Positions 1 through 64,000 of a stretch of DNA of 64,000 bases are shown piece by piece (position 1 is the stretch's first letter; every line of letters starts with the position of its first letter). Origin of the DNA: Pseudothioclava nitratireducens. GTDB taxonomy: Bacteria; Pseudomonadota; Alphaproteobacteria; Rhodobacterales; Rhodobacteraceae. Both the position numbers and the translations under genes were made by a program. The notes under the pieces were generated by a model. That model worked only from the letters and a program-made list of their open reading frames with translations. It was not told the DNA's origin and did no database searches. The stretch lies in assembly GCF_029210495.1 (NCBI RefSeq), contig NZ_JARGDK010000001.1:156010-220009 (forward strand). Direction: 5' to 3'.

Positions 1-225
1 GAGGCGCTGGGCGCCGCGCTGGACGGCTCGGCCGATCTGCGCGACCTGATCGCCTCGCCGGGTTTTGCACCCCCGGACCCCCGCAGGATATTTTTCAGCG
101 ATTGGAAACGGTCAGAGTTTGAGACGCGCCATGAGATCTGCGCGCGCGGCCTCGAGGCCGGACCAATCCGCCATCTTCGACGCAAAGAGCGTCGCCTGGC
201 TTTGGTGGATCAGACCGTCCGATAG
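1..225 (+). CDS. Partial unidentified reading frame, C-terminal end, probably altered by a repeat
   Basis: Frame 1 is open from the window edge to a TAG at 223-225. The first 20 codons have strong G/C third positions and read as a coding segment (LGAALDGSADLRDLIASP), loosely reminiscent of the N-terminal part of ATP synthase delta subunits (AtpH). From about base 66 the sequence becomes a C-rich tract followed by GCAGGATATTTTT, which is the intergenic repeat type of this genome. The frame then runs 114 bases antisense into hisG. A convergent overlap of that length is unusual, so the natural end may have been lost when the repeat arrived. The identity is not settled; the AtpH likeness rests on about 20 residues and may be chance. 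Confidence 0.3.
   Translation, partial: EALGAALDGSADLRDLIASPGFAPPDPRRIFFSDWKRSEFETRHEICARGLEAGPIRHLRRKERRLALVDQTVR
66..105 (+). repeat. Intergenic-type repeat, C-rich GGATATTTTT variant
   Basis: A C-rich tract (CCCCCGGACCCCCGC) followed by AGGATATTTTTCAGCGATTGG. It shares the GGATATTTT-(C)AGC core with the copies near 26.05, 30.0, 32.7 and 56.3 kb, and the CCCCGG-CCCCC lead with the copy inside xdhB. It lies just beyond the 3' end of hisG, where two convergent reading frames meet. Confidence 0.5.
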
Positions 226-804
226 GATTTTGAGGTGGTTGGCGCGCAGGGTCTCACCCGAGGAGGTGATATCGGCAATCGCCTCGGCGGTGAGGTTCTT
301 CACCGTGCCTTCGGTCGCGCCTTGGCTATCGACAAGTTGATAATCCGCCACACCCTCGCGCGTCAGGAACTCACGCACCAGCCGATGATACTTGGTGGCA
401 ATGCGCAGCCGGAACCCATGCGCCGCGCGGAAGGCATGGGCAGCGGCGTCGAGATCTTCGAGCGTATCGACATCCGCCCAGCAGGTCGGGACCGCGATGA
501 TGAGATCGGCGTGACCAAACCCCATCGGGGCCAGATCGTCGACCACGGCGTCCCAGTCGGCAAGCTTGTCGCGCACCAGATCAGAGCCGGTGACCCCCAT
601 ATGGATACGGCCCGCGGCCAGTTCGCGCGGGATCTCGCCCGCCGACAGCAGCACCAGCTCGACGCCGTCGATACCATCGACCGCGCCCGCATATTCGCGC
701 TCCGACCCGGTGCGTTTGAGCGTGATGCCCCGGTCCGCAAACCAGTCGAAGGTCTTTTCCATCAGCCGTCCCTTGGAGGGCACGCCGAGTTTGATGGTGC
801 TCAT
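112..804 (-). CDS. hisG: ATP phosphoribosyltransferase catalytic subunit, short form
   Basis: Catalyses the first step of histidine synthesis, joining ATP and PRPP to give phosphoribosyl-ATP in the cytosol. The 230-residue product is the short HisG form, which lacks the C-terminal regulatory domain and needs HisZ. The N-terminus (GVPSKGRLMEK) and the PRPP-loop region (GATEGTVKNL, about residue 162) are typical. It overlaps the upstream hisZ by four bases (ATGA), so the two subunits are probably translationally coupled. Its 3' end overlaps a convergent partial frame that seems to have been extended by a repeat. Feedback control by histidine would be expected through HisZ. Confidence 0.95.
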   Translation of the reverse strand: MSTIKLGVPSKGRLMEKTFDWFADRGITLKRTGSEREYAGAVDGIDGVELVLLSAGEIPRELAAGRIHMGVTGSDLVRDKLADWDAVVDDLAPMGFGHADLIIAVPTCWADVDTLEDLDAAAHAFRAAHGFRLRIATKYHRLVREFLTREGVADYQLVDSQGATEGTVKNLTAEAIADITSSGETLRANHLKILSDGLIHQSQATLFASKMADWSGLEAARADLMARLKL

Positions 805-1874
805 GCCGTGCCTCCTTCGAGATCGACCAGAAGCCCCGGACGGATCACCCCTCCGACGGCCGGGATCGCCTGACCCTGCCCCAGCACACGGGTCAGCGCG
901 TCATAGCGCCCGCCCGAGGCGACGGGTGGCAGGTCCTCATCCTCTGCGGCGAGGGTGAAGACGAAGCCGTCGTAATATTCCATCGTCGTGCGCCCGTGGC
1001 TCGCGTCGAAAGTCAGCTCTTTCAGGTTCACGCCCCGCGCTTCGAGCGCGGCCAGTCGGGTCTCAATCCGCGCAATCGCAGCGTCCAGCCCATCGAGTTT
1101 CACGGCGCGCAGACGGGCGGGCGCTTCGGCTGCGGGACAGCGCAGATCGAGGAGCGCCTCGAGCGCGGCAACGGTCTGCGCGGGGATCGGCGCGGCGGCG
1201 GCATCCTCGGTCAGGCGCGCGATGCGAGCATCCATTTCCTCGGGGCTGCGCAACCCGATCCAAGGCGCGTCGGAACGTGCCCCCGCGAGCAGGGCCGCGC
1301 GGGTTTCGGGCACCGGGGCCTGCCCGGAATAGCGCATCAAAAGCCCATGGAATCGCTTCGGACGCCAGATATGACGCGAGAGCGCACGTTTGCGCGCGGG
1401 CAGCGTCTCAAGCCCGGAAATCGCGGCCGACAAAACGCCCAGATCGCCGATCGTGGCGGTCAACGGCAGATGGGCGAGTTGCCCCGCCAGCAGCGCGAAG
1501 ACCTCGGCATCGGCGGCCTCGGGCGCGGCGCGGTCAAAGACCTCATAGCCGACCTGATTATATTCGGACACACGCGCGGCACCGCGATGATCCTGCTTGC
1601 GGAACACCTCACCCAGATAGCAATAGCGCGCAGGCTCGGCGCCGTTGGCCATGTGCTCTTGCACGACCGGCACGGTGAAATCGGGACGCAGCATCTGCTC
1701 GCCCCGGATCGGGTCGGCGGTCACATAGGCACGGGCCCGGATATCCTCGCCATAGAGGTCCAGAAGCGCCTCGGCGGGTTGCAGGATGTCGGGCTGGATC
1801 TCGACCGCGCCCGCATCCCGGAAGGCGGCGAGGATCTGCGCGCCCCGGGCGCGGGCTGCGGCCTTGGACGCCAT
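801..1874 (-). CDS. hisZ: ATP phosphoribosyltransferase regulatory subunit (HisRS-like)
   Basis: The 357-residue protein resembles the catalytic core of histidyl-tRNA synthetase (LRPDFTVPVVQEH, YCYLGEVFRKQ, ASGGRYDALTRVLG) but lacks the C-terminal anticodon-binding domain, which is the HisZ pattern. HisZ assembles with short-form HisG into a hetero-octamer and confers histidine feedback inhibition; it does not charge tRNA. It lies between hisS and hisG, three bases after hisS and overlapping hisG by four, and so forms a compact hisS-hisZ-hisG unit. The ATG is preferred because it directly precedes the conserved start of the core and sits tightly behind hisS. Confidence 0.93.
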   Translation of the reverse strand: MASKAAARARGAQILAAFRDAGAVEIQPDILQPAEALLDLYGEDIRARAYVTADPIRGEQMLRPDFTVPVVQEHMANGAEPARYCYLGEVFRKQDHRGAARVSEYNQVGYEVFDRAAPEAADAEVFALLAGQLAHLPLTATIGDLGVLSAAISGLETLPARKRALSRHIWRPKRFHGLLMRYSGQAPVPETRAALLAGARSDAPWIGLRSPEEMDARIARLTEDAAAAPIPAQTVAALEALLDLRCPAAEAPARLRAVKLDGLDAAIARIETRLAALEARGVNLKELTFDASHGRTTMEYYDGFVFTLAAEDEDLPPVASGGRYDALTRVLGQGQAIPAVGGVIRPGLLVDLEGGTA

Positions 1875-1877
1875 CGC

Positions 1878-3377
1878 TTAGTCCTCGTACCGGGCGAGGA
1901 GCGCGCGTACCTCGGCCACCAGATCGGCGCGGGCGACTTCGACCTGCGCAGGCTGCGATTTCCACTCTTCGAGGCTGGCCTCCTGCGCGATTTTCGCGCC
2001 GAGGATCAGGTCCTTGAGCTGCACAACGCCGCGCTCGGCCTCGTCGCCGCCCTGAATGACGGCCACCGGGCTTTCGCGCTTGTCCGCGTATTTGAGCTGG
2101 TTGCCGAAATTCTTGGGGTTGCCCAGATAGACCTCGGCCCGGATGCCAGCGGCGCGCAGTTCGGAGGCCATAGCGAGATAGTCGCCCATCCGGTCACGGT
2201 CCATCACGGTCACGACGACCGGCCCCGGCAGCTTGCCGTGCAGACGGCCCTTGGCGCGCAGCGCGGCCAGGAGGCGGTCGACGCCGATCGAGACGCCCGT
2301 CGCAGGCACGGCCTGACCGGTAAAGCGCTTGACCAGATCGTCATAGCGCCCGCCCCCCGCGACCGAGCCGAAGCTGCGCTTGCGGCCCTTCTCGTCGAGA
2401 ATTTCAAAGGTGAGTTCCGCCTCGAAGACGGGGCCGGTGTAGTAGCCCAGACCGCGCACGACCGAAGGATCAATGACGATACGGTCGGGGCCATAGCCCT
2501 GCGCTTCGAGGAGCGAGGCGATGAGCTCGAGTTCTTCGACGCCTTCGGCACCCAGAGCCGACCCAGCAACCAACTCGCGCAGTCGCGCGCAGGTTTCGGC
2601 GCCGGTGTCGCGCTTGGCAGCCATGAAGCCCATGACGGTGTCACATTGCGCGTCCGACAGCCCGGCACCCTTGGTGAAGTCTCCGCTTCCGTCCAACCGG
2701 CCCGGCCCCATCAGAAGGCGGACGCCCTCCTCGCCGAACTTGTCGAACTTGTCGATGGCGCGGAGCACGGTGCCGCGCTCTTCCTCGAACTTCTCGGGAT
2801 CGGTCGGATCGAGCACGCCCGCGACCTCCATCACGCCGTTCAGAACCTTGCGGTTATTGACCCGCACGATGTAGTCGCCGCGCGGAATACCCACGGCTTC
2901 GAGCGTATCGGCCAGCATCCCGCAGATCTCGGCATCGGCTGCGACCGAAGGCGCGCCCACGGTGTCGGCATCGCATTGATAGAACTGCCGGAAACGCCCC
3001 GGCCCCGGCTTCTCGTTGCGCCAGACCGGACCCATCGTGTAGCGCCGATAAGGCGAGGGCAGATCGTTGCGGAACTGCGCGGCGACGCGCGCGAGGGGCG
3101 CGGTCATATCATAGCGCAGCGCCAGCCATTTGCCGTCATCTTCCTCTTGCCACGCAAACACGCCCGCATTCGGACGATCCACATCGGGAAGAAACTTGCC
3201 CAGCGCCTCGACCGTCTCGACCGCCGAGGTTTCCAGCGGATCGAAGCCATGCGCCTGATAGACCTCGGCGATGGTGGCGAGCATCTCGTTGCGCTCGGTC
3301 ACCTCGGCACCGAAATAATCACGGAAGCCTTTCGGCGTCTCCGCCTTGGGCCGGGGCTGTTTCTTGTCTTTCGCCAT
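1878..3377 (-). CDS. hisS: Histidyl-tRNA synthetase
   Basis: Class II aminoacyl-tRNA synthetase of 499 residues that charges tRNA-His. Visible elements are the class II motif 2 region ([15 protein letters not shown]), the histidine-specific [11 protein letters not shown] block and motif 3 ([13 protein letters not shown]), followed by a C-terminal anticodon-binding region ending in ALLARYED. The frame is open another 133 codons upstream, but that part is arginine-rich and unlike the family. The start chosen ([11 protein letters not shown]) is preceded by AGGGGACC, and the conserved [10 protein letters not shown] block follows directly. It is the first gene of the hisS-hisZ-hisG unit. Confidence 0.95.
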
Positions 3378-3521
3378 GGGGGTCCCCTGAGTCTTATGAG
3401 GCGGCTTTGGCCGGGGTCTAGCGGGTTCGGCCCAATGGGGCAAGGCGCGCGCGCGCGCAATGCGTGCAAACCCTCGCAAAGGCACCGGAAAGCAGCTATC
3501 ACAACGACAAAGGAGAGCCCG

Positions 3522-3728
3522 ATGAGTGACACGAAAACCGCGCTCGAAGAGCAGGTCGCGCATCTGACGCGGATCGTCGAGGACCTGTCCGACGTGATCG
3601 CACGTCAGGACCGCGAGATCGAACGGATCGCGCGGCGGCTGAGCCTCTTGATGGAGCGCGAAGCCGAGCGTGAGGCGGATCAGGGCGGGACGATCCCGCT
3701 CGCCGATCAGCGCCCACCGCATTGGTAA
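3522..3728 (+). CDS. slyX: SlyX family protein
   Basis: A 68-residue acidic protein with one heptad-patterned coiled-coil helix ([19 protein letters not shown]) and a C-terminus rich in proline ending PPHW, the standard SlyX pattern. Start ATG is preceded by AAAGGAGAG. SlyX proteins are short coiled-coil proteins of unclear molecular role, and the name does not imply a link to the SlyD rotamase here. It is divergent from hisS and is followed four bases later by a small membrane-protein gene, which suggests co-transcription. Confidence 0.85.
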
Positions 3729-3732
3729 GCCG

Positions 3733-4146
3733 ATGCGGCGCGTGCTCTGGTGGTTGGCGAGCGGGTTTCTCGCCATTCAAGCGGTAGCTTTTGTTGCGCT
3801 GCTGATCTGGCCGGCGACCGGCGACATGCAGGCCGTGTTGGCGCGGCTCGACATTCTGTTCGGGTTCCATTTCTTCGCCGCTCAGGCGGTGCTTGGCCTG
3901 CCGCTCTTGGCGGGGCTGAGTTGGGGGGCGAAGGGTGGCACGGTGCGCGCGCTTCTTGCGCTTTGCCTCGTCGCGGCGGGGATGCTCGCGCTGGCTCCGG
4001 CGGTCGAGATCGAGGTGATGAACCGGGCAGAGCCTCCGGCGACGCCCCTGTCCTTGCTCTTGCTGGCGCATTGGGTCGAAGCGGCGCTCGGTCTTGTCGC
4101 CTTGGCGCTGCTACAACTCGCGTGGCGGGCGGAACGGCTGCGCTGA
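3733..4146 (+). CDS. Small integral membrane protein, function unknown
   Basis: 137 residues with about four hydrophobic segments (roughly residues 5-27, 40-62, 68-90 and 108-130) and short charged loops. No catalytic or metal-binding motif is visible. The start ATG at 3733 is used because it lies four bases after the slyX stop and begins directly at a positively charged MRRVLWW segment ahead of the first helix. The next gene, dnaE, is convergent with only nine bases between the stops. I do not recognise a named family. Confidence 0.7.
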
Positions 4147-4155
4147 GGCTCGGCG

Positions 4156-7100
4156 TCAGACTTCTTCGACCTCGGCCACACCCCGCAGCGAGCGGATCGC
4201 CCCCTTGATCTGCGGGTTTACCGGGTAGTCCTTACCGGTCGAGACCCGGTAGCGGCAGCCGCGTTCGGTATCGTAGACCATGAAACTGATCGGCCCGCGC
4301 GCGCGCTGTTTGGCCTCTGCCGCCAGTCGCTCCAGCAGGGCCGCGACCGAGCCCACAGCATCGGGCGTATCGACATGGATACAGAGCCCCGCGCCGCCCG
4401 CATCCGCCGCCACCTGGTCGATGGGCTGAGCGCCGCGCGCCAAGAGCTTCAGCGTCTCGCCCTCAAGCGTCGCCTCAACCGTCAGGACAACCGCCATCCC
4501 CGTCTCGAGGAATTGCCGCGTGGCCTCGAGCACATCCGAGAACATCGTGACCTCGTAGGGCCCGGTGGAATCGGACAGCGACACAAAGGCAAAGCGATTG
4601 CCCTTGGCCGATTTGCGTTCCTGCCGCGCGGCAACGGTGCCCGCGATCTTGCCGATGAACGCGCCGCCCTGCGCCTTCTGGGTGATCTCGTTCAGCGTCA
4701 GCACCTGCTTGCGCTTGAGTGCGGGGACGTAATCGTCAAGTGGGTGGCCCGACAGGTAGAAGCCAATCGCCTTGTGTTCCTCGGCCAGCCGTTCGGCCGG
4801 CAGCCAGTCATCGGTATCGGCCAGACGCGGCGCCGGCAGATCGTCTCCCGCCTCGCCAAAGAGCGAGACCTGCGCCGAGGCCTTGGCCTCTGCCACGGCC
4901 CCGGACCATGCGGCCAGCGCGTCGAGGCTTTCGAACACGCGCTTGCGGTTCGGGTCGAGCTGATCGAAGGCCCCAGCGCGGGCTAGCATCTCGAGCGGCC
5001 GCTTGCCGATCCGTTTCAGGTCGCAACGCCGGGCGAAATCGGTCAGATCGCGGAACGGTTCGTCGCCGCGCGCCTCGACGATCAGCTTCATCGCCTCGAC
5101 GCCCACGTTCTTGAGCGCGCCCAGCGCGTAGACCAGCTTTTGATCGACCACGTCAAACGTCGCCAGCGAGCGGTTCACGCAGGGCGGCACCACCTCGATC
5201 TGCAAGCCCCGGCGCACCTCGTTCATGTAGATCGCCAGCTTGTCGGTCAGGTGAATATCGCAGTTCATCACCCCGCCCATGAACTCGACGGGGTGGTTCG
5301 CCTTGAGCCATGCGGTCTGGTAGGACACCACCGCATAGGCCGCCGCGTGCGATTTGTTGAAGCCGTAATTGGCGAATTTTTCGAGAAGGTCGAACACCTC
5401 CGAGGCCTTCTTCTTGTCGACCCCGTTTTCCGCCGCGCCCTTCTCGAATTTCGGGCGCTCGGCGTCCATCGCCTCTTTGATCTTCTTACCCATCGCACGC
5501 CGCAACAGGTCTGCGCCGCCAAGCGAGTAGCCCGCCATGACCTGCGCGATCTGCATCACCTGTTCCTGATAGACGATGATACCCTGCGTCTCTTCGAGAA
5601 TATGGTCGATGGTCGGATGGACCGACTCGATCTCGCGCTTGCCGTTCTTCACATCGCAATAGACGGGGATGTTTTCCATCGGCCCCGGACGATAGAGCGC
5701 GACGAGCGCCACGATATCCTCGATGCAGGTCGGCTTCATCTGGCGCAGCGCCGACATCATGCCCGAGCTTTCCACCTGGAACACCGCGACGGTCTTGGCC
5801 TCGGCGTAAAGCTGATATGTCTTTTCGTCATCGAGCGGGATCGCGTTGATCTGGTTCTCCGCCCCCTCTGCGGGTTCGTAAAGCTGGTTGCCCGCCGCAT
5901 CGACATGGATCGGGCGTCCCGACTTGAAGATCAGGTTCATCGCCGACTGGATCACCGTCAGCGTCTTGAGACCCAGAAAGTCGAACTTCACCAGACCCGC
6001 CTGCTCGACCCATTTCATGTTGAACTGGGTCGCTGGCATGTCAGAGCGCGGGTCCTGATAAAGCGGCACCAGCGCGTCGAGCGGCCGGTCCCCGATCACG
6101 ACGCCCGCCGCGTGAGTCGAGGCGTTGCGCAAGAGCCCCTCGACTTGTTTCGCGTAGTCGAGAAGCCGGGCGACGACCTCTTCGGCCCGCGCGGCCTCGC
6201 GCAGACGCGGCTCATCCGCCAGCGCCTTTTCGATCGACACGGGTTTCACCCCCTCGACCGGGATCATCTTCGAAAGCTTGTCGACATGCCCGTAGGACAT
6301 CTGAAGAACGCGCCCGACGTCGCGCACCGCCGCCTTGGACAAGAGCGCGCCGAAGGTGATGATCTGCCCCACCTTGTCGCGGCCGTATTTCTCTTGCACG
6401 TAGCGGATCACCTCTTCGCGGCGATCCATGCAGAAGTCGATGTCGAAGTCCGGCATCGACACCCGCTCGGGGTTGAGGAACCGTTCGAAAAGCAGCGAAT
6501 AGCGCAATGGATCGAGGTCAGTGATGGTCAGCGCGTAAGCGACCAGCGAGCCCGCGCCCGAGCCCCGCCCCGGTCCCACCGGAATATCCTGATCCTTTGC
6601 CCATTTGATGAAATCGGCAACGATCAGGAAGTAGCCGGGGAAGCCCATCTGTTCGATGATTCCCAGCTCAAATTTCAGCCGCTCCTCATATTCTTCGACC
6701 GGCGCCGCGTGGGGGATCACATCAAGGCGCGCGCGCAGACCGTCCCAGGCCTGACGGCGCAATTCCTCGACCTCGTCATCGGCGAATTTCGGCAGGATCG
6801 GATCGCGCTTATAGGCGGCAAAGGCACAGCGCCTGGCGATCTCGACGGTGTTTTCCAAAGCCTCCGGCAGGTCCGCAAACAGCGCGCACATCTCGGCTTC
6901 GGACTTGAAATAATGCTGGGGAGTCAACCGGCGGCGAGGTTCGATCTGGTCAACATAGGCGCCCTCCGAGATGCAGATCAGGGCGTCATGCGCCTCGTAC
7001 ATATCGGATTTTGGAAAGTAGACGTCATTCGTCGCGACCAGCGGCAGGTTCAGGTCATAGGCCATCTCGACGAATGGCCGCTCGGTCAGACGCTCGGCCT

Positions 7101-7656
7101 CCGTCGGCTTGCCGCCCTCGCCCGGATGGCGCTGCAATTCCACATAAAGCCGGTCGGGATAGATCGCCGCCAGCCGCTCCATCAAGAGCCGCGCTTTGCC
7201 GGCCTGTCCGTTGCGCAGGAACCGTCCCACAGGCCCATCCGGCCCACCCGACAAACAGATCAGCCCCTCGGCATGCGCCGCAAGCTCGTCCATGGTGACC
7301 TGAACCTGCTCACCATGCTTGTCGACATAGAGACAGCTCGACAGCTTCATCAGGTTCTCGTAGCCGGTCTCGTTCTGCGCCAACAGAACGACGGGCGCGG
7401 GCATCCGAGGTTTCTCGCCGGGCTGCGGCGGATCATAGGCGACGGAGACCTGACACCCGACGATCGGCTGCAAGCCCGCCCCCAGCGCAGAGACGGAAAA
7501 TTCGAGCGCCCCGAACATCGCATTCGTGTCGGTGATCGCGACGGCGGGCATTTTCGCCGCCTCGCACATCTTGATCAGCTTCTTGACCGGCACCGCCCCC
7601 TCAAGGAGCGAATATTCGGTATGCACGCGCAAATGGATGAATCGGGGGTCGGACAT
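4156..7656 (-). CDS. dnaE: DNA polymerase III subunit alpha (replicative DnaE)
   Basis: The catalytic subunit of the chromosomal replicase. The 1166 residues begin with a PHP domain (FIHLRVHTEYSLLEGA), continue into the C-family polymerase core with the active-site segments GPGRGSGAGSLVAYAL and PDFDIDFCMDRREEV (metal-binding aspartates), then a helix-hairpin-helix region and an OB-fold near residues 950-1060. Length matches DnaE1 (about 1160 residues in E. coli). The frame extends 77 codons further upstream, but that extension is arginine/proline-rich and not conserved-looking, so the ATG at MSDPRFIHL is taken. It is convergent with the small membrane-protein gene and divergent from xdhA. Confidence 0.96.
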   Translation of the reverse strand: MSDPRFIHLRVHTEYSLLEGAVPVKKLIKMCEAAKMPAVAITDTNAMFGALEFSVSALGAGLQPIVGCQVSVAYDPPQPGEKPRMPAPVVLLAQNETGYENLMKLSSCLYVDKHGEQVQVTMDELAAHAEGLICLSGGPDGPVGRFLRNGQAGKARLLMERLAAIYPDRLYVELQRHPGEGGKPTEAERLTERPFVEMAYDLNLPLVATNDVYFPKSDMYEAHDALICISEGAYVDQIEPRRRLTPQHYFKSEAEMCALFADLPEALENTVEIARRCAFAAYKRDPILPKFADDEVEELRRQAWDGLRARLDVIPHAAPVEEYEERLKFELGIIEQMGFPGYFLIVADFIKWAKDQDIPVGPGRGSGAGSLVAYALTITDLDPLRYSLLFERFLNPERVSMPDFDIDFCMDRREEVIRYVQEKYGRDKVGQIITFGALLSKAAVRDVGRVLQMSYGHVDKLSKMIPVEGVKPVSIEKALADEPRLREAARAEEVVARLLDYAKQVEGLLRNASTHAAGVVIGDRPLDALVPLYQDPRSDMPATQFNMKWVEQAGLVKFDFLGLKTLTVIQSAMNLIFKSGRPIHVDAAGNQLYEPAEGAENQINAIPLDDEKTYQLYAEAKTVAVFQVESSGMMSALRQMKPTCIEDIVALVALYRPGPMENIPVYCDVKNGKREIESVHPTIDHILEETQGIIVYQEQVMQIAQVMAGYSLGGADLLRRAMGKKIKEAMDAERPKFEKGAAENGVDKKKASEVFDLLEKFANYGFNKSHAAAYAVVSYQTAWLKANHPVEFMGGVMNCDIHLTDKLAIYMNEVRRGLQIEVVPPCVNRSLATFDVVDQKLVYALGALKNVGVEAMKLIVEARGDEPFRDLTDFARRCDLKRIGKRPLEMLARAGAFDQLDPNRKRVFESLDALAAWSGAVAEAKASAQVSLFGEAGDDLPAPRLADTDDWLPAERLAEEHKAIGFYLSGHPLDDYVPALKRKQVLTLNEITQKAQGGAFIGKIAGTVAARQERKSAKGNRFAFVSLSDSTGPYEVTMFSDVLEATRQFLETGMAVVLTVEATLEGETLKLLARGAQPIDQVAADAGGAGLCIHVDTPDAVGSVAALLERLAAEAKQRARGPISFMVYDTERGCRYRVSTGKDYPVNPQIKGAIRSLRGVAEVEEV

Positions 7657-7889
7657 GGCGGCACGATAAGACGCGGACGCGCCATGCGAAAGCCCTTTGC
7701 GGGGCGTCGGCGCCACTGGCCTCCGCGCCCATTCTTTGACCATTCGATCCGAAAATGGGCGCAGCATCCGCGGCTTTCTCTTGCCAGCCTCGCCTCTATG
7801 GGCTTTGCTGAACCGATCAGGGAGATCCCCCATTCTACGCCGCATCGGATGGGCCGGACGACAGACCAGGTATCGCGGCGGATACACAG

Positions 7890-9287
7890 ATGAGCATTAC
7901 GTTTCTTCTCAATGGAGAAACCCGGACCGTGACGGTCCAAGACCCAACGCAATCGGTGCTGGACTGGCTGCGCGCCGAGGGGTTCACCGGCACCAAAGAG
8001 GGCTGCAACGAAGGCGATTGCGGGGCCTGCACGGTGATGCTGAGCGATGCACAAGGGGCGCGCGCGCTCAATGCCTGCCTGCTGATGTTGCCGCAACTTC
8101 ACGGCAAGGCACTGCGCACCATCGAGGGCATTGCCGGGCCCGGCGGCGTACTCCACCCGGTGCAAGACGCGATGATCTCGCATCACGGCTCGCAATGCGG
8201 TTTCTGCACGCCGGGCTTTGTGGTCTCGATGGCGACGGCGCATCTGAACGGGCGCCGCGATCACGACGACCTGCTGGCGGGCAATCTCTGTCGCTGCACC
8301 GGCTACGCCCCGATCATCCGCGCTGCCGAAGCCGTCGCAGACCGGCCCATCCCCGACTGGATGCACGACCCGGCTCTCACGCTGCCCGAAATATCCTCGG
8401 GGGGTGAAGGCGCAGCCGAGGGGGGCGGACAGCCCCCCTTCCTGCCCACCAGCGCCGATGCGCTGGCCGACTGGTATCTCGCCCATCCCGACGCCACGCT
8501 GATCGCGGGCGCGACCGATGTGGGGCTGTGGGTCACCAAGCAATTACGCGCGTTGCCAGAGGTCGCCTTCCTTGGCGGTTGCACCGATCTTGCAACGATC
8601 ACGCCCGAGGTCGGGGGGCACCGGATCGGAGCCTGCGTGACCATCGCGACGCTGCGCGACTGGGCGCAGGACCGCCACCCCGCGCTGGCCGAATTGCTCC
8701 GCCGCTTTGCCTCCGAACAGGTGCGCCAGGCCGCAACGCTGGGCGGCAACATCGCAAATGGCTCGCCCATCGGCGACACGCCTCCTGCACTCATCGCGAT
8801 GGGCGCGACGCTCCGCCTGCGCCGGGGCGACGCCCGCCGCGAGTTACCCCTGGAGACCTATTTCCTCGATTACGGCCGGCAGGATCGCCAGCCCGGCGAG
8901 TTTGTCGAGAGCGTCTGGATACCTGACAGCGCGCCCGATCTTGCCTGTTATAAACTGTCGAAAAGGTTCGATCAGGACATTTCCGCGGTCTGCGGTTGCT
9001 TCAATCTGACCGTTGAAGGTTCGAAAATTGGAAGCGCCCGCATCGCTTTTGGCGGCATGGCGGGCGTGCCGAAACGGGCCTCTGCCTTCGAGGCGGCCCT
9101 GATTGGGCAACCGCTGACTGAGGCCGTCATCGAGGCTGCGCTGCCGGCGCTGACACAGGATTTCACGCCGCTCAGCGACATGCGCGCGAGCGCCGCCTAC
9201 CGGCTTGAGGCGGCGCAGGGGATGGCGCGGCGCTACATCCGCGCCCGTCTCGGCCAGCCGGTCTCGGTCCTGGAGGTGCAGCCATGA
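7890..9287 (+). CDS. xdhA: Xanthine dehydrogenase small subunit (2Fe-2S/FAD)
   Basis: Oxidises hypoxanthine and xanthine to urate together with XdhB. The 465 residues carry two [2Fe-2S] clusters: C39/C44/C47 with C63, then C103/C106 and C134/C136 (QCGFC and LCRCTG). An FAD-binding domain ([15 protein letters not shown]) starts near residue 204. The linker between them, about residues 163-185, is GC-rich and glycine-rich ([15 protein letters not shown]) and is encoded by a copy of the intergenic repeat seen near 56.5 kb, translated in frame. First gene of a seven-gene run; the stop overlaps xdhB by four bases. Confidence 0.95.
8376..8450 (+). repeat. Intergenic-type repeat embedded in frame inside xdhA
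   Basis: The stretch CTGCCCGAAATATCCTCGG, then GGGGTGAAGG, a short GC hairpin and GGGGGGCGGACAGCCCCCC, closely follows the copy at 56503-56575 (CTGCCGGAAATATCCTCGG, GGGGTGAATGG, GGGGGCGGATAGCCCCC). Here it lies wholly within the xdhA frame, in the linker between the iron-sulfur and FAD domains, where extra residues would be tolerated. Confidence 0.7.
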
Positions 9288-11614
9288 GCGTCACCCGGCC
9301 CCTGCCCCACGATTCCGCACGCCTCCATGTGACGGGCGCCGCGCGCTATACCGATGACATCCCGACGCCTGCGGGCACGCTGCACCTCGCCTTCGGGCTC
9401 TCGACTGAAGCGCATGCCGAGATCACCGGGTTCGACCTGAGCGCCGTGCGCGCGGCCGAAGGTGTCGTCGCGGTTCTGACGGCGGCGGATATGCCCTTCG
9501 CCAATGACGCAAGCCCCTCCGCCCATGACGAGCCGGTTCTCGCGGCGGGCGAGGTTCATTTTGACGGGCAGCCGATTTTTCTTGTGGTCGCGGACAGCCA
9601 TCTGGCCGCCCGCAAAGCCGCACGGCTTGGCAAGGTCAGCTACGCGCCGCGTCCCGCGATCCTGACTATCGACGAGGCGCTGGCCGCCAATAGCCGTTTC
9701 GAGGGTGGCCCCGTGATCTGGAGCCTTGGCGAGCCAGAAACCGCGCTGGCGGACGCCGCGCATCTGGTCGAGGGCGAGATCGAGATCGGCGGGCAAGAGC
9801 ATTTCTACCTCGAAGGTCAGGCCGCGCTCGCCCTGCCGCTCGATGAGGGCGTCGAGATCAAATGCTCGACCCAGCACCCGACCGAGATCCAGCATAAGGT
9901 TGCCGAGGCGCTCGGGCTGTCGTTCCACGATGTCCGCGTCGAGATGCGGCGGATGGGCGGGGGCTTCGGCGGCAAGGAGAGCCAGGGCAACCACCTCGCC
10001 ATCGCCTGCGCCATCGCCGCCCGCGCGACGGGGCGTCCCTGCAAGATGCGCTATGACCGCGACGACGACATGGTCATCACCGGAAAGCGCCACGATTTCC
10101 GCATCCGCTACCGGATCGGCGCGGATGGCAAGGGGCGCTTGCTCGGGGCGGAGTTCGTCCATTATGCCCGCTGCGGCTGGGCACAGGATCTGAGCCTGCC
10201 GGTCTGCGACCGCGCGATGCTGCATGCGGATAACGCCTATTTCATCCCGGCGATGCGGATCGAAAGCCACCGGCTGCGCACCAATACGCAATCCGCAACC
10301 GCATTCCGGGGTTTTGGCGGCCCGCAGGGGATGCTGGGGATCGAGCGCGCGATGGATCATCTGGCCCACGCGATGGGGATCGACCCGACCTTACTGCGGC
10401 ACCGGAATTTCTATGCTGACACCGCGCCGGGAGCGCAGGCCCCGGCCCCCCGGAGTATTTCCGGTTCGGTGAAGATGCAGAGCACGCATTACGGACAAAC
10501 CATCGAGGAGTTCCCGCTCGGCGCGCTCAGTGAAAGGCTGCAAAATTCCGCCGCGTTTCAGGCCCGAAAGGCGGAAGTCGCGCGATGGAATAGCCAAAAT
10601 CCAACATTGAAGCGCGGGATTGCCTTCAGCCCGGTCAAGTTCGGGATTTCGTTCACACTGACCCATCTCAATCAGGCTGGTGCGCTTGTGCATGTCTATG
10701 CCGATGGATCGGTTGCGCTCAATCACGGCGGCACAGAGATGGGACAGGGGCTTCATCAAAAGGTCTGTCAGGTCGCAGCACGCGTTTTTGGCCTGCCGCC
10801 CGAGGCCATTCGGATCACCGCGACCGACACGTCGAAAGTGCCAAATACTTCGGCCACGGCGGCATCCTCGGGGGCCGATCTGAACGGAATGGCCGTGAAA
10901 GTCGCCTGCGAGACGATCCGCGCACGGCTGGCCGAATTCGCGGCGCAAGAAGGGCGATGCGCCCCCGATGAGGTGATCTTCGAGGCGGGCAAGGTGCGGG
11001 CGGGGACGCTGGAGACCCCGTTTGCCGAACTGGTCAGCGCCGCCTATCAGGCACGGGTCAGCCTCTCCTCTACCGGGTTCTACGCAACCCCGAAAATCAG
11101 CTGGGATCGGATCAAAGGCCAGGGGCGACCGTTCTATTATTTCGCCTATGGGGCGGCTGTGACCGAGGTGGTGATCGACACCCTCACCGGCGAGAACCGC
11201 ATCCTGCGTGCCGACATCCTGCATGATGCCGGCCAAAGCCTGAACCCCGCGCTCGATATCGGCCAGATCGAGGGCGGCTATGTGCAAGGCGCGGGCTGGC
11301 TGACAACCGAAGAACTGGTCTGGGACGCCAAGGGCGCGCTCAAGACCCATGCGCCCTCGACCTACAAGATCCCCGCCTGCTCGGATCGACCGCGCATCTT
11401 CAACGTGTCCCTTTGGGATGCGCCGAACCGCGAGGAGACGATCTACCGCTCCAAGGCGGTGGGCGAGCCGCCCTTCATGTTGGGGATTTCAGCCTATCTG
11501 GCGCTGTCGGACGCCTGCGCGGCCTGCGGCCCGCATTACCCGGACCTGCGCGCGCCAGCCACGCCCGAGGCGGTTCTGACGGCAGTTCGCCGTGCACGGG
11601 GGGGCGGGCCATGA
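9284..11614 (+). CDS. xdhB: Xanthine dehydrogenase large subunit (molybdenum cofactor)
   Basis: The molybdopterin-binding catalytic subunit, 776 residues, partner of XdhA. Cofactor and substrate motifs are present: [11 protein letters not shown] near residue 226, [10 protein letters not shown] near 343, EMGQGLHQK near 486 and the C-terminal [11 protein letters not shown] with the glutamate expected to act as catalytic base. Around residues 386-400, between HRNFYAD and THYGQTIEE, there is an insertion reading roughly [13 protein letters not shown], encoded by repeat-like DNA. ATGA overlaps at both ends indicate translational coupling with xdhA and xdhC. Confidence 0.95.
10437..10482 (+). repeat. 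Intergenic-type repeat embedded in frame inside xdhB
   Basis: The sequence GGCCCCGGCCCCCCGGAGTA, followed by TTTCCGGTTCGGTGAAGATG, has the form of the C-rich GGAGTATTT intergenic repeat and shares its lead with the copy at 66-105. It adds about 13 residues between two conserved segments of XdhB without breaking the frame. Confidence 0.5.
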
Positions 11615-12558
11615 GGGTCGCAGACTGGCAAGAGGCGCTGGCTGCGCATGGCCCCTTCACCCGCGTCGTGGTGGCGGAGGTCAAAGGCTCTGTACCGCGT
11701 GAGCCGGGGGCGGAATTGCGGGTCTGGCCGCACCGCTTCGAGGGCACGATCGGTGGCGGACAACTTGAATTCGAAGCCCTGGCACGGGCGCGCGGACGGA
11801 TCGGGCGCAGGGTCGAACGTATCCCGCTTGGTCCTGCGATGGGGCAATGCTGCGGCGGCGCGGTGACGCTGTGCTATGAACGGATCACGGAGTCCCAGGT
11901 GCCCCGTGCAGGCGAGATGCTGCGAGCCGTTGCGATGACCCCGGAAACCCCCGCCCCACTCTTCGTACACCGGGCGCAGGCGCGCGCGCGCGATCGGGGT
12001 GAACGTCCGGCGCTCCGGTTTGGCGGCGGCTGGTTACTCGAACCGGTCGATCCGCCGAAGCAGCCACTTTGGATCTGGGGGGCCGGCCATGTCGGGCGGG
12101 CGCTGGTCAACGTGCTCGAACCGCTTGGCACTTTGGCGATCACATGGGTGGATACCGACGCCCGGCGGTTTCCCGAGGCGAGCCAAGGTCCAGCCCGGCT
12201 GATCGCGGAAAACCCCGCCGATCTGGTCCCGCTGTCCCCGGCCAACGCGCAGCATGTCATCGCAACCTATAGCCATGCGCTCGACCTGGAGCTGTGCCAC
12301 CGGCTGCTCAGCCAGGGATTCGCGGGTTGCGGGCTGATCGGATCGGCAACGAAATGGGTCCGGTTCCGCAACCGGCTGCGGATTTTGGGGCATAGTGACG
12401 CACAAATTTCACGCATTGCCTGCCCGATAGGCGATCCGACGCTCGGAAAGGCGCCAGAGGCCATTGCGATTGGTATCGCTGGCGCGCTACTGAAAACGCT
12501 GAGCGTTCAAAGTGACAGAGCCGGAACGGCCATACCAAGAAAGGGACGCGCCGGGTGA
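11611..12558 (+). CDS. xdhC: Xanthine dehydrogenase accessory protein (Mo cofactor sulfuration/insertion)
   Basis: XdhC binds the molybdenum cofactor and helps deliver its sulfurated form to XdhB. The 315-residue product has the family layout: an N-terminal XdhC/CoxI domain (VKGSVPREPGAEL, GTIGGGQLEFEA, MGQCCGGAV) and a C-terminal Rossmann-like domain (PLWIWGAGHVGRALV), ending with the conserved ACPIGDPTLGKAPEAIAIGI. The paired cysteines in QCCGG are typical. It overlaps xdhB by four bases, and its stop overlaps the GTG start of the transporter ATPase, so it links enzyme and uptake genes. Confidence 0.93.
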   Translation: MRVADWQEALAAHGPFTRVVVAEVKGSVPREPGAELRVWPHRFEGTIGGGQLEFEALARARGRIGRRVERIPLGPAMGQCCGGAVTLCYERITESQVPRAGEMLRAVAMTPETPAPLFVHRAQARARDRGERPALRFGGGWLLEPVDPPKQPLWIWGAGHVGRALVNVLEPLGTLAITWVDTDARRFPEASQGPARLIAENPADLVPLSPANAQHVIATYSHALDLELCHRLLSQGFAGCGLIGSATKWVRFRNRLRILGHSDAQISRIACPIGDPTLGKAPEAIAIGIAGALLKTLSVQSDRAGTAIPRKGRAG

Positions 12559-14078
12559 CGGGGGAAGACAAGCTGCTGCGGATCGAGGGGCTGACCAAGG
12601 CCTATCCCGGTGTCGTGGCCAATGACGGGGTCGGCTTTGCCGTGGCGCCCGGAGAGATTCACGCGCTGCTCGGAGAGAACGGCGCGGGCAAATCCACGCT
12701 GGTCAAGATGATCTACGGGCTGGTCAAACCCGATAGCGGCACGATGGAGTTTCGCGGCAGCCCCTACATGCCGCCCGAACCGCGCGCCGCGCGTGCTGCG
12801 GGCGTTGCGATGGTGTTCCAGCATTTCTCGCTCTTCGAGGCGTTGAACGTGGCCGAAAACGTCGCTCTCGGCATGGAGAACCCGCCGCCGATCCGGCAAC
12901 TCGCCCGCGAGATTCGCGAGATTTCCGAGACCTATGGCCTGCCGCTCGATCCGGCGCGGCTGGTGGGGGATCTCTCGGCGGGCGAACGGCAGCGAGTCGA
13001 GATCGTGCGCTGCCTGTTGCAGGACCCGAAGCTTCTGATCATGGATGAGCCGACGAGCGTTCTCACCCCGCAAGAGGTCGAGATCCTGTTCCACACCCTG
13101 CGCAAACTCGCGCGCGAGGGGACGGCGATCCTTTATATCTCGCACAAGCTCGAAGAAATCCGCAGCCTGTGCGACCACGCCACGATCCTGCGGGGCGGCA
13201 AGGTGGTGGGCACCTGCCTGCCGCGCGAGAAAACCGCACGCGAACTGGCCGAGATGATGGTCGGCACCGAGTTCAAATCGACCGATCGCAGTGGGCGCAC
13301 CCTCGGCGAGACGGTCCTGTCGGTCGCGGGGCTGTCGCTCCCGCCGATGACCCAGTTCGGCCCGGCGCTCAAGGACATCCGCTTCGATCTGCGCGCGGGC
13401 GAGGTGCTCGGCGTGGGCGGCGTTGCCGGAAACGGGCAGGAGGAATTGCTCGCGACGCTGGCGGGCGAGCGGGTCTCGGCGCCCAGCACGGTCAAGCTGC
13501 ACGGGACGGATATTGCGGGCCTTGGTCCGAATGCCCGCCGCGCCAAGGGCGTTCTGGCGGCGCCCGAGGAACGGCTCGGCCATGCGGCTGTGCCGAACAT
13601 GAGCCTGACCGAGAACGCGATCCTGACCGGCACGGTTCGCAAGCCGCTAACGCGGAAAGGGTTTGTCGATCTGGCCGCCGCGCGCAGCTTTGCCGAGGAT
13701 GTCATTCGCGCCTTCGACGTGCGCACACCGGGGCCGCATGTGGCCGCGCGGGCGCTCTCTGGCGGGAATTTGCAGAAATACGTGATCGGGCGCGAGGTGC
13801 TGCAAGAGCCCGAGGTTCTGATCGTCAACCAGCCGACCTGGGGCGTCGATGCGGCGGCGGCGGCGGCGATCCGGCAAGCGATCCTCGATCTGGCCGCCAA
13901 GGGCGCGGCCGTGATCGTGATCTCGCAAGACCTCGATGAGTTGATGGAGATCGCCGACAGTTTCGCTGCGCTGAACGAAGGGCGGATGAGCGCGCCTGTC
14001 CCCACCGAGGGCCTGACGCTGGAGCAGATCGGGCTGATGCTGGGCGGCGCGCATGGGATGCAGGAGGCGGCGCTGTGA
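12555..14078 (+). CDS. BMP-type nucleoside/purine ABC transporter, ATPase
   Basis: A 507-residue double-nucleotide-binding-domain ATPase of the ribose/BMP class. The first domain has a complete Walker A (GENGAGKST), signature (LSAGERQRVE) and Walker B (LLIMDEPTS). In the second, Walker A is degenerate (GGVAGNGQEE) while the signature (LSGGNLQKY) remains, as is normal in this class. It begins with GTG overlapping the xdhC stop. Together with the two permeases and binding protein that follow, it should import purine nucleosides or bases for the xanthine dehydrogenase encoded just upstream. The substrate is inferred from context. Confidence 0.9.
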   Translation: MTGEDKLLRIEGLTKAYPGVVANDGVGFAVAPGEIHALLGENGAGKSTLVKMIYGLVKPDSGTMEFRGSPYMPPEPRAARAAGVAMVFQHFSLFEALNVAENVALGMENPPPIRQLAREIREISETYGLPLDPARLVGDLSAGERQRVEIVRCLLQDPKLLIMDEPTSVLTPQEVEILFHTLRKLAREGTAILYISHKLEEIRSLCDHATILRGGKVVGTCLPREKTARELAEMMVGTEFKSTDRSGRTLGETVLSVAGLSLPPMTQFGPALKDIRFDLRAGEVLGVGGVAGNGQEELLATLAGERVSAPSTVKLHGTDIAGLGPNARRAKGVLAAPEERLGHAAVPNMSLTENAILTGTVRKPLTRKGFVDLAAARSFAEDVIRAFDVRTPGPHVAARALSGGNLQKYVIGREVLQEPEVLIVNQPTWGVDAAAAAAIRQAILDLAAKGAAVIVISQDLDELMEIADSFAALNEGRMSAPVPTEGLTLEQIGLMLGGAHGMQEAAL

Positions 14079-15157
14079 TACAACTCATCAAGCGACCGAC
14101 GCCCTCCAAAGCCTGGGCCTGGGCGACACCGATCATTGCGGTTTTCGCAACAATGATCGCGGGCGGCATCCTCTTTGCGGCACTCGGCAAGAACCCGTTC
14201 GAGGCGATCCGCGTGATCTTCTGGGACCCGCTTTTCGGCTCGAACGCGGCCTATTTCCGGGGCCAGCTTCTGGTCAAGGCCGGGCCGCTGATCCTCATCG
14301 CGGCGGGGCTTGCGGTCGGTTTCCGCGCGGGCATCTGGAATATCGGCGCCGAGGGGCAATACATCATCGGTGCAATCTGCGGCGCGAGCCTTGCGCTCTC
14401 GGTCTACCCTTCTGAAAGCGCTTGGCTTTTCCCGGCCATGGTGATCGTCGGCGCGTTGGGCGGGTGGCTCTGGGGGATGATCCCGGCGCTCCTCAAGGTG
14501 ACGTTCGGCACCTCGGAAATCCTTGTCTCCCTGATGCTCGTCTATGTGGCCGAGAACCTGCTGGCCTATATGGCCTTCGGGCCGCTCAAGAACCCCGAAG
14601 GCTTTGGCTTTCCGGGGTCGCGCAACCTTCAGCAATATCCCAGCGCCCATAACCCGGAACTGATTGCGGGCACGGGTGCGCATTGGGGTGTCGCCGCTGC
14701 GATTGTTGCGATTATTGCAACCTACATCCTGATGCACCGCCATATCGCGGGCTTCCGTATCCGCGTCGCGGGCGAGGCCCCGCGTGCCGCGCGCTTCGCA
14801 GGGGTCGTGCCTGCGCGGCTCGTGGTGTTCTGCCTCGGTCTTTCGGGCGCCCTCGCGGGGCTGGCCGGGCTCTTCGAGGTGGCGGGGCCGAGCGGCCAGA
14901 TCACCGACAGCTTCAACGCGGGCTATGGCTTTACCGCAATCATCGTGGCCTTCCTCGGGCGGTTGCACCCGATCGGCATTCTGCTGGCAGGGCTGCTGAT
15001 GGCGCTGACCTATATCGGCGGCGACATGGCGCAGCTCATGCTGCAACTGCCCGCCGCGGCCATTCAGGTGTTTCAGGGGATGCTCCTGTTCTTCCTGCTC
15101 GGCTTCGATGTGCTCACCAATTATCGCATTCGGATCGGAAAGGCGCAGGCGGCATGA
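14075..15157 (+). CDS. BMP-type nucleoside ABC transporter, permease 1
   Basis: A 360-residue inner-membrane permease of the BPD_transp_2 family with about nine to ten hydrophobic segments. Conserved features include FRAGIWNIGAEGQYIIGA near residue 88 and the cytoplasmic coupling segment RIRVAGEAPRAARFAGV near residue 228. It resembles the YufP/NupB type of nucleoside permeases. It starts with GTG overlapping the ATPase stop (GTGA) and overlaps the second permease by four bases at its 3' end. It would form a heterodimeric channel with the next gene product. Confidence 0.9.
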   Translation: MIQLIKRPTPSKAWAWATPIIAVFATMIAGGILFAALGKNPFEAIRVIFWDPLFGSNAAYFRGQLLVKAGPLILIAAGLAVGFRAGIWNIGAEGQYIIGAICGASLALSVYPSESAWLFPAMVIVGALGGWLWGMIPALLKVTFGTSEILVSLMLVYVAENLLAYMAFGPLKNPEGFGFPGSRNLQQYPSAHNPELIAGTGAHWGVAAAIVAIIATYILMHRHIAGFRIRVAGEAPRAARFAGVVPARLVVFCLGLSGALAGLAGLFEVAGPSGQITDSFNAGYGFTAIIVAFLGRLHPIGILLAGLLMALTYIGGDMAQLMLQLPAAAIQVFQGMLLFFLLGFDVLTNYRIRIGKAQAA

Positions 15158-16086
15158 TGATCGGCGGTATTGATATCATCGCGTTGATCGCAACGCTCAT
15201 GGCGGCTTCGACGCCGGTGCTTCTGGCTGCGACCGGAGAGCTGATCGCCGAGAAGTCGGGCGTTCTGAACCTCGGGGTTGAGGGGATGATGATCATGGGC
15301 GCGGTCGGCGGTTTTGCGGCCGCCGTGGCGACCGGAAACCCGGTGCTGGGCTTTGTCGCGGGCGCTTTTGCGGGCGCCGCGCTGGCGATGATCTTCGCGC
15401 TTCTGACGCAGGTTTTCCTGTCCAATCAGGTGGCGACCGGGCTTGCACTGACCCTATTCGGGCTTGGCCTCTCGGCGCTGATCGGCAAGGGCTATGAGGG
15501 CATCCGCCCGCCGCCGACGGCCAAGCTCGACTTCGGGCCGCTCTCGGATATCCCGGGCCTCGGGCAGATCTTTTTCCGCCATGACTGGGTGGTCTATCTC
15601 TCGCTGCTGCTGGTCGCGGCAACGTGGTATTTCCTGCGCAAGACGCGCGGCGGGCTGATCCTGCGCGCGGTCGGCGAGAACCATGACGCCGCCCATGCGC
15701 TTGGCTACCGGGTGATCGCGGTGCGCTTTGCGGCACTCGCTTTCGGGGGCGCGATGGCCGGTCTTGGCGGCGCTTACCTGAGCCTGGTGCGCGTGCCGCA
15801 ATGGACCGAAGGCATGACGGCGGGCGCAGGCTGGATCGCGCTGGCTATCGTCGTCTTTGCAAGCTGGCGCGCCGAGCGCGTTCTGATCGGTGCCTATCTC
15901 TTCGGGGGCATCACTGCCTTGCAATTGCAGCTTCAGGCGGCTGAATATTCGATCCCGGTGCACCTTCTCTCGATGGCGCCCTATCTCATCACGATCATCG
16001 TTCTGGTGATCCTGTCCGCCATTCACCGCCACGGGGTGCAGGCCGCGCCTGCAAGCCTTGGCCGCTCTTTCCACGCCTCGAGCTGA
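15154..16086 (+). CDS. BMP-type nucleoside ABC transporter, permease 2
   Basis: A 310-residue membrane protein, second half of the permease pair (YufQ/NupC-like). It has the counterpart motif EKSGVLNLGVEGMMIMGAV near residue 32 and the coupling helix LILRAVGENHDAAHALGY near residue 165, with about eight to nine hydrophobic helices. The start overlaps the stop of permease 1 (ATGA). Two adjacent ATGs (15154, 15157) are possible; the first is used. The binding-protein gene follows after 49 bases. Confidence 0.9.
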   Translation: MMIGGIDIIALIATLMAASTPVLLAATGELIAEKSGVLNLGVEGMMIMGAVGGFAAAVATGNPVLGFVAGAFAGAALAMIFALLTQVFLSNQVATGLALTLFGLGLSALIGKGYEGIRPPPTAKLDFGPLSDIPGLGQIFFRHDWVVYLSLLLVAATWYFLRKTRGGLILRAVGENHDAAHALGYRVIAVRFAALAFGGAMAGLGGAYLSLVRVPQWTEGMTAGAGWIALAIVVFASWRAERVLIGAYLFGGITALQLQLQAAEYSIPVHLLSMAPYLITIIVLVILSAIHRHGVQAAPASLGRSFHASS

Positions 16087-16135
16087 GGCGTTCAACAAAC
16101 GGGCGCTGCCGCCCATAACCAACGGGGAGTCACCC

Positions 16136-17215
16136 ATGAAGCGCAGATCTTTCCTTGCCACCACCGCCGCAGCGGCGATGCTTGCCGCGACCAGCCTCCC
16201 GGCCTTCGCCGAAGAGCCACTGAAAATCGGCTTCATCTATGTCGGCCCGGTTGGCGACATGGGCTGGTCCTATCAGCACGACCAGGGCCGCCAGGCCATC
16301 GAAGCCGCCTATGGCGACAAGGTCCAGACCTCGTTCATCGAGTCAGTTCCCGAAGGCCCGGACGCAGAGCGCGCGCTCACCCAGCTTGCCCTCGAAGGCA
16401 ACAAGCTGATCTTCGCAACCTCGTTCGGCTTCATGGACTCGGTGATGAATGTCGCGGCCAAATTCCCGGACGTGAAATTCGAGCACGCCACCGGCTACAA
16501 GCGCGCCGACAACGTCGCCACCTATGACGCCCGCTTCTACGAAGGCCGCGCCGTGATGGGCACCATCGCGGGCCGCATGACCACGTCGAATAAGATCGGC
16601 TATATCGGCTCCTTCCCGATCCCGGAAGTTATTCAGGGCATCAACTCGAGCTACCTGCACGCCAAGAAGGTGAACCCGGATGTCGAGATGAAGGTCGTCT
16701 GGGCCTACACCTGGTTCGACCCGGCGAAAGAGGCCGATGCCGCCGCCGCACTGATCGCGGAAGGCGTCGACGTGATCCTGCAACACACCGACTCGACCGC
16801 GCCGCAAGCCAAGGCGCAGGAAGCCGGCATCTACACCTTCGGTCAGGCCTCCGACATGGGTGCCTTCGCGCCGAAGCCGCGCCTGTCCTCGATCATCGAC
16901 AACTGGGCGCCCTACTACGTGAAGCGCGCAGGCCAGATGCTCGATGGCACCTGGGCGTCGGAAGGCGCATGGGAAGGCATCGCGGAAGGCGCCGTGGAAA
17001 TCGGTGAGATCACCGACGAGGTTCCCGCCGAGGTGAAGGCAGAGGCGCTCGCGCTCAAGGACAAGATCGCTTCGGGCGAATACCACCCCTTCACCGGCCC
17101 GCTCAACAAGCAGGATGGCTCGGTCTGGCTGGCCGAGGGCGAGACCCCCGCGGATGGCGACCTGGCCGGGATGAACTTCTACCTTGAAGGCATCACCGCC
17201 GAACTGCCGAAGTAA
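16136..17215 (+). CDS. BMP family periplasmic substrate-binding protein
   Basis: A 359-residue secreted binding protein that captures the nucleoside or purine ligand for the preceding ABC transporter. It has a signal peptide (MKRRSFLATTAAAAMLAATS, cleavage probably after LPAFA) rather than a lipobox. The mature protein begins EEPLKIGFIYVGPVGDMGWS, which is the Bmp/PnrA (Med) ligand-binding fold. The ATG at 16136 is preceded by GGGGAG. It sits last in the xdhABC-transporter run, 49 bases after permease 2, a spacing that may allow higher expression from a local element. A hairpin terminator follows. Confidence 0.92.
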   Translation: MKRRSFLATTAAAAMLAATSLPAFAEEPLKIGFIYVGPVGDMGWSYQHDQGRQAIEAAYGDKVQTSFIESVPEGPDAERALTQLALEGNKLIFATSFGFMDSVMNVAAKFPDVKFEHATGYKRADNVATYDARFYEGRAVMGTIAGRMTTSNKIGYIGSFPIPEVIQGINSSYLHAKKVNPDVEMKVVWAYTWFDPAKEADAAAALIAEGVDVILQHTDSTAPQAKAQEAGIYTFGQASDMGAFAPKPRLSSIIDNWAPYYVKRAGQMLDGTWASEGAWEGIAEGAVEIGEITDEVPAEVKAEALALKDKIASGEYHPFTGPLNKQDGSVWLAEGETPADGDLAGMNFYLEGITAELPK

Positions 17216-17237
17216 GCGCAGCATAGATGAGACACGG

Positions 17238-17268
17238 ACGGGCGGGCCCATCGGTCCGCCCGTTCACA
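17238..17268 (+). terminator. Hairpin terminator after the purine transporter operon
   Basis: An 11-bp stem (ACGGGCGGGCC pairing with GGTCCGCCCGT, one G-T pair) closes a four-base loop 22 bases after the binding-protein stop. The trailing tract is only moderately T-rich (TCACATTT), so the site may be a weak or Rho-assisted terminator. Confidence 0.65.
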
Positions 17269-17347
17269 TTTCCGAGGTGGGGAACTCGCGGGCGGGGTTT
17301 CGGGTTATGATCTCAGCGTGGCGTCGCGCCACAGGAGAGGAGAGCCG

Positions 17348-19087
17348 ATGAAAGCCCTGAGAACCACCACCGCCCTTGTTGCCGGTCTGGCAGCCCTTGT
17401 GCCGACCACCGTTCCCGCACAGCAAAGCACGCAGGAAGGGATCGACACCGCGCTGACCGCCTGCATTGCATCCCAGATGGCCGAGGGGGTATCGCAAGCG
17501 GAGGCTGAGGCGAACTGCGTCACGACCGAAGTTGATACTGCCGAGCCCGCTCCAGGTGGCGCGCCGGCACCCGGAGGCGAAGCCGCACCGGGCGGCGAGG
17601 CTGCGACGGCCGAAGCGGCGCCAGAGGCCGGGGTCGCGCCCGTAGAGGCCGAACCGGCCCCCGCCGAAGCGCAGGCTGAAACGCCCGCCGAGGAAATCCC
17701 CACCCCGCCCGTGGCCGAGGCAGAGTTCCAGACTCCGCCCGCCGAGGAACAACCGCCCGCCGAGACCGAATCCGCTGCGGAGCCTGAACCGGAGGTCGCC
17801 AGCCCGGCTGAGCCGCAGGCATCCCCTGCGCCCGCAACGGAGACCGCCACCGAAACCGTAACCGAGGAACCGCCGCCCGCCGTCATCGCGGAGGAAGTTC
17901 CGCCTGCGGAGGCTCCGGCGGAAGCCACGGAAATCGCGCCGGTGGAACTCTCGCCCGAGGCGGAAGAGGCGGCAGCGGCACTGGCTGCCGCACTTGAGGA
18001 GGCACCTGCCGAGGAGGGTGCCCCCGTCGAGAACGAAGCGCTGATGAGCGACCCGGACACCGCGACGCCCGAGGCCGAGGCCAACGCAGACGCGCAGGTG
18101 GTCGAAGAGGTGATTACCGAAGACACGGCGCGTAGTTCGGACGAAGATTTCGAGACCACGGTCTCGGGTCAAGCCGCCGCGCCAGCGGCCGCGCCGAAGA
18201 AGGATGGCGGCCTCTCGGATGCCGAGAAGCTTGCGATCCTCGGTCTGGGGGCGATTGCCGTCGGCGCGCTGCTCAAGGACGGGCGCGAGGTCGCGGTCAA
18301 TTCCGGCGACCGCGTGGTCGTGCAGAACCCCGATGGCAGCTATCAGGTGATCAAGGACGACAATGCGCTCCTGCGCCAGCCCGGCTCGACAATCCGCACG
18401 CAAAGCTATGCGGATGGCTCGACGCGAACCATTACGACCAAGCCTGACGGCGCGCAGATCGTGACCATCTACGACGCCCAGCGCCGGATCGTTCAGCGCA
18501 CCCGGATCGAGCCCGATGGCACCCGTTATGTGCTGGTCGATGACTCGGTCGGCGCGGAACCGGTCGAGGTCTCGACCCTGCCGCAAGTGACGACGAGCGT
18601 GGACGCGACCGACGCCGATGCCCTGCGCGCCGCACTGGCCGCGCAGAATGCGATCGACCGACGCTTTACCCTTGCGCAAGTGCGCCAGATCCCGTCGGTC
18701 CGTGCCCTGGCACCCGCGATCTCGGTCGAGACGATCACCTTTGAGACCGGCTCTGCAGCGATCCGCCCGGATCAGGCGCGCTCGCTGGCGACGCTTGGCA
18801 ACGCGATCCGTAACCGCATCGCCGAGAACCCGCGGGAGATCTTCCTGATCGAGGGCCACACGGATGCGGTCGGCAACGCCGCCTATAACCTCGCGCTCTC
18901 CGACCGCCGGGCGGAATCGCTTGCACTGGCGTTGACCGAGTATTTCGACGTGCCGCCCGAGAACCTCGTGGTGCAGGGCTATGGCGAGCAGTTCCTCAAG
19001 GTCGATACGCAAGCCGCCAACGAAGCCAATCGTCGGGCGAGCGTGCGTCGGATTACCGAGTTGCTTCAGGTCGCAACGTCGAATTGA
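17348..19087 (+). CDS. OmpA-family outer-membrane/peptidoglycan-binding protein with Ala/Pro/Glu-rich linker
   Basis: 579 residues. A signal peptide ends near VPAQQ (residue 26), and a short segment with two cysteines follows (TACIASQMAEG and EANC). Residues about 65-270 are a low-complexity region of Ala, Pro, Glu and Thr. Then come a short hydrophobic segment (EKLAILGLGAIAVGALL) and a region of repeated DGS/DGT motifs that may form beta turns. The C-terminal 110 residues are an OmpA domain (ITFETGSAAIRP, EGHTDAVGNAAYN, LSDRRAESLA) expected to bind peptidoglycan. The ATG at 17348 follows GGAGAG. Single-gene unit with a terminator. The long acidic linker could span the periplasm. Confidence 0.85.
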   Translation: MKALRTTTALVAGLAALVPTTVPAQQSTQEGIDTALTACIASQMAEGVSQAEAEANCVTTEVDTAEPAPGGAPAPGGEAAPGGEAATAEAAPEAGVAPVEAEPAPAEAQAETPAEEIPTPPVAEAEFQTPPAEEQPPAETESAAEPEPEVASPAEPQASPAPATETATETVTEEPPPAVIAEEVPPAEAPAEATEIAPVELSPEAEEAAAALAAALEEAPAEEGAPVENEALMSDPDTATPEAEANADAQVVEEVITEDTARSSDEDFETTVSGQAAAPAAAPKKDGGLSDAEKLAILGLGAIAVGALLKDGREVAVNSGDRVVVQNPDGSYQVIKDDNALLRQPGSTIRTQSYADGSTRTITTKPDGAQIVTIYDAQRRIVQRTRIEPDGTRYVLVDDSVGAEPVEVSTLPQVTTSVDATDADALRAALAAQNAIDRRFTLAQVRQIPSVRALAPAISVETITFETGSAAIRPDQARSLATLGNAIRNRIAENPREIFLIEGHTDAVGNAAYNLALSDRRAESLALALTEYFDVPPENLVVQGYGEQFLKVDTQAANEANRRASVRRITELLQVATSN

Positions 19088-19105
19088 GAGAACAGCACGA
19101 ACGAA

Positions 19106-19127
19106 AGGGGCGCCTCGGGGCGCCCCT
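19106..19127 (+). terminator. Hairpin terminator after the OmpA-family gene
   Basis: A perfect 9-bp GC stem (AGGGGCGCC with GGCGCCCCT) and TCGG loop lie 18 bases after the stop. The following sequence (ATGCTATTTGA) is weakly T-rich. Confidence 0.7.
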
Positions 19128-19233
19128 ATGCTATTTGACCTGAGTCATGGCGCTTGACGCAACGATAGCTCACATTCAGGATTGCGCATATTTTGTCGGA
19201 CGCAGGCGCGACCGGCCAGTGGGGAGGACTAAA

Positions 19234-20517
19234 ATGGCTCATATCGTGGTTCTGGGTGCCGGGCTTGGCGGCGCCATCATGGCCTATGAACTGCGTGACA
19301 CCGTTCGCGCAGAAGACAAGATCACCGTCATCACCAAGGACCCGAAATACCATTTCGTGCCCTCTAACCCCTGGATCGCAGTGGGGTGGCGCGACCGCAA
19401 GGATATTACTGTCGATCTCGCGCCCACGATGAAGCGCAAGAATATCGACTTCATCCCGGTGCCTGCGAAGAAGCTCCATGCCGAGACGAACACGGTCGAA
19501 CTCGATGACGGTCGCATGGTCGAATACGATTACATTGTCATCGCCACCGGCCCCGAACTGGCCTTCGATGAGATCGAAGGACTTGGTCCCGAGGCGAACA
19601 CCCATTCGATCTGTCACATCGACCATGCCGAGCAGGCCAAGATCGCCTTCGACCGGTTCTGCGAGAAACCCGGCCCGATCATCGTCGGCGCCGTGCAGGG
19701 CGCATCCTGCTACGGTCCGGCCTACGAGTTCACCTTCATTCTCGACACGGCGCTCCGCCGCGCGAAAATCCGCGATCAGGTGCCGATCACCTTCGTCACC
19801 TCGGAGCCCTATGTCGGGCATCTCGGGCTCGACGGGGTGGGCGACACCAAGGGTCTCTTGGAATCCGCGATGCGCGAGAAGCACATCAAGTGGATGACCT
19901 CTTCGCGGATCAAGAAGGTCGAAGACGGCGTCATGCATGTCGAAGAGATCGCCGATGACGGCTCGGTCAAGGCAACGCATGAAATGCCCTTCGGCTATTC
20001 GATGCTGCTGCCCGCCTTCCGCGGCATCCCGGCTGTGTCGGGGATCGAAGGACTCTCGAACCCGCGCGGTTTCACCATCGTCGACAAGTATCAGCGCAAC
20101 CCGAAGTTCCAGAACGTCTTCGCGGTCGGCGTCTGCGTGGCGATCCCGCCGATGGGGCCGACGCCTGTGCCCTGCGGGGTGCCGAAGACCGGCTTCATGA
20201 TCGAATCGATGGTCACCGCGACCGCGCATAACATCGGCAATCTGGTGCGCGGCAAGGAGCCGGACGAGGTCGGCACCTGGAACGCCGTCTGTCTGGCCGA
20301 TTTCGGGGATCAGGGCATCGCCTTCGTGGCTCAGCCGCAGATCCCGCCGCGCAACGTCAACTGGTCAAGCCAGGGCAAATGGGTCCACTGGGCCAAGGCC
20401 GGGTTCGAGCGCTACTTCCTGCACAAGCTGCGCAAAGGCACCTCCGAGACCTTCTATGAGCGCACCGCGATGAAGATGCTCGGGATCGACAAGCTCAAGG
20501 CCACCCGCAAGGGCTGA
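19234..20517 (+). CDS. sqr: Sulfide:quinone oxidoreductase, type I
   Basis: A membrane-associated flavoprotein that oxidises sulfide to polysulfide/sulfur and passes electrons to the quinone pool. The product is 427 residues, the length of the Rhodobacter capsulatus enzyme as I recall it. It has the FAD-binding GAGLGGAIMAYEL at residues 8-20. The three cysteines known to be essential in that enzyme fall at the same numbers here: C127 (SICHID), C159 (GASCYGPAYE) and C353 (AVCLADFG). The C-terminal amphipathic region (WAKAGFERYFLHKLRKG) probably attaches it to the membrane. The start ATG has a strong GGGGAGGA ribosome site. It is monocistronic with its own terminator. Confidence 0.95.
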   Translation: MAHIVVLGAGLGGAIMAYELRDTVRAEDKITVITKDPKYHFVPSNPWIAVGWRDRKDITVDLAPTMKRKNIDFIPVPAKKLHAETNTVELDDGRMVEYDYIVIATGPELAFDEIEGLGPEANTHSICHIDHAEQAKIAFDRFCEKPGPIIVGAVQGASCYGPAYEFTFILDTALRRAKIRDQVPITFVTSEPYVGHLGLDGVGDTKGLLESAMREKHIKWMTSSRIKKVEDGVMHVEEIADDGSVKATHEMPFGYSMLLPAFRGIPAVSGIEGLSNPRGFTIVDKYQRNPKFQNVFAVGVCVAIPPMGPTPVPCGVPKTGFMIESMVTATAHNIGNLVRGKEPDEVGTWNAVCLADFGDQGIAFVAQPQIPPRNVNWSSQGKWVHWAKAGFERYFLHKLRKGTSETFYERTAMKMLGIDKLKATRKG

Positions 20518-20533
20518 TCCCATGGGCACAGAC

Positions 20534-20559
20534 AAAAGGCGGGCTTTGGCCCGCCTTTT
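20534..20559 (+). terminator. Rho-independent terminator after sqr
   Basis: An 11-bp stem (AAAAGGCGGGC with GCCCGCCTTTT) around TTTG, ending in a T run, 17 bases after the sqr stop. Being A-rich on one side and T-rich on the other, it could also stop transcription from the opposite strand, where the tRNA gene is read. Confidence 0.85.
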
Positions 20560-20640
20560 CGTTTCAACACGCCAATGCGCGAATCCCCAAACCTCTTGGA
20601 TGCGCCCAAAGGCGTGCGCGGGTCCGAAGAGGGGGAAGAG

Positions 20641-20717
20641 TGGTGGCGAGGGGGGGACTTGAACCCCCGACCCCACGATTATGAGTCGTGTGCTCTAACC
20701 AGCTGAGCTACCTAGCC
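20641..20717 (-). tRNA. tRNA with CAT anticodon (probably elongator Met)
   Basis: The minus strand folds into a cloverleaf of 77 bases including an encoded CCA. The D arm contains AGCTCAGCTGGTTAGAGC, the anticodon stem CACGA/TCGTG closes loop CTCATAA, and the T arm is GGGGG-TTCAAGT-CCCCC. Anticodon CAT fits elongator tRNA-Met, although tRNA-Ile2, in which the C is modified to lysidine, has the same gene-level anticodon. The D arm and loop are not those of initiator tRNA. The acceptor stem GGCTAGG/CCTCGCC has a mismatch at the fourth pair (T4 against C69). Confidence 0.9.
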
Positions 20718-20851
20718 ACTGGTGGGGGGAACTAAGCCAGAGCGCGGCAAGCGTCAAGGGTAGAATCGGACAAATTTGGGCACGCCCCCGCAAAACCGTG
20801 ACTGGCCAATTGGGCCGCCGCGCATTAGGCCCGAAGAATGAGGACGCGCAG

Positions 20852-21958
20852 ATGACAGAGCCGCAGAAAACCGAGGCAAAGCCACGGATCGTGCTGATCG
20901 GCGGCGGACATGCCCATGCGCTGGTCCTGCGCACCTTTGCCGAAGCGCCGCTCGACGGGGCCGAGATCACCCTCATCAATCCCGGACCCCGCGCGGCCTA
21001 TTCCGGGATGCTGCCGGGTCATATCGCGGGGCACTACCCGCGCGAAGCCCTTGAGATCGACCTGCGCAAACTCGGAAAGGCGGCAGGCGCGACCCTGATC
21101 GAGGCGCGCGCCACGGGGATTGACCGAGCAGGAGGCCGGGTGCTGCTCGAAGGCGGCGAGAACGTGCCCTATGATTTTGCGGCGCTGGATATCGGGATCA
21201 CCTCGGAGATGCCTGCCCTGCCCGGCTTCGTCGAGCACATCACCCCCGCCAAACCGCTCGATGCTTTTGCCGACCGTTGGGAGCATTTTGTGGGTCATGC
21301 ACCCGCCAATGCGAGCGTGGCAGTGATTGGCGGCGGTGTCGCGGGGGTAGAGCTTGCGCTCGCCTGCGCGCACCGTCTGCCTCAGGCCCGTGTGACGGTC
21401 TACGAGGCACAAGATACCGCCCTGACGGCTTTGGGGCGTGGCGCGCGGGCGCGTATGCTGCGCCATGCCGCGCGGCATGGCGTGACGATCCTCACGGGAA
21501 AACGGCTCAGAGCCGCAGAGGCGGGGAGCCTCCGTTTCGCGGACGACACGACCGCCGCATTCGACTTCGCCATCGGCACAGGGGCGACACGGCCCGCGCC
21601 TTGGCTAACAGAGACAGGGTTGGATCTGCATGAGGGGTTCGTGACCGTGGGGCCGACGCTCCAAAGCTCGGACCCGGCAATCTTTGCCAGCGGTGACATC
21701 GCGCATCTGTCGCATGCGCCACGTCCGAAAGCAGGCGTCTTTGCCGTGCGCGAGGCGCCGGTCCTCGCGCACAACCTGCGCGCGGCAGTCGAAGGCGGCA
21801 CAATGCGCACGTATCACCCGCAGCGCGATTACCTGAAGCTGATCTCGACGGGTGACAAGCGGGCCGTGGCGGATAAATGGGGCCTGCCGCTGGACGGGCG
21901 CTGGCTGTGGCGCATCAAGGATCGGATCGACCGGGGCTTCATGGCCGATCTGCATTGA
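20852..21958 (+). CDS. FAD-dependent pyridine nucleotide-disulfide oxidoreductase, SelD-associated type
   Basis: A 368-residue flavoprotein of the NADH-dehydrogenase-like group. An N-terminal FAD-binding motif (IVLIGGGHAHALVLRTF) is followed by the family-specific AAYSGMLPGHIAGHY, a central NAD(P)-binding GGGVAGVELAL near residue 158, and a C-terminal FAD contact (IFASGDIAH). The HAHA and SGMLPGHIAG signatures match the family often fused to the N-terminus of selenophosphate synthase SelD. Here it stands alone, without a SelD domain or neighbour. The start ATG at 20852 directly precedes the conserved region. The electron acceptor is unknown; a type II NADH:quinone reductase-like role is possible. 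Confidence 0.8.
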   Translation: MTEPQKTEAKPRIVLIGGGHAHALVLRTFAEAPLDGAEITLINPGPRAAYSGMLPGHIAGHYPREALEIDLRKLGKAAGATLIEARATGIDRAGGRVLLEGGENVPYDFAALDIGITSEMPALPGFVEHITPAKPLDAFADRWEHFVGHAPANASVAVIGGGVAGVELALACAHRLPQARVTVYEAQDTALTALGRGARARMLRHAARHGVTILTGKRLRAAEAGSLRFADDTTAAFDFAIGTGATRPAPWLTETGLDLHEGFVTVGPTLQSSDPAIFASGDIAHLSHAPRPKAGVFAVREAPVLAHNLRAAVEGGTMRTYHPQRDYLKLISTGDKRAVADKWGLPLDGRWLWRIKDRIDRGFMADLH

Positions 21959-21988
21959 AAAAGGCGCCCACAGGCGCCTTTGTCGAGG

Positions 21989-22573
21989 TCAGTAGACCGT
22001 CACGGGCGTGCCCACCGGCACCTGATCGAACAATGCGATGACGTGGTCATTGACCATCCGGAGACACCCGTTTGACACCGCATGGCCGATCGAGCTGGGC
22101 GCGGTGGTGCCGTGGATACGGATCGCCGTGTCGCGCCCGTTCTGATAGAGATAAAGTGCGCGGGCGCCGAGCGGGTTCTGCGGACCGCCCGGCATCCCAT
22201 CGGCGTATTTCGCGTATTTCGGATCGCGTTCGATCATCTCGGGCGTAGGCTTCCAGCTCGGCCATTCGACCTTGCGCCCAACCACGGCCTGACCACGGAA
22301 TTTCAGCTCATTCTTGCCGACCGCCACGCCATAGCGCATCGCCTTGCCGGGGGCAGTCACATGATAGAGGAAGAACTTGTCGGAGACGACGATGATCGAG
22401 CCGACGGCGAGGTTTGGCTTCACGCGCACCTCACGGGGGTAGAACTGGTCGGCAATGGGCCATTTCTTCTGCACCGGCTCGGACGATGTCTCGATCTCTT
22501 GCGCGGCCAGAAACGATGGCGCGCCCAGAGCGGGCAGAATGGCAAAACTGGTCAAAAGGGCACGGCGATTCAT
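21989..22573 (-). CDS. L,D-transpeptidase (YkuD/ErfK family)
   Basis: A periplasmic enzyme that forms 3-3 peptidoglycan crosslinks or attaches lipoproteins to the wall. The 194 residues begin with a signal peptide (MNRRALLTSFAILPALGAPS, cleavage near FLAAQ). The YkuD catalytic segment follows, with HGTTAPSSIGHAVSNGCLRM containing the active-site cysteine and upstream histidine. The frame is open 12 codons further upstream, but the ATG that starts the signal peptide is used. It is convergent with the preceding oxidoreductase gene. The following minus-strand gene upstream of it is a small membrane protein. Confidence 0.88.
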   Translation of the reverse strand: MNRRALLTSFAILPALGAPSFLAAQEIETSSEPVQKKWPIADQFYPREVRVKPNLAVGSIIVVSDKFFLYHVTAPGKAMRYGVAVGKNELKFRGQAVVGRKVEWPSWKPTPEMIERDPKYAKYADGMPGGPQNPLGARALYLYQNGRDTAIRIHGTTAPSSIGHAVSNGCLRMVNDHVIALFDQVPVGTPVTVY

Positions 22574-22675
22574 CGGTTTCTCCGGATTGCGTAAGGGGCA
22601 AACTACCAAAACCCCTATGAACGAACAACCAAAGACCGACCAAACGGTTCCCGTGCCCTTTTGGGCCTCGCGGCC

Positions 22676-22879
22676 TTATTCGAAGGCGCAGCCCGATTTC
22701 ACGCCGAACTTGGCGAAAATCTTGGCGGCCGGGCAAAAGCCGGTAAAGGCCGATTGCAGCAGGTTGGCGCCGATGAACACGGTGAACCAGAAGAAGTTCG
22801 GGTGAACGAACTGGGTGAGGATCACGCTGAGCAGAACCATAGCGCCGGCAAAAGCGAACATAACGCGGTCGAGGGACAT
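22676..22879 (-). CDS. Small YgaP-like membrane protein (DUF2892)
   Basis: 67 residues, with two hydrophobic helices (about 8-25 and 30-47) joined by the short loop QFVHPNFFW, and a C-terminal cysteine-containing end (GFCPAAKIFAKFGVKSGCAF). The FxGxCPxxxxLxxxG-like pattern is typical of the DUF2892 domain that forms the membrane part of rhodanese YgaP. Here no rhodanese domain is attached. It is divergent from the copper-exporting ATPase. Such small proteins often accompany sulfide or metal-stress genes. Start ATG at 22879 follows an AG-rich stretch (GGGAGTCTCTC is on the opposite strand, so ribosome-site strength is moderate). Confidence 0.75.
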   Translation of the reverse strand: MSLDRVMFAFAGAMVLLSVILTQFVHPNFFWFTVFIGANLLQSAFTGFCPAAKIFAKFGVKSGCAFE

Positions 22880-22922
22880 GAGAGACTCCGATCTGGGAAG
22901 GTTGACTTGCGCCCGAAGTAGC

Positions 22923-22945
22923 ACTTGTACAGGTTAAATTCAAGT
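22923..22945. promoter_or_regulatory. Inverted repeat in the divergent intergenic region before copA
   Basis: ACTTG, 13 bases, then CAAGT forms a dyad between the DUF2892 gene and the copper ATPase. The spacer is A/T-rich (TACAGGTTAAATT). It could be an operator for a metal-responsive regulator of the MerR or ArsR type, but the half-sites are short and no regulator gene is adjacent. Confidence 0.3.
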
Positions 22946-23015
22946 TCTCGAATATGACACATCCGCCTTGACCCCCTTGCCTCAACGCTCCAAGTGACCT
23001 GTGAAAGGAAGCGCC

Positions 23016-25451
23016 ATGGCCAGCACAGTTTTCATTGTCGACGGAATGCATTGTGGGGCTTGCACAGGGCGGGTGGAGCGCGCTCTGGCCGCAGAGCCCG
23101 GCGTCACCGAGGCAAGTGCCAATCTGATGGCACGCTCGGCCCGCGTCGATTACGAGGCACCCGCCACGCCTGCGCGGCTGTTGGAGGCGCTGGACCGCGC
23201 GGGCTACCCTGCGGCGACGGCAGACACCACGCTCGATATAGAGGGAATGACCTGCGCCAGTTGCGCCGGTCGGGTCGAGCGCGCGCTCACCAGCCATGGC
23301 GGCACCGTTGCGGCGAACGTGAACCTTGCGACACATACGGCGCGCGTGACCTATATTCAGGGCGCGGTTGCCCCCTCGGAACTTGCGCGGATCGTGACCG
23401 AGGCGGGCTATCCCACCCGCGTCAAGACCGAGACCGAGGCCCCCGCCCCCGTTAGCGACCGGCAGGCCCGTGAAGCCGCTGCCCTGCGACGCAACGTGAT
23501 CATCGCCTCGGTGCTGACATTGCCGGTTTTCGTGCTGGCGATGGGCGCGCATATGATCCCCGGCTTTCACATGGCGATCATGCACAGCATCGGCGAGCGC
23601 GCGAGCTGGGTCATTCAGCTTGTTTTGACCGCCCTCGTGCTGGCTTTTCCCGGTCGCGTTTTCCTCCGGCTCGGTATCCCGGCGCTCTTGCGCGGCGCGC
23701 CCGAGATGAACTCTCTGGTGGCCCTCGGTTCACTGGCCGCCTTCGGCTACTCGACGGTGGTGACGCTCGCACCGGGGCTGCTCCCCGAAAGCGCGCGGGA
23801 GGTCTATTTCGAGGCGGCGGCGGTGATCGTGACGCTGATCCTCGTCGGGCGCTGGATGGAGGCGCGCGCCAAGGGCCGTGCCAGCGAAGCGATCTCGCGT
23901 CTGGTTGAACTCCGCCCTGCAACCGCGCGCGTCGAACGTGACAGCGGCGTGATCGAACTGCCCGTGGCGGAACTGGCGGCGGGCGATATCGTGCAACTTG
24001 CCCCCGGTGAGCGGGTCGCGGTCGATGGTGTGGTCACGGACGGGCATGGCTGGATCGACGAGTCGATGCTCACCGGAGAGCCGGTGCCTGTTGAAAAGAC
24101 CCCCGGCACCGAGGTGACAGGCGGGACCGTGAACGGGTCCTCGGCCCTCAGCTACCGGGTGACCGCGACCGGGTCCGAGACCGTGCTCTCGCGCATCATC
24201 GCCATGGTCGAGGCCGCGCAGGGCGGCAAACTCCCGGTGCAGGCGCTGGTGGACAAGGTCACGCGGGTCTTCGTACCCGTGGTGATGGCGCTCTCGGTGC
24301 TGACCTTCGCGGTCTGGATGCTCGCGGGTCAGGGCCTGACCCATGCGCTGGTCGCGGCCATTTCGGTGATGATCATCGCCTGCCCCTGCGCGATGGGTCT
24401 TGCAACGCCGGTCTCTATCCTCGTCGGCACCGGGCGCGGTGCCGAGCTGGGTCTGCTGTTCCGTCGCGGCGATGCGTTGCAGCGGCTGGCCGAGATCGAG
24501 ACCGTCGCCTTCGACAAGACCGGCACCCTGACCGAGGGCCGCCCGACGCTCACCGATCTTCTCCCCGCGGATCCCGCCATCTCCGCCGATGACGTGCTGC
24601 GGCTTGCCGCCGGGGCCGAGGCGCGCTCCGAGCACCCGCTGGCCCGCGCCATTCTTGCAGCCGCCGAAAGCCGTGGCCTGACGCCCGCCGAGGCCCGCCG
24701 CGTCAAGGCCCTGCCCGGTCGCGGCCTGAGCGCCCAGACCGAGGGCCGCGCGCTCCTGATCGGCAATACCCGCGCCATGGACGAGGCCGGCGTGGACCTC
24801 ACCCGGCTTGCTGCGGCGGCCGAGAGCTTGTCGCAAGAGGGCAAGACCCCGATCTGGATCGCACTGGATGGAACGCTCGCGGCGCTGATGGCGGTGTCGG
24901 ACCCGCTCAAACGCCACGCCGAGGATGCTGTGGCAGCACTGCGATATGACGGTGTCGAGGTCGCCCTGATCTCGGGCGACACGCGCGCCACCGCGCAGGC
25001 CGTGGGCCGCAACCTCGGGATCTTGCGGGTGATCTCGGATGTGCTCCCCGAGGGCAAGGTCGAAGCCGTCGAAACGCTGCGCGAACGCGGGCCGCTCGCC
25101 TTCGTGGGTGACGGGATCAACGATGCGCCCGCGCTGGCCGCCGCCGATGTGGGCATCGCCATCGGGACCGGCACGGATGTTGCCATCGAGGCGGCCGAGG
25201 TCGTCATCATGGGCGGCGACCCGCAAGGGGCCGCGCGCGCCTATGCGCTTTCGCGGGCGGTGATGCGCAACATAAAACAGAACCTGTTCTGGGCCTTTGC
25301 CTATAATGCGGCGCTGATCCCGGTGGCGATGGGGGTGCTGGTGCCCTTCGGCGGCCCCGGCCTCTCTCCGATGCTGGCCGCCGGGGCGATGGCCTTCTCT
25401 TCGGTCTTCGTGGTGACCAACGCGCTGCGCCTGCGCCGCGCCGGCGCCTAG
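23016..25451 (+). CDS. copA: Copper-exporting P1B-type ATPase (CopA-like)
   Basis: An 811-residue P-type ATPase that exports Cu(I) from the cytosol. Two N-terminal heavy-metal-associated domains carry GMHCGAC (about residue 10) and GMTCASC (about residue 75). They are followed by the transmembrane bundle with the metal-site motif ACPCAMGLATP, the phosphorylation motif DKTGTLTEG, the HP motif (SEHPLARAI) and GDGINDAPAL. This is the detoxifying CopA pattern; the paralogue CcoI at 45-46 kb instead serves oxidase assembly. The ATG at 23016 has AAAGGAA six bases upstream. It is divergent from a DUF2892 gene, with a possible operator between them. Confidence 0.93.
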   Translation: MASTVFIVDGMHCGACTGRVERALAAEPGVTEASANLMARSARVDYEAPATPARLLEALDRAGYPAATADTTLDIEGMTCASCAGRVERALTSHGGTVAANVNLATHTARVTYIQGAVAPSELARIVTEAGYPTRVKTETEAPAPVSDRQAREAAALRRNVIIASVLTLPVFVLAMGAHMIPGFHMAIMHSIGERASWVIQLVLTALVLAFPGRVFLRLGIPALLRGAPEMNSLVALGSLAAFGYSTVVTLAPGLLPESAREVYFEAAAVIVTLILVGRWMEARAKGRASEAISRLVELRPATARVERDSGVIELPVAELAAGDIVQLAPGERVAVDGVVTDGHGWIDESMLTGEPVPVEKTPGTEVTGGTVNGSSALSYRVTATGSETVLSRIIAMVEAAQGGKLPVQALVDKVTRVFVPVVMALSVLTFAVWMLAGQGLTHALVAAISVMIIACPCAMGLATPVSILVGTGRGAELGLLFRRGDALQRLAEIETVAFDKTGTLTEGRPTLTDLLPADPAISADDVLRLAAGAEARSEHPLARAILAAAESRGLTPAEARRVKALPGRGLSAQTEGRALLIGNTRAMDEAGVDLTRLAAAAESLSQEGKTPIWIALDGTLAALMAVSDPLKRHAEDAVAALRYDGVEVALISGDTRATAQAVGRNLGILRVISDVLPEGKVEAVETLRERGPLAFVGDGINDAPALAAADVGIAIGTGTDVAIEAAEVVIMGGDPQGAARAYALSRAVMRNIKQNLFWAFAYNAALIPVAMGVLVPFGGPGLSPMLAAGAMAFSSVFVVTNALRLRRAGA

Positions 25452-25536
25452 GCAAAACCTCGCCGAGGACAAACGCCGCGCTTTCCTCACCCCCGGTCAC
25501 GCGCGTAAATGACACCGTATCTTGCCGGAGAGTGCC

Positions 25537-26013
25537 ATGGGCCTGACGCGTCGTCTTTTTTGTCTTTCTCTGCTGGGGACTGCCGCCTGCGGGCGCAGTG
25601 GCCGCAGTTCGACCAAGGCCCCGGCGATGTCACACGACACCCTGCCTCTGCATGCCAATGAGACCCTCGAACTGCGGGGTCTGATCAACCGCTATGCCGA
25701 CCATTACGAGGTTCCGCGCACGCTCGTCCACCGGGTGATCCAACGTGAGAGCGGCTACCGCCCCGGCGCGCGCAACGGCCCCTATTACGGCCTGATGCAA
25801 ATCCTGCCGCAAACCGCGCGCGGCATGGGCTTCAAGGGCGAGAACAGCGATCTGCTCGATGCCGAGACCAATCTCAAATATGCCGTCAAATACCTGCGCG
25901 GCGCGTGGATGTGCGCCGATGGCTCCGAGACCGAAGCGGTGAAATGGTATGCGAGCGGCTATTACTACGAGGCCAAGCGGCGGGGCATCCTCAAGGAAAC
26001 CGGCCTGCGCTGA
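25537..26013 (+). CDS. Lytic transglycosylase lipoprotein (SLT domain)
   Basis: 158 residues. The N-terminus is a lipoprotein signal (LSLLGTAAC lipobox, cysteine at about residue 18), so the protein is probably outer-membrane anchored. The SLT domain shows the catalytic glutamate in RESGYRPGARNGPYYGLMQI, then the typical Q-T-A-R-G-M segment and LKYAVKYLRG. It should cleave peptidoglycan glycan strands to form 1,6-anhydromuramic ends. The domain is small, of the single-domain MltC/EmtA-like class. The ATG is used because the lipobox lies at the right distance. Downstream is an inverted repeat pair rather than a conventional terminator. Confidence 0.87.
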   Translation: MGLTRRLFCLSLLGTAACGRSGRSSTKAPAMSHDTLPLHANETLELRGLINRYADHYEVPRTLVHRVIQRESGYRPGARNGPYYGLMQILPQTARGMGFKGENSDLLDAETNLKYAVKYLRGAWMCADGSETEAVKWYASGYYYEAKRRGILKETGLR

Positions 26014-26045
26014 ATGCCTCCACCCGCGTCTGGCCAGCGCCGGAC

Positions 26046-26119
26046 GCTCCGCGGGGGATATTTTGAGCAGACTGAGAGAGGCCCCGTGTCAGTCTGCCAT
26101 AAATATCCCCGCCGGAGGC
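26046..26119. repeat. Head-to-head pair of intergenic repeats, long hairpin
   Basis: Left arm 26046-26075 (GCTCCGCGGGGGATATTTT then GAGCAGACTGA). Right arm 26089-26119 (TCAGTCTGCCATAAATAT then CCCCGCCGGAGGC). They are near-perfect reverse complements separated by a 13-base spacer. The pair fills the gap between the convergent transglycosylase and esterase genes and may act as a bidirectional terminator or mRNA 3' stabiliser. The same arms recur at 32687-32755. Confidence 0.8.
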
Positions 26120-26140
26120 AAATACCGCCAGCGTGACGCG

Positions 26141-26839
26141 TCACGGCGTGCCTGCACGCTCCAACAAGGTCAGAACAGTTGGGCCCAACGCCTCGACGAT
26201 CAGCGTCACCCCCTCCGCCGAGGGGTGGATCGCATCGTCTTGCATATAGTCGCGCGCGGTGCGCTCCCTGAGCGGCAGGTCCATGATCGGTCCGAGGAAG
26301 TTCGGCACCAGCAATGTATGGTATTGGGCTGACAGCTCGGGCCAGATCGCGTCGAAGCTTTGCTGATAGCTGGGGCCATAGTTGCCCGGCGCGGGCAGAC
26401 CGACAAGCAGCGCGGGCAGGCCTTGGGCGGCAAGGTCTTCGAGGATCGCCGAAAGGTTCGCGCGCGCCTCCTCGGGCGGCAACCCGCGCAAGAGGTCGTT
26501 CCCTCCCAACGCCACTATCACCGCATCCACCTCTGGCGTAAGCGACCAGCCCAGTCGCGCACGCCCGCCCGCGGTCGTATCCCCCGAGACACCTGCATTG
26601 ATGATCGTCACATCGGCGCCATTCGCGCGCAGCCATGCTTCGAGTTGCGGCACCAGCCCCTCGTCAGGGGCCAGCCCGTAGCCTTGGGTCAGGCTGTCAC
26701 CCAACGCCAACAGATGCAGCGGCTCGGCCGAAGCCGGCGCGACAAAGGGAACCAGCAGAAAAATACTTGCGGACAACAGGTTGCGAAGGGCGCGGATTGG
26801 CCCATATGCCAAGGAACGGACGAAAAAGCAGGCAGGCAT
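26141..26839 (-). CDS. tesA: Arylesterase/acyl-CoA thioesterase I, SGNH hydrolase (TesA-like)
   Basis: A periplasmic SGNH hydrolase of up to 232 residues. Block I is LALGDSLTQGYGL with the nucleophilic serine, the oxyanion residues lie in ALGGNDLLRG, and block V is DDAIHPSAEG with the Asp and His of the triad. A signal peptide ending at APASAEP precedes the domain. The ATG used overlaps the divergent ybbA start codon, leaving no room for separate promoters. In-frame TTG codons at about residues 10 and 22 would give a more ordinary signal peptide and are plausible alternatives. Divergence from ybbA-ybbP is the E. coli tesA arrangement. Confidence 0.85.
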   Translation of the reverse strand: MPACFFVRSLAYGPIRALRNLLSASIFLLVPFVAPASAEPLHLLALGDSLTQGYGLAPDEGLVPQLEAWLRANGADVTIINAGVSGDTTAGGRARLGWSLTPEVDAVIVALGGNDLLRGLPPEEARANLSAILEDLAAQGLPALLVGLPAPGNYGPSYQQSFDAIWPELSAQYHTLLVPNFLGPIMDLPLRERTARDYMQDDAIHPSAEGVTLIVEALGPTVLTLLERAGTP

Positions 26840-27506
26840 GGCGGATACGGTTCTCTCTTTGACAGATGCGCGGCTCACTTTGGACGGCAATGCCGGCCCG
26901 GTCGAGATATTGCGTGGAATCTCACTGACAGTTGAGCGCGGCGAGAGTGTCGGGCTGACCGGACCGTCGGGGTCGGGCAAGTCGTCCTTGCTGATGCTGA
27001 TGGGTGGGCTGGAACGCGCCACCGGCGGCACGATCACCGCGTTGGGGCATGATCTCTCCTCGATGTCCGAAGATGATCTGGCGCGGTTTCGACGGGGCAA
27101 TATGGGGATCGTGTTCCAATCCTTCCATCTTGTGCCGACAATGACCGCGCTTGAAAACGTGGCCCTTCCGCTGGAAATCGCGGGCGTGGCGGATGCGTTC
27201 GGGCGCGCGGAGGCGGAGCTGGCGGCGGTGGGTCTCGGCCATCGCGGACACCATTATCCCTCTGAAATGTCCGGAGGCGAACAACAGCGCGTCGCGCTCG
27301 CCCGCGCGCTCGCGCCGCGCCCGGCGATCCTTCTGGCCGATGAGCCGACGGGCAATCTTGATGCCAGGAACGGGGCGGCGATCATGGAGCTTCTGTTCGG
27401 TTTGCAGGCCGATTACGGTGCGACGCTCATCCTCGTCACCCATGCGCCCGAACTGGCCGAACGTTGTTCGCGCGTTGTGCAACTTCTGGATGGGGCGCTG
27501 GCATGA
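26838..27506 (+). CDS. ybbA: ABC transporter ATPase, YbbA type
   Basis: A 222-residue ATPase of the LolD/MacB class with Walker A (GPSGSGKSS), signature ([14 protein letters not shown]) and Walker B ([12 protein letters not shown]). It overlaps the following large permease by four bases (ATGA), so the two form one transporter. The divergent tesA-like gene mirrors the E. coli tesA/ybbA-ybbP cluster. The function is not firmly known; exporters or mechanotransmitters of this class act on lipids, lipoproteins or toxic compounds. The ATG at 26838 is preferred over an upstream in-frame ATG because of its position directly before the conserved N-terminus. Confidence 0.88.
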
Positions 27507-30019
27507 GCGCGAGCCTGCGCATTGCCGCCCGCGAGTTACGTGGCGGGCTTCGCGGATTCCGCGTTTTCCTGTTATGCCTGATGCTGGGCGTTGCCGCGAT
27601 TTCCGCCGTGGGCCTCGTCCGCGAGGCGATCCGGGGCGGCCTGTCGGATCAGGGCGCCGCGCTCTTGGGAGGGGACGCGCAATTTGAATTCACCTACCGC
27701 CGCCCCGCGCCCGAGGAACGTGCGTGGATCGACGCGCGGGCGGTCGCAAGCTCCGAGGTGGTGGAGTTCCGCTCGATGCTGCAAACCGGGGCGGGCGAAG
27801 CGCTGGAAACCGCGCTGACGCAGGTCAAGGCCGTCGATAACGCGCATCCTCTGATCGGAACGCTTCAGCTCGACCCCCCGCTGCCGGTCTCGACGCTGTT
27901 CGCGCAGACCGATGGCCCGTCCGCCATTTTCCTGGACCAGATCCTTGCCGACAGGCTGGGCCTTGCGCCGGGCGATCCGGTGCGCCTTGGCGGGATCACG
28001 TTCACCATGGCCGCGCGCATTCAGCGCGAGCCGGATTCGACCGGGGCCGGTACCGGCCTTGGTCCGCGCTCGATCGTGGCACTCCCCGCCATCGAGGACA
28101 GCGCCTTGCTGGCACCGGGCGCACTCTATGAGACCGAGCTGCGTGTGACCCTGCCGCCCGATACCGATCTCGATGCGCTACGCGCCGAGGCGCAGGCGCA
28201 TTTCGACGGCGCAGGGATGCGCTGGCAGGATCGCCGCCGCGCCGCGCCGGGGGCGGATCGTTTCGTGACGCGGCTCGGCTCGTTTCTGGTGCTTGTCGGG
28301 CTGGCCGGGCTGGCCGTCGGCGGGGTCGGGATTTCCGCGACCGTCAGCGCATGGCTCGAACGCAAGGCCGAGACCATCGCGACGCTGCGCGCCATCGGCG
28401 CGACCGGGGGCATGATACGGGCGATCTTCCTGTGGCAACTCCTTGCGCTCAGCGTCACCGGCATCGCGGCGGGGCTCGTGCTGGGAAGCGCGATGGTGCT
28501 GTTTGCGTCAGGCCTCATCGAACGACTGATGCCGATCCCGGTCGATGTGGGGCTAAGCGCGCGCCCGCTGATCGAGGCCGGGCTCTACGGCGCGCTTGTG
28601 GCGGCGATCTTTGCGCTCTGGCCGCTGTCGCGGATGCTGGGCCAACGCGCGGCGCGGCTCTATCGGCGCAATCGTACAGGGCGGTTCTCGCTGCCAGCGT
28701 TCGGCGCATTGGCCCTGATCGCACTGCTGATCGCCGCTCTGGTGGCGCTCGCCGTGTGGTTCTCGGGAATGGTAATGTTGACGCTCGGCACTCTGGGCGG
28801 GATCGCGCTGGCGCTTGGCCTGCTCGCAATTGCCGGTTGGCTCGTGCGCTATGCGGCCCGCGCGCTCTCGCATCTCGCCCGCGGGCGTCCGGCGCTCCGC
28901 GCGGCGCTTGCGTCGATTGGCGGGCCGCGCTCCGAAGCGGTGCCGGTGATCCTGTCGCTCGGGCTTGGGCTTTCGGTGCTGGCCGCTGTCGGTCAGGTCG
29001 ATGCGGGTCTGCGCGGCGCAATCGCGCAAGACCTCCCCGAGGTGGCACCCGCCTATTTCGTGCTCGACATTCAGAAGGATCAGCTCGACCCGTTCCTGAC
29101 CCGGCTCGATGCCATCGGCGGGGTCGAAAAGGTCGAAACCGTGCCAATGCTGCGCGGCATCATCACCGAGATCAATGGCCAGAACGCGCGCGAGGTTGCG
29201 GGCGAACACTGGGTGCTGCGCGGCGACCGGGGCGTAACCTATGCCGAGACGCCGCGCGAGGCACTGACCGCTGGCGACTGGTGGCCCGCTGACTACGCCG
29301 GGCCGCCGCTAGCGAGTTTCGCCGCGCAAGAGGCCGAGGAACTGGGGCTGAAGCTGGGCGATATGATCACGGTGAACATCCTCGGACGCGATATCGAGGC
29401 AAGGATCACCTCGTTCCGCGACGTCGATTTCTCGACCGCCGGAATCGGCTTCGTGCTGACGCTGAACCCCGCTGCGCTCGCCGCAGCGCCCCATACCCAT
29501 CTGGCGACGATCTATGCGCCCCCTGAGGCCGAAGCCCCGATCCTGCGCGACTTGGCCGGGGCGTTTCCGAATATCACCGCGATCCGCGTGCGCGATGCGA
29601 TCGACCGCGTGACCGAGGCGCTTGGCGCGATCGCGCGGGCGACCTCGCTCGCAGCAGGGGTGACGCTGCTCACCGGCTTTGTCGTGCTGATCGGCGCGGC
29701 GGCTTCGGGCGAGGCGGCCCGCGCGTGGGAAGCCGCGCTTCTCAAGACGGTTGGCGCGACGCGGCGCACCGTGCTTGCCTCCTTCGCGCTGCGTTCGGCG
29801 CTCTTGGGGGCGGCGGCGGGGCTGGTCGCGATCCTGTTCGGTGCGCTGGCGGGCTGGGCCGTGCTGGAGCTGGTGATGGAGGCAACCTTCCGCTTCGCCC
29901 CGATCCCGGCGCTCGCTATCGTCAGTGGCGGCGTTCTGGCGACCCTGCTTGCGGGGTTGGTCTTTGCGCTGCGCCCGCTCTCTGCGCGCCCGGCCCGCGT
30001 GCTGCGGGCGAGCGAGTGA
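27503..30019 (+). CDS. ybbP: ABC transporter permease with two FtsX domains, YbbP type
   Basis: 838 residues. The N-terminal helix (FRVFLLCLMLGVAAISAVG) is followed by a large periplasmic domain of about 200 residues, then FtsX-type helices (VGLAGLAVGGVGISATVSAW, with the ERKAETIATLRAIGAT coupling motif). A second block of helices, a second periplasmic domain, and a C-terminal FtsX domain with KTVGATRRTVLASFAL complete it. This tandem arrangement is characteristic of YbbP. It is translationally coupled to ybbA. The stop lies four bases before an intergenic repeat that separates it from a convergent MFS gene. Confidence 0.88.
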   Translation: MSASLRIAARELRGGLRGFRVFLLCLMLGVAAISAVGLVREAIRGGLSDQGAALLGGDAQFEFTYRRPAPEERAWIDARAVASSEVVEFRSMLQTGAGEALETALTQVKAVDNAHPLIGTLQLDPPLPVSTLFAQTDGPSAIFLDQILADRLGLAPGDPVRLGGITFTMAARIQREPDSTGAGTGLGPRSIVALPAIEDSALLAPGALYETELRVTLPPDTDLDALRAEAQAHFDGAGMRWQDRRRAAPGADRFVTRLGSFLVLVGLAGLAVGGVGISATVSAWLERKAETIATLRAIGATGGMIRAIFLWQLLALSVTGIAAGLVLGSAMVLFASGLIERLMPIPVDVGLSARPLIEAGLYGALVAAIFALWPLSRMLGQRAARLYRRNRTGRFSLPAFGALALIALLIAALVALAVWFSGMVMLTLGTLGGIALALGLLAIAGWLVRYAARALSHLARGRPALRAALASIGGPRSEAVPVILSLGLGLSVLAAVGQVDAGLRGAIAQDLPEVAPAYFVLDIQKDQLDPFLTRLDAIGGVEKVETVPMLRGIITEINGQNAREVAGEHWVLRGDRGVTYAETPREALTAGDWWPADYAGPPLASFAAQEAEELGLKLGDMITVNILGRDIEARITSFRDVDFSTAGIGFVLTLNPAALAAAPHTHLATIYAPPEAEAPILRDLAGAFPNITAIRVRDAIDRVTEALGAIARATSLAAGVTLLTGFVVLIGAAASGEAARAWEAALLKTVGATRRTVLASFALRSALLGAAAGLVAILFGALAGWAVLELVMEATFRFAPIPALAIVSGGVLATLLAGLVFALRPLSARPARVLRASE

Positions 30020-30022
30020 TCT

Positions 30023-30056
30023 GCCTCCGGCGGGGATATTTTGGGCAGCGTGAAAG
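30023..30056 (+). repeat. Single copy of the intergenic repeat
   Basis: GCCTCCGGCGGGGATATTTT followed by GGGCAGCGTGAAAG fills nearly all of the 40-base gap between the convergent ybbP and MFS genes. Unlike the copies at 26.05 and 32.7 kb it has no inverted partner. Confidence 0.75.
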
Positions 30057-30059
30057 GGG

Positions 30060-31277
30060 TCAGAATCCGCGCGCACCCCGCCGGTCGAGTGCCCAGAGCG
30101 CCCCCGCCCCGAGAACCGCCAACCCAGCCCCCAGCCCCGCAGCGAGCGCGTAACCTCCGAGCGCGGCCCCAAGCGCGAAGGTCGCCGCGCAAATCGCATC
30201 GCCCGCGAGCTTTTGCAGCGCCATGAGCGAGGCCCCTGCCCCCGGCCGCGCGCCCATCAGGTCCTGAAGATAGGCCATCGGCTGCGTGAGGATGATCGCG
30301 CCCCCGGCCGCGCCCGGCAGGATCAGCAACCAAACGAAAGGCGTCGCGGCCAAGAGTGGCAGGAAGGCGAGGTGGATCGCGTAAAGCACCATGCCGATCC
30401 AGATCAGCCGGGTGCGCTCGACATGGGGGATGAGCCGGGGCAGTGCGAGCATGAAGGGCACTTCGAGCCCGCCCAGGAACCCCGCATAAAGCGCGATATC
30501 CTCGGCCCCGCGCCCGGGCGTTGCGCTAAAGACAAGCCCCATCACCACCATGTAAAGCATGATCGAACCATGCACCGGCCCCAAAGCCAGAACACGGACG
30601 AGGATCGGCGGATCGGCCAATTCTCGCAGCCCTTGCGTGAAGCTCAGGCCCGATTTCGGATCAGGCCAGCGGGTCGCGCCGTCACGGGGCCAGAATACCC
30701 AGGTCAGTCCAAGAAAGGCGGCGCCCATCGCAAGGCTCACAGGATAGACAAGCATCAGCGGTGCGCCGGTCTGGAAAACCACCGACCAAATCGGCAGCAC
30801 GACGACCCATGGCAGGGCAAAGAGCGCCCTCAGCGTCGCATTGATCGCGGGACGCTCGGCCTCGGGGCGGGTAGAGGCGGCAAGGCGTCCCAGCGCGAAG
30901 ATCTGGCCAAAGAGCGACCCGGAGAGCGGGAGGAGCACCGCATGCGCCAGCACGAAGGCCCAAAGCGACTGGCCAAGGTGCACGGTGCCAAGACCCGCGA
31001 CCAGAAACCCGCCCGAGATCAGGGCAATCGCCCGCCGGTTCGCGCGTTGATCCGCGAGGATGCCAAATCCGACAGAGGCCGACACCGCAAGGATCGAGGC
31101 CGCCACCAGAAGCGCCGAATAGGCCCGGTCCGTCATCTCGAACACAGTCACCGCCAAGGCCGAGACATAGGGTGCCATCGTCGCCGCATAGGCGCCAAAG
31201 AGCACCAGCAACACTGCCGCGAGCCGCAAGGCAGGATCGGCAAGAATGGGACGAAACGGGGCGATTAAAACACGCAT
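30060..31277 (-). CDS. Major facilitator superfamily transporter
   Basis: 405 residues with about twelve hydrophobic helices. The loop between helices 2 and 3 reads GFGILADQRANRRAI, a variant of the MFS G-x-L-a-D-r-x-G-r motif, and a longer cytoplasmic loop separates the two halves (PRDGATRWPDPKSGLSF). The general pattern is that of drug or sugar efflux proteins, but no substrate can be read from the sequence. It lies three bases downstream of the FAD-linked oxidase gene and is probably co-transcribed with it, so transport of a hydroxyacid or related metabolite is possible. The ATG used is the only good start before helix 1. Confidence 0.8.
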   Translation of the reverse strand: MRVLIAPFRPILADPALRLAAVLLVLFGAYAATMAPYVSALAVTVFEMTDRAYSALLVAASILAVSASVGFGILADQRANRRAIALISGGFLVAGLGTVHLGQSLWAFVLAHAVLLPLSGSLFGQIFALGRLAASTRPEAERPAINATLRALFALPWVVVLPIWSVVFQTGAPLMLVYPVSLAMGAAFLGLTWVFWPRDGATRWPDPKSGLSFTQGLRELADPPILVRVLALGPVHGSIMLYMVVMGLVFSATPGRGAEDIALYAGFLGGLEVPFMLALPRLIPHVERTRLIWIGMVLYAIHLAFLPLLAATPFVWLLILPGAAGGAIILTQPMAYLQDLMGARPGAGASLMALQKLAGDAICAATFALGAALGGYALAAGLGAGLAVLGAGALWALDRRGARGF

Positions 31278-31280
31278 GGC

Positions 31281-32651
31281 TCAGGGCAGAACCTTGTCGG
31301 GGTTAAGGATACCTTTCGGGTCGAGCGCCGCCTTGATGGCGCGCATCACCTCAAGGGCGACCGGGTCCTTGTGACGGGCCATCGTCTGGCGCTTTGACAG
31401 GCCAACGCCATGCTCGGCCGAGAACGATCCTCCAAGCGCGACAGTCTGTTCGGCGATGGCGGCGCGCATTTCGGCCTTGAGCGCGGGTCCCGACGTGCCG
31501 GGATAGACCGTGTAGTGGATATTTCCGTCGCCCAGATGGGCAATCATCAGGATCTCGGCGGCAGGATCGAGCGCGCCGATCCGCGCCGCCATCCGCTCGA
31601 CGAAACCGGGCAACCGGTCGAGCGGCAGTGAAATATCGGTGTCGACCAGATCCGGCGTCGTGAAGGTAATCTCCGCGGCGGCCTCGCGCATTGCCCAAAG
31701 CTTTGCGCGCTGTGCCTGCGACTGTGCAATGACCGCCTCGGTGATCACGCCTGCCTCCAGATCGGGCAGCAGCAGGGTTTCGAGCCGCGCGACCGGATCC
31801 TCGCCCGTGATGGTCGTCGCCGTTTCCAGAAGAATATTCACCGGGGACGGCGCAAACGGACAGGCGAGATCGGGTTTGACCCGCGCGAGCCGCGCCATGT
31901 AGGCCTCCGGCATGAACTCGAACGCCTCGACCGCCCCGCCAGTTCCGGCCTGCACCCGGTTGAGCAGCGCCAGCGCCGCTTCAAGATCAGCCATCCCCAA
32001 AAGCGCGGTCGCATGGGCGACCGGCGCGGGCTCCAGCCGCATCACCGCCCCGGTTATGATGCCCAGCGTCCCTTCGGCCCCGATCATCAGATCGCGCAGG
32101 TCATAGCCGGTATTGTCCTTGTGCAGCGCATTCATCAGGTTCATCACCCGCCCGTCAGCCAGCACCACCTCAAGCCCGAGACACAGGTCCCGCACCATGC
32201 CGTAGCGCAGCACGTTCGCACCGCCCGCATTGGTCGACAGCACCCCGCCCAGCGTAGCCGACCCGCTCGCTCCGAAGCGCAGCGGAAAAATCAGACCCGC
32301 GCCCTCGACGTGACGGTGCAGCACATCCACGACCACCCCTGCCTCGGCGGTTATGGTGCGGGCCGAAGGGCTGTACGTGCGGATGCGGTTGAGACGCTCG
32401 AGCGACAACATCAGCGCCCCTTCCGCCGAGGTGCCACCATTGAGGCCGGTATTGCCGCCCACCGGAACGACAGGTGCCCCTGCTTCGTGCGCAAGCCGCA
32501 TCACCGCTGCGACCTCTCCGGTCGTGCCGGGGCGCACCAGTGCCAGCGGCCTCCAGCGATAAAGCCCCGTCCAGTCCCGCTGCGGGGCGTCATCACCCGT
32601 CAATACATGGGCATCACCGAACAGAGTGCGCAGATCATCCAGGATCGGCAT
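31281..32651 (-). CDS. FAD-binding 2-hydroxyacid oxidase/dehydrogenase (GlcD/D2HGDH-like)
   Basis: A 456-residue flavoprotein of the VAO/PCMH fold. The FAD-binding part has PVVPVGGNTGLNGGT near residue 61 and GASGSATLGGVLSTNAGG near residue 128, with LMIGAEGTLGIIT typical of the group. The C-terminal FAD-oxidase domain contains HLGDGNIHY (metal/substrate histidines) and AEHGVGLSKR. This is the pattern of D-2-hydroxyglutarate, D-lactate or glycolate dehydrogenases that feed electrons to the respiratory chain; the substrate cannot be chosen from sequence alone. The ATG at MPILDDL is taken over a start nine codons upstream. The MFS gene follows after three bases. Confidence 0.88.
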   Translation of the reverse strand: MPILDDLRTLFGDAHVLTGDDAPQRDWTGLYRWRPLALVRPGTTGEVAAVMRLAHEAGAPVVPVGGNTGLNGGTSAEGALMLSLERLNRIRTYSPSARTITAEAGVVVDVLHRHVEGAGLIFPLRFGASGSATLGGVLSTNAGGANVLRYGMVRDLCLGLEVVLADGRVMNLMNALHKDNTGYDLRDLMIGAEGTLGIITGAVMRLEPAPVAHATALLGMADLEAALALLNRVQAGTGGAVEAFEFMPEAYMARLARVKPDLACPFAPSPVNILLETATTITGEDPVARLETLLLPDLEAGVITEAVIAQSQAQRAKLWAMREAAAEITFTTPDLVDTDISLPLDRLPGFVERMAARIGALDPAAEILMIAHLGDGNIHYTVYPGTSGPALKAEMRAAIAEQTVALGGSFSAEHGVGLSKRQTMARHKDPVALEVMRAIKAALDPKGILNPDKVLP

Positions 32652-32686
32652 GGACCTTCCCTTCGTGGAGGCGGCCACCGCCGGAT

Positions 32687-32755
32687 GCCTCCGGCGGGGA
32701 TATTTTCAGCAGCGTGACGAAGCATTCAGTCTGCCACAAATATCCCCCGCGGAGC
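32687..32755. repeat. Head-to-head pair of intergenic repeats, long hairpin
   Basis: Left arm 32687-32717 (GCCTCCGGCGGGGATATTTT then CAGCAGCGTGA). Right arm 32726-32755 (TCAGTCTGCCACAAATATC then CCCCGCGGAGC). They are inverted around an eight-base spacer. The pair occupies the gap between the 3' end of hemC and the 5' end of the oxidase gene, both on the minus strand, so it could end or stabilise the hemC transcript. Confidence 0.8.
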
Positions 32756-32792
32756 GTCCCGCGGAAGTCAGGAGCGCACGGGCCAGATGGGC

Positions 32793-33746
32793 TTAACGCC
32801 AGTCGAAAAAGTCCTTGGGCGCACGAGCCAGAAGCTTGCGCGCAATATCGGCGCCAAGATCGGCGGCATCGGCAATCGAGGCACGCCCCTCTTCGAAGAG
32901 GGCATCCGACCCGTCCGGACGCAGCACTTCCCCGCGCAGCCAGACCTGATCGCCCTCGAGGAGCGCAAGCCCCGCGATCGGCGTTTCGCATGAGCCGTCG
33001 AGCGTCGCGAGATAGGCGCGTTCCGCCGCGAGGCGGTGCCCCGCCGGCGCGTCGTGGATCGCCGCCAGCAGCGCCTCACACATCGCGTCATTGGCGCGCC
33101 GTTCGATGCCGATGCAGCCCTGTGCGACGGCGGGTAGCATTTCCTCGGGTTCGATGGCAGAGCGTGCGACCTCGGCCATGCCCAACCGATTGAGACCCGC
33201 CATGGCAAGGAATGTCGCCGCCGCGACCTTGTCTTCGAGTTTACGCATCCGCGTCTGCACATTGCCGCGGAACTCGACCATTTTCAGATCGGGGCGGCGA
33301 TGCGCGAGCTGCGCGCGCCGACGCAGTGAGGACGAGCCGACGACAGCACCCTGGGGCAGATCCGAGATCGAGGCATAGTCGAAGCTGACGAACGCGTCGC
33401 GCGTATCCTCACGCGGGAGGTAGCAATCGAGCAAAAGACCGTCCGGCTGCTTGACCGGCATGTCCTTCATCGAATGCACGGCAATGTCGATCCGGCCATC
33501 GAGCATGGCCTCTTCGATTTCCTTGGTGAAGAGGCCCTTGCCGCCAAGCTCCTTGAGCGGCTTGTCCGCATCGATCAAGGCTCGGTCATCGCCGGTCGTC
33601 TTGATCACCACGATCTCGAACGCATCCTCGGGGAGGTCATGCGCCGCCATCAGGCGGGTGCGGGTTTCATAGGCCTGAGCGAGCGCAAGCGGTGAACCGC
33701 GGGTGCCGATCTTCAGGGGCGACTTGGCGTTGGGCATCTGTGTCAT
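32793..33746 (-). CDS. hemC: Hydroxymethylbilane synthase (porphobilinogen deaminase)
   Basis: Polymerises four porphobilinogens into hydroxymethylbilane in tetrapyrrole synthesis. The 317-residue product starts with KIGTRGSPLALAQA, contains KGLFTKEIEEAMLDGRIDIA and HSMKDMP, the substrate-binding arginine region SSSLRRRAQL, and the dipyrromethane-cofactor cysteine in LDGSCETPIAG (about residue 251). Length is normal for the family. It is divergent from hemE with 98 bases between starts, so two steps of haem synthesis share a promoter region. A repeat hairpin follows its 3' end. Confidence 0.96.
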   Translation of the reverse strand: MTQMPNAKSPLKIGTRGSPLALAQAYETRTRLMAAHDLPEDAFEIVVIKTTGDDRALIDADKPLKELGGKGLFTKEIEEAMLDGRIDIAVHSMKDMPVKQPDGLLLDCYLPREDTRDAFVSFDYASISDLPQGAVVGSSSLRRRAQLAHRRPDLKMVEFRGNVQTRMRKLEDKVAAATFLAMAGLNRLGMAEVARSAIEPEEMLPAVAQGCIGIERRANDAMCEALLAAIHDAPAGHRLAAERAYLATLDGSCETPIAGLALLEGDQVWLRGEVLRPDGSDALFEEGRASIADAADLGADIARKLLARAPKDFFDWR

Positions 33747-33844
33747 GACGCCTTGGTAGCCGCGTCAAAAGGCCCGCGCAAGCGGCGTCGCGCTTGACAT
33801 TGCGCCGCAGGGGAAATTCAAGGGGGTGCGAAGAGGAGAACGCG

Positions 33845-34876
33845 ATGACCGATAAGACGATCCTGCGCGCCCTGAAGGGCGAAACCCTGCCCACGCCGCC
33901 GGTGTGGATGATGCGTCAGGCGGGGCGCTACCTGCCCGAATATCGCGCGACCCGTGCCGAGGCGGGCGATTTCCTGTCGCTGTGCTACAATCCCGACCTT
34001 GCCGCCGAGGTGACGTTGCAGCCGATCCGGCGCTACAGCTTTGATGCGGCGATCTTGTTTGCGGATATTCTCCTTTTGCCGCAAGCCCTTGGTGCCGATC
34101 TGTGGTTCGTCACCGGCGAAGGGCCGCGGCTTTCGACGATCACCGGGCCAGAGGGGCTGCGCGCGCTCAAGTACAAGGACGACATCCACGACACACTCGC
34201 CCCGGTTTATGAAACGGTGCGGATCCTGTCGCGCGAATTGCCGAAAGAGACCACGCTGATCGGCTTTGCGGGCGCGCCCTGGACCGTTGCGACCTATATG
34301 ATCGCCGGGCGCGGCACGCCCGATCAGGGGCCTGCGCATGCGCTCAAGGCCGAGGACCGCGCGACTTTCGCCGCGCTGATCGACCTGCTGACCGAGTCGA
34401 CGATCGAGTATCTCTCGAAGCAGGTCGAAGCCGGTGCCGAGGTCGTAAAGATCTTCGATAGCTGGGCCGGGAGCCTCAAGGGTCAGGATTTCGAGGATTT
34501 CGCCGTGGCACCCGCCAAGCGGATCATCTCCGAGATGAAGGCCCGCTTCCCGGGGCTGCCGATCATCGCCTTCCCGCGCGAAGCGGGCGAGGGCTATATC
34601 GGCTTCCATCAGAAGACCGGCGCGGATTGCGTGGCGATCGACAACTCTGTCAGCCCGGAATGGGCGGCAGCGAATGTGCAGGTCTCGGGCTGCGTGCAGG
34701 GCAACCTTGCACCGCATCACATGGTGACGGGCGGTCAGGCTTTGATCGACGCGACCCGCCATGTGGTCGAGGCGTTCCGCAACGGCCCGCATATCTTCAA
34801 CCTCGGCCACGGGATCACGCCGGATGCAGACCCCGAGAATGTCGCGCTGATGATCGAGACGATCCGCAAGGGCTGA
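33845..34876 (+). CDS. hemE: Uroporphyrinogen decarboxylase
   Basis: Converts uroporphyrinogen III to coproporphyrinogen III in the cytosol. The 343 residues include the family signature [16 protein letters not shown] near residue 20, the conserved [23 protein letters not shown] and [16 protein letters not shown] near the C-terminus. The ATG at 33845 follows GAAGAGGAG. It is divergent from hemC and ends at a strong terminator. Its product is the substrate of HemF and HemN, both also encoded in this window. Confidence 0.96.
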
Positions 34877-34896
34877 GCGATCAGGACAGATATGAC

Positions 34897-34921
34897 AAGG
34901 GGGCCGCGAGGCCCCCTTTTT
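34897..34921 (+). terminator. Strong Rho-independent terminator between hemE and the DEAD-box helicase
   Basis: A 7-bp stem (GGGGGCC with GGCCCCC) and GCGA loop, followed by five Ts and preceded by AA. It lies between two convergent genes and can serve the plus strand strongly, with only weak T content on the minus side. Confidence 0.85.
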
Positions 34922-34933
34922 CATTGCCGCCGA

Positions 34934-36904
34934 TTACTTCGCGCGGCCCGGTTTCTTGCCCGGCTTGGCGGGGCCGCGCTCATATTTGGCCTTGGGCTTC
35001 GCGCCGGGCTTCCCCGAAGGCTTGCCGTCGGCTTTGTCCTTCTTCTCCCAAGGTTTCGCCCCTGCCTTGCTGGCAGGTTTGTCCTTTTTTTCCAACGGCT
35101 TGCCGGCGGGCTTGTCTTTCTTTTCCCACGGCTTGCCGGCGGGTTTATCCTTTTTCTCCCAAGGCTTCCCGCCTGCGCCCGCCTCGGCATCACGCGGCGA
35201 GGCGCCCTTGCGGTGCGGCTTCTTGAACGGCTTGCCGCCCGATTTGAAATCGCCCCGGTCACCCTTGTTCTTGTCCCAGCGCGCCGGACGCGGCGGCGGA
35301 CGGTCGAGCCCCTCGGGGGCTTCGTCCAGCGTCACGACCTTGCATTTATCCTCAAGCTGCATCGCGGGGCCAAGCGCCTTGAGGAAGCGCGGTGCGGCAT
35401 CGGCGTGGATCTGAACGAAGCTATGGTCCTGCATGATCCGAATCTGGCCGATATCGCGGCGAGTGAGGTCGCCCGCGCGGCACAGCATCGGCAAGAGCCA
35501 TTTCGGATCGACATGGGCGTCATGGCCCATCGTCAGACGCAGCCATTGCGCGTTACCGAACTCGGCGCGCTCACGCGGTTTGATCCCGTCGACAGTCACC
35601 GGGACGATATCTTCGGGGGCCGAACGCGAGGCCATAAAGTGACGCGCAACGGCAGCCGCCAGAGCCCGCGGCTCAAACCGTTCGAGCAGTGCGGCGACGG
35701 TCGCCTCTTCGTCTTCGGTCACCGGCTGTTGCAGTTCGGGCTCTTCGAGGATGCGCTGGCGGTCCTTGGCGATGATTTCCTCGGCGCTCGGGGCGGCGGC
35801 CCAGGTCGGCGCGATATTGGCGGTCTTGAATACCCGATCGGCTTTGGCGCGCAGGTTATGCGGCACGATGACAGCCGAGACCCCCTTCGAGCCCGCGCGA
35901 CCCGTCCGGCCCGAGCGGTGCAGCAGCGCTTCCTTGTTGATCGGCAGGTCGGCATGAACGACCAGTTCCAGACCCGGCAGGTCGATGCCCCGCGCGGCCA
36001 CATCGGTCGCAATACAGACCCGCGCCCGCCCATCACGCATCATCTGAAGCGCGCGTGAGCGTTCGTCCTGGCTGAGTTCACCGGACAGCGCCACCACCGA
36101 GAACCCCCGGTTGAGGAAACGCGTCGTGAGATGCGTCACCGTCGCGCGGGTACCGCAGAACACGATGGCAGTTTTCGCCTCGTAGAAGCGGAGCACGTTG
36201 ACGATGGCGTTCTCGCGGTCGGATTTGTCGACGAGAAGCGCGCGATACTCGATATCGGCGTGCTGCTCGCGTTTGGCCATGGTCGAAACCCGCTGCGCGT
36301 CCTTCTGGAACGTGCGTGCAAGGCGTTCGATCTCGGGCGAGACGGTTGCCGAGAACATCAGCGTCCGGCGCTCTTCATTCGCCGATTCAAGGATGAATTC
36401 GAGGTCTTCGCGGAAGCCGAGATCGAGCATTTCGTCGGCCTCGTCGAGCACCGCCACGCGCAGTTCCGAGAGATCCAGCGCCCCGCGACGGATGTGGTCG
36501 CAAATCCGGCCCGGCGTGCCGACGACGATATGCGCGCCGCGCTCTAGCGTGCGGCGCTCGAACCGCGCATCCATGCCCCCGACCGCACCCGCGATCACGA
36601 GTCCGGCACCCCCGTAAAGCCATTCGAATTCACGGCGCACCTGAAGCGCGAGTTCGCGCGTCGGCGCGATCACCAACGCACGCGGCACATCGGCATAAAG
36701 CGCGGGACCCTCGCCCAGCAACTCCGCCGCCATAGCCAGACCGAAGGCCACCGTCTTCCCCGACCCGGTCTGCGCCGACACCAACAAATCCTGCCCGGCC
36801 AGATCGGGGGCAATGACGGCTTCCTGGACTGGCGTGAGGGCGGCATAGCCCTTGGCGGCCAGCGCCTCGGAGAGCGCGGGGTGAAGATCGGGAAGGTTGG
36901 ACAT
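34934..36904 (-). CDS. DEAD-box ATP-dependent RNA helicase with lysine-rich repeat tail
   Basis: 656 residues. Helicase motifs run in order: AQTGSGKT (44-51), PTRELA (81-86), TPGR (130-133), DEAD (154-157), SAT (185-187), then the second RecA domain with IATDVAARGIDLPG and HRSGRTGRAG. Residues about 410-545 form a DbpA/CsdA-type RNA-binding region (VPVTVDGIKPRERAEFG). The last 110 residues are lysine/proline-rich and contain four near-copies of KPWEKKDKPAG, probably a disordered RNA-binding tail. Likely roles are ribosome assembly and cold adaptation, by analogy with DeaD/CsdA. It is monocistronic. Confidence 0.9.
   Translation of the reverse strand: MSNLPDLHPALSEALAAKGYAALTPVQEAVIAPDLAGQDLLVSAQTGSGKTVAFGLAMAAELLGEGPALYADVPRALVIAPTRELALQVRREFEWLYGGAGLVIAGAVGGMDARFERRTLERGAHIVVGTPGRICDHIRRGALDLSELRVAVLDEADEMLDLGFREDLEFILESANEERRTLMFSATVSPEIERLARTFQKDAQRVSTMAKREQHADIEYRALLVDKSDRENAIVNVLRFYEAKTAIVFCGTRATVTHLTTRFLNRGFSVVALSGELSQDERSRALQMMRDGRARVCIATDVAARGIDLPGLELVVHADLPINKEALLHRSGRTGRAGSKGVSAVIVPHNLRAKADRVFKTANIAPTWAAAPSAEEIIAKDRQRILEEPELQQPVTEDEEATVAALLERFEPRALAAAVARHFMASRSAPEDIVPVTVDGIKPRERAEFGNAQWLRLTMGHDAHVDPKWLLPMLCRAGDLTRRDIGQIRIMQDHSFVQIHADAAPRFLKALGPAMQLEDKCKVVTLDEAPEGLDRPPPRPARWDKNKGDRGDFKSGGKPFKKPHRKGASPRDAEAGAGGKPWEKKDKPAGKPWEKKDKPAGKPLEKKDKPASKAGAKPWEKKDKADGKPSGKPGAKPKAKYERGPAKPGKKPGRAK
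35035..35175 (-). repeat. Tandem in-frame repeats encoding KPWEKKDKPAG units
   Basis: Four copies of a unit of 33 bases or slightly longer encode K-P-(W/L)-E-K-K-D-K-(P/A)-(A/D) in the tail of the DEAD-box helicase. The second to third copies are nearly identical at DNA level, pointing to slippage or recombination. Copy number probably varies between strains. Confidence 0.8.
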
Positions 36905-36994
36905 CGGAGGTCTTTCAGAGAGGGGGCCGCAGGGCCAAAGCGCGGCTTCTACGTGGTTTTGCCTTTGCTGTATAGCGGATTCTTGCCTGATCGG

Positions 36995-37609
36995 CTATCG
37001 CCCGGTCTTGACCGCGAACCAGAACGCGATCAGCGCAAGCCCCACCGACAACACGCGGCGCAGCAGGCGCTCTTTGCGCGGATCTTCAAGGAAGGCGCGC
37101 GCCGCCCCCGCGAGGGTCACGATGCCCGCGTGGATCACCGTCGCCACCGTCACGTAGATCCCCGACAGCAGAAGCGTCTCGGACAATCCGTCCTTGCCGC
37201 TCAGAAAGGTCGGCAGAACCGAGAGATAGAACACCGCCGCCTTGGGGTTGAGCAGGTTGGTGATCAGCCCGCGCCGAAAATAGCGCCAGTCGGATGAACC
37301 GGGGGGGGCGTGCTCGATGGTTTCCCCTGCGCCGCGCCAGCCATCATAGGCGAGCCACAGAAGGTAGAGCACCCCGCCCCAGCGCAAGATCTGATAGGCC
37401 AGCGGAGAACGCTCGACCAGCGCGGCAAGCCCGAACGCCGCCAATCCACCGACGATCGCAAGACCAAGCGCCACCCCGGCGGTCGCGGCATACCCCCGCC
37501 GCCGTCCTTCGGTGGCCGCGATCACCGCGAGATAGGCCATGTTCGGCCCCGGTGTCAGCTCGACCAGCATCGAGGCCAGCGCGAACGCAAAAAGCGTCTC
37601 AGGCATCAT
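36995..37609 (-). CDS. LysE/RhtB family amino-acid exporter
   Basis: A 204-residue inner-membrane protein with about six hydrophobic helices. The N-terminal signature ELTPGPNMAYLAVIAATEGRR, with P-G-P-N in the first helix, and the central GLITNLLNPKAAVFYLSVLP are hallmarks of the LysE/RhtB family. These proteins export amino acids such as lysine, threonine or homoserine lactone; the substrate is not evident. Two adjacent start codons (MMPE) exist and the first is used. It ends 90 bases from the start of the helicase gene, and lies 22 bases downstream of hemF on the same strand, so it may be co-transcribed with hemF. Confidence 0.88.
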   Translation of the reverse strand: MMPETLFAFALASMLVELTPGPNMAYLAVIAATEGRRRGYAATAGVALGLAIVGGLAAFGLAALVERSPLAYQILRWGGVLYLLWLAYDGWRGAGETIEHAPPGSSDWRYFRRGLITNLLNPKAAVFYLSVLPTFLSGKDGLSETLLLSGIYVTVATVIHAGIVTLAGAARAFLEDPRKERLLRRVLSVGLALIAFWFAVKTGR

Positions 37610-37631
37610 GGGCAGGAGCGCCTTCGCAAGC

Positions 37632-38534
37632 TCAATACCATTTCGCGATGGGCGGCAGGCTCATCAGCACGGCATCGGCATTATGCCCGGTCTCCAGCCC
37701 GAACTTGGTGCCACGGTCATAGACGAGGTTGTATTCCGCATAGAGGCCACGGTGACGGAACTGGGTCTCACGGTCCTCTTCGGTCCAGGGCGTGTCGCGG
37801 CGCTTCTCGGTCACCGGGACGAAGGCGGGCAGGAATGCGGCGCCGACATCGCGCGTGAAGGCGAAATCCGCCTCCCAATCGCCAGTATTCAGATCGTCAT
37901 AGAAAATCCCGCCGACCCCGCGCGCACGGCCCCGGTGCGGGACAAAGAAATACTCATCCGCCCAAGCCTTGAACTTGGGGTAATAGCCCGGATCATGGGC
38001 ATCGCAGGCACCGCGCAGGACCGCGTGAAACGCGTCGGTATCCTCGGCATATTCGAGACAAGGATTGAGGTCGGCGCCACCGCCGAACCACCACGCCCCC
38101 GGTGTCCAGAACATCCGCGTATTCATGTGAACAGCCGGGGTATGCGGGTTTTGCATATGCGCGACAAGGCTGATGCCGCTCGCCCAGAAGCGCGGGTCTT
38201 CTGCCATGCCCGGCACACCGCGCGCCGCCATCGCGGCCTGCGCGCGCGGCGCGAGCGTGCCCCAGACGGTCGAGATGTTCACGCCCACCTTTTCGAAGAC
38301 GCGCCCGCCCCGCATCACGGACATCTTACCGCCGCCCTGATCCTCACCATCGGGGCCGGTACGGGTGGTGGGCGACACCTCGAAGCGACCCGCCGGCAAC
38401 GAGGCATGCGGCCCCGTGACCTGTGTGTCCTCCAACGCCTCGAAGGCCGCGACAATGCGGTCGCGCAGCTCCGAAAACCAGGCGCTGGCACGGGCCTTGC
38501 GCGCGTCAAACTCGTCTGCGGCGGGTGCGGTCAT
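37632..38534 (-). CDS. hemF: Coproporphyrinogen III oxidase, oxygen-dependent
   Basis: Uses O2 to decarboxylate two propionates of coproporphyrinogen III. The 300 residues match HemF, with RGGRVFEKVGVNISTVWG near residue 75, VHMNTRMFW, WWFGGGADLNP and GVGGIFYDDLN. The start ATG has a perfect AAGGAGG ribosome site. Its oxygen-independent counterpart hemN lies about 16 kb away, so the cell can make haem under air and under oxygen limitation. A LysE-type gene follows after 22 bases. Confidence 0.96.
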   Translation of the reverse strand: MTAPAADEFDARKARASAWFSELRDRIVAAFEALEDTQVTGPHASLPAGRFEVSPTTRTGPDGEDQGGGKMSVMRGGRVFEKVGVNISTVWGTLAPRAQAAMAARGVPGMAEDPRFWASGISLVAHMQNPHTPAVHMNTRMFWTPGAWWFGGGADLNPCLEYAEDTDAFHAVLRGACDAHDPGYYPKFKAWADEYFFVPHRGRARGVGGIFYDDLNTGDWEADFAFTRDVGAAFLPAFVPVTEKRRDTPWTEEDRETQFRHRGLYAEYNLVYDRGTKFGLETGHNADAVLMSLPPIAKWY

Positions 38535-38640
38535 GGGGGCCTCCTTGAGATTTGATCTTTCCTAACAGGACCGCCGCGCAAGTGGAATTGCCTTTTGCTG
38601 CACGGTGACTAAGCTGGCTCGACAGCTTTAGGAGGCCGCC

Positions 38641-39048
38641 ATGAAACGTGCCGCATTCGCCTTGATTCTCAGTGCCGTTGCGCTGACCGCCTGCGGAACT
38701 CCGCAAGAGCAATGCATCCAGCGTAACACGCGCGAGTTGCGCACCGTCGAGCGCCTGCTGGCCGAAGTCGAGGGCAATCTCGCGCGGGGCTATGCCTATG
38801 AGGAATACGAATGGGTCACGAAACGCTGGGAGGTCTGCGGCTATGACCAGATCACGCGCCCCGATGGCTCTGTCGAACGTAAGGCGCGCCGCTGTCTTGA
38901 GGATCACGTTGTGACGCGGACCCGGCAAGTGGCGATCGACCCCGCCTCTGAAACCCGCAAGCGTGACGCGCTGCTCGCCAAGCGTAAGCTATTGGTCCGG
39001 CAGGCCGAAGCGGCGGTGCAGGCCTGCAAAGCCGCCTACCCGGAATAG
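38641..39048 (+). CDS. Small cysteine-containing lipoprotein, function unknown
   Basis: 135 residues with a lipoprotein signal peptide (FALILSAVALTAC, lipid-bearing cysteine at about residue 18). The mature part has four further cysteines (EQCIQR, EVCGYD, RRCLED, QACKAA) and a long charged, probably helical segment at each end, so two disulfides in the periplasm are likely. No enzyme motif is visible. The ATG is preceded by AGGAGG. It is convergent with the SDR gene, three bases between stops. I do not recognise a named family. Confidence 0.75.
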   Translation: MKRAAFALILSAVALTACGTPQEQCIQRNTRELRTVERLLAEVEGNLARGYAYEEYEWVTKRWEVCGYDQITRPDGSVERKARRCLEDHVVTRTRQVAIDPASETRKRDALLAKRKLLVRQAEAAVQACKAAYPE

Positions 39049-39051
39049 GGC

Positions 39052-39861
39052 TCAGAAGGCAGGGACACGCACCGCATCGCCCAAGCCCCGCCCGCCATCG
39101 ACGGTCACGATCTGGCCGGTGACGAAACCCGCGCCGGGCGACGCGAGATACTGCACGGTATGGGTCAATTCGCCCGGCGCCGCGATACGGCCAAGCGGCG
39201 TCCCATCCGTCATGGCATCCCGCCAGTCGCCGTGCTCTTTGAGCTGGTTCTGCAAAGACGCGCTCATCACCGACGCAAAGGCCACCCCGTTGACGCGAAT
39301 CCCATGCGGCGCCAGCGCGACGGCAAGACCACGCGTCGCCTGTTCCTGCGCCGCACAGGCGATGGAGTAAGCCAGAAGCTCGGGCTGCGTGCTTGCATTG
39401 GCCGGGGTCGAAATATTGACGATAGCGCCGATTTCCTCGCCGCGCCGACCGTCCTGTTCCGCATGCGAAATCATCCGCTTCGCCGTCATCTGCGACATCC
39501 GCAGCATGCCTTTCATGTTGAGCTGCAACATGTCGTCGAGCACGGTTTGCGCCGGATCGAGCGGATCGCTGACCTGAATGCAGCGCGCCGCGTTGACCAG
39601 AATGTCGATCCGCTCGAAGGCGTCGATCGTGGCCGAGAGCAGGTTGTTCACCGTCAGCTTCTGGCACAGATCACCTGCGAAATAGCGCGCGGATCCATCC
39701 GATTTCGCCTCGGTCCCCAACTCGTCAGCGAGCCGCGCCTCGTCGATATCGGCGAACATGACCTGCGCGCCGCGATCAATGAAATGACGCGCGATTGCGA
39801 GGCCGATGCCGTGGGCGGCACCGGTGACGATGGCGGTCTTGCCAGAGATGGACAGCGACAT
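39052..39861 (-). CDS. Short-chain dehydrogenase/reductase family protein with altered active site
   Basis: 269 residues with the SDR Rossmann fold. The nucleotide-binding motif TGAAHGIG (residues 13-20) is intact, and ADID after strand 2 suggests NAD(H). The usual NNAG is replaced by VNAARC (residues 89-94). The catalytic serine (S151) and tyrosine (Y165) are present, but the lysine four residues after the tyrosine is a cysteine (YSIAC instead of YxxxK). The C-terminus has the usual GQIVTVDGGRG. It may therefore bind cofactor without classical reductase activity. Neighbours are a convergent lipoprotein gene and, upstream, an rRNA methyltransferase gene. Confidence 0.82.
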   Translation of the reverse strand: MSLSISGKTAIVTGAAHGIGLAIARHFIDRGAQVMFADIDEARLADELGTEAKSDGSARYFAGDLCQKLTVNNLLSATIDAFERIDILVNAARCIQVSDPLDPAQTVLDDMLQLNMKGMLRMSQMTAKRMISHAEQDGRRGEEIGAIVNISTPANASTQPELLAYSIACAAQEQATRGLAVALAPHGIRVNGVAFASVMSASLQNQLKEHGDWRDAMTDGTPLGRIAAPGELTHTVQYLASPGAGFVTGQIVTVDGGRGLGDAVRVPAF

Positions 39862-39901
39862 GGGAGCTCCGTTGAATTGGCTGGTTGGACCTTAGCCCGT
39901 C

Positions 39902-40960
39902 TCAGCGCCGGGGGCGAGGGGCTCGTGTGCGGCGCGGCTTGGCCTGTGGCGAGGCGGATGCGGCGCCGACAACCGGGCGCGCCGCACGAATGACACGGAA
40001 GCGGCGATCAATGCCGCCCGGTGGGGTGATGTCTTCGATCTCATGGAAAGCCGCCGCCAAGACCGGGTCGTAAGGCAGGTGACGGTTCGCCACCATCCAG
40101 AGCGTGCCCGACAGCGAAAGCATCGCCCCCGCCGCCCGGATGAACGCCGCGCCAAGAGCCGGATCGGCATCGCGCGAGGTGTGGAAGGGCGGGTTCATCA
40201 CGATGGCCCCGAAACGCTCCTGGGGTGTGAAGCGCGTGGCGTCGGCCCAGTGGAAATGCGCGCGCGGATCGGTGACATTCTGCCGCGCGCAGTCCAGCGC
40301 GGCATGCTCGGCCTCGATCAGGTGAAGCTCCTCAACGCCCGAATGGCCCAGCACCTGCGCCGAAAGCCAGCCCCAGCCCGCACCGAGATCGGCCACCCGC
40401 GCGGGGAGCTTCTCGGGGAGGCACGCCGCGAGCAGCGCCGAGCCCTCATCCACCGCATCCGCCGAGAACACGCCGGGCCAAGTGGTAAAACCGGGCGCGG
40501 GCGTCATCGGGGCGCCGGCCCAATCGGCCAGGGCCTCCGCGCCGGCAGCAAACGCGAAAATCTTACCATGTGCCTTGGCGATGGGCGGCGAAACCTCTAC
40601 CCGTTCGCGGAGCGACTTGAGGATCGAGTCCACACCGTCCGTCTTGGCCCCATCGACCCAGATCGGACCGCCCGGCGCAACGCGCGCGGCGGCCTCCGCC
40701 AGAAGCGCACGCGCTTCGGCCTTGGCCCGCGGAACGAAAACGACGGCTGCGGCGTAGTCACCCTCGGCACAGGGCGCGACAGCGTAGCCACGCGCGGCCC
40801 AGGCATCGTGATCGGGCTTGAACCCCTGAATGAGGTGCAGGCGCTCACGCAGCAAATCGCTCAGATCGGTGGCCGCTTGCGGACGAAAGACCGCGATACG
40901 TCCTTCGGCAGGCAAGGCATCGAACGCATCAAGCGCAAGAGACAGACGAGGATGGCTCAT
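39902..40960 (-). CDS. rsmC: 16S rRNA (guanine-N2) methyltransferase, RsmC-like
   Basis: 352 residues. An N-terminal pseudo-methyltransferase half is followed by a C-terminal catalytic half with the SAM-binding motif VADLGAGWGWLSAQVL (about residue 190) and the amino-methylating motif VMNPPFHTSRD (about residue 255). The two-half arrangement and NPPF motif match RsmC/RlmG; RsmC makes m2G1207 in 16S rRNA. The C-terminus has a basic tail (KPRRTRAPRPRR) that may bind RNA. The choice of RsmC over RlmG is provisional. The SDR gene follows after 40 bases. Confidence 0.82.
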   Translation of the reverse strand: MSHPRLSLALDAFDALPAEGRIAVFRPQAATDLSDLLRERLHLIQGFKPDHDAWAARGYAVAPCAEGDYAAAVVFVPRAKAEARALLAEAAARVAPGGPIWVDGAKTDGVDSILKSLRERVEVSPPIAKAHGKIFAFAAGAEALADWAGAPMTPAPGFTTWPGVFSADAVDEGSALLAACLPEKLPARVADLGAGWGWLSAQVLGHSGVEELHLIEAEHAALDCARQNVTDPRAHFHWADATRFTPQERFGAIVMNPPFHTSRDADPALGAAFIRAAGAMLSLSGTLWMVANRHLPYDPVLAAAFHEIEDITPPGGIDRRFRVIRAARPVVGAASASPQAKPRRTRAPRPRR

Positions 40961-41015
40961 CGGGGATACACGCGCGAGGCGCCCTCTTTCGGTGACTGCA
41001 CCCTTAGGCGCAGGG

Positions 41016-41339
41016 TCACTCTTTTTCCATAGTGCATTGCAAGGGATGCTGATGACGGCGCGAGAAATCCATCACCTGCGCGACCTTGGTTTCGGCCACC
41101 TCGAAGGAGAACACGCCCACCACCGCAAGACCACGCTTGTGCACGGTCAGCATGATCTCGAAGGCCTGCCCGTGATCCATGCCAAAGAACCGCTCGAGCA
41201 CATGGACCACGAATTCCATCGGCGTGTAATCGTCGTTCAGGATCAGCACCTTGTAGAGCGGCGGGCGCTGTGTCTTGGCCCGCGTCTTGGTGGCGACCCC
41301 GGCTTCGCCTTCGGCATCGTCCTCTCGGTCGGCCATCAT
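41016..41339 (-). CDS. clpS: ATP-dependent Clp protease adaptor
   Basis: ClpS delivers N-degron proteins to ClpAP. The product shows the full core: [56 protein letters not shown], and the terminal [13 protein letters not shown]. The acidic N-terminal extension is normal. The start is uncertain. The ATG at 41339 (or 41336) is typical in position, but a GTG at 41357 has a better-placed AGGA upstream and would add six residues (MRDPVH). clpA is not adjacent in this window. The upstream gap of 146 bases to the HAD gene is divergent. Confidence 0.93.
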
Positions 41340-41485
41340 GTGAACGGGGTCTCGCACGCGGATAGGGTCCTGAATCGGTTGACTATGTCAGGGGAATATA
41401 GGCAACCGCACCAATATGAAAAGCCTTGACGCGGGGAATTGCCAAACCGCGCGTGGGCCCGCATGGTCCGCACAAAGGAGAACTC

Positions 41486-42199
41486 ATGCCGCTGACCACC
41501 ATCGCCTTCGACGCAGACGACACGCTCTGGCACAATGAGCGTTTCTTCACGCTGACCCAGGAACGCTTCACAGAATTGATGCGCGAGCATGCCGATCCGG
41601 ATCATCTGAACGAGCGCCTGCTTGCGGCAGAGCGACGGAATATCGGGCATTATGGGTTTGGGATCAAAGGCTTCACCCTCTCCATGATCGAAACCGCAAT
41701 CGAGGTTTCCGACGGGCGCGTGCCCGGAACGGTCATTGCCGAGATCATGGCGGCGGGACGGGAGATGCATCGCCACCCGATCGAATTGCTACCGCATGTC
41801 GGCGAAACCATCGCCGCTCTGGCGGGGCGATTCACCATCTTGCTGATTACCAAGGGTGACCTCCTCGATCAGGAGCGCAAGCTCGCCCAATCCGGTCTTG
41901 GCGATCACTTCGACGCGGTCGAGATCGTCTCGGACAAGACGCCGGACACTTACCGGCGGGCCTTCGCGCGCCACGGCTCGGGCGCCGCCGAAGGCATTAT
42001 GGTTGGCAATTCGCTCAAATCCGACATCCGCCCGATGCTTGAGGCGGGAGGATGGGCCGTGCATGTGCCCCACGATCTGACCTGGGCCCTCGAACATGCC
42101 GAAACCCCCACCGAGCATCCGCGCTTTCATGAGCTACCCGATCTCGGCCCCCTCCCCGATCTGATCGACGCGCTGGCACCGGCTTTGAACAGGCGCTGA
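41486..42199 (+). CDS. HAD-superfamily hydrolase
   Basis: 237 residues with HAD motif I FDADDTLWHNE (nucleophile D9 and D11 region), motif II around LLITKGD (threonine), and motif III/IV in SDKTPDTYRR and GNSLKSDI with the magnesium-binding aspartate. The cap is of the alpha-helical C1 type. Such enzymes are phosphatases with small metabolites as substrates; none is identifiable here. The ATG at 41486 has AAAGGAG seven bases upstream. It is divergent from clpS. Downstream are 235 bases without a gene. Confidence 0.82.
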   Translation: MPLTTIAFDADDTLWHNERFFTLTQERFTELMREHADPDHLNERLLAAERRNIGHYGFGIKGFTLSMIETAIEVSDGRVPGTVIAEIMAAGREMHRHPIELLPHVGETIAALAGRFTILLITKGDLLDQERKLAQSGLGDHFDAVEIVSDKTPDTYRRAFARHGSGAAEGIMVGNSLKSDIRPMLEAGGWAVHVPHDLTWALEHAETPTEHPRFHELPDLGPLPDLIDALAPALNRR

Positions 42200-42434
42200 A
42201 GACGCTGGCCGGAAGCCAAGCGGCGCCAAATCGCGGCGCCATCGGCAAGGTCGCGCGCATCCCACAATCGGTTGAGTCGGAAGCGATCTGACCCACGACA
42301 TCTTGCGGTATTGCATGAAAGCCGCACTCCACCGCGTTGAAACTTCACGGTTTTCAGCATGAGAAACCCGTGCTAGGCTGTAAAACAAGCAACCCCAAAT
42401 CAAAAATCAACCGGGGTGCATGAGAGGCAGTAAA
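42200..42434 (+). promoter_or_regulatory. Upstream region of the D,D-carboxypeptidase gene
   Basis: This 235-base gap is markedly more A/T-rich near its end (AAAACAAGCAACCCCAAATC) than the surrounding coding DNA. It probably holds the promoter of the carboxypeptidase gene, whose ribosome site is GAGAGGCAG. No operator, repeat or RNA gene could be assigned. Confidence 0.35.
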
Positions 42435-44156
42435 ATGGCAAGAACCGTGACCGCGCTGGGGCGTTGGGTCCGCTATGGGCTATTTGCGATTTCCATGATC
42501 TTCGCGCCGATCTTGGCGCAGGCCGCACCTTATGCGGCGCTGGTCATGGATATGCGCACGGGCGAAGTGCTGTATTCCAAGAATGCCGATACCCGGCTGC
42601 ACCCGGCCTCTCTGACCAAGATGATGACGCTCTATATCACGTTCCAGGCGATCGAGCGGGGCGAGATCAGCCTCGACACGAAGGTCACGGTCAGTGCCAA
42701 TGCCGCCAGCCAGCCGCCTTCGCGGCTTGGCCTCAAGCCCGGCCAGAAAATCGCCGTGCGCTACCTGATCCGCGCGGCTGCGATCAAATCCGCCAATGAT
42801 GCGGCCTCGGCGCTTGGGGATGCGATCTCGGGCAATGAGTCGAACTTCGCCGCCCGTATGAACCGCACCGCCAAGGCGCTGGGGATGCGCAACACCTCAT
42901 TTCGCAATGCTAACGGCCTGACCCGCGCCGGGCATCTCTCGACGGCGCGTGACATGACGCTGCTTGGGCGTCGGCTGTTTTATGATTTTCCGCAATATTA
43001 CAACATCTTCTCGCGCAAGACCGCCGATGCCGGCATCGCGCAGGTCGCCAATACGAACCGCCGTTTCCTGAGCGCCTATGAGGGCGCGGACGGGATCAAG
43101 ACGGGCTATACCTCGGCTGCGGGCTTCAACCTGACGGCTTCGGCCAAGCGCGGCAACAAGCGTATCATCGCCACGGTCTTCGGCGGCACCTCGACCGCGC
43201 AGCGTAATGCCAAGATGGCAGAACTGCTTGATCTGGGCTTTGGCCGCGCGCCGAACCGCGTGAAAGAGCGCGCCCCGGAGGCACCGCAACTCTTGGCCGA
43301 GGCGGCGGCACCCCAGCAGGGCAGCGCCAAGACCATTCGCCTCGTGCGCGCACCGAAATCGAGCCCGCGCCCGCTGCCCCGCCCGGGCGTTGCAACGCAT
43401 GATGCGGATGCGATCGCCCTCGCACTGGCGGCCGCGCAAGCCGATGCAGCGGCGCAGAAACTGGCCGAGGCGGTGGTGGCGGACGTGACCGTGCAGCCCG
43501 AGGCCGTAGCCGCTGCGGCGGGTCTTGCGGCAAGCCCGCGTCCGATGGCCCGGCCCGGCACCATCGTCGCCGCAGCACCCCCTGCGGTCGTGACCGAGGT
43601 CGAAGCGGTCGAACTGGCCGAAGCCACGCTTGCACCCGAGCCGAGCCCGGAGCCCAATGGCTTTATTCAGTCGACCGAACCGCAACCGGAAACGCTGACC
43701 CTCGCGGCGGCGGTGCTTGAAGACGAAAGCATGGCCGAGGGCGATGCAGTCCCGAACGATCCGATCTTCGCCCGCACCAGCGTGCCGCAGCCCGAAACCC
43801 TGGCCATGGCCGCGGGTGCCCCGCCATCGCGCGCGCAGAATGTCATTCTCGCGGCCCTGACGCCGCCCGCACCCGCCCCGCGTCAAAAACAGCAGGTCGT
43901 CGCCCGCGCGTCAAGCTCGGGTGGACGTGGGCATGGGATCAGCCTCGGTTTGTTTGCGTCCAACTTCGCGGCAGAGCGCGCGCTGCTGACCACCGCCTTG
44001 ATGGAAAGCGACACGCTGGGTGATGCCCTGCGCAAGGTGGCGACGCGCAAGACCGGCTACGAGGCAAACTTCGTCGGCATGAGCCGCGATACCGCTGAAC
44101 TTGCCTGCGCACGGCTAGCAGCGCGGGCGACGGATTGCACGGTGATCGGTCCCTGA
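42435..44156 (+). CDS. D-alanyl-D-alanine carboxypeptidase with SPOR-like C-terminal domain
   Basis: A penicillin-binding protein of the PBP5/6 (S11) family that trims the terminal D-alanine of peptidoglycan stems. The 573 residues start with a signal peptide (cleavage near AQAAP, residue 31). The active-site motifs are S59-x-x-K62 (SLTK), S118-A-N and K221-T-G. After residue 280 comes a 200-residue Ala/Pro-rich linker. The last 80 residues (SLGLFASNFAAERALL, GMSRDTAELACARL) resemble a SPOR domain, which binds denuded glycan at division sites. The ATG at 42435 is chosen over one five codons upstream by its GAGAGGCAG site. A terminator follows. Confidence 0.9.
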   Translation: MARTVTALGRWVRYGLFAISMIFAPILAQAAPYAALVMDMRTGEVLYSKNADTRLHPASLTKMMTLYITFQAIERGEISLDTKVTVSANAASQPPSRLGLKPGQKIAVRYLIRAAAIKSANDAASALGDAISGNESNFAARMNRTAKALGMRNTSFRNANGLTRAGHLSTARDMTLLGRRLFYDFPQYYNIFSRKTADAGIAQVANTNRRFLSAYEGADGIKTGYTSAAGFNLTASAKRGNKRIIATVFGGTSTAQRNAKMAELLDLGFGRAPNRVKERAPEAPQLLAEAAAPQQGSAKTIRLVRAPKSSPRPLPRPGVATHDADAIALALAAAQADAAAQKLAEAVVADVTVQPEAVAAAAGLAASPRPMARPGTIVAAAPPAVVTEVEAVELAEATLAPEPSPEPNGFIQSTEPQPETLTLAAAVLEDESMAEGDAVPNDPIFARTSVPQPETLAMAAGAPPSRAQNVILAALTPPAPAPRQKQQVVARASSSGGRGHGISLGLFASNFAAERALLTTALMESDTLGDALRKVATRKTGYEANFVGMSRDTAELACARLAARATDCTVIGP

Positions 44157-44182
44157 GCTTCCCCGTGACGGGACCGCCCTGC

Positions 44183-44220
44183 AAAAAGCCGCGCACCCTT
44201 CTGGCTGCGCGGCTTCTTCG
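44183..44220 (+). terminator. Hairpin terminator between the carboxypeptidase gene and ccoS
   Basis: A 10-bp stem (AAGCCGCGCA with TGCGCGGCTT) around a ten-base loop, followed by CTTCTTCGTGTCT. It lies between convergent genes, with A-rich and T-rich flanks, so it may serve both directions. Confidence 0.7.
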
Positions 44221-44235
44221 TGTCTGACCCTTGGC

Positions 44236-44397
44236 TCAGTCTTGCCGGGGGTGGTCGTCGAACTCGTCCGACAGGATACGCTCGGCATCCCCCTTCGGGT
44301 CTTCGAACTGGCGCGACCGCAGGGCCCAGAAGAACGCCACCAGCCCCACGCCCCCGAGAAACAGGGAAATCGGGATCAGGAAGGTCAGCGTTTCCAT
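44236..44397 (-). CDS. ccoS: Cbb3-type cytochrome oxidase assembly protein CcoS
   Basis: A 53-residue protein, METLTFLIPISLFLGGVGLV and onwards, with one transmembrane helix (about residues 4-26) and the typical WALRSRQFEDPKGDAERILS region, ending DDHPRQD. CcoS is needed to put haem and copper into cytochrome cbb3 oxidase. It is the last gene of ccoI-ccoS, 13 bases after the ccoI stop. It is short enough to be missed by length-limited gene finders. A terminator hairpin lies beyond its stop. Confidence 0.93.
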   Translation of the reverse strand: METLTFLIPISLFLGGVGLVAFFWALRSRQFEDPKGDAERILSDEFDDHPRQD

Positions 44398-44410
44398 GGC
44401 AGGCTCCGGG

Positions 44411-46660
44411 TCATTTCAGGCGCAGCGAATTCAGAGAGACCGTGATCGACGAGGCCGACATCGCCAACGCCGCCGCAAGCGGTGTTGCCAGCCCGATCAG
44501 CGCAATTGGCACCGCAACGATGTTGTAGAGAATCGAGATCGCAAAGTTCTGCTTGATCCGGCGGCGGGCCTGCGTGGCGATCCGAGTCGCATCCGAAACC
44601 GGCGCGAGATCCTGACCCAGCAGAACGATATCCGAAGCGGTGCGGGCGGCGTCGAGCGCCGATGCGGGCGAAACCGAGACATGCGCGCGCGCAAGCGCAG
44701 CGGTGTCGTTCAGGCCATCGCCCACCATAAGCACATGACGCCCCTGCCCGGTCAACTCTCCGACAAGCTCTGCCTTTTCGTGCGGCAAGGCGCCGGCGCG
44801 CCAATGCGAGATGCCGAGCCTTGCAGCCAGATCGGACACCGCCCCCTCGACATCGCCCGACACCAGCCAGACTTCGGCACCAGTCGCCTTGAAAGCGGTG
44901 ATAGCCTCTTCGGCGCCCGGACGCAGACTGTCGACGAAACGGATTGAGCGGGGCGCGGCCTCGCCTATGCGCAGGTGGGTCGCGGTCGCGTTTCCCGCCT
45001 CAGCGCCGATCCAGTCGGCGCGACCAAGGCGGAGGACCTGATCGCCCAGCCGTCCTTCGATCCCGTAGCCGGGCACTTCGCGCAGATCGTCGAGCGGGGT
45101 TGGCGCGACGCCCATCGCGCCAGCAGCCTCAAAGAGTGCACGCGCGAGCGGGTGCGAGGAAGCGCCTGCCAGCGCCGCCGCAACCGCGAGCTCCTCCTGC
45201 GAGAGATCGTCGAGGTTCTCGGGCGTGGGCGCCCCCATGGTCAACGTGCCGGTTTTGTCGAAGACGACCGTATCGACCTCGGCCAACCGTTCAAGCGCGG
45301 TCCCGTCCTTGATCAGCAACCCCTTGCGGAACAAGCGTCCAGATGCAGCGGTCACCACCGCCGGCACCGCAAGGCCCAGCGCACAGGGGCAGGTGATGAT
45401 CAGCACCGCCGCCGAGATATTGATCGCGTGGCGCACATCGCCGCCGGTCAGCCAGAGCCATGTCCCAAACGCGGTGAAAGACAGCAGGTGGACGATGGGC
45501 GAATAGGCGCGCGCGGCACGCTCGGCCAGCGAGGTGTAGCGCGTCTTCGCGCTCTCCGCAGCAGCGACCAAATCCGCCATTCGATGCAGCGAACTGTCTT
45601 TGCCCGCGGCGGTCACGCGCAGCAGGAGCGGCCCTGTAAGGTTCACCTCACCGGCCGATAGGATTGAACCGGGGCCTGCGAAGACCGGCAGCGACTCGCC
45701 CGTCAGAAGCGAACGGTCGGTTTCGGAATTTCCCTCGATCACCGCGCCGTCCGCCGGGATACGTCCACCCGGGCGCACCCGAATGATCTCGCCGGGTTTC
45801 AGATCGCCGACAGGCACGGTTTCTTCGCTGCCGTCTTCGCGCAAACGCGTCGCGCGCGGCACTTCAAGCGCCGCCAGCTCTTCGGCCGCAGACCGGGCCA
45901 CCGCGCGCGTGCGATAATCGAGGTAGCGCCCGACCAGCAGGAAGAAGGTCAGCATCACGGCCGCGTCGAAATAGGCGTGGTGCCCCGATTGCGAAGTCTC
46001 ATAGAGCGAGATCGCCGAGGCAAGGATGATCGCGAGCGAAATCGGCACATCCATACCGAGCCGCCCACCCCGCAGCGAGGCCCAAGCGGAGCTGAAGAAA
46101 GGTTGCCCCGCGAAGATCACGGTCGGGATCGCAATGGCCGCCGAAATCCAGTGGAACAGATCGCGCGTGGCAGATTCTGCACCAGACCACACCGCAATCG
46201 AGAGCAGCATGATGTTCATCATCGCAAAGCCCGAGACCCCGATCCGCATCAGCAGATCGCGCCCACGCTTGTCTGTCTCGGTCGCCGAGAGCATCCCCGC
46301 ATCAAGCTCATGCGCCTCGTAACCGATCCGGTCGAGCGCTTCGATCAGGGGCGTAGGTTCGACGCCCGGCTCTGCATCAACGGAGACGCGCTTGAGGGTC
46401 AGGTTCACCCGCGCAGAGCGCACGCCGGGTTGCTTGTGCAGCTCACGCTCGACATCGCTGATGCAGACCGCGCAATGGGCCGTCGGCAGCGACAGCATGA
46501 TGCGCGCACCCTTGATATCGCCGGATTTCGCCAGATCTTCGGCGGACGGTGCCGCAAGACAAGCCGGGCAGGCCGAGGCAGAGACATGCTCGTCCATCTG
46601 CGCGGCCTGTGAACCATTTACCGTTTGTGTGCCTGTTTCAATGGCCGAAGAGAGGCTCAT
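44411..46660 (-). CDS. ccoI: Copper P-type ATPase for cbb3 oxidase assembly
   Basis: 749 residues. The N-terminus has a CPAC pair (residue ~31) followed by one heavy-metal domain with AHCAVC. The transmembrane part holds TCPCALGLAVP. The cytosolic domains show DKTGTLTMG, SSHPLARAL and VGDGLNDTAAL. CcoI/FixI ATPases provide copper to the CuB site of the oxidase and are distinct from detoxifying CopA, whose representative lies at 23-25 kb. It lies between ccoH (four bases upstream) and ccoS, as in other Rhodobacteraceae. Confidence 0.95.
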   Translation of the reverse strand: MSLSSAIETGTQTVNGSQAAQMDEHVSASACPACLAAPSAEDLAKSGDIKGARIMLSLPTAHCAVCISDVERELHKQPGVRSARVNLTLKRVSVDAEPGVEPTPLIEALDRIGYEAHELDAGMLSATETDKRGRDLLMRIGVSGFAMMNIMLLSIAVWSGAESATRDLFHWISAAIAIPTVIFAGQPFFSSAWASLRGGRLGMDVPISLAIILASAISLYETSQSGHHAYFDAAVMLTFFLLVGRYLDYRTRAVARSAAEELAALEVPRATRLREDGSEETVPVGDLKPGEIIRVRPGGRIPADGAVIEGNSETDRSLLTGESLPVFAGPGSILSAGEVNLTGPLLLRVTAAGKDSSLHRMADLVAAAESAKTRYTSLAERAARAYSPIVHLLSFTAFGTWLWLTGGDVRHAINISAAVLIITCPCALGLAVPAVVTAASGRLFRKGLLIKDGTALERLAEVDTVVFDKTGTLTMGAPTPENLDDLSQEELAVAAALAGASSHPLARALFEAAGAMGVAPTPLDDLREVPGYGIEGRLGDQVLRLGRADWIGAEAGNATATHLRIGEAAPRSIRFVDSLRPGAEEAITAFKATGAEVWLVSGDVEGAVSDLAARLGISHWRAGALPHEKAELVGELTGQGRHVLMVGDGLNDTAALARAHVSVSPASALDAARTASDIVLLGQDLAPVSDATRIATQARRRIKQNFAISILYNIVAVPIALIGLATPLAAALAMSASSITVSLNSLRLK

Positions 46661-46664
46661 GGCG

Positions 46665-47120
46665 TCAGCCCTTCACAAAGAAATCCAGTCGCTGCCGGAA
46701 TGGCGTGCCATCGCGCGCCTCGGCCGTCAGGTGGATCAGCCAAGCGCCCGGTTCGAGCGCGATCTCCGTCGAATAGATGCCGCCACTATATGCGAATTCG
46801 GGGGTCTGGTCATCGCGCACATGGGTGGTGCGACCGATCAGCGCCTCAAGCTTGGCGATTGGCGCGGGCAGGCCCTGGGCATCGCGGATCACGAAGCTGA
46901 GCACGCCCTCCGAATAGGTCGGCTCAACGGTCCAGCCAAGCGCCTCCTGCGCGCCGCGCTCTGCATCGAAGCTCTGAGAGGCCACATAGGAATTCTTCAC
47001 CTCAAGCCCCGGAAAGGTGCCGATCGCCTTGTAGGCCATGAAGACATTAACAGCGATGATCGTGCCGAAAGCGCCGATCAAAATCATGAGGACTTTCTTG
47101 CCGGTGAGTTCCTTGGCCAT
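46665..47120 (-). CDS. ccoH: Cbb3 oxidase assembly protein CcoH (FixH family)
   Basis: A 151-residue protein with one N-terminal membrane helix (VLMILIGAFGTIIAVNVFMAY) and a periplasmic beta-rich domain, the FixH form. CcoH interacts with the oxidase and helps its maturation. Start ATG at 47120 follows AGGGAA. It is four bases upstream of ccoI. It is separated from ccoG by 104 bases that contain a GC-rich 11-bp hairpin, so ccoHIS may depend partly on read-through or on its own promoter. Confidence 0.93.
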   Translation of the reverse strand: MAKELTGKKVLMILIGAFGTIIAVNVFMAYKAIGTFPGLEVKNSYVASQSFDAERGAQEALGWTVEPTYSEGVLSFVIRDAQGLPAPIAKLEALIGRTTHVRDDQTPEFAYSGGIYSTEIALEPGAWLIHLTAEARDGTPFRQRLDFFVKG

Positions 47121-47177
47121 TGTCGTTCCCTGAGCTTTGCATCCTGTTCATACTCTGCCCGCTCTGGGCGGAAAAGC

Positions 47178-47207
47178 CCCGGGGCCGGTTCGCGCGCCGG
47201 CCCCGGG
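47178..47207 (-). terminator. GC-rich hairpin between ccoG and ccoH
   Basis: An 11-bp perfect stem (CCCGGGGCCGG with CCGGCCCCGGG) and eight-base loop, 18 bases downstream of the ccoG stop. In the minus direction it is followed by GCTTTTCCG, a short T run. It looks like a partial terminator or processing site within the ccoGHIS unit. Confidence 0.55.
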
Positions 47208-47224
47208 ATCACATTTTCATCGGC

Positions 47225-48676
47225 TCAGCGCTGGCCGGTCCCGTTGAACACGGTCTCCGACGAGTCGCGGTCGGTGGAGCCGGTATCCTCGATCCACAGC
47301 CGCAGATCGGTCCGGTCCGCCGTCGCCAGAGGCGAGCCTGCCGGCGCCTCGAGATAAAGCCGCTGGGTCAGCGTTTCATCCGGCGGCACGGTGACGGTGT
47401 CGGCATCTTCGCCTTCAAGATGGACCGTGAGCCCGTCAACCGGCTGCCCGTCCACACCGACGATCGACACCTTGAAGGTCGTGTCGTCCCCGGCCTTGTT
47501 GCGCAGACGCAGCGTGTAGATGTTGCGCACCGAGCCGTCGCCCTGGATCACGTAGAGCGGATCGCGGTTCGGCGTCACGTTGAAGTCAATGGGCGAACGC
47601 ATGAACAGCGCGACGACAAGGCCGATGCCGATCGCGGCCCAGAGCCCGAAGTAGAGCAACGTGCGCGGACGGAAGATGTGCTTCCAGATGTTGCGAGGAT
47701 GACCGCCGGCACGTTCAAGGTTTTCGTCTTTGAGTGCCATGTAACCGATCAGGCCGCGCGGTTTGCCGATCTTGTCCATCATCTCGTTGCAGGCGTCGAT
47801 GCACAGGCCGCAGGTGATGCACTCAAGCTGTTGGCCGTCGCGGATATCGATCCCCATCGGGCAGACGTTGAAACAGGCCATGCAGTCGATGCAATCGCCT
47901 TGCGTCGGATCATGCTCGCCCTTCTTGAGCTTGCCGCGCGGTTCGCCCCGCCACTCGCGGTAGGCGATAACCAGCGTGTCCTCATCCATCATTGCGGCCT
48001 GAATACGCGGCCAGGGGCAGGCGTAGATGCAGATTTGCTCGCGGGCAAAGCCGCCGAATGCAAAGGTGGTAAGCGTCGCAACCGCGATCGTCGTGTAGGC
48101 GATGGGCGAGGCATCCCCGGTGAACAGGTCTCGCAGCAGCGTCGGCGCATCGGTGAAGTAGAACACCCATGCCCCGCCGGTCGCAACACCGATCAGAAGC
48201 CAGATCGTCCATTTGGTGAACCGCTTGCGGATCTTCTCGAAGTTCCATTTCTGGCGCAGCAGACGGATGCGGGCGTTACGGTCGCCTTCGACCCAGCGCT
48301 CGACAAGAATGTAGAGATCGGTCCAGACAGTCTGCGGGCAGGCGTAGCCGCACCAGACCCGGCCCGCCGCCGAGGTGAACAGGAACAGGCCCAGGCCCGC
48401 CATGATCAGAAGACCCGCGACGAAATAGAATTCGTGCGGCCAGATCTCGATCATGAAGAAGAAGAAACGCCGGTTCGCAAGATCGACGAGCACCGCCTGA
48501 TCGGGCAGCGCCGGGCCACGATCCCAGCGAATCCACGGCGTGATGTAGTAGATGCCGAGCATCACCGCCAGAAGTGCCCATTTCAGGTTGCGGAAAGCCC
48601 CGCTGACGCGCCGCGGGAAAATCGGTTCGCGGGCGGCGTAAAGGGGGGGCGGTTCGACGGGTTCGGTGCTGCTCAC
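47225..48676 (-). CDS. ccoG: Cbb3 oxidase accessory ferredoxin-type protein CcoG
   Basis: 483 residues. Several membrane helices, a CGYACPQTVW segment and CIYACPWPR precede two ferredoxin-type [4Fe-4S] motifs (CIDCMACFNVCP and CITCGLCIDAC). A periplasmic immunoglobulin-like domain forms the C-terminus. CcoG/RdxA has been implicated in copper reduction during cbb3 assembly. The GTG at 48676 is chosen because GGAG lies nine bases upstream and the typical acidic N-terminus (SSTEPVEPPPLY) starts there; the open frame continues 35 codons further. An FNR-type box at 48747-48760 precedes it. Confidence 0.93.
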   Translation of the reverse strand: MSSTEPVEPPPLYAAREPIFPRRVSGAFRNLKWALLAVMLGIYYITPWIRWDRGPALPDQAVLVDLANRRFFFFMIEIWPHEFYFVAGLLIMAGLGLFLFTSAAGRVWCGYACPQTVWTDLYILVERWVEGDRNARIRLLRQKWNFEKIRKRFTKWTIWLLIGVATGGAWVFYFTDAPTLLRDLFTGDASPIAYTTIAVATLTTFAFGGFAREQICIYACPWPRIQAAMMDEDTLVIAYREWRGEPRGKLKKGEHDPTQGDCIDCMACFNVCPMGIDIRDGQQLECITCGLCIDACNEMMDKIGKPRGLIGYMALKDENLERAGGHPRNIWKHIFRPRTLLYFGLWAAIGIGLVVALFMRSPIDFNVTPNRDPLYVIQGDGSVRNIYTLRLRNKAGDDTTFKVSIVGVDGQPVDGLTVHLEGEDADTVTVPPDETLTQRLYLEAPAGSPLATADRTDLRLWIEDTGSTDRDSSETVFNGTGQR

Positions 48677-48746
48677 GGGTCTTTCTCCGTTGGCGATGAT
48701 ATCAATTCGGTTGGAACCGTTCTGATATGGCTTGCCTTGCATTACT

Positions 48747-48760
48747 TTGACATGCGTCAA
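48747..48760 (-). promoter_or_regulatory. FNR/FnrL box upstream of ccoG
   Basis: TTGAC-ATGC-GTCAA, a symmetric FNR-type site, lies about 78 bases before the ccoG GTG. On the minus strand a -10-like TATCAG occurs at 48722-48727, about 29 bases further on, which fits a class II activator position near -40. FnrL, encoded 5 kb away, is the probable regulator. Confidence 0.75.
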
Positions 48761-48867
48761 AAAGGCAGATTTGTGATACACATTTCCGCGTGCGCGATCG
48801 CAATAGATTCGGAATGCACGTTTTTCATGGGGTTAGCGCGCGCCGGACGTGTCGCCCGCCTTCTTGA

Positions 48868-48917
48868 AAAGACACCGGCGCCCCCAGGAAACGCGCGAAC
48901 AGGACGGGGCGCCGGTG
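48868..48917 (-). terminator. Terminator of the ccoNOQP operon
   Basis: A 12-bp perfect stem (CACCGGCGCCCC with GGGGCGCCGGTG) with a 21-base loop, followed in the minus direction by TCTTTTC. A second smaller hairpin (GGGGGCC-GA-GGCCCCC, 48926-48941) lies between it and the ccoP stop, next to a GAATATC motif recalling the genome's repeat family. Confidence 0.65.
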
Positions 48918-48954
48918 CTACCCGAGGGGGCCGAGGCCCCCCCGAATATCTGTG

Positions 48955-49833
48955 TTATTCGCCGCCACCCAGGCTGTGGACATAAGCGGCCACAGCGCGG
49001 ATTTCAGCTTCGGACAGGCGCGTGTTCCAGTTCGGCATCACGCCATACCGCGCGTTGTAGATCGTCTCGGTGAGAGTCTCCACATCGCCGCCATAGAGCC
49101 AGATCGCATCGGTCAGGTTCGGCGCGCCCTGCGCGCGGTCGCCGGTGCCGTCTTCTGCGTGGCAGCTCGCGCAGTTGTCGATGAACAGCGTCTCGCCGTC
49201 ACCCAGACCTGCCGAGTCGAACTCCTGACCCGAGAGCTTGCGGACGTATTGCACGACCTGCGCGATCTCTTCATCCGTCAGCAGCTCGTCCTTGCCGAAA
49301 GCCGGCATCTGCGAGAAGCGGGCTTCGCCTTCAGGGTCATCCTCGTTCCGGATCCCGTGGGTCACGGTAAAGTGGATGTCCTCGATCGAGCCGCCCCAGA
49401 GCCAGTCCTGGTCCAGAAGGTTCGGATAGCCGAGCGATTGCTGGCCGCCCGCACCCGAGCCGTGGCACTGCGCACACCAGGTGCGGAACACTGCCGCGCC
49501 TGCGTTCTGGCTGAAGTTGGCCAGTTCCGGGTCTGCCGAAATTTCGGTCAGATCGGCGGCGACCAGCTTGGCTTCGACCCCTTCGTTCGCAGCGTCATAG
49601 CGAGCGATTTCCGCCGCCACATCCGCACGGGTCGATGCCCCCAGAAGACCCGGCGTAGCCCCGTTCAGGAGCGGCCAGGCCGGCATGGCGACCGTATACC
49701 CGATACCCCAGACGATGCAGGCGTAGAAGGTATAGAGCCACCATTTGGGCAGCGGGTTGTTATATTCTTCGATGCCGTCCCACGAGTGACCCGTGGTCGC
49801 GACGTCCTGTTTCTTCGTCGGTTTTTTGCTCAT
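48955..49833 (-). CDS. ccoP: Cytochrome cbb3 oxidase dihaem subunit CcoP
   Basis: A membrane-anchored cytochrome c that passes electrons to CcoO. The 292 residues have an N-terminal membrane helix ([19 protein letters not shown]) and two haem c motifs, CAQCH (about residue 123) and CASCH (about residue 216), each in a class I cytochrome domain with distal methionines (SQMPAF, GVMPNW). The ATG at 49833 lies seven bases after AAGGAGG; an upstream in-frame GTG is too close to that site. Last gene of the oxidase operon. Confidence 0.97.
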
Positions 49834-49845
49834 TTCCACGCCTCC

Positions 49846-50055
49846 TTACAACGTGGCGCCGTCGTCAGAGCAGCTGCCGCGGCAGCTCCCCTGACAGGCG
49901 GGTTTGTCATCGTGCCGGAAGGGGATATTCGCCGTATCCTCATGCACGGCCCGCGAGCCCGGACGGAACGCCCAGATCACGACACCGATGAAGGTCCCGA
50001 ACAGCGCGAGCATCGCCCAGCTATCCGCGAATTCCCGAAGGATATGATAGTCCAT
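49846..50055 (-). CDS. ccoQ: Cytochrome cbb3 oxidase small subunit CcoQ with cysteine-rich tail
   Basis: 69 residues. One membrane helix (AMLALFGTFIGVVIWAFRPG) is followed by the usual short cytosolic segment. The tail carries C54-x3-C58-x3-C62 (PACQGSCRGSCSDD), which I do not know from textbook CcoQ. The second ATG (50055) is used since AAGGAGG is seven bases upstream of it and only one base from the first ATG. CcoQ stabilises the interaction of CcoP with the CcoNO core. The DNA for the tail contains a perfect 16-bp palindrome (AGCTGCCGCGGCAGCT). Confidence 0.92.
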   Translation of the reverse strand: MDYHILREFADSWAMLALFGTFIGVVIWAFRPGSRAVHEDTANIPFRHDDKPACQGSCRGSCSDDGATL

Positions 50056-50067
50056 CCCCATTCCTCC

Positions 50068-50796
50068 TTAGCGACTTGCCACGGGTTCGAAGGTCGAGAA
50101 ATCGACCATCGTGCCCAGAACCTGAAGATAGGCCACGAGCGCGTCCATTTCGGTCAGCGCGGGCTGGCCGTCGAAGTTGCGCACGTTCACGCCCTCGCCG
50201 TAACGCTCCAGCAGACCGTCGAAATCGCTTTCGGGATCGGCCTGAGCGGCGAAGTCGGCCTGAGCGGCCTCGATCATCTCGGAGGTATACGGCACGCCGA
50301 CCATCGCGTCCGTCTTCAGACGGTCACCGATATACTTGGCGTCGATCTCGCGGTTCAGCAGGAAGCCGTATTTCGGCATAACCGATTCCGGCACCACCGA
50401 TTGCGGGTTGATCAGGTGATCAACATGCCAACCGTCCGAGTAACGGCCACCCACGCGGGCCAGATCCGGCCCGGTCCGCTTGGAGCCCCACTGGAACGGG
50501 TGGTCGTACATCGACTCCGCTGCCAGCGAGTAGTGACCGTAACGCTCGACCTCGTCGCGCATCGGACGGATCATCTGCGAGTGGCAGACATAGCAGCCCT
50601 CGCGGATGTAAACGTCGCGACCCGTCAGTTCGAGCGGCGTGTAGGGACGCACGCCTTCAACTTCCTCGATCGTGTTCTCGAGGTAGAAGAGCGGCGCGAT
50701 CTCCACGATGCCGCCAACCGTGACGACCAGGAACGAGAAGATCAGAAGGAGCGTCGGGCTCTTTTCCAGAACCCCGTGTTTATCGAGAATACCCAT
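50068..50796 (-). CDS. ccoO: Cytochrome cbb3 oxidase monohaem subunit CcoO
   Basis: 242 residues. An N-terminal membrane anchor ([20 protein letters not shown]) is followed by a single haem c site [11 protein letters not shown] (about residues 68-78) and conserved [16 protein letters not shown] and [13 protein letters not shown] (distal methionine). CcoO passes electrons from CcoP to the CcoN haems. The start is 16 bases after ccoN, with GGGAGTG-type spacing; the gene order N-O-Q-P is standard. Confidence 0.97.
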
Positions 50797-50812
50797 TGTT
50801 TCTCACTCCCTC

Positions 50813-52414
<1,602 letters not shown>

Positions 52415-52509
52415 GTTGTGCGTCCCTTCGTCTTGTCCATCTCCCCGACTCAGACTCCGGGCCGGGGGTTTGACTGATGTCCTTGTGGTCCGAGGGTATG
52501 CCCGACGCC

Positions 52510-52523
52510 TTGATCTGCATCAA
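52510..52523 (-). promoter_or_regulatory. FNR/FnrL box upstream of ccoN, consensus
   Basis: TTGAT-CTGC-ATCAA is an exact match to the FNR consensus TTGAT-N4-ATCAA. Its centre lies about 102 bases upstream of the ccoN ATG, compatible with a class II promoter having a leader of roughly 60 bases. It should activate ccoNOQP under low oxygen. Confidence 0.9.
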
Positions 52524-52654
52524 ATCCCCGTGCTCCAGGTGGGCTGTTTCGTCGCAGGCTTGACTTATCACATGGCGCTGATTTCCGGGACCGGACAGGT
52601 TTTCGCCCCCTTTTCGGGCGGATCAACCGTGGTCGGCGCGGCCATGCGGCCGTC

Positions 52655-52668
52655 TTGATCCGCGTCAA
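52655..52668 (+). promoter_or_regulatory. FNR/FnrL box upstream of uspA
   Basis: TTGAT-CCGC-GTCAA differs from the consensus at one position. Its centre is 68 bases before the uspA ATG and about 41 bases before a predicted start site. Confidence 0.8.
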
Positions 52669-52729
52669 TGCGACGCGTGCGCGCTCGCGCTAGCGTCAGA
52701 TTCGGAAACGCAAATGCCGGAGGCAAGCG

Positions 52730-53569
52730 ATGGCTTACAAGACTCTTTTGACAATCGTGACCGATATGGCGGCCGCGCAGTCACAGCTCGAAACCGCGAT
52801 CGGTCTTGCCCGGCGCGAGGACGCGCATCTCGACGTGATGTGCATGGGCGTTGATCGGACACAGACCGGCTATTACTACGCCGGCGCGACCGCCTTCGTG
52901 CAGCAGGAAACCATGGATCGCGCACAAGACGACGCGCGCAAGATCGAGGCCGCCGTGACCGAACGGCTCAAGGCCGAGGATATCCGTTGGGCCGCCGAGG
53001 CCGTGGTGAGCCAGATCGGCGCGATCGCCAGTGCGGTCGGGTTGCGCGCGCGCTTCGCCGATCTCGTCGTCGCGGGCCTGCCCTATGGCGAAGGCCGCGG
53101 CCCCGAAGTGGAAGCCGTCGTCGAGGCCGCCCTCTTCGAAGGCCACGCCCCCGTTCTGATCGTGCCCGATGGTTACACCGGTGCCGTCAGCGGTAAGCGG
53201 GTCGTCGTGGCATGGAACCAATCCAGCGAGGCGATGAACGCGATCCGCAAGGCGCTGCCCGAACTCAAAGCGGCAAATCTGGTCGATATCACCATCATCG
53301 ACCCGCCTGCGCACGGGCCGGAACGTTCCGATCCCGGAGGCCAGCTCAGCCAGATGCTCTCGCGCCATGGGATCCATGCCGAGGTTTCGGTGCTTGCCAA
53401 GACGCTGCCGCGCGTGTCGGACGTGCTCAACCGCCATGTGCGCGACACCAAGGCCGATCTCGTGGTCATGGGGGCCTATGGGCATTCGCGCTTCCGTGAG
53501 GCGATCCTCGGCGGGGCGACCCGTTCGATGCTCGAAAAGGCCACGGTGCCGGTGCTGATGGCGCACTAA
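52730..53569 (+). CDS. uspA: Universal stress protein, tandem UspA domains
   Basis: 279 residues formed by two Usp folds (about 1-145 and 150-279). The second domain keeps the nucleotide-binding signature G-x2-G-x9-G-(A/S)-T (VMGAYGHSRFREAILGGAT). The first is degenerate. Its place between ccoN and fnrL, with its own FNR box, matches the arrangement I know from Rhodobacter. That suggests a role in adaptation to low oxygen, but the molecular target is not known. The ATG follows GGAGGCAAGCG. Confidence 0.92.
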   Translation: MAYKTLLTIVTDMAAAQSQLETAIGLARREDAHLDVMCMGVDRTQTGYYYAGATAFVQQETMDRAQDDARKIEAAVTERLKAEDIRWAAEAVVSQIGAIASAVGLRARFADLVVAGLPYGEGRGPEVEAVVEAALFEGHAPVLIVPDGYTGAVSGKRVVVAWNQSSEAMNAIRKALPELKAANLVDITIIDPPAHGPERSDPGGQLSQMLSRHGIHAEVSVLAKTLPRVSDVLNRHVRDTKADLVVMGAYGHSRFREAILGGATRSMLEKATVPVLMAH

Positions 53570-53721
53570 GCGCACAAACCGAAAGAACGATGCGCGGCGT
53601 CCCGGAACGACCGGAGCGCCGATTGCGCTTCAGGCGTTGCCCGGCCACGGTCGGAAAACCGGTTGCCTTCAGATCCCACAAGTCAGACTGTTCTTACCGG
53701 ATTTAAGGGAGAGCCAGCGCC

Positions 53722-54129
53722 ATGCACGACACGATTTCCGGAAGCTGCCTGTGCGGGCAGGTCACATTCGACATCACGGGCGGATTCGACAGCTTTTTCC
53801 TGTGTCACTGCACACGCTGCCAGAAAGATACCGGCTCCGCTCATGCCGCGAACCTTTTCTCGACACAGGCCCGGATCGCCTGGCGATCGGGGCAGGACAT
53901 GATCAAGACATTTCATTTGCCCGGAACCCGACATGCCAAGAGCTTCTGCCGCGCGTGCGGCTCGGCTTTGCCGATGGTTCAGGGTGAGGGCACCCTTCTG
54001 ATCGTCCCCGCAGGGTCGCTCGACAGCCCGCTCGACATGCGTCCGAATGCGCAAATCTGCTACGCCAGCCGGGCCGCATGGAGCGACTGTCTTGAGACCG
54101 TGCCAAAGCTTGATGGGCTGCCGGGCTAA
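53722..54129 (+). CDS. GFA-domain zinc protein (CENP-V/GFA family)
   Basis: 135 residues of the glutathione-dependent formaldehyde-activating enzyme (GFA) family. The zinc ligands appear in order: SCLCGQV (C9, C11), CHCTRCQ (C28, C30, C33) and CRACGSALP (about C77, C80). Despite the family name, only some members act on S-hydroxymethylglutathione, and most have no known substrate. The gene sits between uspA and fnrL, an insertion relative to the tight uspA-fnrL spacing I would expect. It is convergent with fnrL (six bases between the stops). Start ATG follows AAGGGAGAG. Confidence 0.87.
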   Translation: MHDTISGSCLCGQVTFDITGGFDSFFLCHCTRCQKDTGSAHAANLFSTQARIAWRSGQDMIKTFHLPGTRHAKSFCRACGSALPMVQGEGTLLIVPAGSLDSPLDMRPNAQICYASRAAWSDCLETVPKLDGLPG

Positions 54130-54135
54130 GCGGCG

Positions 54136-54882
54136 TCAGACGAGGAAGCCACCATCGCTGTCATCGCCCGCCTCTTCGAGCAGGCGATCCATATTCGGCA
54201 CCGTCACGTGACGCTTGCCCTCCAGCTCGATGACACCATCGCGCTTGAGCGCGGACATCTGACGCGACACGGTTTCCAGTGTCAGCCCCAAATAATCCGC
54301 CATCGCCTCGCGAGTCAGCGGCAGATCGAAGGTCATCCGCCCTTCCGCCGCACGCAGCTTGATCGACGCATCGCGCCGCGCCACGATGGACAGCAGTGAG
54401 GCGATCTTCTCACGCGCGGTCTTGCGCCCCAGAAGCAGCATCCATTCCCGCGCCGCATCGAGTTCGTCGAGCGTCATCTGCAACAGGCGCTGCGCGATAT
54501 GCGGCGTGCGCTCCATCATTTCCTCGAAGGGCTTCTTGCGGAAGCAGCACATCAGAATGTCGGTCGTGGCCGTCACGTTATAGGCCGCGCTCGCGCGCCC
54601 CGGACGCCCCACAAAGTCGGACGGCAGAAGCAGACCCACCATCTGCGTGCGCCCGTCTTCAAGGGTCTGTGTCAGCGTCGCGATCCCCGACACGACGGAG
54701 GCCACGAAATCCATCTGATCGCCGGCCCAGATCACGGTCTGGCCAGCCTCGAAAGAACGGTAATATTTGATCTCTTCCAGCCGCTCGAGTTCGTCCGTCT
54801 CACAACGGGCGCAAACGGCACGGTGCCGGATGGGACAGTCGTTGCACTGCAACGATACCGGTTCCACGTCTTCGCAGGCCAT
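54136..54882 (-). CDS. fnrL: Oxygen-sensing transcription regulator FnrL
   Basis: 248 residues of the CRP/FNR family. The N-terminus carries C13-x2-C16-x7-C24, and a fourth cysteine lies in the middle (ILMCCFRKK), together fit to hold an oxygen-labile [4Fe-4S] cluster. A cNMP-like beta-barrel and dimer helix follow. The helix-turn-helix is REAMADYLGLTLETVSRQMS, in which E and SR make FNR-type contacts. The start ATG is preferred over a TTG eight codons upstream. An FNR box 11 bases before the ATG suggests autoregulation. It is divergent from hemN. Confidence 0.96.
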   Translation of the reverse strand: MACEDVEPVSLQCNDCPIRHRAVCARCETDELERLEEIKYYRSFEAGQTVIWAGDQMDFVASVVSGIATLTQTLEDGRTQMVGLLLPSDFVGRPGRASAAYNVTATTDILMCCFRKKPFEEMMERTPHIAQRLLQMTLDELDAAREWMLLLGRKTAREKIASLLSIVARRDASIKLRAAEGRMTFDLPLTREAMADYLGLTLETVSRQMSALKRDGVIELEGKRHVTVPNMDRLLEEAGDDSDGGFLV

Positions 54883-54892
54883 GGCGGCTTTC

Positions 54893-54906
54893 TTGATTTG
54901 GGTCAA
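54893..54906. promoter_or_regulatory. FNR/FnrL box between fnrL and hemN
   Basis: TTGAT-TTGG-GTCAA. Its centre is about 42 bases before the hemN ATG, a class II activating position if hemN is read from its first base. It is only 11-24 bases before the fnrL ATG, a position better suited to repression of fnrL. Confidence 0.85.
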
Positions 54907-54941
54907 TTTCTGTTGCGCGTCTTACCTCTATTGATACCCCC

Positions 54942-56297
54942 ATGGAACAGGAATCGCAACTGACCCGGCTCGGTCTCTTCGACGCGCGGGTTCCCCGCTA
55001 TACCAGCTACCCCACCGCCCCGCATTTCTCGGAGTCGGTGGGCAGCGACATCTTCACCCAATGGGTCGAGGCGATCCCCGAAGGGGCCGCTATCTCCTTG
55101 TATATGCACGTTCCTTTCTGCCGAAGGCTGTGCTGGTTCTGTGCCTGCCGGACGCAAGGCACGCAAAGCGACGACCCGGTGCGCGCCTATTCCGAGGTGC
55201 TGCTGGCGGAGTTGAAAATGCTCAGGGAGCGGCTGGCGCCCGGCGTCAAATTGTCCAGATTGCACTGGGGTGGCGGCACGCCGACGCTGATGCCCGCTGA
55301 TATGATGCGCCGAGTCGCGGAAGCTGTATTCGAAGCCGTGCCGATGGGCGAAGGGGCCGAATTCTCCGTGGAAATCGACCCTAACGAGATCGACGACGCC
55401 CGCATGGACGCGCTGGCGCAGTCCGGGATGAACCGCGCCTCGATCGGGGTGCAGGATTTCGACCCCGAGATTCAAAAGGTCATCGGGCGGGATCAGAGCT
55501 ACGAAATCACCAAGCGTGCGGTCGAGATGATCCGGGAACGCGGCGTGGCCTCGCTCAACGCCGATATTCTCTACGGCCTGCCCTACCAGGACAATCGCCG
55601 GATTTCCGAATCCGTGCAGAAGCTTCTCTCGCTCGGGCCGGACCGGGTGGCGCTTTATGGCTATGCCCATGTGCCGTGGATGGCGCGGCGGCAGACCATG
55701 ATCCCCTCCGATCACCTGCCCACCCCGCAAGAGCGCCTCGCTCTGTTTGAAACCGCGCGCCAGCTTTTCGTGGCCGATGGGTATGACGAGATTGGCATCG
55801 ACCATTTCGCTCTGCCCAGCGACGGGCTCTCCAAGGCGCTGAAGGCCGGCAAGCTGCGCCGCAACTTCCAGGGCTATACGGACGATCTCGCAGAGGCGCT
55901 GGTCGGCATGGGCGCGAGTTCAATCTCGCGCTTCCCGCAAGGCTACGCGCAGAACGCATCGGCCACCTCGAAGCACACCGGCGCGATCCGTGAGGGCAAG
56001 TTCTCGACCGCGCGCGGGCATGTGTTTTCTGCGGATGACATGATGCGCGCGCGGCTGATCGAGGCGCTGATGTGCGACTTCAAGGTCTCGACGGATGAGC
56101 TGGTCCGCGACTACGGTGCAAAACCGACCGAGTTGGCCACCATGTTCGCCGAGTGCGCCGCGAAGTTCGAGGACATGGTCCGCGTGACGACCTCGGGTCT
56201 GGAAATCCCCGAGAAGGGCCGCCCGCTGACCCGGATGATCGCCCGGCATTTCGATGCTTATGACCTGTCCAAGGCCGGGCATAGCTCCGCGATCTGA
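54942..56297 (+). CDS. hemN: Oxygen-independent coproporphyrinogen III dehydrogenase
   Basis: A radical-SAM enzyme that makes protoporphyrinogen IX without oxygen. The 451 residues contain the HemN cluster motif CRRLCWFCAC (C-x3-C-x2-C-x-C) near residue 62, LHWGGGTPTLM, and a HemN C-terminal domain. The N-terminus RYTSYPTAPHFSE is typical, so the ATG at 54942 is secure. No Shine-Dalgarno sequence precedes it. An FNR box is centred about 42 bases upstream and TATTGA at 54929-54934 could be the -10, so the message may start at or next to the ATG. Confidence 0.96.
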   Translation: MEQESQLTRLGLFDARVPRYTSYPTAPHFSESVGSDIFTQWVEAIPEGAAISLYMHVPFCRRLCWFCACRTQGTQSDDPVRAYSEVLLAELKMLRERLAPGVKLSRLHWGGGTPTLMPADMMRRVAEAVFEAVPMGEGAEFSVEIDPNEIDDARMDALAQSGMNRASIGVQDFDPEIQKVIGRDQSYEITKRAVEMIRERGVASLNADILYGLPYQDNRRISESVQKLLSLGPDRVALYGYAHVPWMARRQTMIPSDHLPTPQERLALFETARQLFVADGYDEIGIDHFALPSDGLSKALKAGKLRRNFQGYTDDLAEALVGMGASSISRFPQGYAQNASATSKHTGAIREGKFSTARGHVFSADDMMRARLIEALMCDFKVSTDELVRDYGAKPTELATMFAECAAKFEDMVRVTTSGLEIPEKGRPLTRMIARHFDAYDLSKAGHSSAI

Positions 56298-56330
56298 GCC
56301 CCTGCTGACCGCCTGTGCTTCGTCCCCGTC

Positions 56331-56367
56331 GGATGCCTCCGGCGGGGATATTTTCTGGCAGAATGAG
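56331..56367 (+). repeat. Intergenic repeat copy downstream of hemN
   Basis: GGATGCCTCCGGCGGGGATA followed by TTTTCTGGCAGAATGAGG, 34 bases after hemN. It shares 20 consecutive bases with the copies at 30.02 and 32.69 kb. Confidence 0.8.
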
Positions 56368-56502
56368 GGGCCGGAACTTTTTCTTAAGCTTCTTCGGCTT
56401 TGCTGACCGGGCGGTACAGGCGGGGACGCCGATGACCGCGCAGAGTGACGATGCGCCCCCCTTGGTGAGCCGTGTGCAACTTCGGGGGGCGCTGGCGCTC
56501 TG
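56368..56502. other. Unassigned spacer between two repeat copies
   Basis: 135 bases bounded by oppositely oriented repeat copies. Short frames run through it but none has coding-like composition, a ribosome site or a recognisable product. It may be DNA trapped between the repeats, or just the natural hemN 3' region. Confidence 0.3.
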
Positions 56503-56575
56503 TCAGTCTGCCGGAAATATCCTCGGGGGTGAATGGCCGCAGGCCAGAGGGGGCGGATAGCCCCCTGCCCGGCTC
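56503..56575 (-). repeat. Inverted intergenic repeat copy with GC hairpin
   Basis: TCAGTCTGCCGGAAATATCC, then TCGGGGGTGAATGGCCGCAG, then a hairpin GGGGGCGGATAGCCCCC. It lies opposite in orientation to the copy at 56331-56367 and reaches the stop of the glycosyltransferase gene. The same sequence type is found inside xdhA. Confidence 0.75.
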
Positions 56576-57803
56576 AGCGTTCGGTATGCCCCGCACGTTC
56601 GACGAATTCGACCAGTTTCGGCAGGCATTTCCCGTGCAGATCGTATGTCTCGACAATCGTGCGACGGGCCGCCGCGCGCTGTGCCTCATAGGCCGCAGGA
56701 TTGGCCAGAACATCGGTGAGCGCCGCGCTCCAGCCCTCGATGTCGAAGAAATCCACTAGCTTGCCGTTGCGCCCATCCTTGATGACCTCGCGCACCGGAT
56801 CGGTATCGGACCCGACCACCATGCAACCCGCCGCCATCGACTCCATCAGCGACCAGCTCAGCACGAACGGGTAGGTCAGATAGGCGTGGCAGCGCGAGAC
56901 CTGAAGCATCGAGAGATAGGTCGGATAGGCCACCCGCCCGAGGAAATGCACGCGCGACAGGTCCAGCCTGTCGCCGACCTCGTCCAGCATCTTCTGCTTC
57001 CAGCTCGCGGCATCCTTGGGGGCGGCGCCATAGCTTTGCCCCTCCTCACCGACAATGGCGACATGGGCCTTGGGGCGCGCCTCGAGAACCGCCGGAAGCG
57101 CGCGCATGAAGCTATGGAAGCCGCGATAGGGTTCGAGCGAGCGATTGACGAAGGTCAGCAACTCGTCGCCCGGGCGGAAGCTGAGCGTCGTTTCGGGGAT
57201 CTCGAAAAAGGCGTTTGGATCGGGGCGGACCCGGCCGGTGTCGATGCCGTCATGGCAGATCGTGATCTTGTCGCGGAATTCCGGCTGGAAAGTGGCTGCC
57301 TGAAACGCCGTCGGCGCGAGGGCGGCATCGGCCTGCACCATGGACTGCACCAGATGCGCAGAGCGCGCCACCGTCATGATCCGCGGCTCAAGGCCCTCCC
57401 GGCGGAACTCGGCGTCGAAATCGGTGTCGAGCCCCTCGCTGCGATACATCAGCTCGGCATAAACGAGGAGCTTCGCACGCGGCCAGACTTCCTTGAGGAA
57501 CAGCGTCTCACCCCAGCCGGAATGGCCGAAAATCACATCCGGGTGGTAGTCGTGCTGATCGCGCAACTGCCGCGCGGCGAAAGCCGCCTTCAGGCCGCGT
57601 TCGGCGCAATCGGCATACATGCGGGTCAGGTTCGAGGACAGCGTGACCTCCGAGGGCTTGCGGTATTTCACCACCTTCACTGGCGAGGGGCGCGTGTTCG
57701 TCTCGGATGTCAGGGCAAGAACGTGATGGCCGCGATTGACGAGAGCGGGGGCAAGATGCGGGAACTGACCAGGGAAATTCTGATGAACGAACAGGATCTT
57801 CAT
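56574..57803 (-). CDS. Glycosyltransferase family 1/4 type
   Basis: 409 residues with a two-domain GT-B fold. The N-terminal domain starts MKILFVHQNFPGQFPHLAPA. The C-terminal donor domain shows FVNRSLEPYRGFHSFMRAL and the family motif PFVLSWSLMESMAAGCMVVG (E-x7-E-like region). An NDP-sugar is transferred to an unknown acceptor. The start overlaps the stop of the yejF-like gene by four bases (ATGA), so it is translationally coupled to a peptide transporter. No other polysaccharide genes are nearby, and the link is unexplained. Confidence 0.85.
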   Translation of the reverse strand: MKILFVHQNFPGQFPHLAPALVNRGHHVLALTSETNTRPSPVKVVKYRKPSEVTLSSNLTRMYADCAERGLKAAFAARQLRDQHDYHPDVIFGHSGWGETLFLKEVWPRAKLLVYAELMYRSEGLDTDFDAEFRREGLEPRIMTVARSAHLVQSMVQADAALAPTAFQAATFQPEFRDKITICHDGIDTGRVRPDPNAFFEIPETTLSFRPGDELLTFVNRSLEPYRGFHSFMRALPAVLEARPKAHVAIVGEEGQSYGAAPKDAASWKQKMLDEVGDRLDLSRVHFLGRVAYPTYLSMLQVSRCHAYLTYPFVLSWSLMESMAAGCMVVGSDTDPVREVIKDGRNGKLVDFFDIEGWSAALTDVLANPAAYEAQRAAARRTIVETYDLHGKCLPKLVEFVERAGHTER

Positions 57804-59407
57804 GCGGCTCCGCCAAAACTGTCTTCACCGAGCGCCGCCGTCAGCAACGCGCGGGTATAATCGGTCTGCGGCGCGGCAAAGATCTGCTCGGCAGGGCCCG
57901 CCTCGACCACATCTCCACGCTTCATCACCATGATCTTGTGCGAGAGCGCGCGTACCACGCGCAGGTCGTGGCTGATGAACAGATAGGCCAGCCCGTAGCG
58001 TCGTTGCAGGGCGCGCAGAAGCTCTACGATCTGCACCTGCACCGTCATGTCGAGTGCCGAGGTCGGCTCATCGAGCACCACCACTTTCGGCCGCAGGATC
58101 ATCGCCCGCGCAATCGCGATCCGCTGACGCTGACCGCCCGAGAATTCATGCGGGTAGCGGTGCATGGAGGCCGGGTCGAGCCCGACTTCTTCCATGATTT
58201 CCTCGACCATCTCGCGCCGATTGCGCCCCGGCTCGACACCGTGGACGGTCAGACCCTCGGCGATGATCTGCTCGATTGTCATGCGCGGGCTGAGTGAGCC
58301 GAACGGGTCCTGAAACACGATCTGCATGTCCCGGCGCAGCTTGCGCAACTGGCCCGAGGACCAGCGCGAGATATCCGCGCCATCATAGAGGATCGGCCCC
58401 TCGGACTGGATCAGCCGCATGATCGCAAGCGCGAGCGTGGTCTTGCCCGAACCGCTTTCGCCGACGATCCCCAGCGTCTCGCCAGCGCGCAGGCTGAGCG
58501 ACGCGTCGTTGACCGCCTTCACATGGCCGACGACACGGCGCAAAAGTCCGCGCTGAACCGGGAACCAGATCTTCAGATGCTCGGTGCGCACCAGTTCGGG
58601 CGCGTCCGCGACGACCGGATCGGCGCGCCCGGTGGGCTCTGCCGCAAGCAACTTACGCGTATAGGGATGCTGCGGGTTGGCGAAAATCTCTTCGGCCGGC
58701 CCCTGCTCTACGATCTCACCATTTTGCATCACGCAGACCCGATCCGCGATCCGCCGCACGATGCCCAGATCATGGCTGATGAACAGAAGGCTCATGCCCA
58801 GATCGCGCTTCAGATCGGCCAGCAGGTCGAGGATCTGCGCCTGAATGGTCACGTCGAGCGCGGTGGTCGGCTCATCCGCAATCAGCAGTTCCGGCCCGTT
58901 CGCAAGCGCCATCGCGATCATCACCCGCTGACGTTGGCCGCCCGAAAGCTGGTGCGGGTAATCCGCCAGACGGCTTTCGGGGTTCTGGATGCCGACTTGG
59001 GTCAGAAGTTCGATGATGCGCGCGCGGGCCTCGTCGCCTTGCAGGCCCTGGTGGATGCCAAGGCTTTCGCCGATCTGCCGCTCGATCGTGTGGAGCGGGT
59101 TCAGCGAGGTCATCGGCTCTTGGAAGATAAAGCTGATATCGTTGCCGCGCACGTCGCGCAGCGCGGCCTCGGGGGCGCCGACCATCTCGCGGCCTTCGTA
59201 GCGGATAGAGCCTTCGATCTGCGCGTTCGAGCCGAGAAGTGCGACCGTGGACAGCGCCGTCACCGACTTGCCCGAGCCGGACTCACCCACCAGCGCCACG
59301 GTCTCGCCTTTGCCGACCGAGAAGGACACGCCCTTCACCGCCGGGATCAGCTTGCCGTCCTGCGAAAAGGTCACGCGCAGGTTCTCGACCTCAAGCACCG
59401 CGCTCAT
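57800..59407 (-). CDS. yejF: Oligopeptide/microcin C-type ABC transporter, fused double ATPase
   Basis: 535 residues with two complete nucleotide-binding domains in tandem. Domain 1 has Walker A GESGSGKS and signature LSGGQRQRVMIAMAL, domain 2 has GESGSGKT and FSGGQRQRIAIARAM; each has its own Walker B (LLIADEPTTALD, VVVLDEPTSALD). This is the YejF/OppDF-fusion layout. The frame is open far upstream, but the ATG at 59407 starts a normal ATPase (SAVLEVENLRVTF) and overlaps the permease stop (ATGA). It powers the YejBE channel; the ligands are probably oligopeptides. Confidence 0.93.
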   Translation of the reverse strand: MSAVLEVENLRVTFSQDGKLIPAVKGVSFSVGKGETVALVGESGSGKSVTALSTVALLGSNAQIEGSIRYEGREMVGAPEAALRDVRGNDISFIFQEPMTSLNPLHTIERQIGESLGIHQGLQGDEARARIIELLTQVGIQNPESRLADYPHQLSGGQRQRVMIAMALANGPELLIADEPTTALDVTIQAQILDLLADLKRDLGMSLLFISHDLGIVRRIADRVCVMQNGEIVEQGPAEEIFANPQHPYTRKLLAAEPTGRADPVVADAPELVRTEHLKIWFPVQRGLLRRVVGHVKAVNDASLSLRAGETLGIVGESGSGKTTLALAIMRLIQSEGPILYDGADISRWSSGQLRKLRRDMQIVFQDPFGSLSPRMTIEQIIAEGLTVHGVEPGRNRREMVEEIMEEVGLDPASMHRYPHEFSGGQRQRIAIARAMILRPKVVVLDEPTSALDMTVQVQIVELLRALQRRYGLAYLFISHDLRVVRALSHKIMVMKRGDVVEAGPAEQIFAAPQTDYTRALLTAALGEDSFGGAA

Positions 59408-60510
59408 TTGAAAACCTTTCTGGGATCGAAGGCATCGCGCACGCCCTCGAAGATGAAGACTAGCAGCGAGAGCATGATCGAGAAGGAGAAGAAGGCCGCG
59501 AAGGCGAGCCACGGGGCCTGAAGGTGGCGTTTGCCTTGCAGCGCCAGTTCCCCCAGCGAGGGCGCGGAGCTTGGCAACCCGTAGCCCAGATAATCGAGCG
59601 AGGCGAGCATCGAGATCGTGCCGGTGATGACGAAAGGCAGCATGGTCAGCGTCGCCACCATCGCATTGGGCAGGATGTGGCGGAACATGATGACCCGGTC
59701 CGAAACGCCGAGCGCGCGTGCCGCGCGGACATATTCGAAATTGCGCGCCCGCAGGAACTCTGCCCGGACGACGCCGGTCAGCGCGGGCCAGCCGAAGAGG
59801 ATCGCGACAAAGACCAAAAGCCAGAAGCTGCGCCCGAGGATCGCGAAGAGGATGATGATGACGTAGAGCGAGGGGGTGGAGGCCCATATCTCCAGAACGC
59901 GCTGGAAGATCAGATCCGTTCGCCCGCCGAAATAGCCCTGAATGGCCCCGGCGGCGATGCCGATGACGCTTGCAACCGAGGTCACGATGAGGGTGAACAG
60001 GATCGAGGTGCGGAAGCCGTAGATAACACGGGCCAGCACGTCGCGCGCCGTATCGTCCGTGCCGAGCCAGTGGTCGCCATCCGGAGCCGAGGGCGCGGTG
60101 CCCACGTTGTTGATCGTGCGGTAGTGGTAGGGGATCGGAGGCCAGAGGAGCCAACCGCGCTCGATCGGTTCGCCCTCGACCGTGCCCGAGGTCTTGGCCT
60201 CGGTCATGTAGGTCTCGGGATCGTCCCAGCATTCCTCGCGCCCGCCGGTCACGATCAGGCATTGCACGGCCTCGTCACGATAGATCGCCTCGGTTCGGAA
60301 ATCGCCCCCGAAGGCGGTCTCGGGGTAGAAACGGTAAGCGGGGACGAAGAACTCGCCCCGGTAGCGCACGAGGATCGGCTTGTCATTGGCCAGCACCTCG
60401 GCCAAGAGCGACATCACGAAGAGCGCAAGGAACAGCCAGAGCGACCAGAAGGCGCGGCGGTTGGCCTTGAAGTTGCGCCAGCGGCGCTGATTGAGCGGAG
60501 ACAGCGCCAT
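59404..60510 (-). CDS. yejE: Oligopeptide/microcin C-type ABC permease
   Basis: A 368-residue inner-membrane permease. After the first helix there is a long periplasmic loop of about 110 residues (residues ~50-150, with two cysteines and GDHWLGTDDTARDV), then five helices and the EAA coupling loop ARALGVSDRVIMFRHILPNA. The ending KVFK is typical of YejE. It overlaps yejB by one base and yejF by four. Works with YejB as the channel. Confidence 0.93.
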   Translation of the reverse strand: MALSPLNQRRWRNFKANRRAFWSLWLFLALFVMSLLAEVLANDKPILVRYRGEFFVPAYRFYPETAFGGDFRTEAIYRDEAVQCLIVTGGREECWDDPETYMTEAKTSGTVEGEPIERGWLLWPPIPYHYRTINNVGTAPSAPDGDHWLGTDDTARDVLARVIYGFRTSILFTLIVTSVASVIGIAAGAIQGYFGGRTDLIFQRVLEIWASTPSLYVIIILFAILGRSFWLLVFVAILFGWPALTGVVRAEFLRARNFEYVRAARALGVSDRVIMFRHILPNAMVATLTMLPFVITGTISMLASLDYLGYGLPSSAPSLGELALQGKRHLQAPWLAFAAFFSFSIMLSLLVFIFEGVRDAFDPRKVFK

Positions 60511-61664
60511 CAGCCGGCCCTCCGCTCAAAGTCGATGCGCGGATCGACGAAGACATACATCAGGTCCGAGAGAATCCCAACGACGAGCGAAATCAGGCCA
60601 AACACGTAGAGCGTTCCGAAGACCACCGGATAGTTCCGCTCTGCCGCCGCCTGGAAGCCCAAGAGCCCCAGCCCGTCGAGCGAGAAGATCGTCTCGACGA
60701 TGATCGAGGCGCCGAAGAACACGCCGAGGAAGGTCGCCGGGAAGCCCGCGATCACGATCAGCATCGCGTTGCGGAACACATGGCCATAAAGCACGCGGTT
60801 CTCGGCCAGACCCTTGGCGCGAGCGGTCACCACATACTGCTTGTTGATCTCGTCGAGGAAGGAATTCTTCGTCAAAAGCGTCATGGTCGCGAAGCTGGCG
60901 ATGGTGGTCGCGGCCACCGGCAGCGTGATGTGCCACAGGTAGTCGAGCACCTTGCCGATCAGCGACAAATCCTCCCAACCGTCGGAGGTCAGCCCACGCA
61001 ACGGGAAGATTTTCCAATAGGTGCCGCCCGCGAACAGCACCATCAGCATCACCGCGAACAGGAAGCCCGGGATCGCATAGCCCACGATGATGGCGCCGGA
61101 GGTCCATGTGTCGAAGGGCGTGCCGTCCTTCACCGCCTTGCGGATACCCAGCGGGATCGAGACGATATAGGCGATGAGCGTGGACCACAGGCCCAGCGTG
61201 ATCGAGACCGGCATCTTGTCGAGGACCAGCTCCATTACCGTCTGCGCATGGAAGAAGCTTTTGCCGAAATCGAAGCGCAGGTAGTTGCCCATCATGACGA
61301 AGAAGCGCTCGACCGCGCCGATCTTCTCGGTGGTGCATTCGGGTGCGCGCACAGAGGGGGGGCCGGTGAAGCCGTCCTCGCAGACGATCCGCGAAAACCC
61401 CATATCGACTTCGAGCTGGGCAAGCTGGTCGGGGGATATTCCGCGCGCGCCCTGATAGCCGCCCGCCTCGACCCCGCCCTGCCCCGCGCCAGCATCGCCG
61501 CCGCCCGCAAAGTTGCGCACCGAGTCCGCCTCACCTTCGACGCGGGCGAGGATCTGTTCGATCGGTCCGCCCGGCACGAATTGGGTCAGCGTGAAGTTCA
61601 CGATCATGATCCCGATCAGCGTCGGGATCACCAAAAGCAACCGCCGAAGGATATAGGCGCCCAT
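60510..61664 (-). CDS. yejB: Oligopeptide/microcin C-type ABC permease
   Basis: 384 residues. The N-terminal helix (ILRRLLLVIPTLIGIMIVNF) is followed by FVPGGPIEQIL, then a periplasmic loop that holds a glycine/alanine-rich stretch (FAGGGDAGAGQGGVEAGGY, residues ~52-70). Further helices carry the coupling loop TARAKGLAENRVLYGHVFRNA. The pattern matches YejB. It is 35 bases downstream of yejA and one base into yejE, so the four-gene order yejA-B-E-F is conserved. Confidence 0.93.
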   Translation of the reverse strand: MGAYILRRLLLVIPTLIGIMIVNFTLTQFVPGGPIEQILARVEGEADSVRNFAGGGDAGAGQGGVEAGGYQGARGISPDQLAQLEVDMGFSRIVCEDGFTGPPSVRAPECTTEKIGAVERFFVMMGNYLRFDFGKSFFHAQTVMELVLDKMPVSITLGLWSTLIAYIVSIPLGIRKAVKDGTPFDTWTSGAIIVGYAIPGFLFAVMLMVLFAGGTYWKIFPLRGLTSDGWEDLSLIGKVLDYLWHITLPVAATTIASFATMTLLTKNSFLDEINKQYVVTARAKGLAENRVLYGHVFRNAMLIVIAGFPATFLGVFFGASIIVETIFSLDGLGLLGFQAAAERNYPVVFGTLYVFGLISLVVGILSDLMYVFVDPRIDFERRAG

Positions 61665-61699
61665 TGACCTTTTCTGCCCTTTTTATTCGCCCCTGCGGC

Positions 61700-63598
61700 T
61701 CAGAACGCGCCCGCAGCTTTCAGTTTTTCGGCTTTTTCGGCGTTATACCACCAGAAATCCAGTTCGCCCAGAGAATAGGGCGGCAGGTTTTCGGGGTGCT
61801 CGTACATGTCGTAATAGGCCACCGTATGGGTGTCTTTATACCATTGCGGCACCCAGAACCGGAGCGCCCGCAGCGCCCGATCGAGCGCATGGACACGCGG
61901 CACAAGCTCGTCGCGGGTCTGCGCCTCTTCGACCAGCCGGATCAGCTTGTCGATGGCCGGATTGGCCAGACCCATAGCGTTGAACACATCGCCAACCGAG
62001 GCCGAGCCGAAATACTGCTGAAGATCGGCACCGGGGATGAAATCCTGCCCGACATGGCTGGTGATCAGGTCGAAATCATGCGCGCGGCGCTGGTTTTCAT
62101 ATTGGCTGTCATCGACACGTTCGTGGACCGCATCGACACCGATCCGGCGCAGGTTCTCGACATAGGGGTTGATGACCCGATCGAAGGTCTGGCTGTCATT
62201 GAGAATTTCGACGCGCAACGTTTTACCGGCGGCATTGCGGCGCAACCCGTCAGAGCCGACCTCCCAGCCAGCAGCGTCGAGCAACTCGCCCGCGCGGCGC
62301 AGATTGCCCCGGTCGATCTGTTTCTCACCCGAGACCGGCGCGTCCACCGCCGGGTCGGTCAGCACGCCCTCGGGCAGATCGCCCGCCAGCGGTTCGAGCA
62401 GCGCGAGTTCTTCGGGCGTGGGCGTGCCCGTCGCCTCAAGCTCGGAGTTTTCCCAGATCGAATTCACCCGCTCATAAAGCCCGTAGAACAGCGTCGTGTT
62501 GGACCATTCGAAGTTGAAGGCGAGCTGCAGCGCCTCGCGCACCCGGATGTCTTGCAGATCGGGACGGCGCAGGTTGATCAGATAGGCCTGCCCCGAGGCG
62601 ATATTGCCGTTGTGAAGTTCGGCCTTCTTGACGTGACCGCGCGTCATCGCCGGGAAATCATAGCCCGTCGCCCAGAAGATCGAGGAGGCCTCGTTGCGGA
62701 AGGTGTATTGGCCTGCCTTGAATGCCTCGAAGGCCGAGTTGTAATCCCCGAAATACTCGATGCGGATGCGGTCGAAATTGTTGCGGCCCTTGTTGATCGG
62801 CAGGTCTTCGCCCCAGTAGTCGGGGTTGCGCTTCCACGTGACTGAACGATTGTCGCGCGCGGCGTCGAACATATAGGGGCCCGAGCCGATCAGCGGCACG
62901 TCCGAGGCCCGGTCGAGGCTGATTCCATCGCGTGCGAACTGCGCCTTGGAGAAGACCGGAAGACCACCTGCCGCCTGAATGATGTCGCGGCGCGGATAGT
63001 CTGCGGTGAAGGTGTATTTCACACGACGCTCGTCCAGCGCCTCGACCGAGGCGATCTGCTGCGCGACCACGTTGCGGAAAGAACTCAGCCCTTTGTCGCG
63101 GAGTTGCTCGTAGCTGAAGACCACATCCTCCGGCGTCATCGGCGTGCCGTCCGAGAAGGTGATCCCCTGACGCAGAGTGAAAATCACCCAGTCGCGGCTT
63201 TCGGGATACTCGAAGCTTTCGCAGAGCAAACAATAGGCCTCGCCGACCGTATCCGCCGTGCCGGTGAGCATCGATTCATGCGGCGCGGAGGCAAGCGCCG
63301 CCGCGCGACCCTCCAGCGTATAGGGGTTGAAATTGTCAAACCCGCCCGCCGTCCATTCGGAAATCTCGCCCCCCTTCGGCGCGTCCGGGTTGACGTAGTC
63401 GAGATGGGTGAAATCCGCGGCGTATTTCAGATCGCCGAGTGTCGAGATCGCGCTCGCGGTGAGCGTGTCCTCGGCCCGACCGATCCCGGTCAACCCGACC
63501 CAAAGCGCTGCCGCAAGGAGCAGCCCTGCGCCGGTCCGCGCCGCCAGAGCGGTTCTGTCTTGCGTCTGGGCCAGCGCCAAAGTGCGAAATGCAGCCAT
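61700..63598 (-). CDS. yejA: Periplasmic oligopeptide-binding protein
   Basis: A family 5 extracellular solute-binding protein, 632 residues, larger than typical OppA, as usual for YejA. A signal peptide (ALWVGLTGIGRAED, cleavage near residue 42) follows a longish N-terminal region. The mature part shows the SBP_bac_5 blocks WTAGGFDNFNPYTLEGRAA, LRQGITFSDGTPMTPEDVVF and VREALQLAFNFEW. It delivers peptides to YejBEF. It is the first gene of the operon; upstream is a 164-base gap, then the cytochrome c gene on the same strand. Confidence 0.92.
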   Translation of the reverse strand: MAAFRTLALAQTQDRTALAARTGAGLLLAAALWVGLTGIGRAEDTLTASAISTLGDLKYAADFTHLDYVNPDAPKGGEISEWTAGGFDNFNPYTLEGRAAALASAPHESMLTGTADTVGEAYCLLCESFEYPESRDWVIFTLRQGITFSDGTPMTPEDVVFSYEQLRDKGLSSFRNVVAQQIASVEALDERRVKYTFTADYPRRDIIQAAGGLPVFSKAQFARDGISLDRASDVPLIGSGPYMFDAARDNRSVTWKRNPDYWGEDLPINKGRNNFDRIRIEYFGDYNSAFEAFKAGQYTFRNEASSIFWATGYDFPAMTRGHVKKAELHNGNIASGQAYLINLRRPDLQDIRVREALQLAFNFEWSNTTLFYGLYERVNSIWENSELEATGTPTPEELALLEPLAGDLPEGVLTDPAVDAPVSGEKQIDRGNLRRAGELLDAAGWEVGSDGLRRNAAGKTLRVEILNDSQTFDRVINPYVENLRRIGVDAVHERVDDSQYENQRRAHDFDLITSHVGQDFIPGADLQQYFGSASVGDVFNAMGLANPAIDKLIRLVEEAQTRDELVPRVHALDRALRALRFWVPQWYKDTHTVAYYDMYEHPENLPPYSLGELDFWWYNAEKAEKLKAAGAF

Positions 63599-63711
63599 AC
63601 CGTTCTTCCCCTGTGTCCTCTTGCGCGCATGTCCAAGGCTTGCGCGGGATTTTGCCCAAGCTAGCGGCGCGACGGGGCGGGGGGCAAGTTGCTTTCCCGT
63701 GAGCGGAAAAC

Positions 63712-63741
63712 AAAAGGCCGCATCCGAAGATGCGGCCTTTC
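63712..63741 (-). terminator. Terminator between the cytochrome c gene and yejA
   Basis: A 12-bp perfect stem (AAAGGCCGCATC with GATGCGGCCTTT) and CGAA loop, 21 bases beyond the cytochrome stop. In the minus direction the stem ends in TTT followed by TGTTTTCC. It should separate the cytochrome transcript from yejABEF. Confidence 0.85.
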
Positions 63742-63762
63742 GATCTGGTCCGGGTGAACGGC

Positions 63763-64000
63763 TTATTGCAGCGATTGCAGATAGGCGATCACGTCGTTGC
63801 GGTCCTCGGGCTTTTTCAGGCCCGCGAAGGACATCTTGTTGCCCGGAATGTTCTCTTTGGGGTTGGTCAGATAGGCATCAAGCGCTTCGAGCGTCCAGGT
63901 GCCGCCATGCGCGGCCATCGCGTCCGAATAGGCGAACCCGTCCACGCCCGCGACGGCACGGTCGATCACGCCATCGAGATGCGGGCCGGTCGCGTTCGAG
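63763..64000 (-). CDS. Class I cytochrome c, 3' part (window edge)
   Basis: The C-terminal 78 residues of a class I cytochrome c, cut at the window end. Visible are [11 protein letters not shown] (the GP region after the haem site), the FAYSDAM segment, [20 protein letters not shown] (distal methionine ligand in NKM) and the C-terminal helix [13 protein letters not shown]. The haem-binding CxxCH lies outside the window. The pattern fits cytochrome c2/cytochrome cy-like carriers that could supply electrons to the cbb3 oxidase, but the missing N-terminus prevents deciding whether it is soluble or membrane bound. Confidence 0.88.

What the first reader, a model, noticed from the sequence alone, without database searches (positions are those of the whole stretch)
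8376..8450. Intergenic repeat translated in frame within xdhA
About 75 bases inside xdhA follow the same order of motifs as the intergenic copy at 56503-56575, including the C-rich hairpin. The insertion adds a Gly/Glu/Pro-rich stretch exactly in the linker between the iron-sulfur and FAD domains. Protein-coding capture of a palindromic repeat is known for Rickettsia elements but rarely noted in this family.
Basis: partly seen in the sequence, partly recalled or inferred. Interest (0 to 1): 0.62.

Follow-up and report, generated by a model that had tools for sequence, protein, structure and literature searches.

The report
Gene-end repeat translated inside xanthine dehydrogenase
A hairpin-forming repeat that normally sits just behind genes in one bacterial family has also ended up inside a metabolic enzyme, where it is read as a floppy connector between two domains; many relatives have it at the same spot, and it seems to keep changing along with the repeats between genes.

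Summary
Window 8374-8447, inside xdhA, is a full copy of a family-specific palindromic repeat; a strict whole-element pattern has 80 places in this genome, xdhA included, reversed control 0. Of 86 distinct own-genome copies examined, xdhA is the only one internal to a coding sequence; nearly all others lie at gene 3' ends. It encodes about residues 162-186, between the Fer2_2 and FAD_binding_5 domains, and holds the only AlphaFold2 segment of 3 or more residues below pLDDT 50 (167-179). It is not limited to this lineage: 48 of 394 family genomes (48 of 393 genera) have its core in the same hinge, always in one orientation (reverse 0 of 394), in all three reading frames, mixed among relatives lacking it. 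Outside the family: 1 chance-like match in 380 genomes. The xdhA variant tracks the same genome's variants (0 of 20,000 permutations). Best reading: one or a few old captures, then loss, decay and replacement by other genomic copies. A role in xdhA is neither shown nor excluded. Coding palindromic repeats are known; the shared hinge and apparent exchange are new here.

The parts
7890..9287 (+). xdhA: fused FeS + FAD subunit of xanthine dehydrogenase, 465 aa
   Evidence: ORF; Pfam Fer2 7-54, Fer2_2 77-146, FAD_binding_5 185-346, CO_deh_flav_C 353-451; R. capsulatus XDH chain 2w3r_A, E 5.9e-223, residues 1-465; Foldseek 1jro_A TM 0.91 by query length
8374..8447 (+). captured copy of the palindromic gene-end repeat, translated as [25 protein letters not shown] (about residues 162-186)
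   Evidence: 28 genome matches, itself included; scores 36 bits with a matrix built from 29 noncoding copies, highest of the shuffled hinges 20.3
8374..8396 (+). 5' arm and core of the repeat (CTCTCACGCTGCCCGAAATATCC)
8399..8404 (+). left G-run (6 G), equal in length to both arms of hairpin 2
   Evidence: sequence; equal lengths in 61 of 103 parsed xdhA copies, 18.9 expected by shuffling
8405..8419 (+). hairpin 1 region (TGAAGGCGCAGCCGA)
   Evidence: sequence; hp1 stems in 72 xdhA copies with a middle of 10 nt or more: mean 5.1 pairs, shuffled 2.7
8420..8438 (+). hairpin 2 (GGGGGG CGGACAG CCCCCC)
   Evidence: 8374-8447 folds to -41.9 kcal/mol as + strand RNA, z -3.5
26086..26120 (+). class B copy of the same family (same core, other hairpin CCCCGCCGGAGG); partner copy facing it at 26044-26075 (-)
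30019..30059 (-). class B copy
32686..32718 (-). class B copy, facing another at 32723-32760 (+)

Best explanation
SHOWN: a roughly 65-75-nt palindromic element, found here essentially only in this family, lies in this genome nearly always directly behind stop codons, and one copy lies inside xdhA. There it is in frame and encodes a Gly/Pro-rich, predicted disordered insert in the hinge between the FeS and FAD domains. The same hinge carries the element, in the same orientation, in many other genera. INFERRED: it entered this hinge once or a few times early in the family, in the orientation less often seen behind tandem genes in this genome. It survived because the hinge tolerates length and sequence. 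Since then it has been lost or has decayed in many lineages and, where kept, has repeatedly been overwritten by other copies of the same genome (ectopic gene conversion or re-insertion at the same place). It behaves as a largely neutral passenger of XdhA while staying part of the genome's noncoding repeat population. In its usual place the element probably acts as a transcript-end stem-loop (terminator or mRNA 3'-end structure); that is inferred from position only.
For: Repeat population. Gene ends: of 86 distinct own-genome copies, 82 are not within a called gene; flanks are convergent 36, (-,-) 30, (+,+) 14, divergent 2. The 4 flagged 'coding' reduce on reading to xdhA as the only internal one; in one more (L303) a gene ends inside the copy. 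Same place, orientation and family spread; of 29 scored loci, 27 have the element and 2 only the core. Distance from CRCTGYAP-I to the core is 76 nt in 45 of 101 copies, and types A, B and C share it. Exchange: type A (AAATATCCTC + 7-nt loop) and type C (AAATATCCC + 5-nt loop) differ by 1 nt and 2 nt at two linked sites, each alone a frameshift, yet both occur at the same spacing in open frames. The xdhA type follows own-genome frequencies (0 of 20,000 permutations; majority type in 17 of 30, namely 8/20 A, 4/4 B, 5/6 C). Congeners carry different versions, e.g. Thioclava L063 against L070/L119. Tolerated insert: AlphaFold2 segment below 50 at 167-179; R. capsulatus chain A has 462 residues as sequence and 450 in the structure library, so 12 seem unresolved, which ones was not shown. 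Nucleic-acid-like evolution: third codon positions are more alike in the insert than in the rest of the gene in 18 of 22 pairs, second positions less alike in 16 of 22.
Against: The XdhA tree is poorly resolved, so gains and losses cannot be separated. Type A is over-represented in xdhA (20 seen, 8.5 expected). In 12 of 20 type-A genomes it is not the majority type, and in G396 and G312 the genome holds one type-A place only; that looks like inheritance or transfer rather than exchange. Element length is not fixed modulo 3: among frame-1 xdhA copies 48, 23 and 22 fall in the three classes, among noncoding own copies 35, 15 and 9, so a free swap would often break the frame unless the flanks compensate. 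Coding copies keep hp1 less well than noncoding ones (stem of 5 or more in 51% against 81%), which points to decay. The permutation test is not corrected for relatedness. One search is biased towards conservation, because both members of a pair had to match the motif. No transposase of the Y1 kind in this genome, no conversion tract seen, no expression data.
Confidence: 0.57

Rival explanations
1. Many independent insertions: the element is mobile and enters this hinge again and again at a preferred target and orientation, then decays.
For: All three reading frames occur with intact downstream frames (113 frame 1, 7 frame 2, 5 frame 0; at least 4 frame changes on the tree). At least 32 presence/absence changes on the tree, against 52-65 in 30 shuffles of labels. 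Hinge lengths with the element removed resemble those of element-free relatives (median 91 and 102 nt). A wide range of decay.
Against: One orientation only (48 to 0) and a strongly modal position (45 of 101 at 76 nt) are unexpected for free insertion. Frame classes cluster on the tree (4 changes, 10-12 when shuffled). A Y1/RAYT transposase was found in 1 of 60 genomes.
Confidence: 0.3
2. The captured copy is kept for a function in xdhA: as mRNA it forms a strong hairpin at the domain border and slows ribosomes so that the FeS domain can fold, or it regulates the operon.
For: Coding copies keep pairing above shuffles (hp1 stem 5.1 against 2.7; run lengths equal in 61 of 103). The window copy folds with z -3.5. 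Third codon positions are conserved. The site lies between two domains.
Against: Most family genomes with XdhA lack the strict motif (48 of 394 have it; 368 of 394 have XdhA). Many copies are decayed, and hp1 is kept less well than in noncoding copies. No other examined copy of this genome is internal to a gene. The noncoding copy at 56500 folds no better than shuffles (z -0.4 and -0.7). Recent replacement by noncoding copies would keep the hairpins without selection.
Confidence: 0.12
3. Chance: an ordinary Gly/Pro-rich linker that resembles the repeat.
For: The hinge is variable in length and composition among XdhA rows.
Against: E-values to 2.7e-14 against own-genome copies; reversed-pattern controls 0; the matrix from noncoding copies gives the window hinge 36 bits, best shuffled hinge 20.3; variants match the same genome.
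Confidence: 0.01
4. Fusion relic: the element was the 3' end of a separate FeS-subunit gene and was trapped when FeS and FAD genes fused.
For: The element's usual home is behind stop codons, and the site is the border of the two domains.
Against: XdhA of other families with both domains in one chain lack the element (L275, and L276 apart from an isolated octamer elsewhere in the hinge), and element-free fused XdhA is common within the family (72 of 135 rows).
Confidence: 0.04

Closest known systems
Rickettsia palindromic elements (RPE) (review PMC10969869, passages read; the original papers were not seen)
   Same: Palindromic repeats found between and inside genes and translated in frame with the host protein.
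   Different: As the review puts it, RPEs are about 150 bp, 44 integrations in R. conorii, nearly half in ORFs of unrelated genes. Here the element is about 70 nt, one of 86 examined copies is internal to a gene, that site is shared by many genera of a family, and the coding variant tracks the noncoding population.
Enterobacterial RU-1/2/3 repeat units (PMC2759123, abstract and section list seen)
   Same: Small repeated intergenic sequences carrying open frames, found within annotated gene loci.
   Different: 103-168 bp, MITE-like, different hosts; a list of separate genes rather than one recurring hinge.
REP / GTAG and CGTC palindromic repeats (PMC3733652, passages read)
   Same: Short stem-loop repeats, downstream of coding regions, some inside genes.
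   Different: GTAG occurs in only 3 of 86 copies; no RAYT (Y1_Tnp) in this genome, 1 of 60 overall; longer, with two hairpins and a conserved AAATAYYC core. CGTC tag not tested.
Rhodobacter capsulatus xanthine dehydrogenase XdhA (1jro, 2w3r)
   Same: Same protein. Its hinge AFTLAQLSSGVRGQTAPAF corresponds to the translated repeat; strain DSM 1710 (L041) has a clear DNA copy, 30 bits.
   Different: Shorter version without hairpin 1.

Membership tests
Protein-coding palindromic repeat (kind exemplified by RPE) | palindromic repeat with noncoding relatives in the same genome | tested here: met
Protein-coding palindromic repeat (kind exemplified by RPE) | in-frame in an otherwise intact protein | tested here: met
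   (from sequence; no protein data)
Rickettsia palindromic element proper | about 150 bp, spread through many unrelated genes | tested here: not met
   about 70 nt; 1 of 86 examined copies internal to a gene
REP (GTAG) with RAYT | GTAG tag | tested here: not met
   3 of 86 copies contain GTAG
REP (GTAG) with RAYT | associated Y1 tyrosine transposase | tested here: not met
   PF01797: 0 in own genome, 1 of 60 genomes
REP (CGTC) | CGTC tag | not tested
   none
Intrinsic transcription terminator | position at gene 3' ends | tested here: met
   36 convergent, 44 tandem, 2 divergent of 82, genes by codon score
Intrinsic transcription terminator | stem directly followed by a T-run | tested here: not met
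   the scan of 55000-58000 finds none at 56500-56573; one class-B-like site at 56322-56349; other copies not scanned
Intrinsic transcription terminator | transcripts end there | not testable with these tools
   needs 3'-end RNA sequencing
Rfam RNA family | match above gathering score | tested here: not met
   window and five own-genome loci

The most novel reading that the evidence does not exclude
A stretch of an enzyme that evolves in concert with noncoding DNA: the XdhA hinge of a whole bacterial family is a standing exchange site for a gene-end palindromic repeat, and the peptide is rewritten whenever the captured copy is replaced by another genomic copy that happens to keep the frame.
Probability: 0.35. 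Interest if true: 0.75.

Novelty: new variant of a known kind. Interest (0 to 1): 0.6.

Why it matters
It shows how a noncoding stem-loop becomes protein and may remain coupled to its noncoding relatives over a family's history. Because the host is an enzyme with a solved structure from R. capsulatus, and strains are easy to compare, the questions (mobile or converted? neutral or a folding aid?) can be tested directly. It also offers an explanation for length and sequence variation in a hinge that would otherwise look like ordinary linker drift.

Tried and rejected
Lineage-restricted insertion: rejected. Fusion relic: disfavoured on few outgroup rows. RAYT/REP: not met. Rfam: none. Plasmid collection: 4 records with weak matches; no feature is annotated under 3 of them and the fourth record has no annotation. 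Letter search of papers for three hairpin sequences: 1 unrelated paper. Literature searches for a described Rhodobacteraceae repeat and for terminators: nothing in the listed titles and abstract openings describes it (one search listed 15 of 99 papers); passages of PMC5089854 concern another terminator. The claim that this repeat or its XdhA capture is unreported rests only on these searches of open-licence papers.

My gene scoring flagged 4 coding copies. L197 is an antisense read of one gene joined to the start of the next, and L313 has internal stops; both were rejected on reading. L303 is a gene whose last codons and stop lie in a class-B copy. 12 of the 93 places were not fetched, and 13 places were added, so 'one internal copy' holds for the 86 distinct copies examined. 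In one search two rows labelled EXACT frame 0 are not real frame-0 copies: L276 is an isolated octamer in an outgroup, and L045 is a mis-set offset. The frame counts leave out L276 and use a corrected core position. One search left out L170; rows with an unclear state (9, 12) were not counted. Of 48 genomes positive, 30 loci were fetched there and 29 scored: 27 element, 2 core only. The 45 xdhA-positive genomes chosen for include core variants other than A, B and C; only 30 entered the test.

Full report
WHAT IS THERE. Window 8374-8447 lies inside an intact xdhA (7890-9287, 465 aa). It carries, in order, a 5' arm, AAATATCCTC, a run of 6 G, a short palindrome (hp1) and a hairpin GGGGGG-CGGACAG-CCCCCC. 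In the whole genome the stretch has 28 BLAST matches, itself included. The core motif has 93 places against 0 for its reversed control, and a strict whole-element pattern has 80 places, xdhA included, control 0. The window holds further copies, including class B copies with the same core but another hairpin.

WHERE THE REPEAT NORMALLY LIVES. I examined 86 distinct copies of this genome; 12 of the 93 places were not fetched. By a codon-usage gene score, 82 lie outside called genes: 36 between convergent genes, 30 behind a gene on the opposite strand in tandem, 14 behind a gene on the same strand, and 2 between divergent genes. The near end of the right-hand minus-strand gene lies 29-99 nt from the core start in 64 of 66 cases; 24 of 50 left-hand plus-strand genes stop 7-17 nt before the core. 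This is the pattern of a gene-end element. It lacks the simple stem-plus-T-run of a textbook terminator at 56500, and the noncoding copy there folds no better than shuffles on either strand (z -0.4, -0.7), so a terminator role is inferred from position only. Of four copies flagged coding, only xdhA is a true internal one. Rfam shows no such family.

WHERE IT SITS IN THE PROTEIN. Fer2_2 ends at residue 146 and FAD_binding_5 begins at 185; the repeat encodes about 162-186. AlphaFold2 (40 sequences, mean pLDDT 84.8) has one segment of 3 or more residues below 50: 167-179. The model matches R. capsulatus XDH 1jro_A with TM 0.91. That chain has 462 residues in sequence and 450 in the structure library, so 12 seem unresolved; which ones was not shown here.

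RELATIVES. Among the 30 XdhA loci aligned, six from other genera clearly show the same repeat in the same hinge (L010, L014, L018, L020, L026, L037), while the other species of the genus (G001) and many others have a hinge without it. A pattern of conserved XdhA codons, a gap and AAATAYYC matched 48 of 394 family genomes, reversed control 0; of 29 scored loci among them 27 have the element and 2 only its core. 368 of 394 genomes have XdhA at E<=1e-100. The repeat in reverse orientation at the same place: 0 of 394. Rhodobacter capsulatus DSM 1710 is among them (L041; hinge LFTLAEISSGVRGQTAPAV). Outside the family the whole-element pattern matched 1 of 380 genomes, an A/T-rich match that looks like chance; in the family 4 of 5 drawn.

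A scoring matrix built from 29 noncoding copies of this genome gives 253 XdhA hinges scores from -21 to 39; with the core and hairpin rule, 166 were called with the element, 72 without, 15 unclear. On XdhA trees built without the hinge, presence needs at least 26 changes (134 rows) or 32 (larger set; 52-65 with shuffled labels). The trees are weakly resolved, so these are rough. Frames: 113 copies read xEIxxGG-like, 7 read xKNIPG-like, 5 read xKYPGG-like; the frame classes cluster (4 changes, 10-12 shuffled). Two rows have a broken frame at the insert (L121 Phaeobacter sp. J2-8, L143 Alloyangia mangrovi); slippage, sequencing error or real loss cannot be told apart.

OLD CAPTURE OR REPEATED CAPTURE? 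For one or few old captures: one orientation, and a modal position (76 nt after CRCTGYAP-I in 45 of 101) shared by types A (17 of 53), B (6 of 9) and C (7 of 15). For repeated events: three frames, scattered presence, and variant types that follow the genome. Types are two-site haplotypes: at least 49 of 53 type-A copies have a 7-nt loop, while 9 of 9 B and 15 of 15 C copies have a 5-nt loop. Going from A to C changes -1 nt and -2 nt at sites a few tens of nt apart (G-run to loop 11-51 nt, median 26); each alone breaks the frame, both together keep it. A one-step replacement is the simplest route. In 30 genomes with counts the xdhA type fits own-genome frequencies better than any of 20,000 permutations (not corrected for relatedness). 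Against exchange as the whole story: type A is in excess in xdhA (20 seen, 8.5 expected). In G396 and G312 the genome holds a single type-A place, and G396 has none of types B or C, so some copies are inherited or came with a transferred xdhA. Element length is not constant modulo 3 (frame-1 coding copies 48/23/22 in the three classes; noncoding own copies 35/15/9), so many possible swaps would not keep the frame by themselves.

STRUCTURE IN CODING COPIES. Left G-run, hairpin G-run and hairpin C-run have equal length in 61 of 103 parsed xdhA copies (of 140; 18.9 expected) and in 48 of 59 parsed noncoding copies (of 82; 21.5 expected). hp1 is palindromic in coding copies (mean stem 5.1, shuffled 2.7), with 59 distinct sequences among 72; stems of 5 or more are rarer than in noncoding copies (51% against 81%), as expected if coding copies decay. 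Close relatives show paired changes (Ruegeria L014/L060 against L087) and swapped versions (Thioclava L063 against L070/L119). In 22 non-overlapping pairs, third codon positions are more alike in the insert than elsewhere in 18, second positions less alike in 16 (pooled 0.78 against 0.65, and 0.85 against 0.91). Both members had to match the motif, which inflates conservation. This fits nucleic-acid-level upkeep, by exchange or by selection; the data do not separate these.

MECHANISM. No Y1/RAYT transposase in this genome and 1 of 60 overall, so canonical REP mobility is not supported. Ectopic recombination between copies is my preferred means of exchange (inference). The missing reverse orientation could reflect descent from few captures, or selection against a terminator-like strand inside the operon; in this genome tandem copies are 30 in that sense and 14 in the xdhA sense.

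KNOWN KIND. Translated palindromic repeats are known: RPEs in Rickettsia (PMC10969869, passages), RU elements in enterobacteria (PMC2759123, abstract and section list) and intragenic REPs (PMC3733652, passages). New here is the family-wide shared hinge in one enzyme with apparent co-evolution with the noncoding population. I found no paper describing the repeat or this capture in the listings (open-licence PMC only, some listings capped).

Noticed in passing
L303 (G000:C11:112964-114464), copy near locus position 740: A ThiF/MoeB-like gene (name by eye) ends inside a class-B copy: its last residues GASGGDI and the stop codon TGA are supplied by the repeat.
   Followed up: partly
L121 and L143, xdhA hinge: In Phaeobacter sp. 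J2-8 and Alloyangia mangrovi the two halves of xdhA are out of frame across the repeat; a changed G-run length is a possible cause.
   Followed up: partly
L087 and L042, xdhA hinge: The translated insert is partly duplicated in tandem (repeated RGAEPPS / AEPP units) in a Ruegeria and a Tritonibacter.
   Followed up: no
L069 and L104, xdhA hinge: Palleronia rufa and a relative carry a further, longer extra stretch (WGGRDPVSATGADT-like) after the repeat.
   Followed up: no
26044-26120 and 32686-32760: Pairs of class B copies face each other a few bases to a few dozen bases apart; flanking genes not checked.
   Followed up: no
35009-35176: Four imperfect direct repeats (57-nt unit, spacing 45/33/33).
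   Followed up: no
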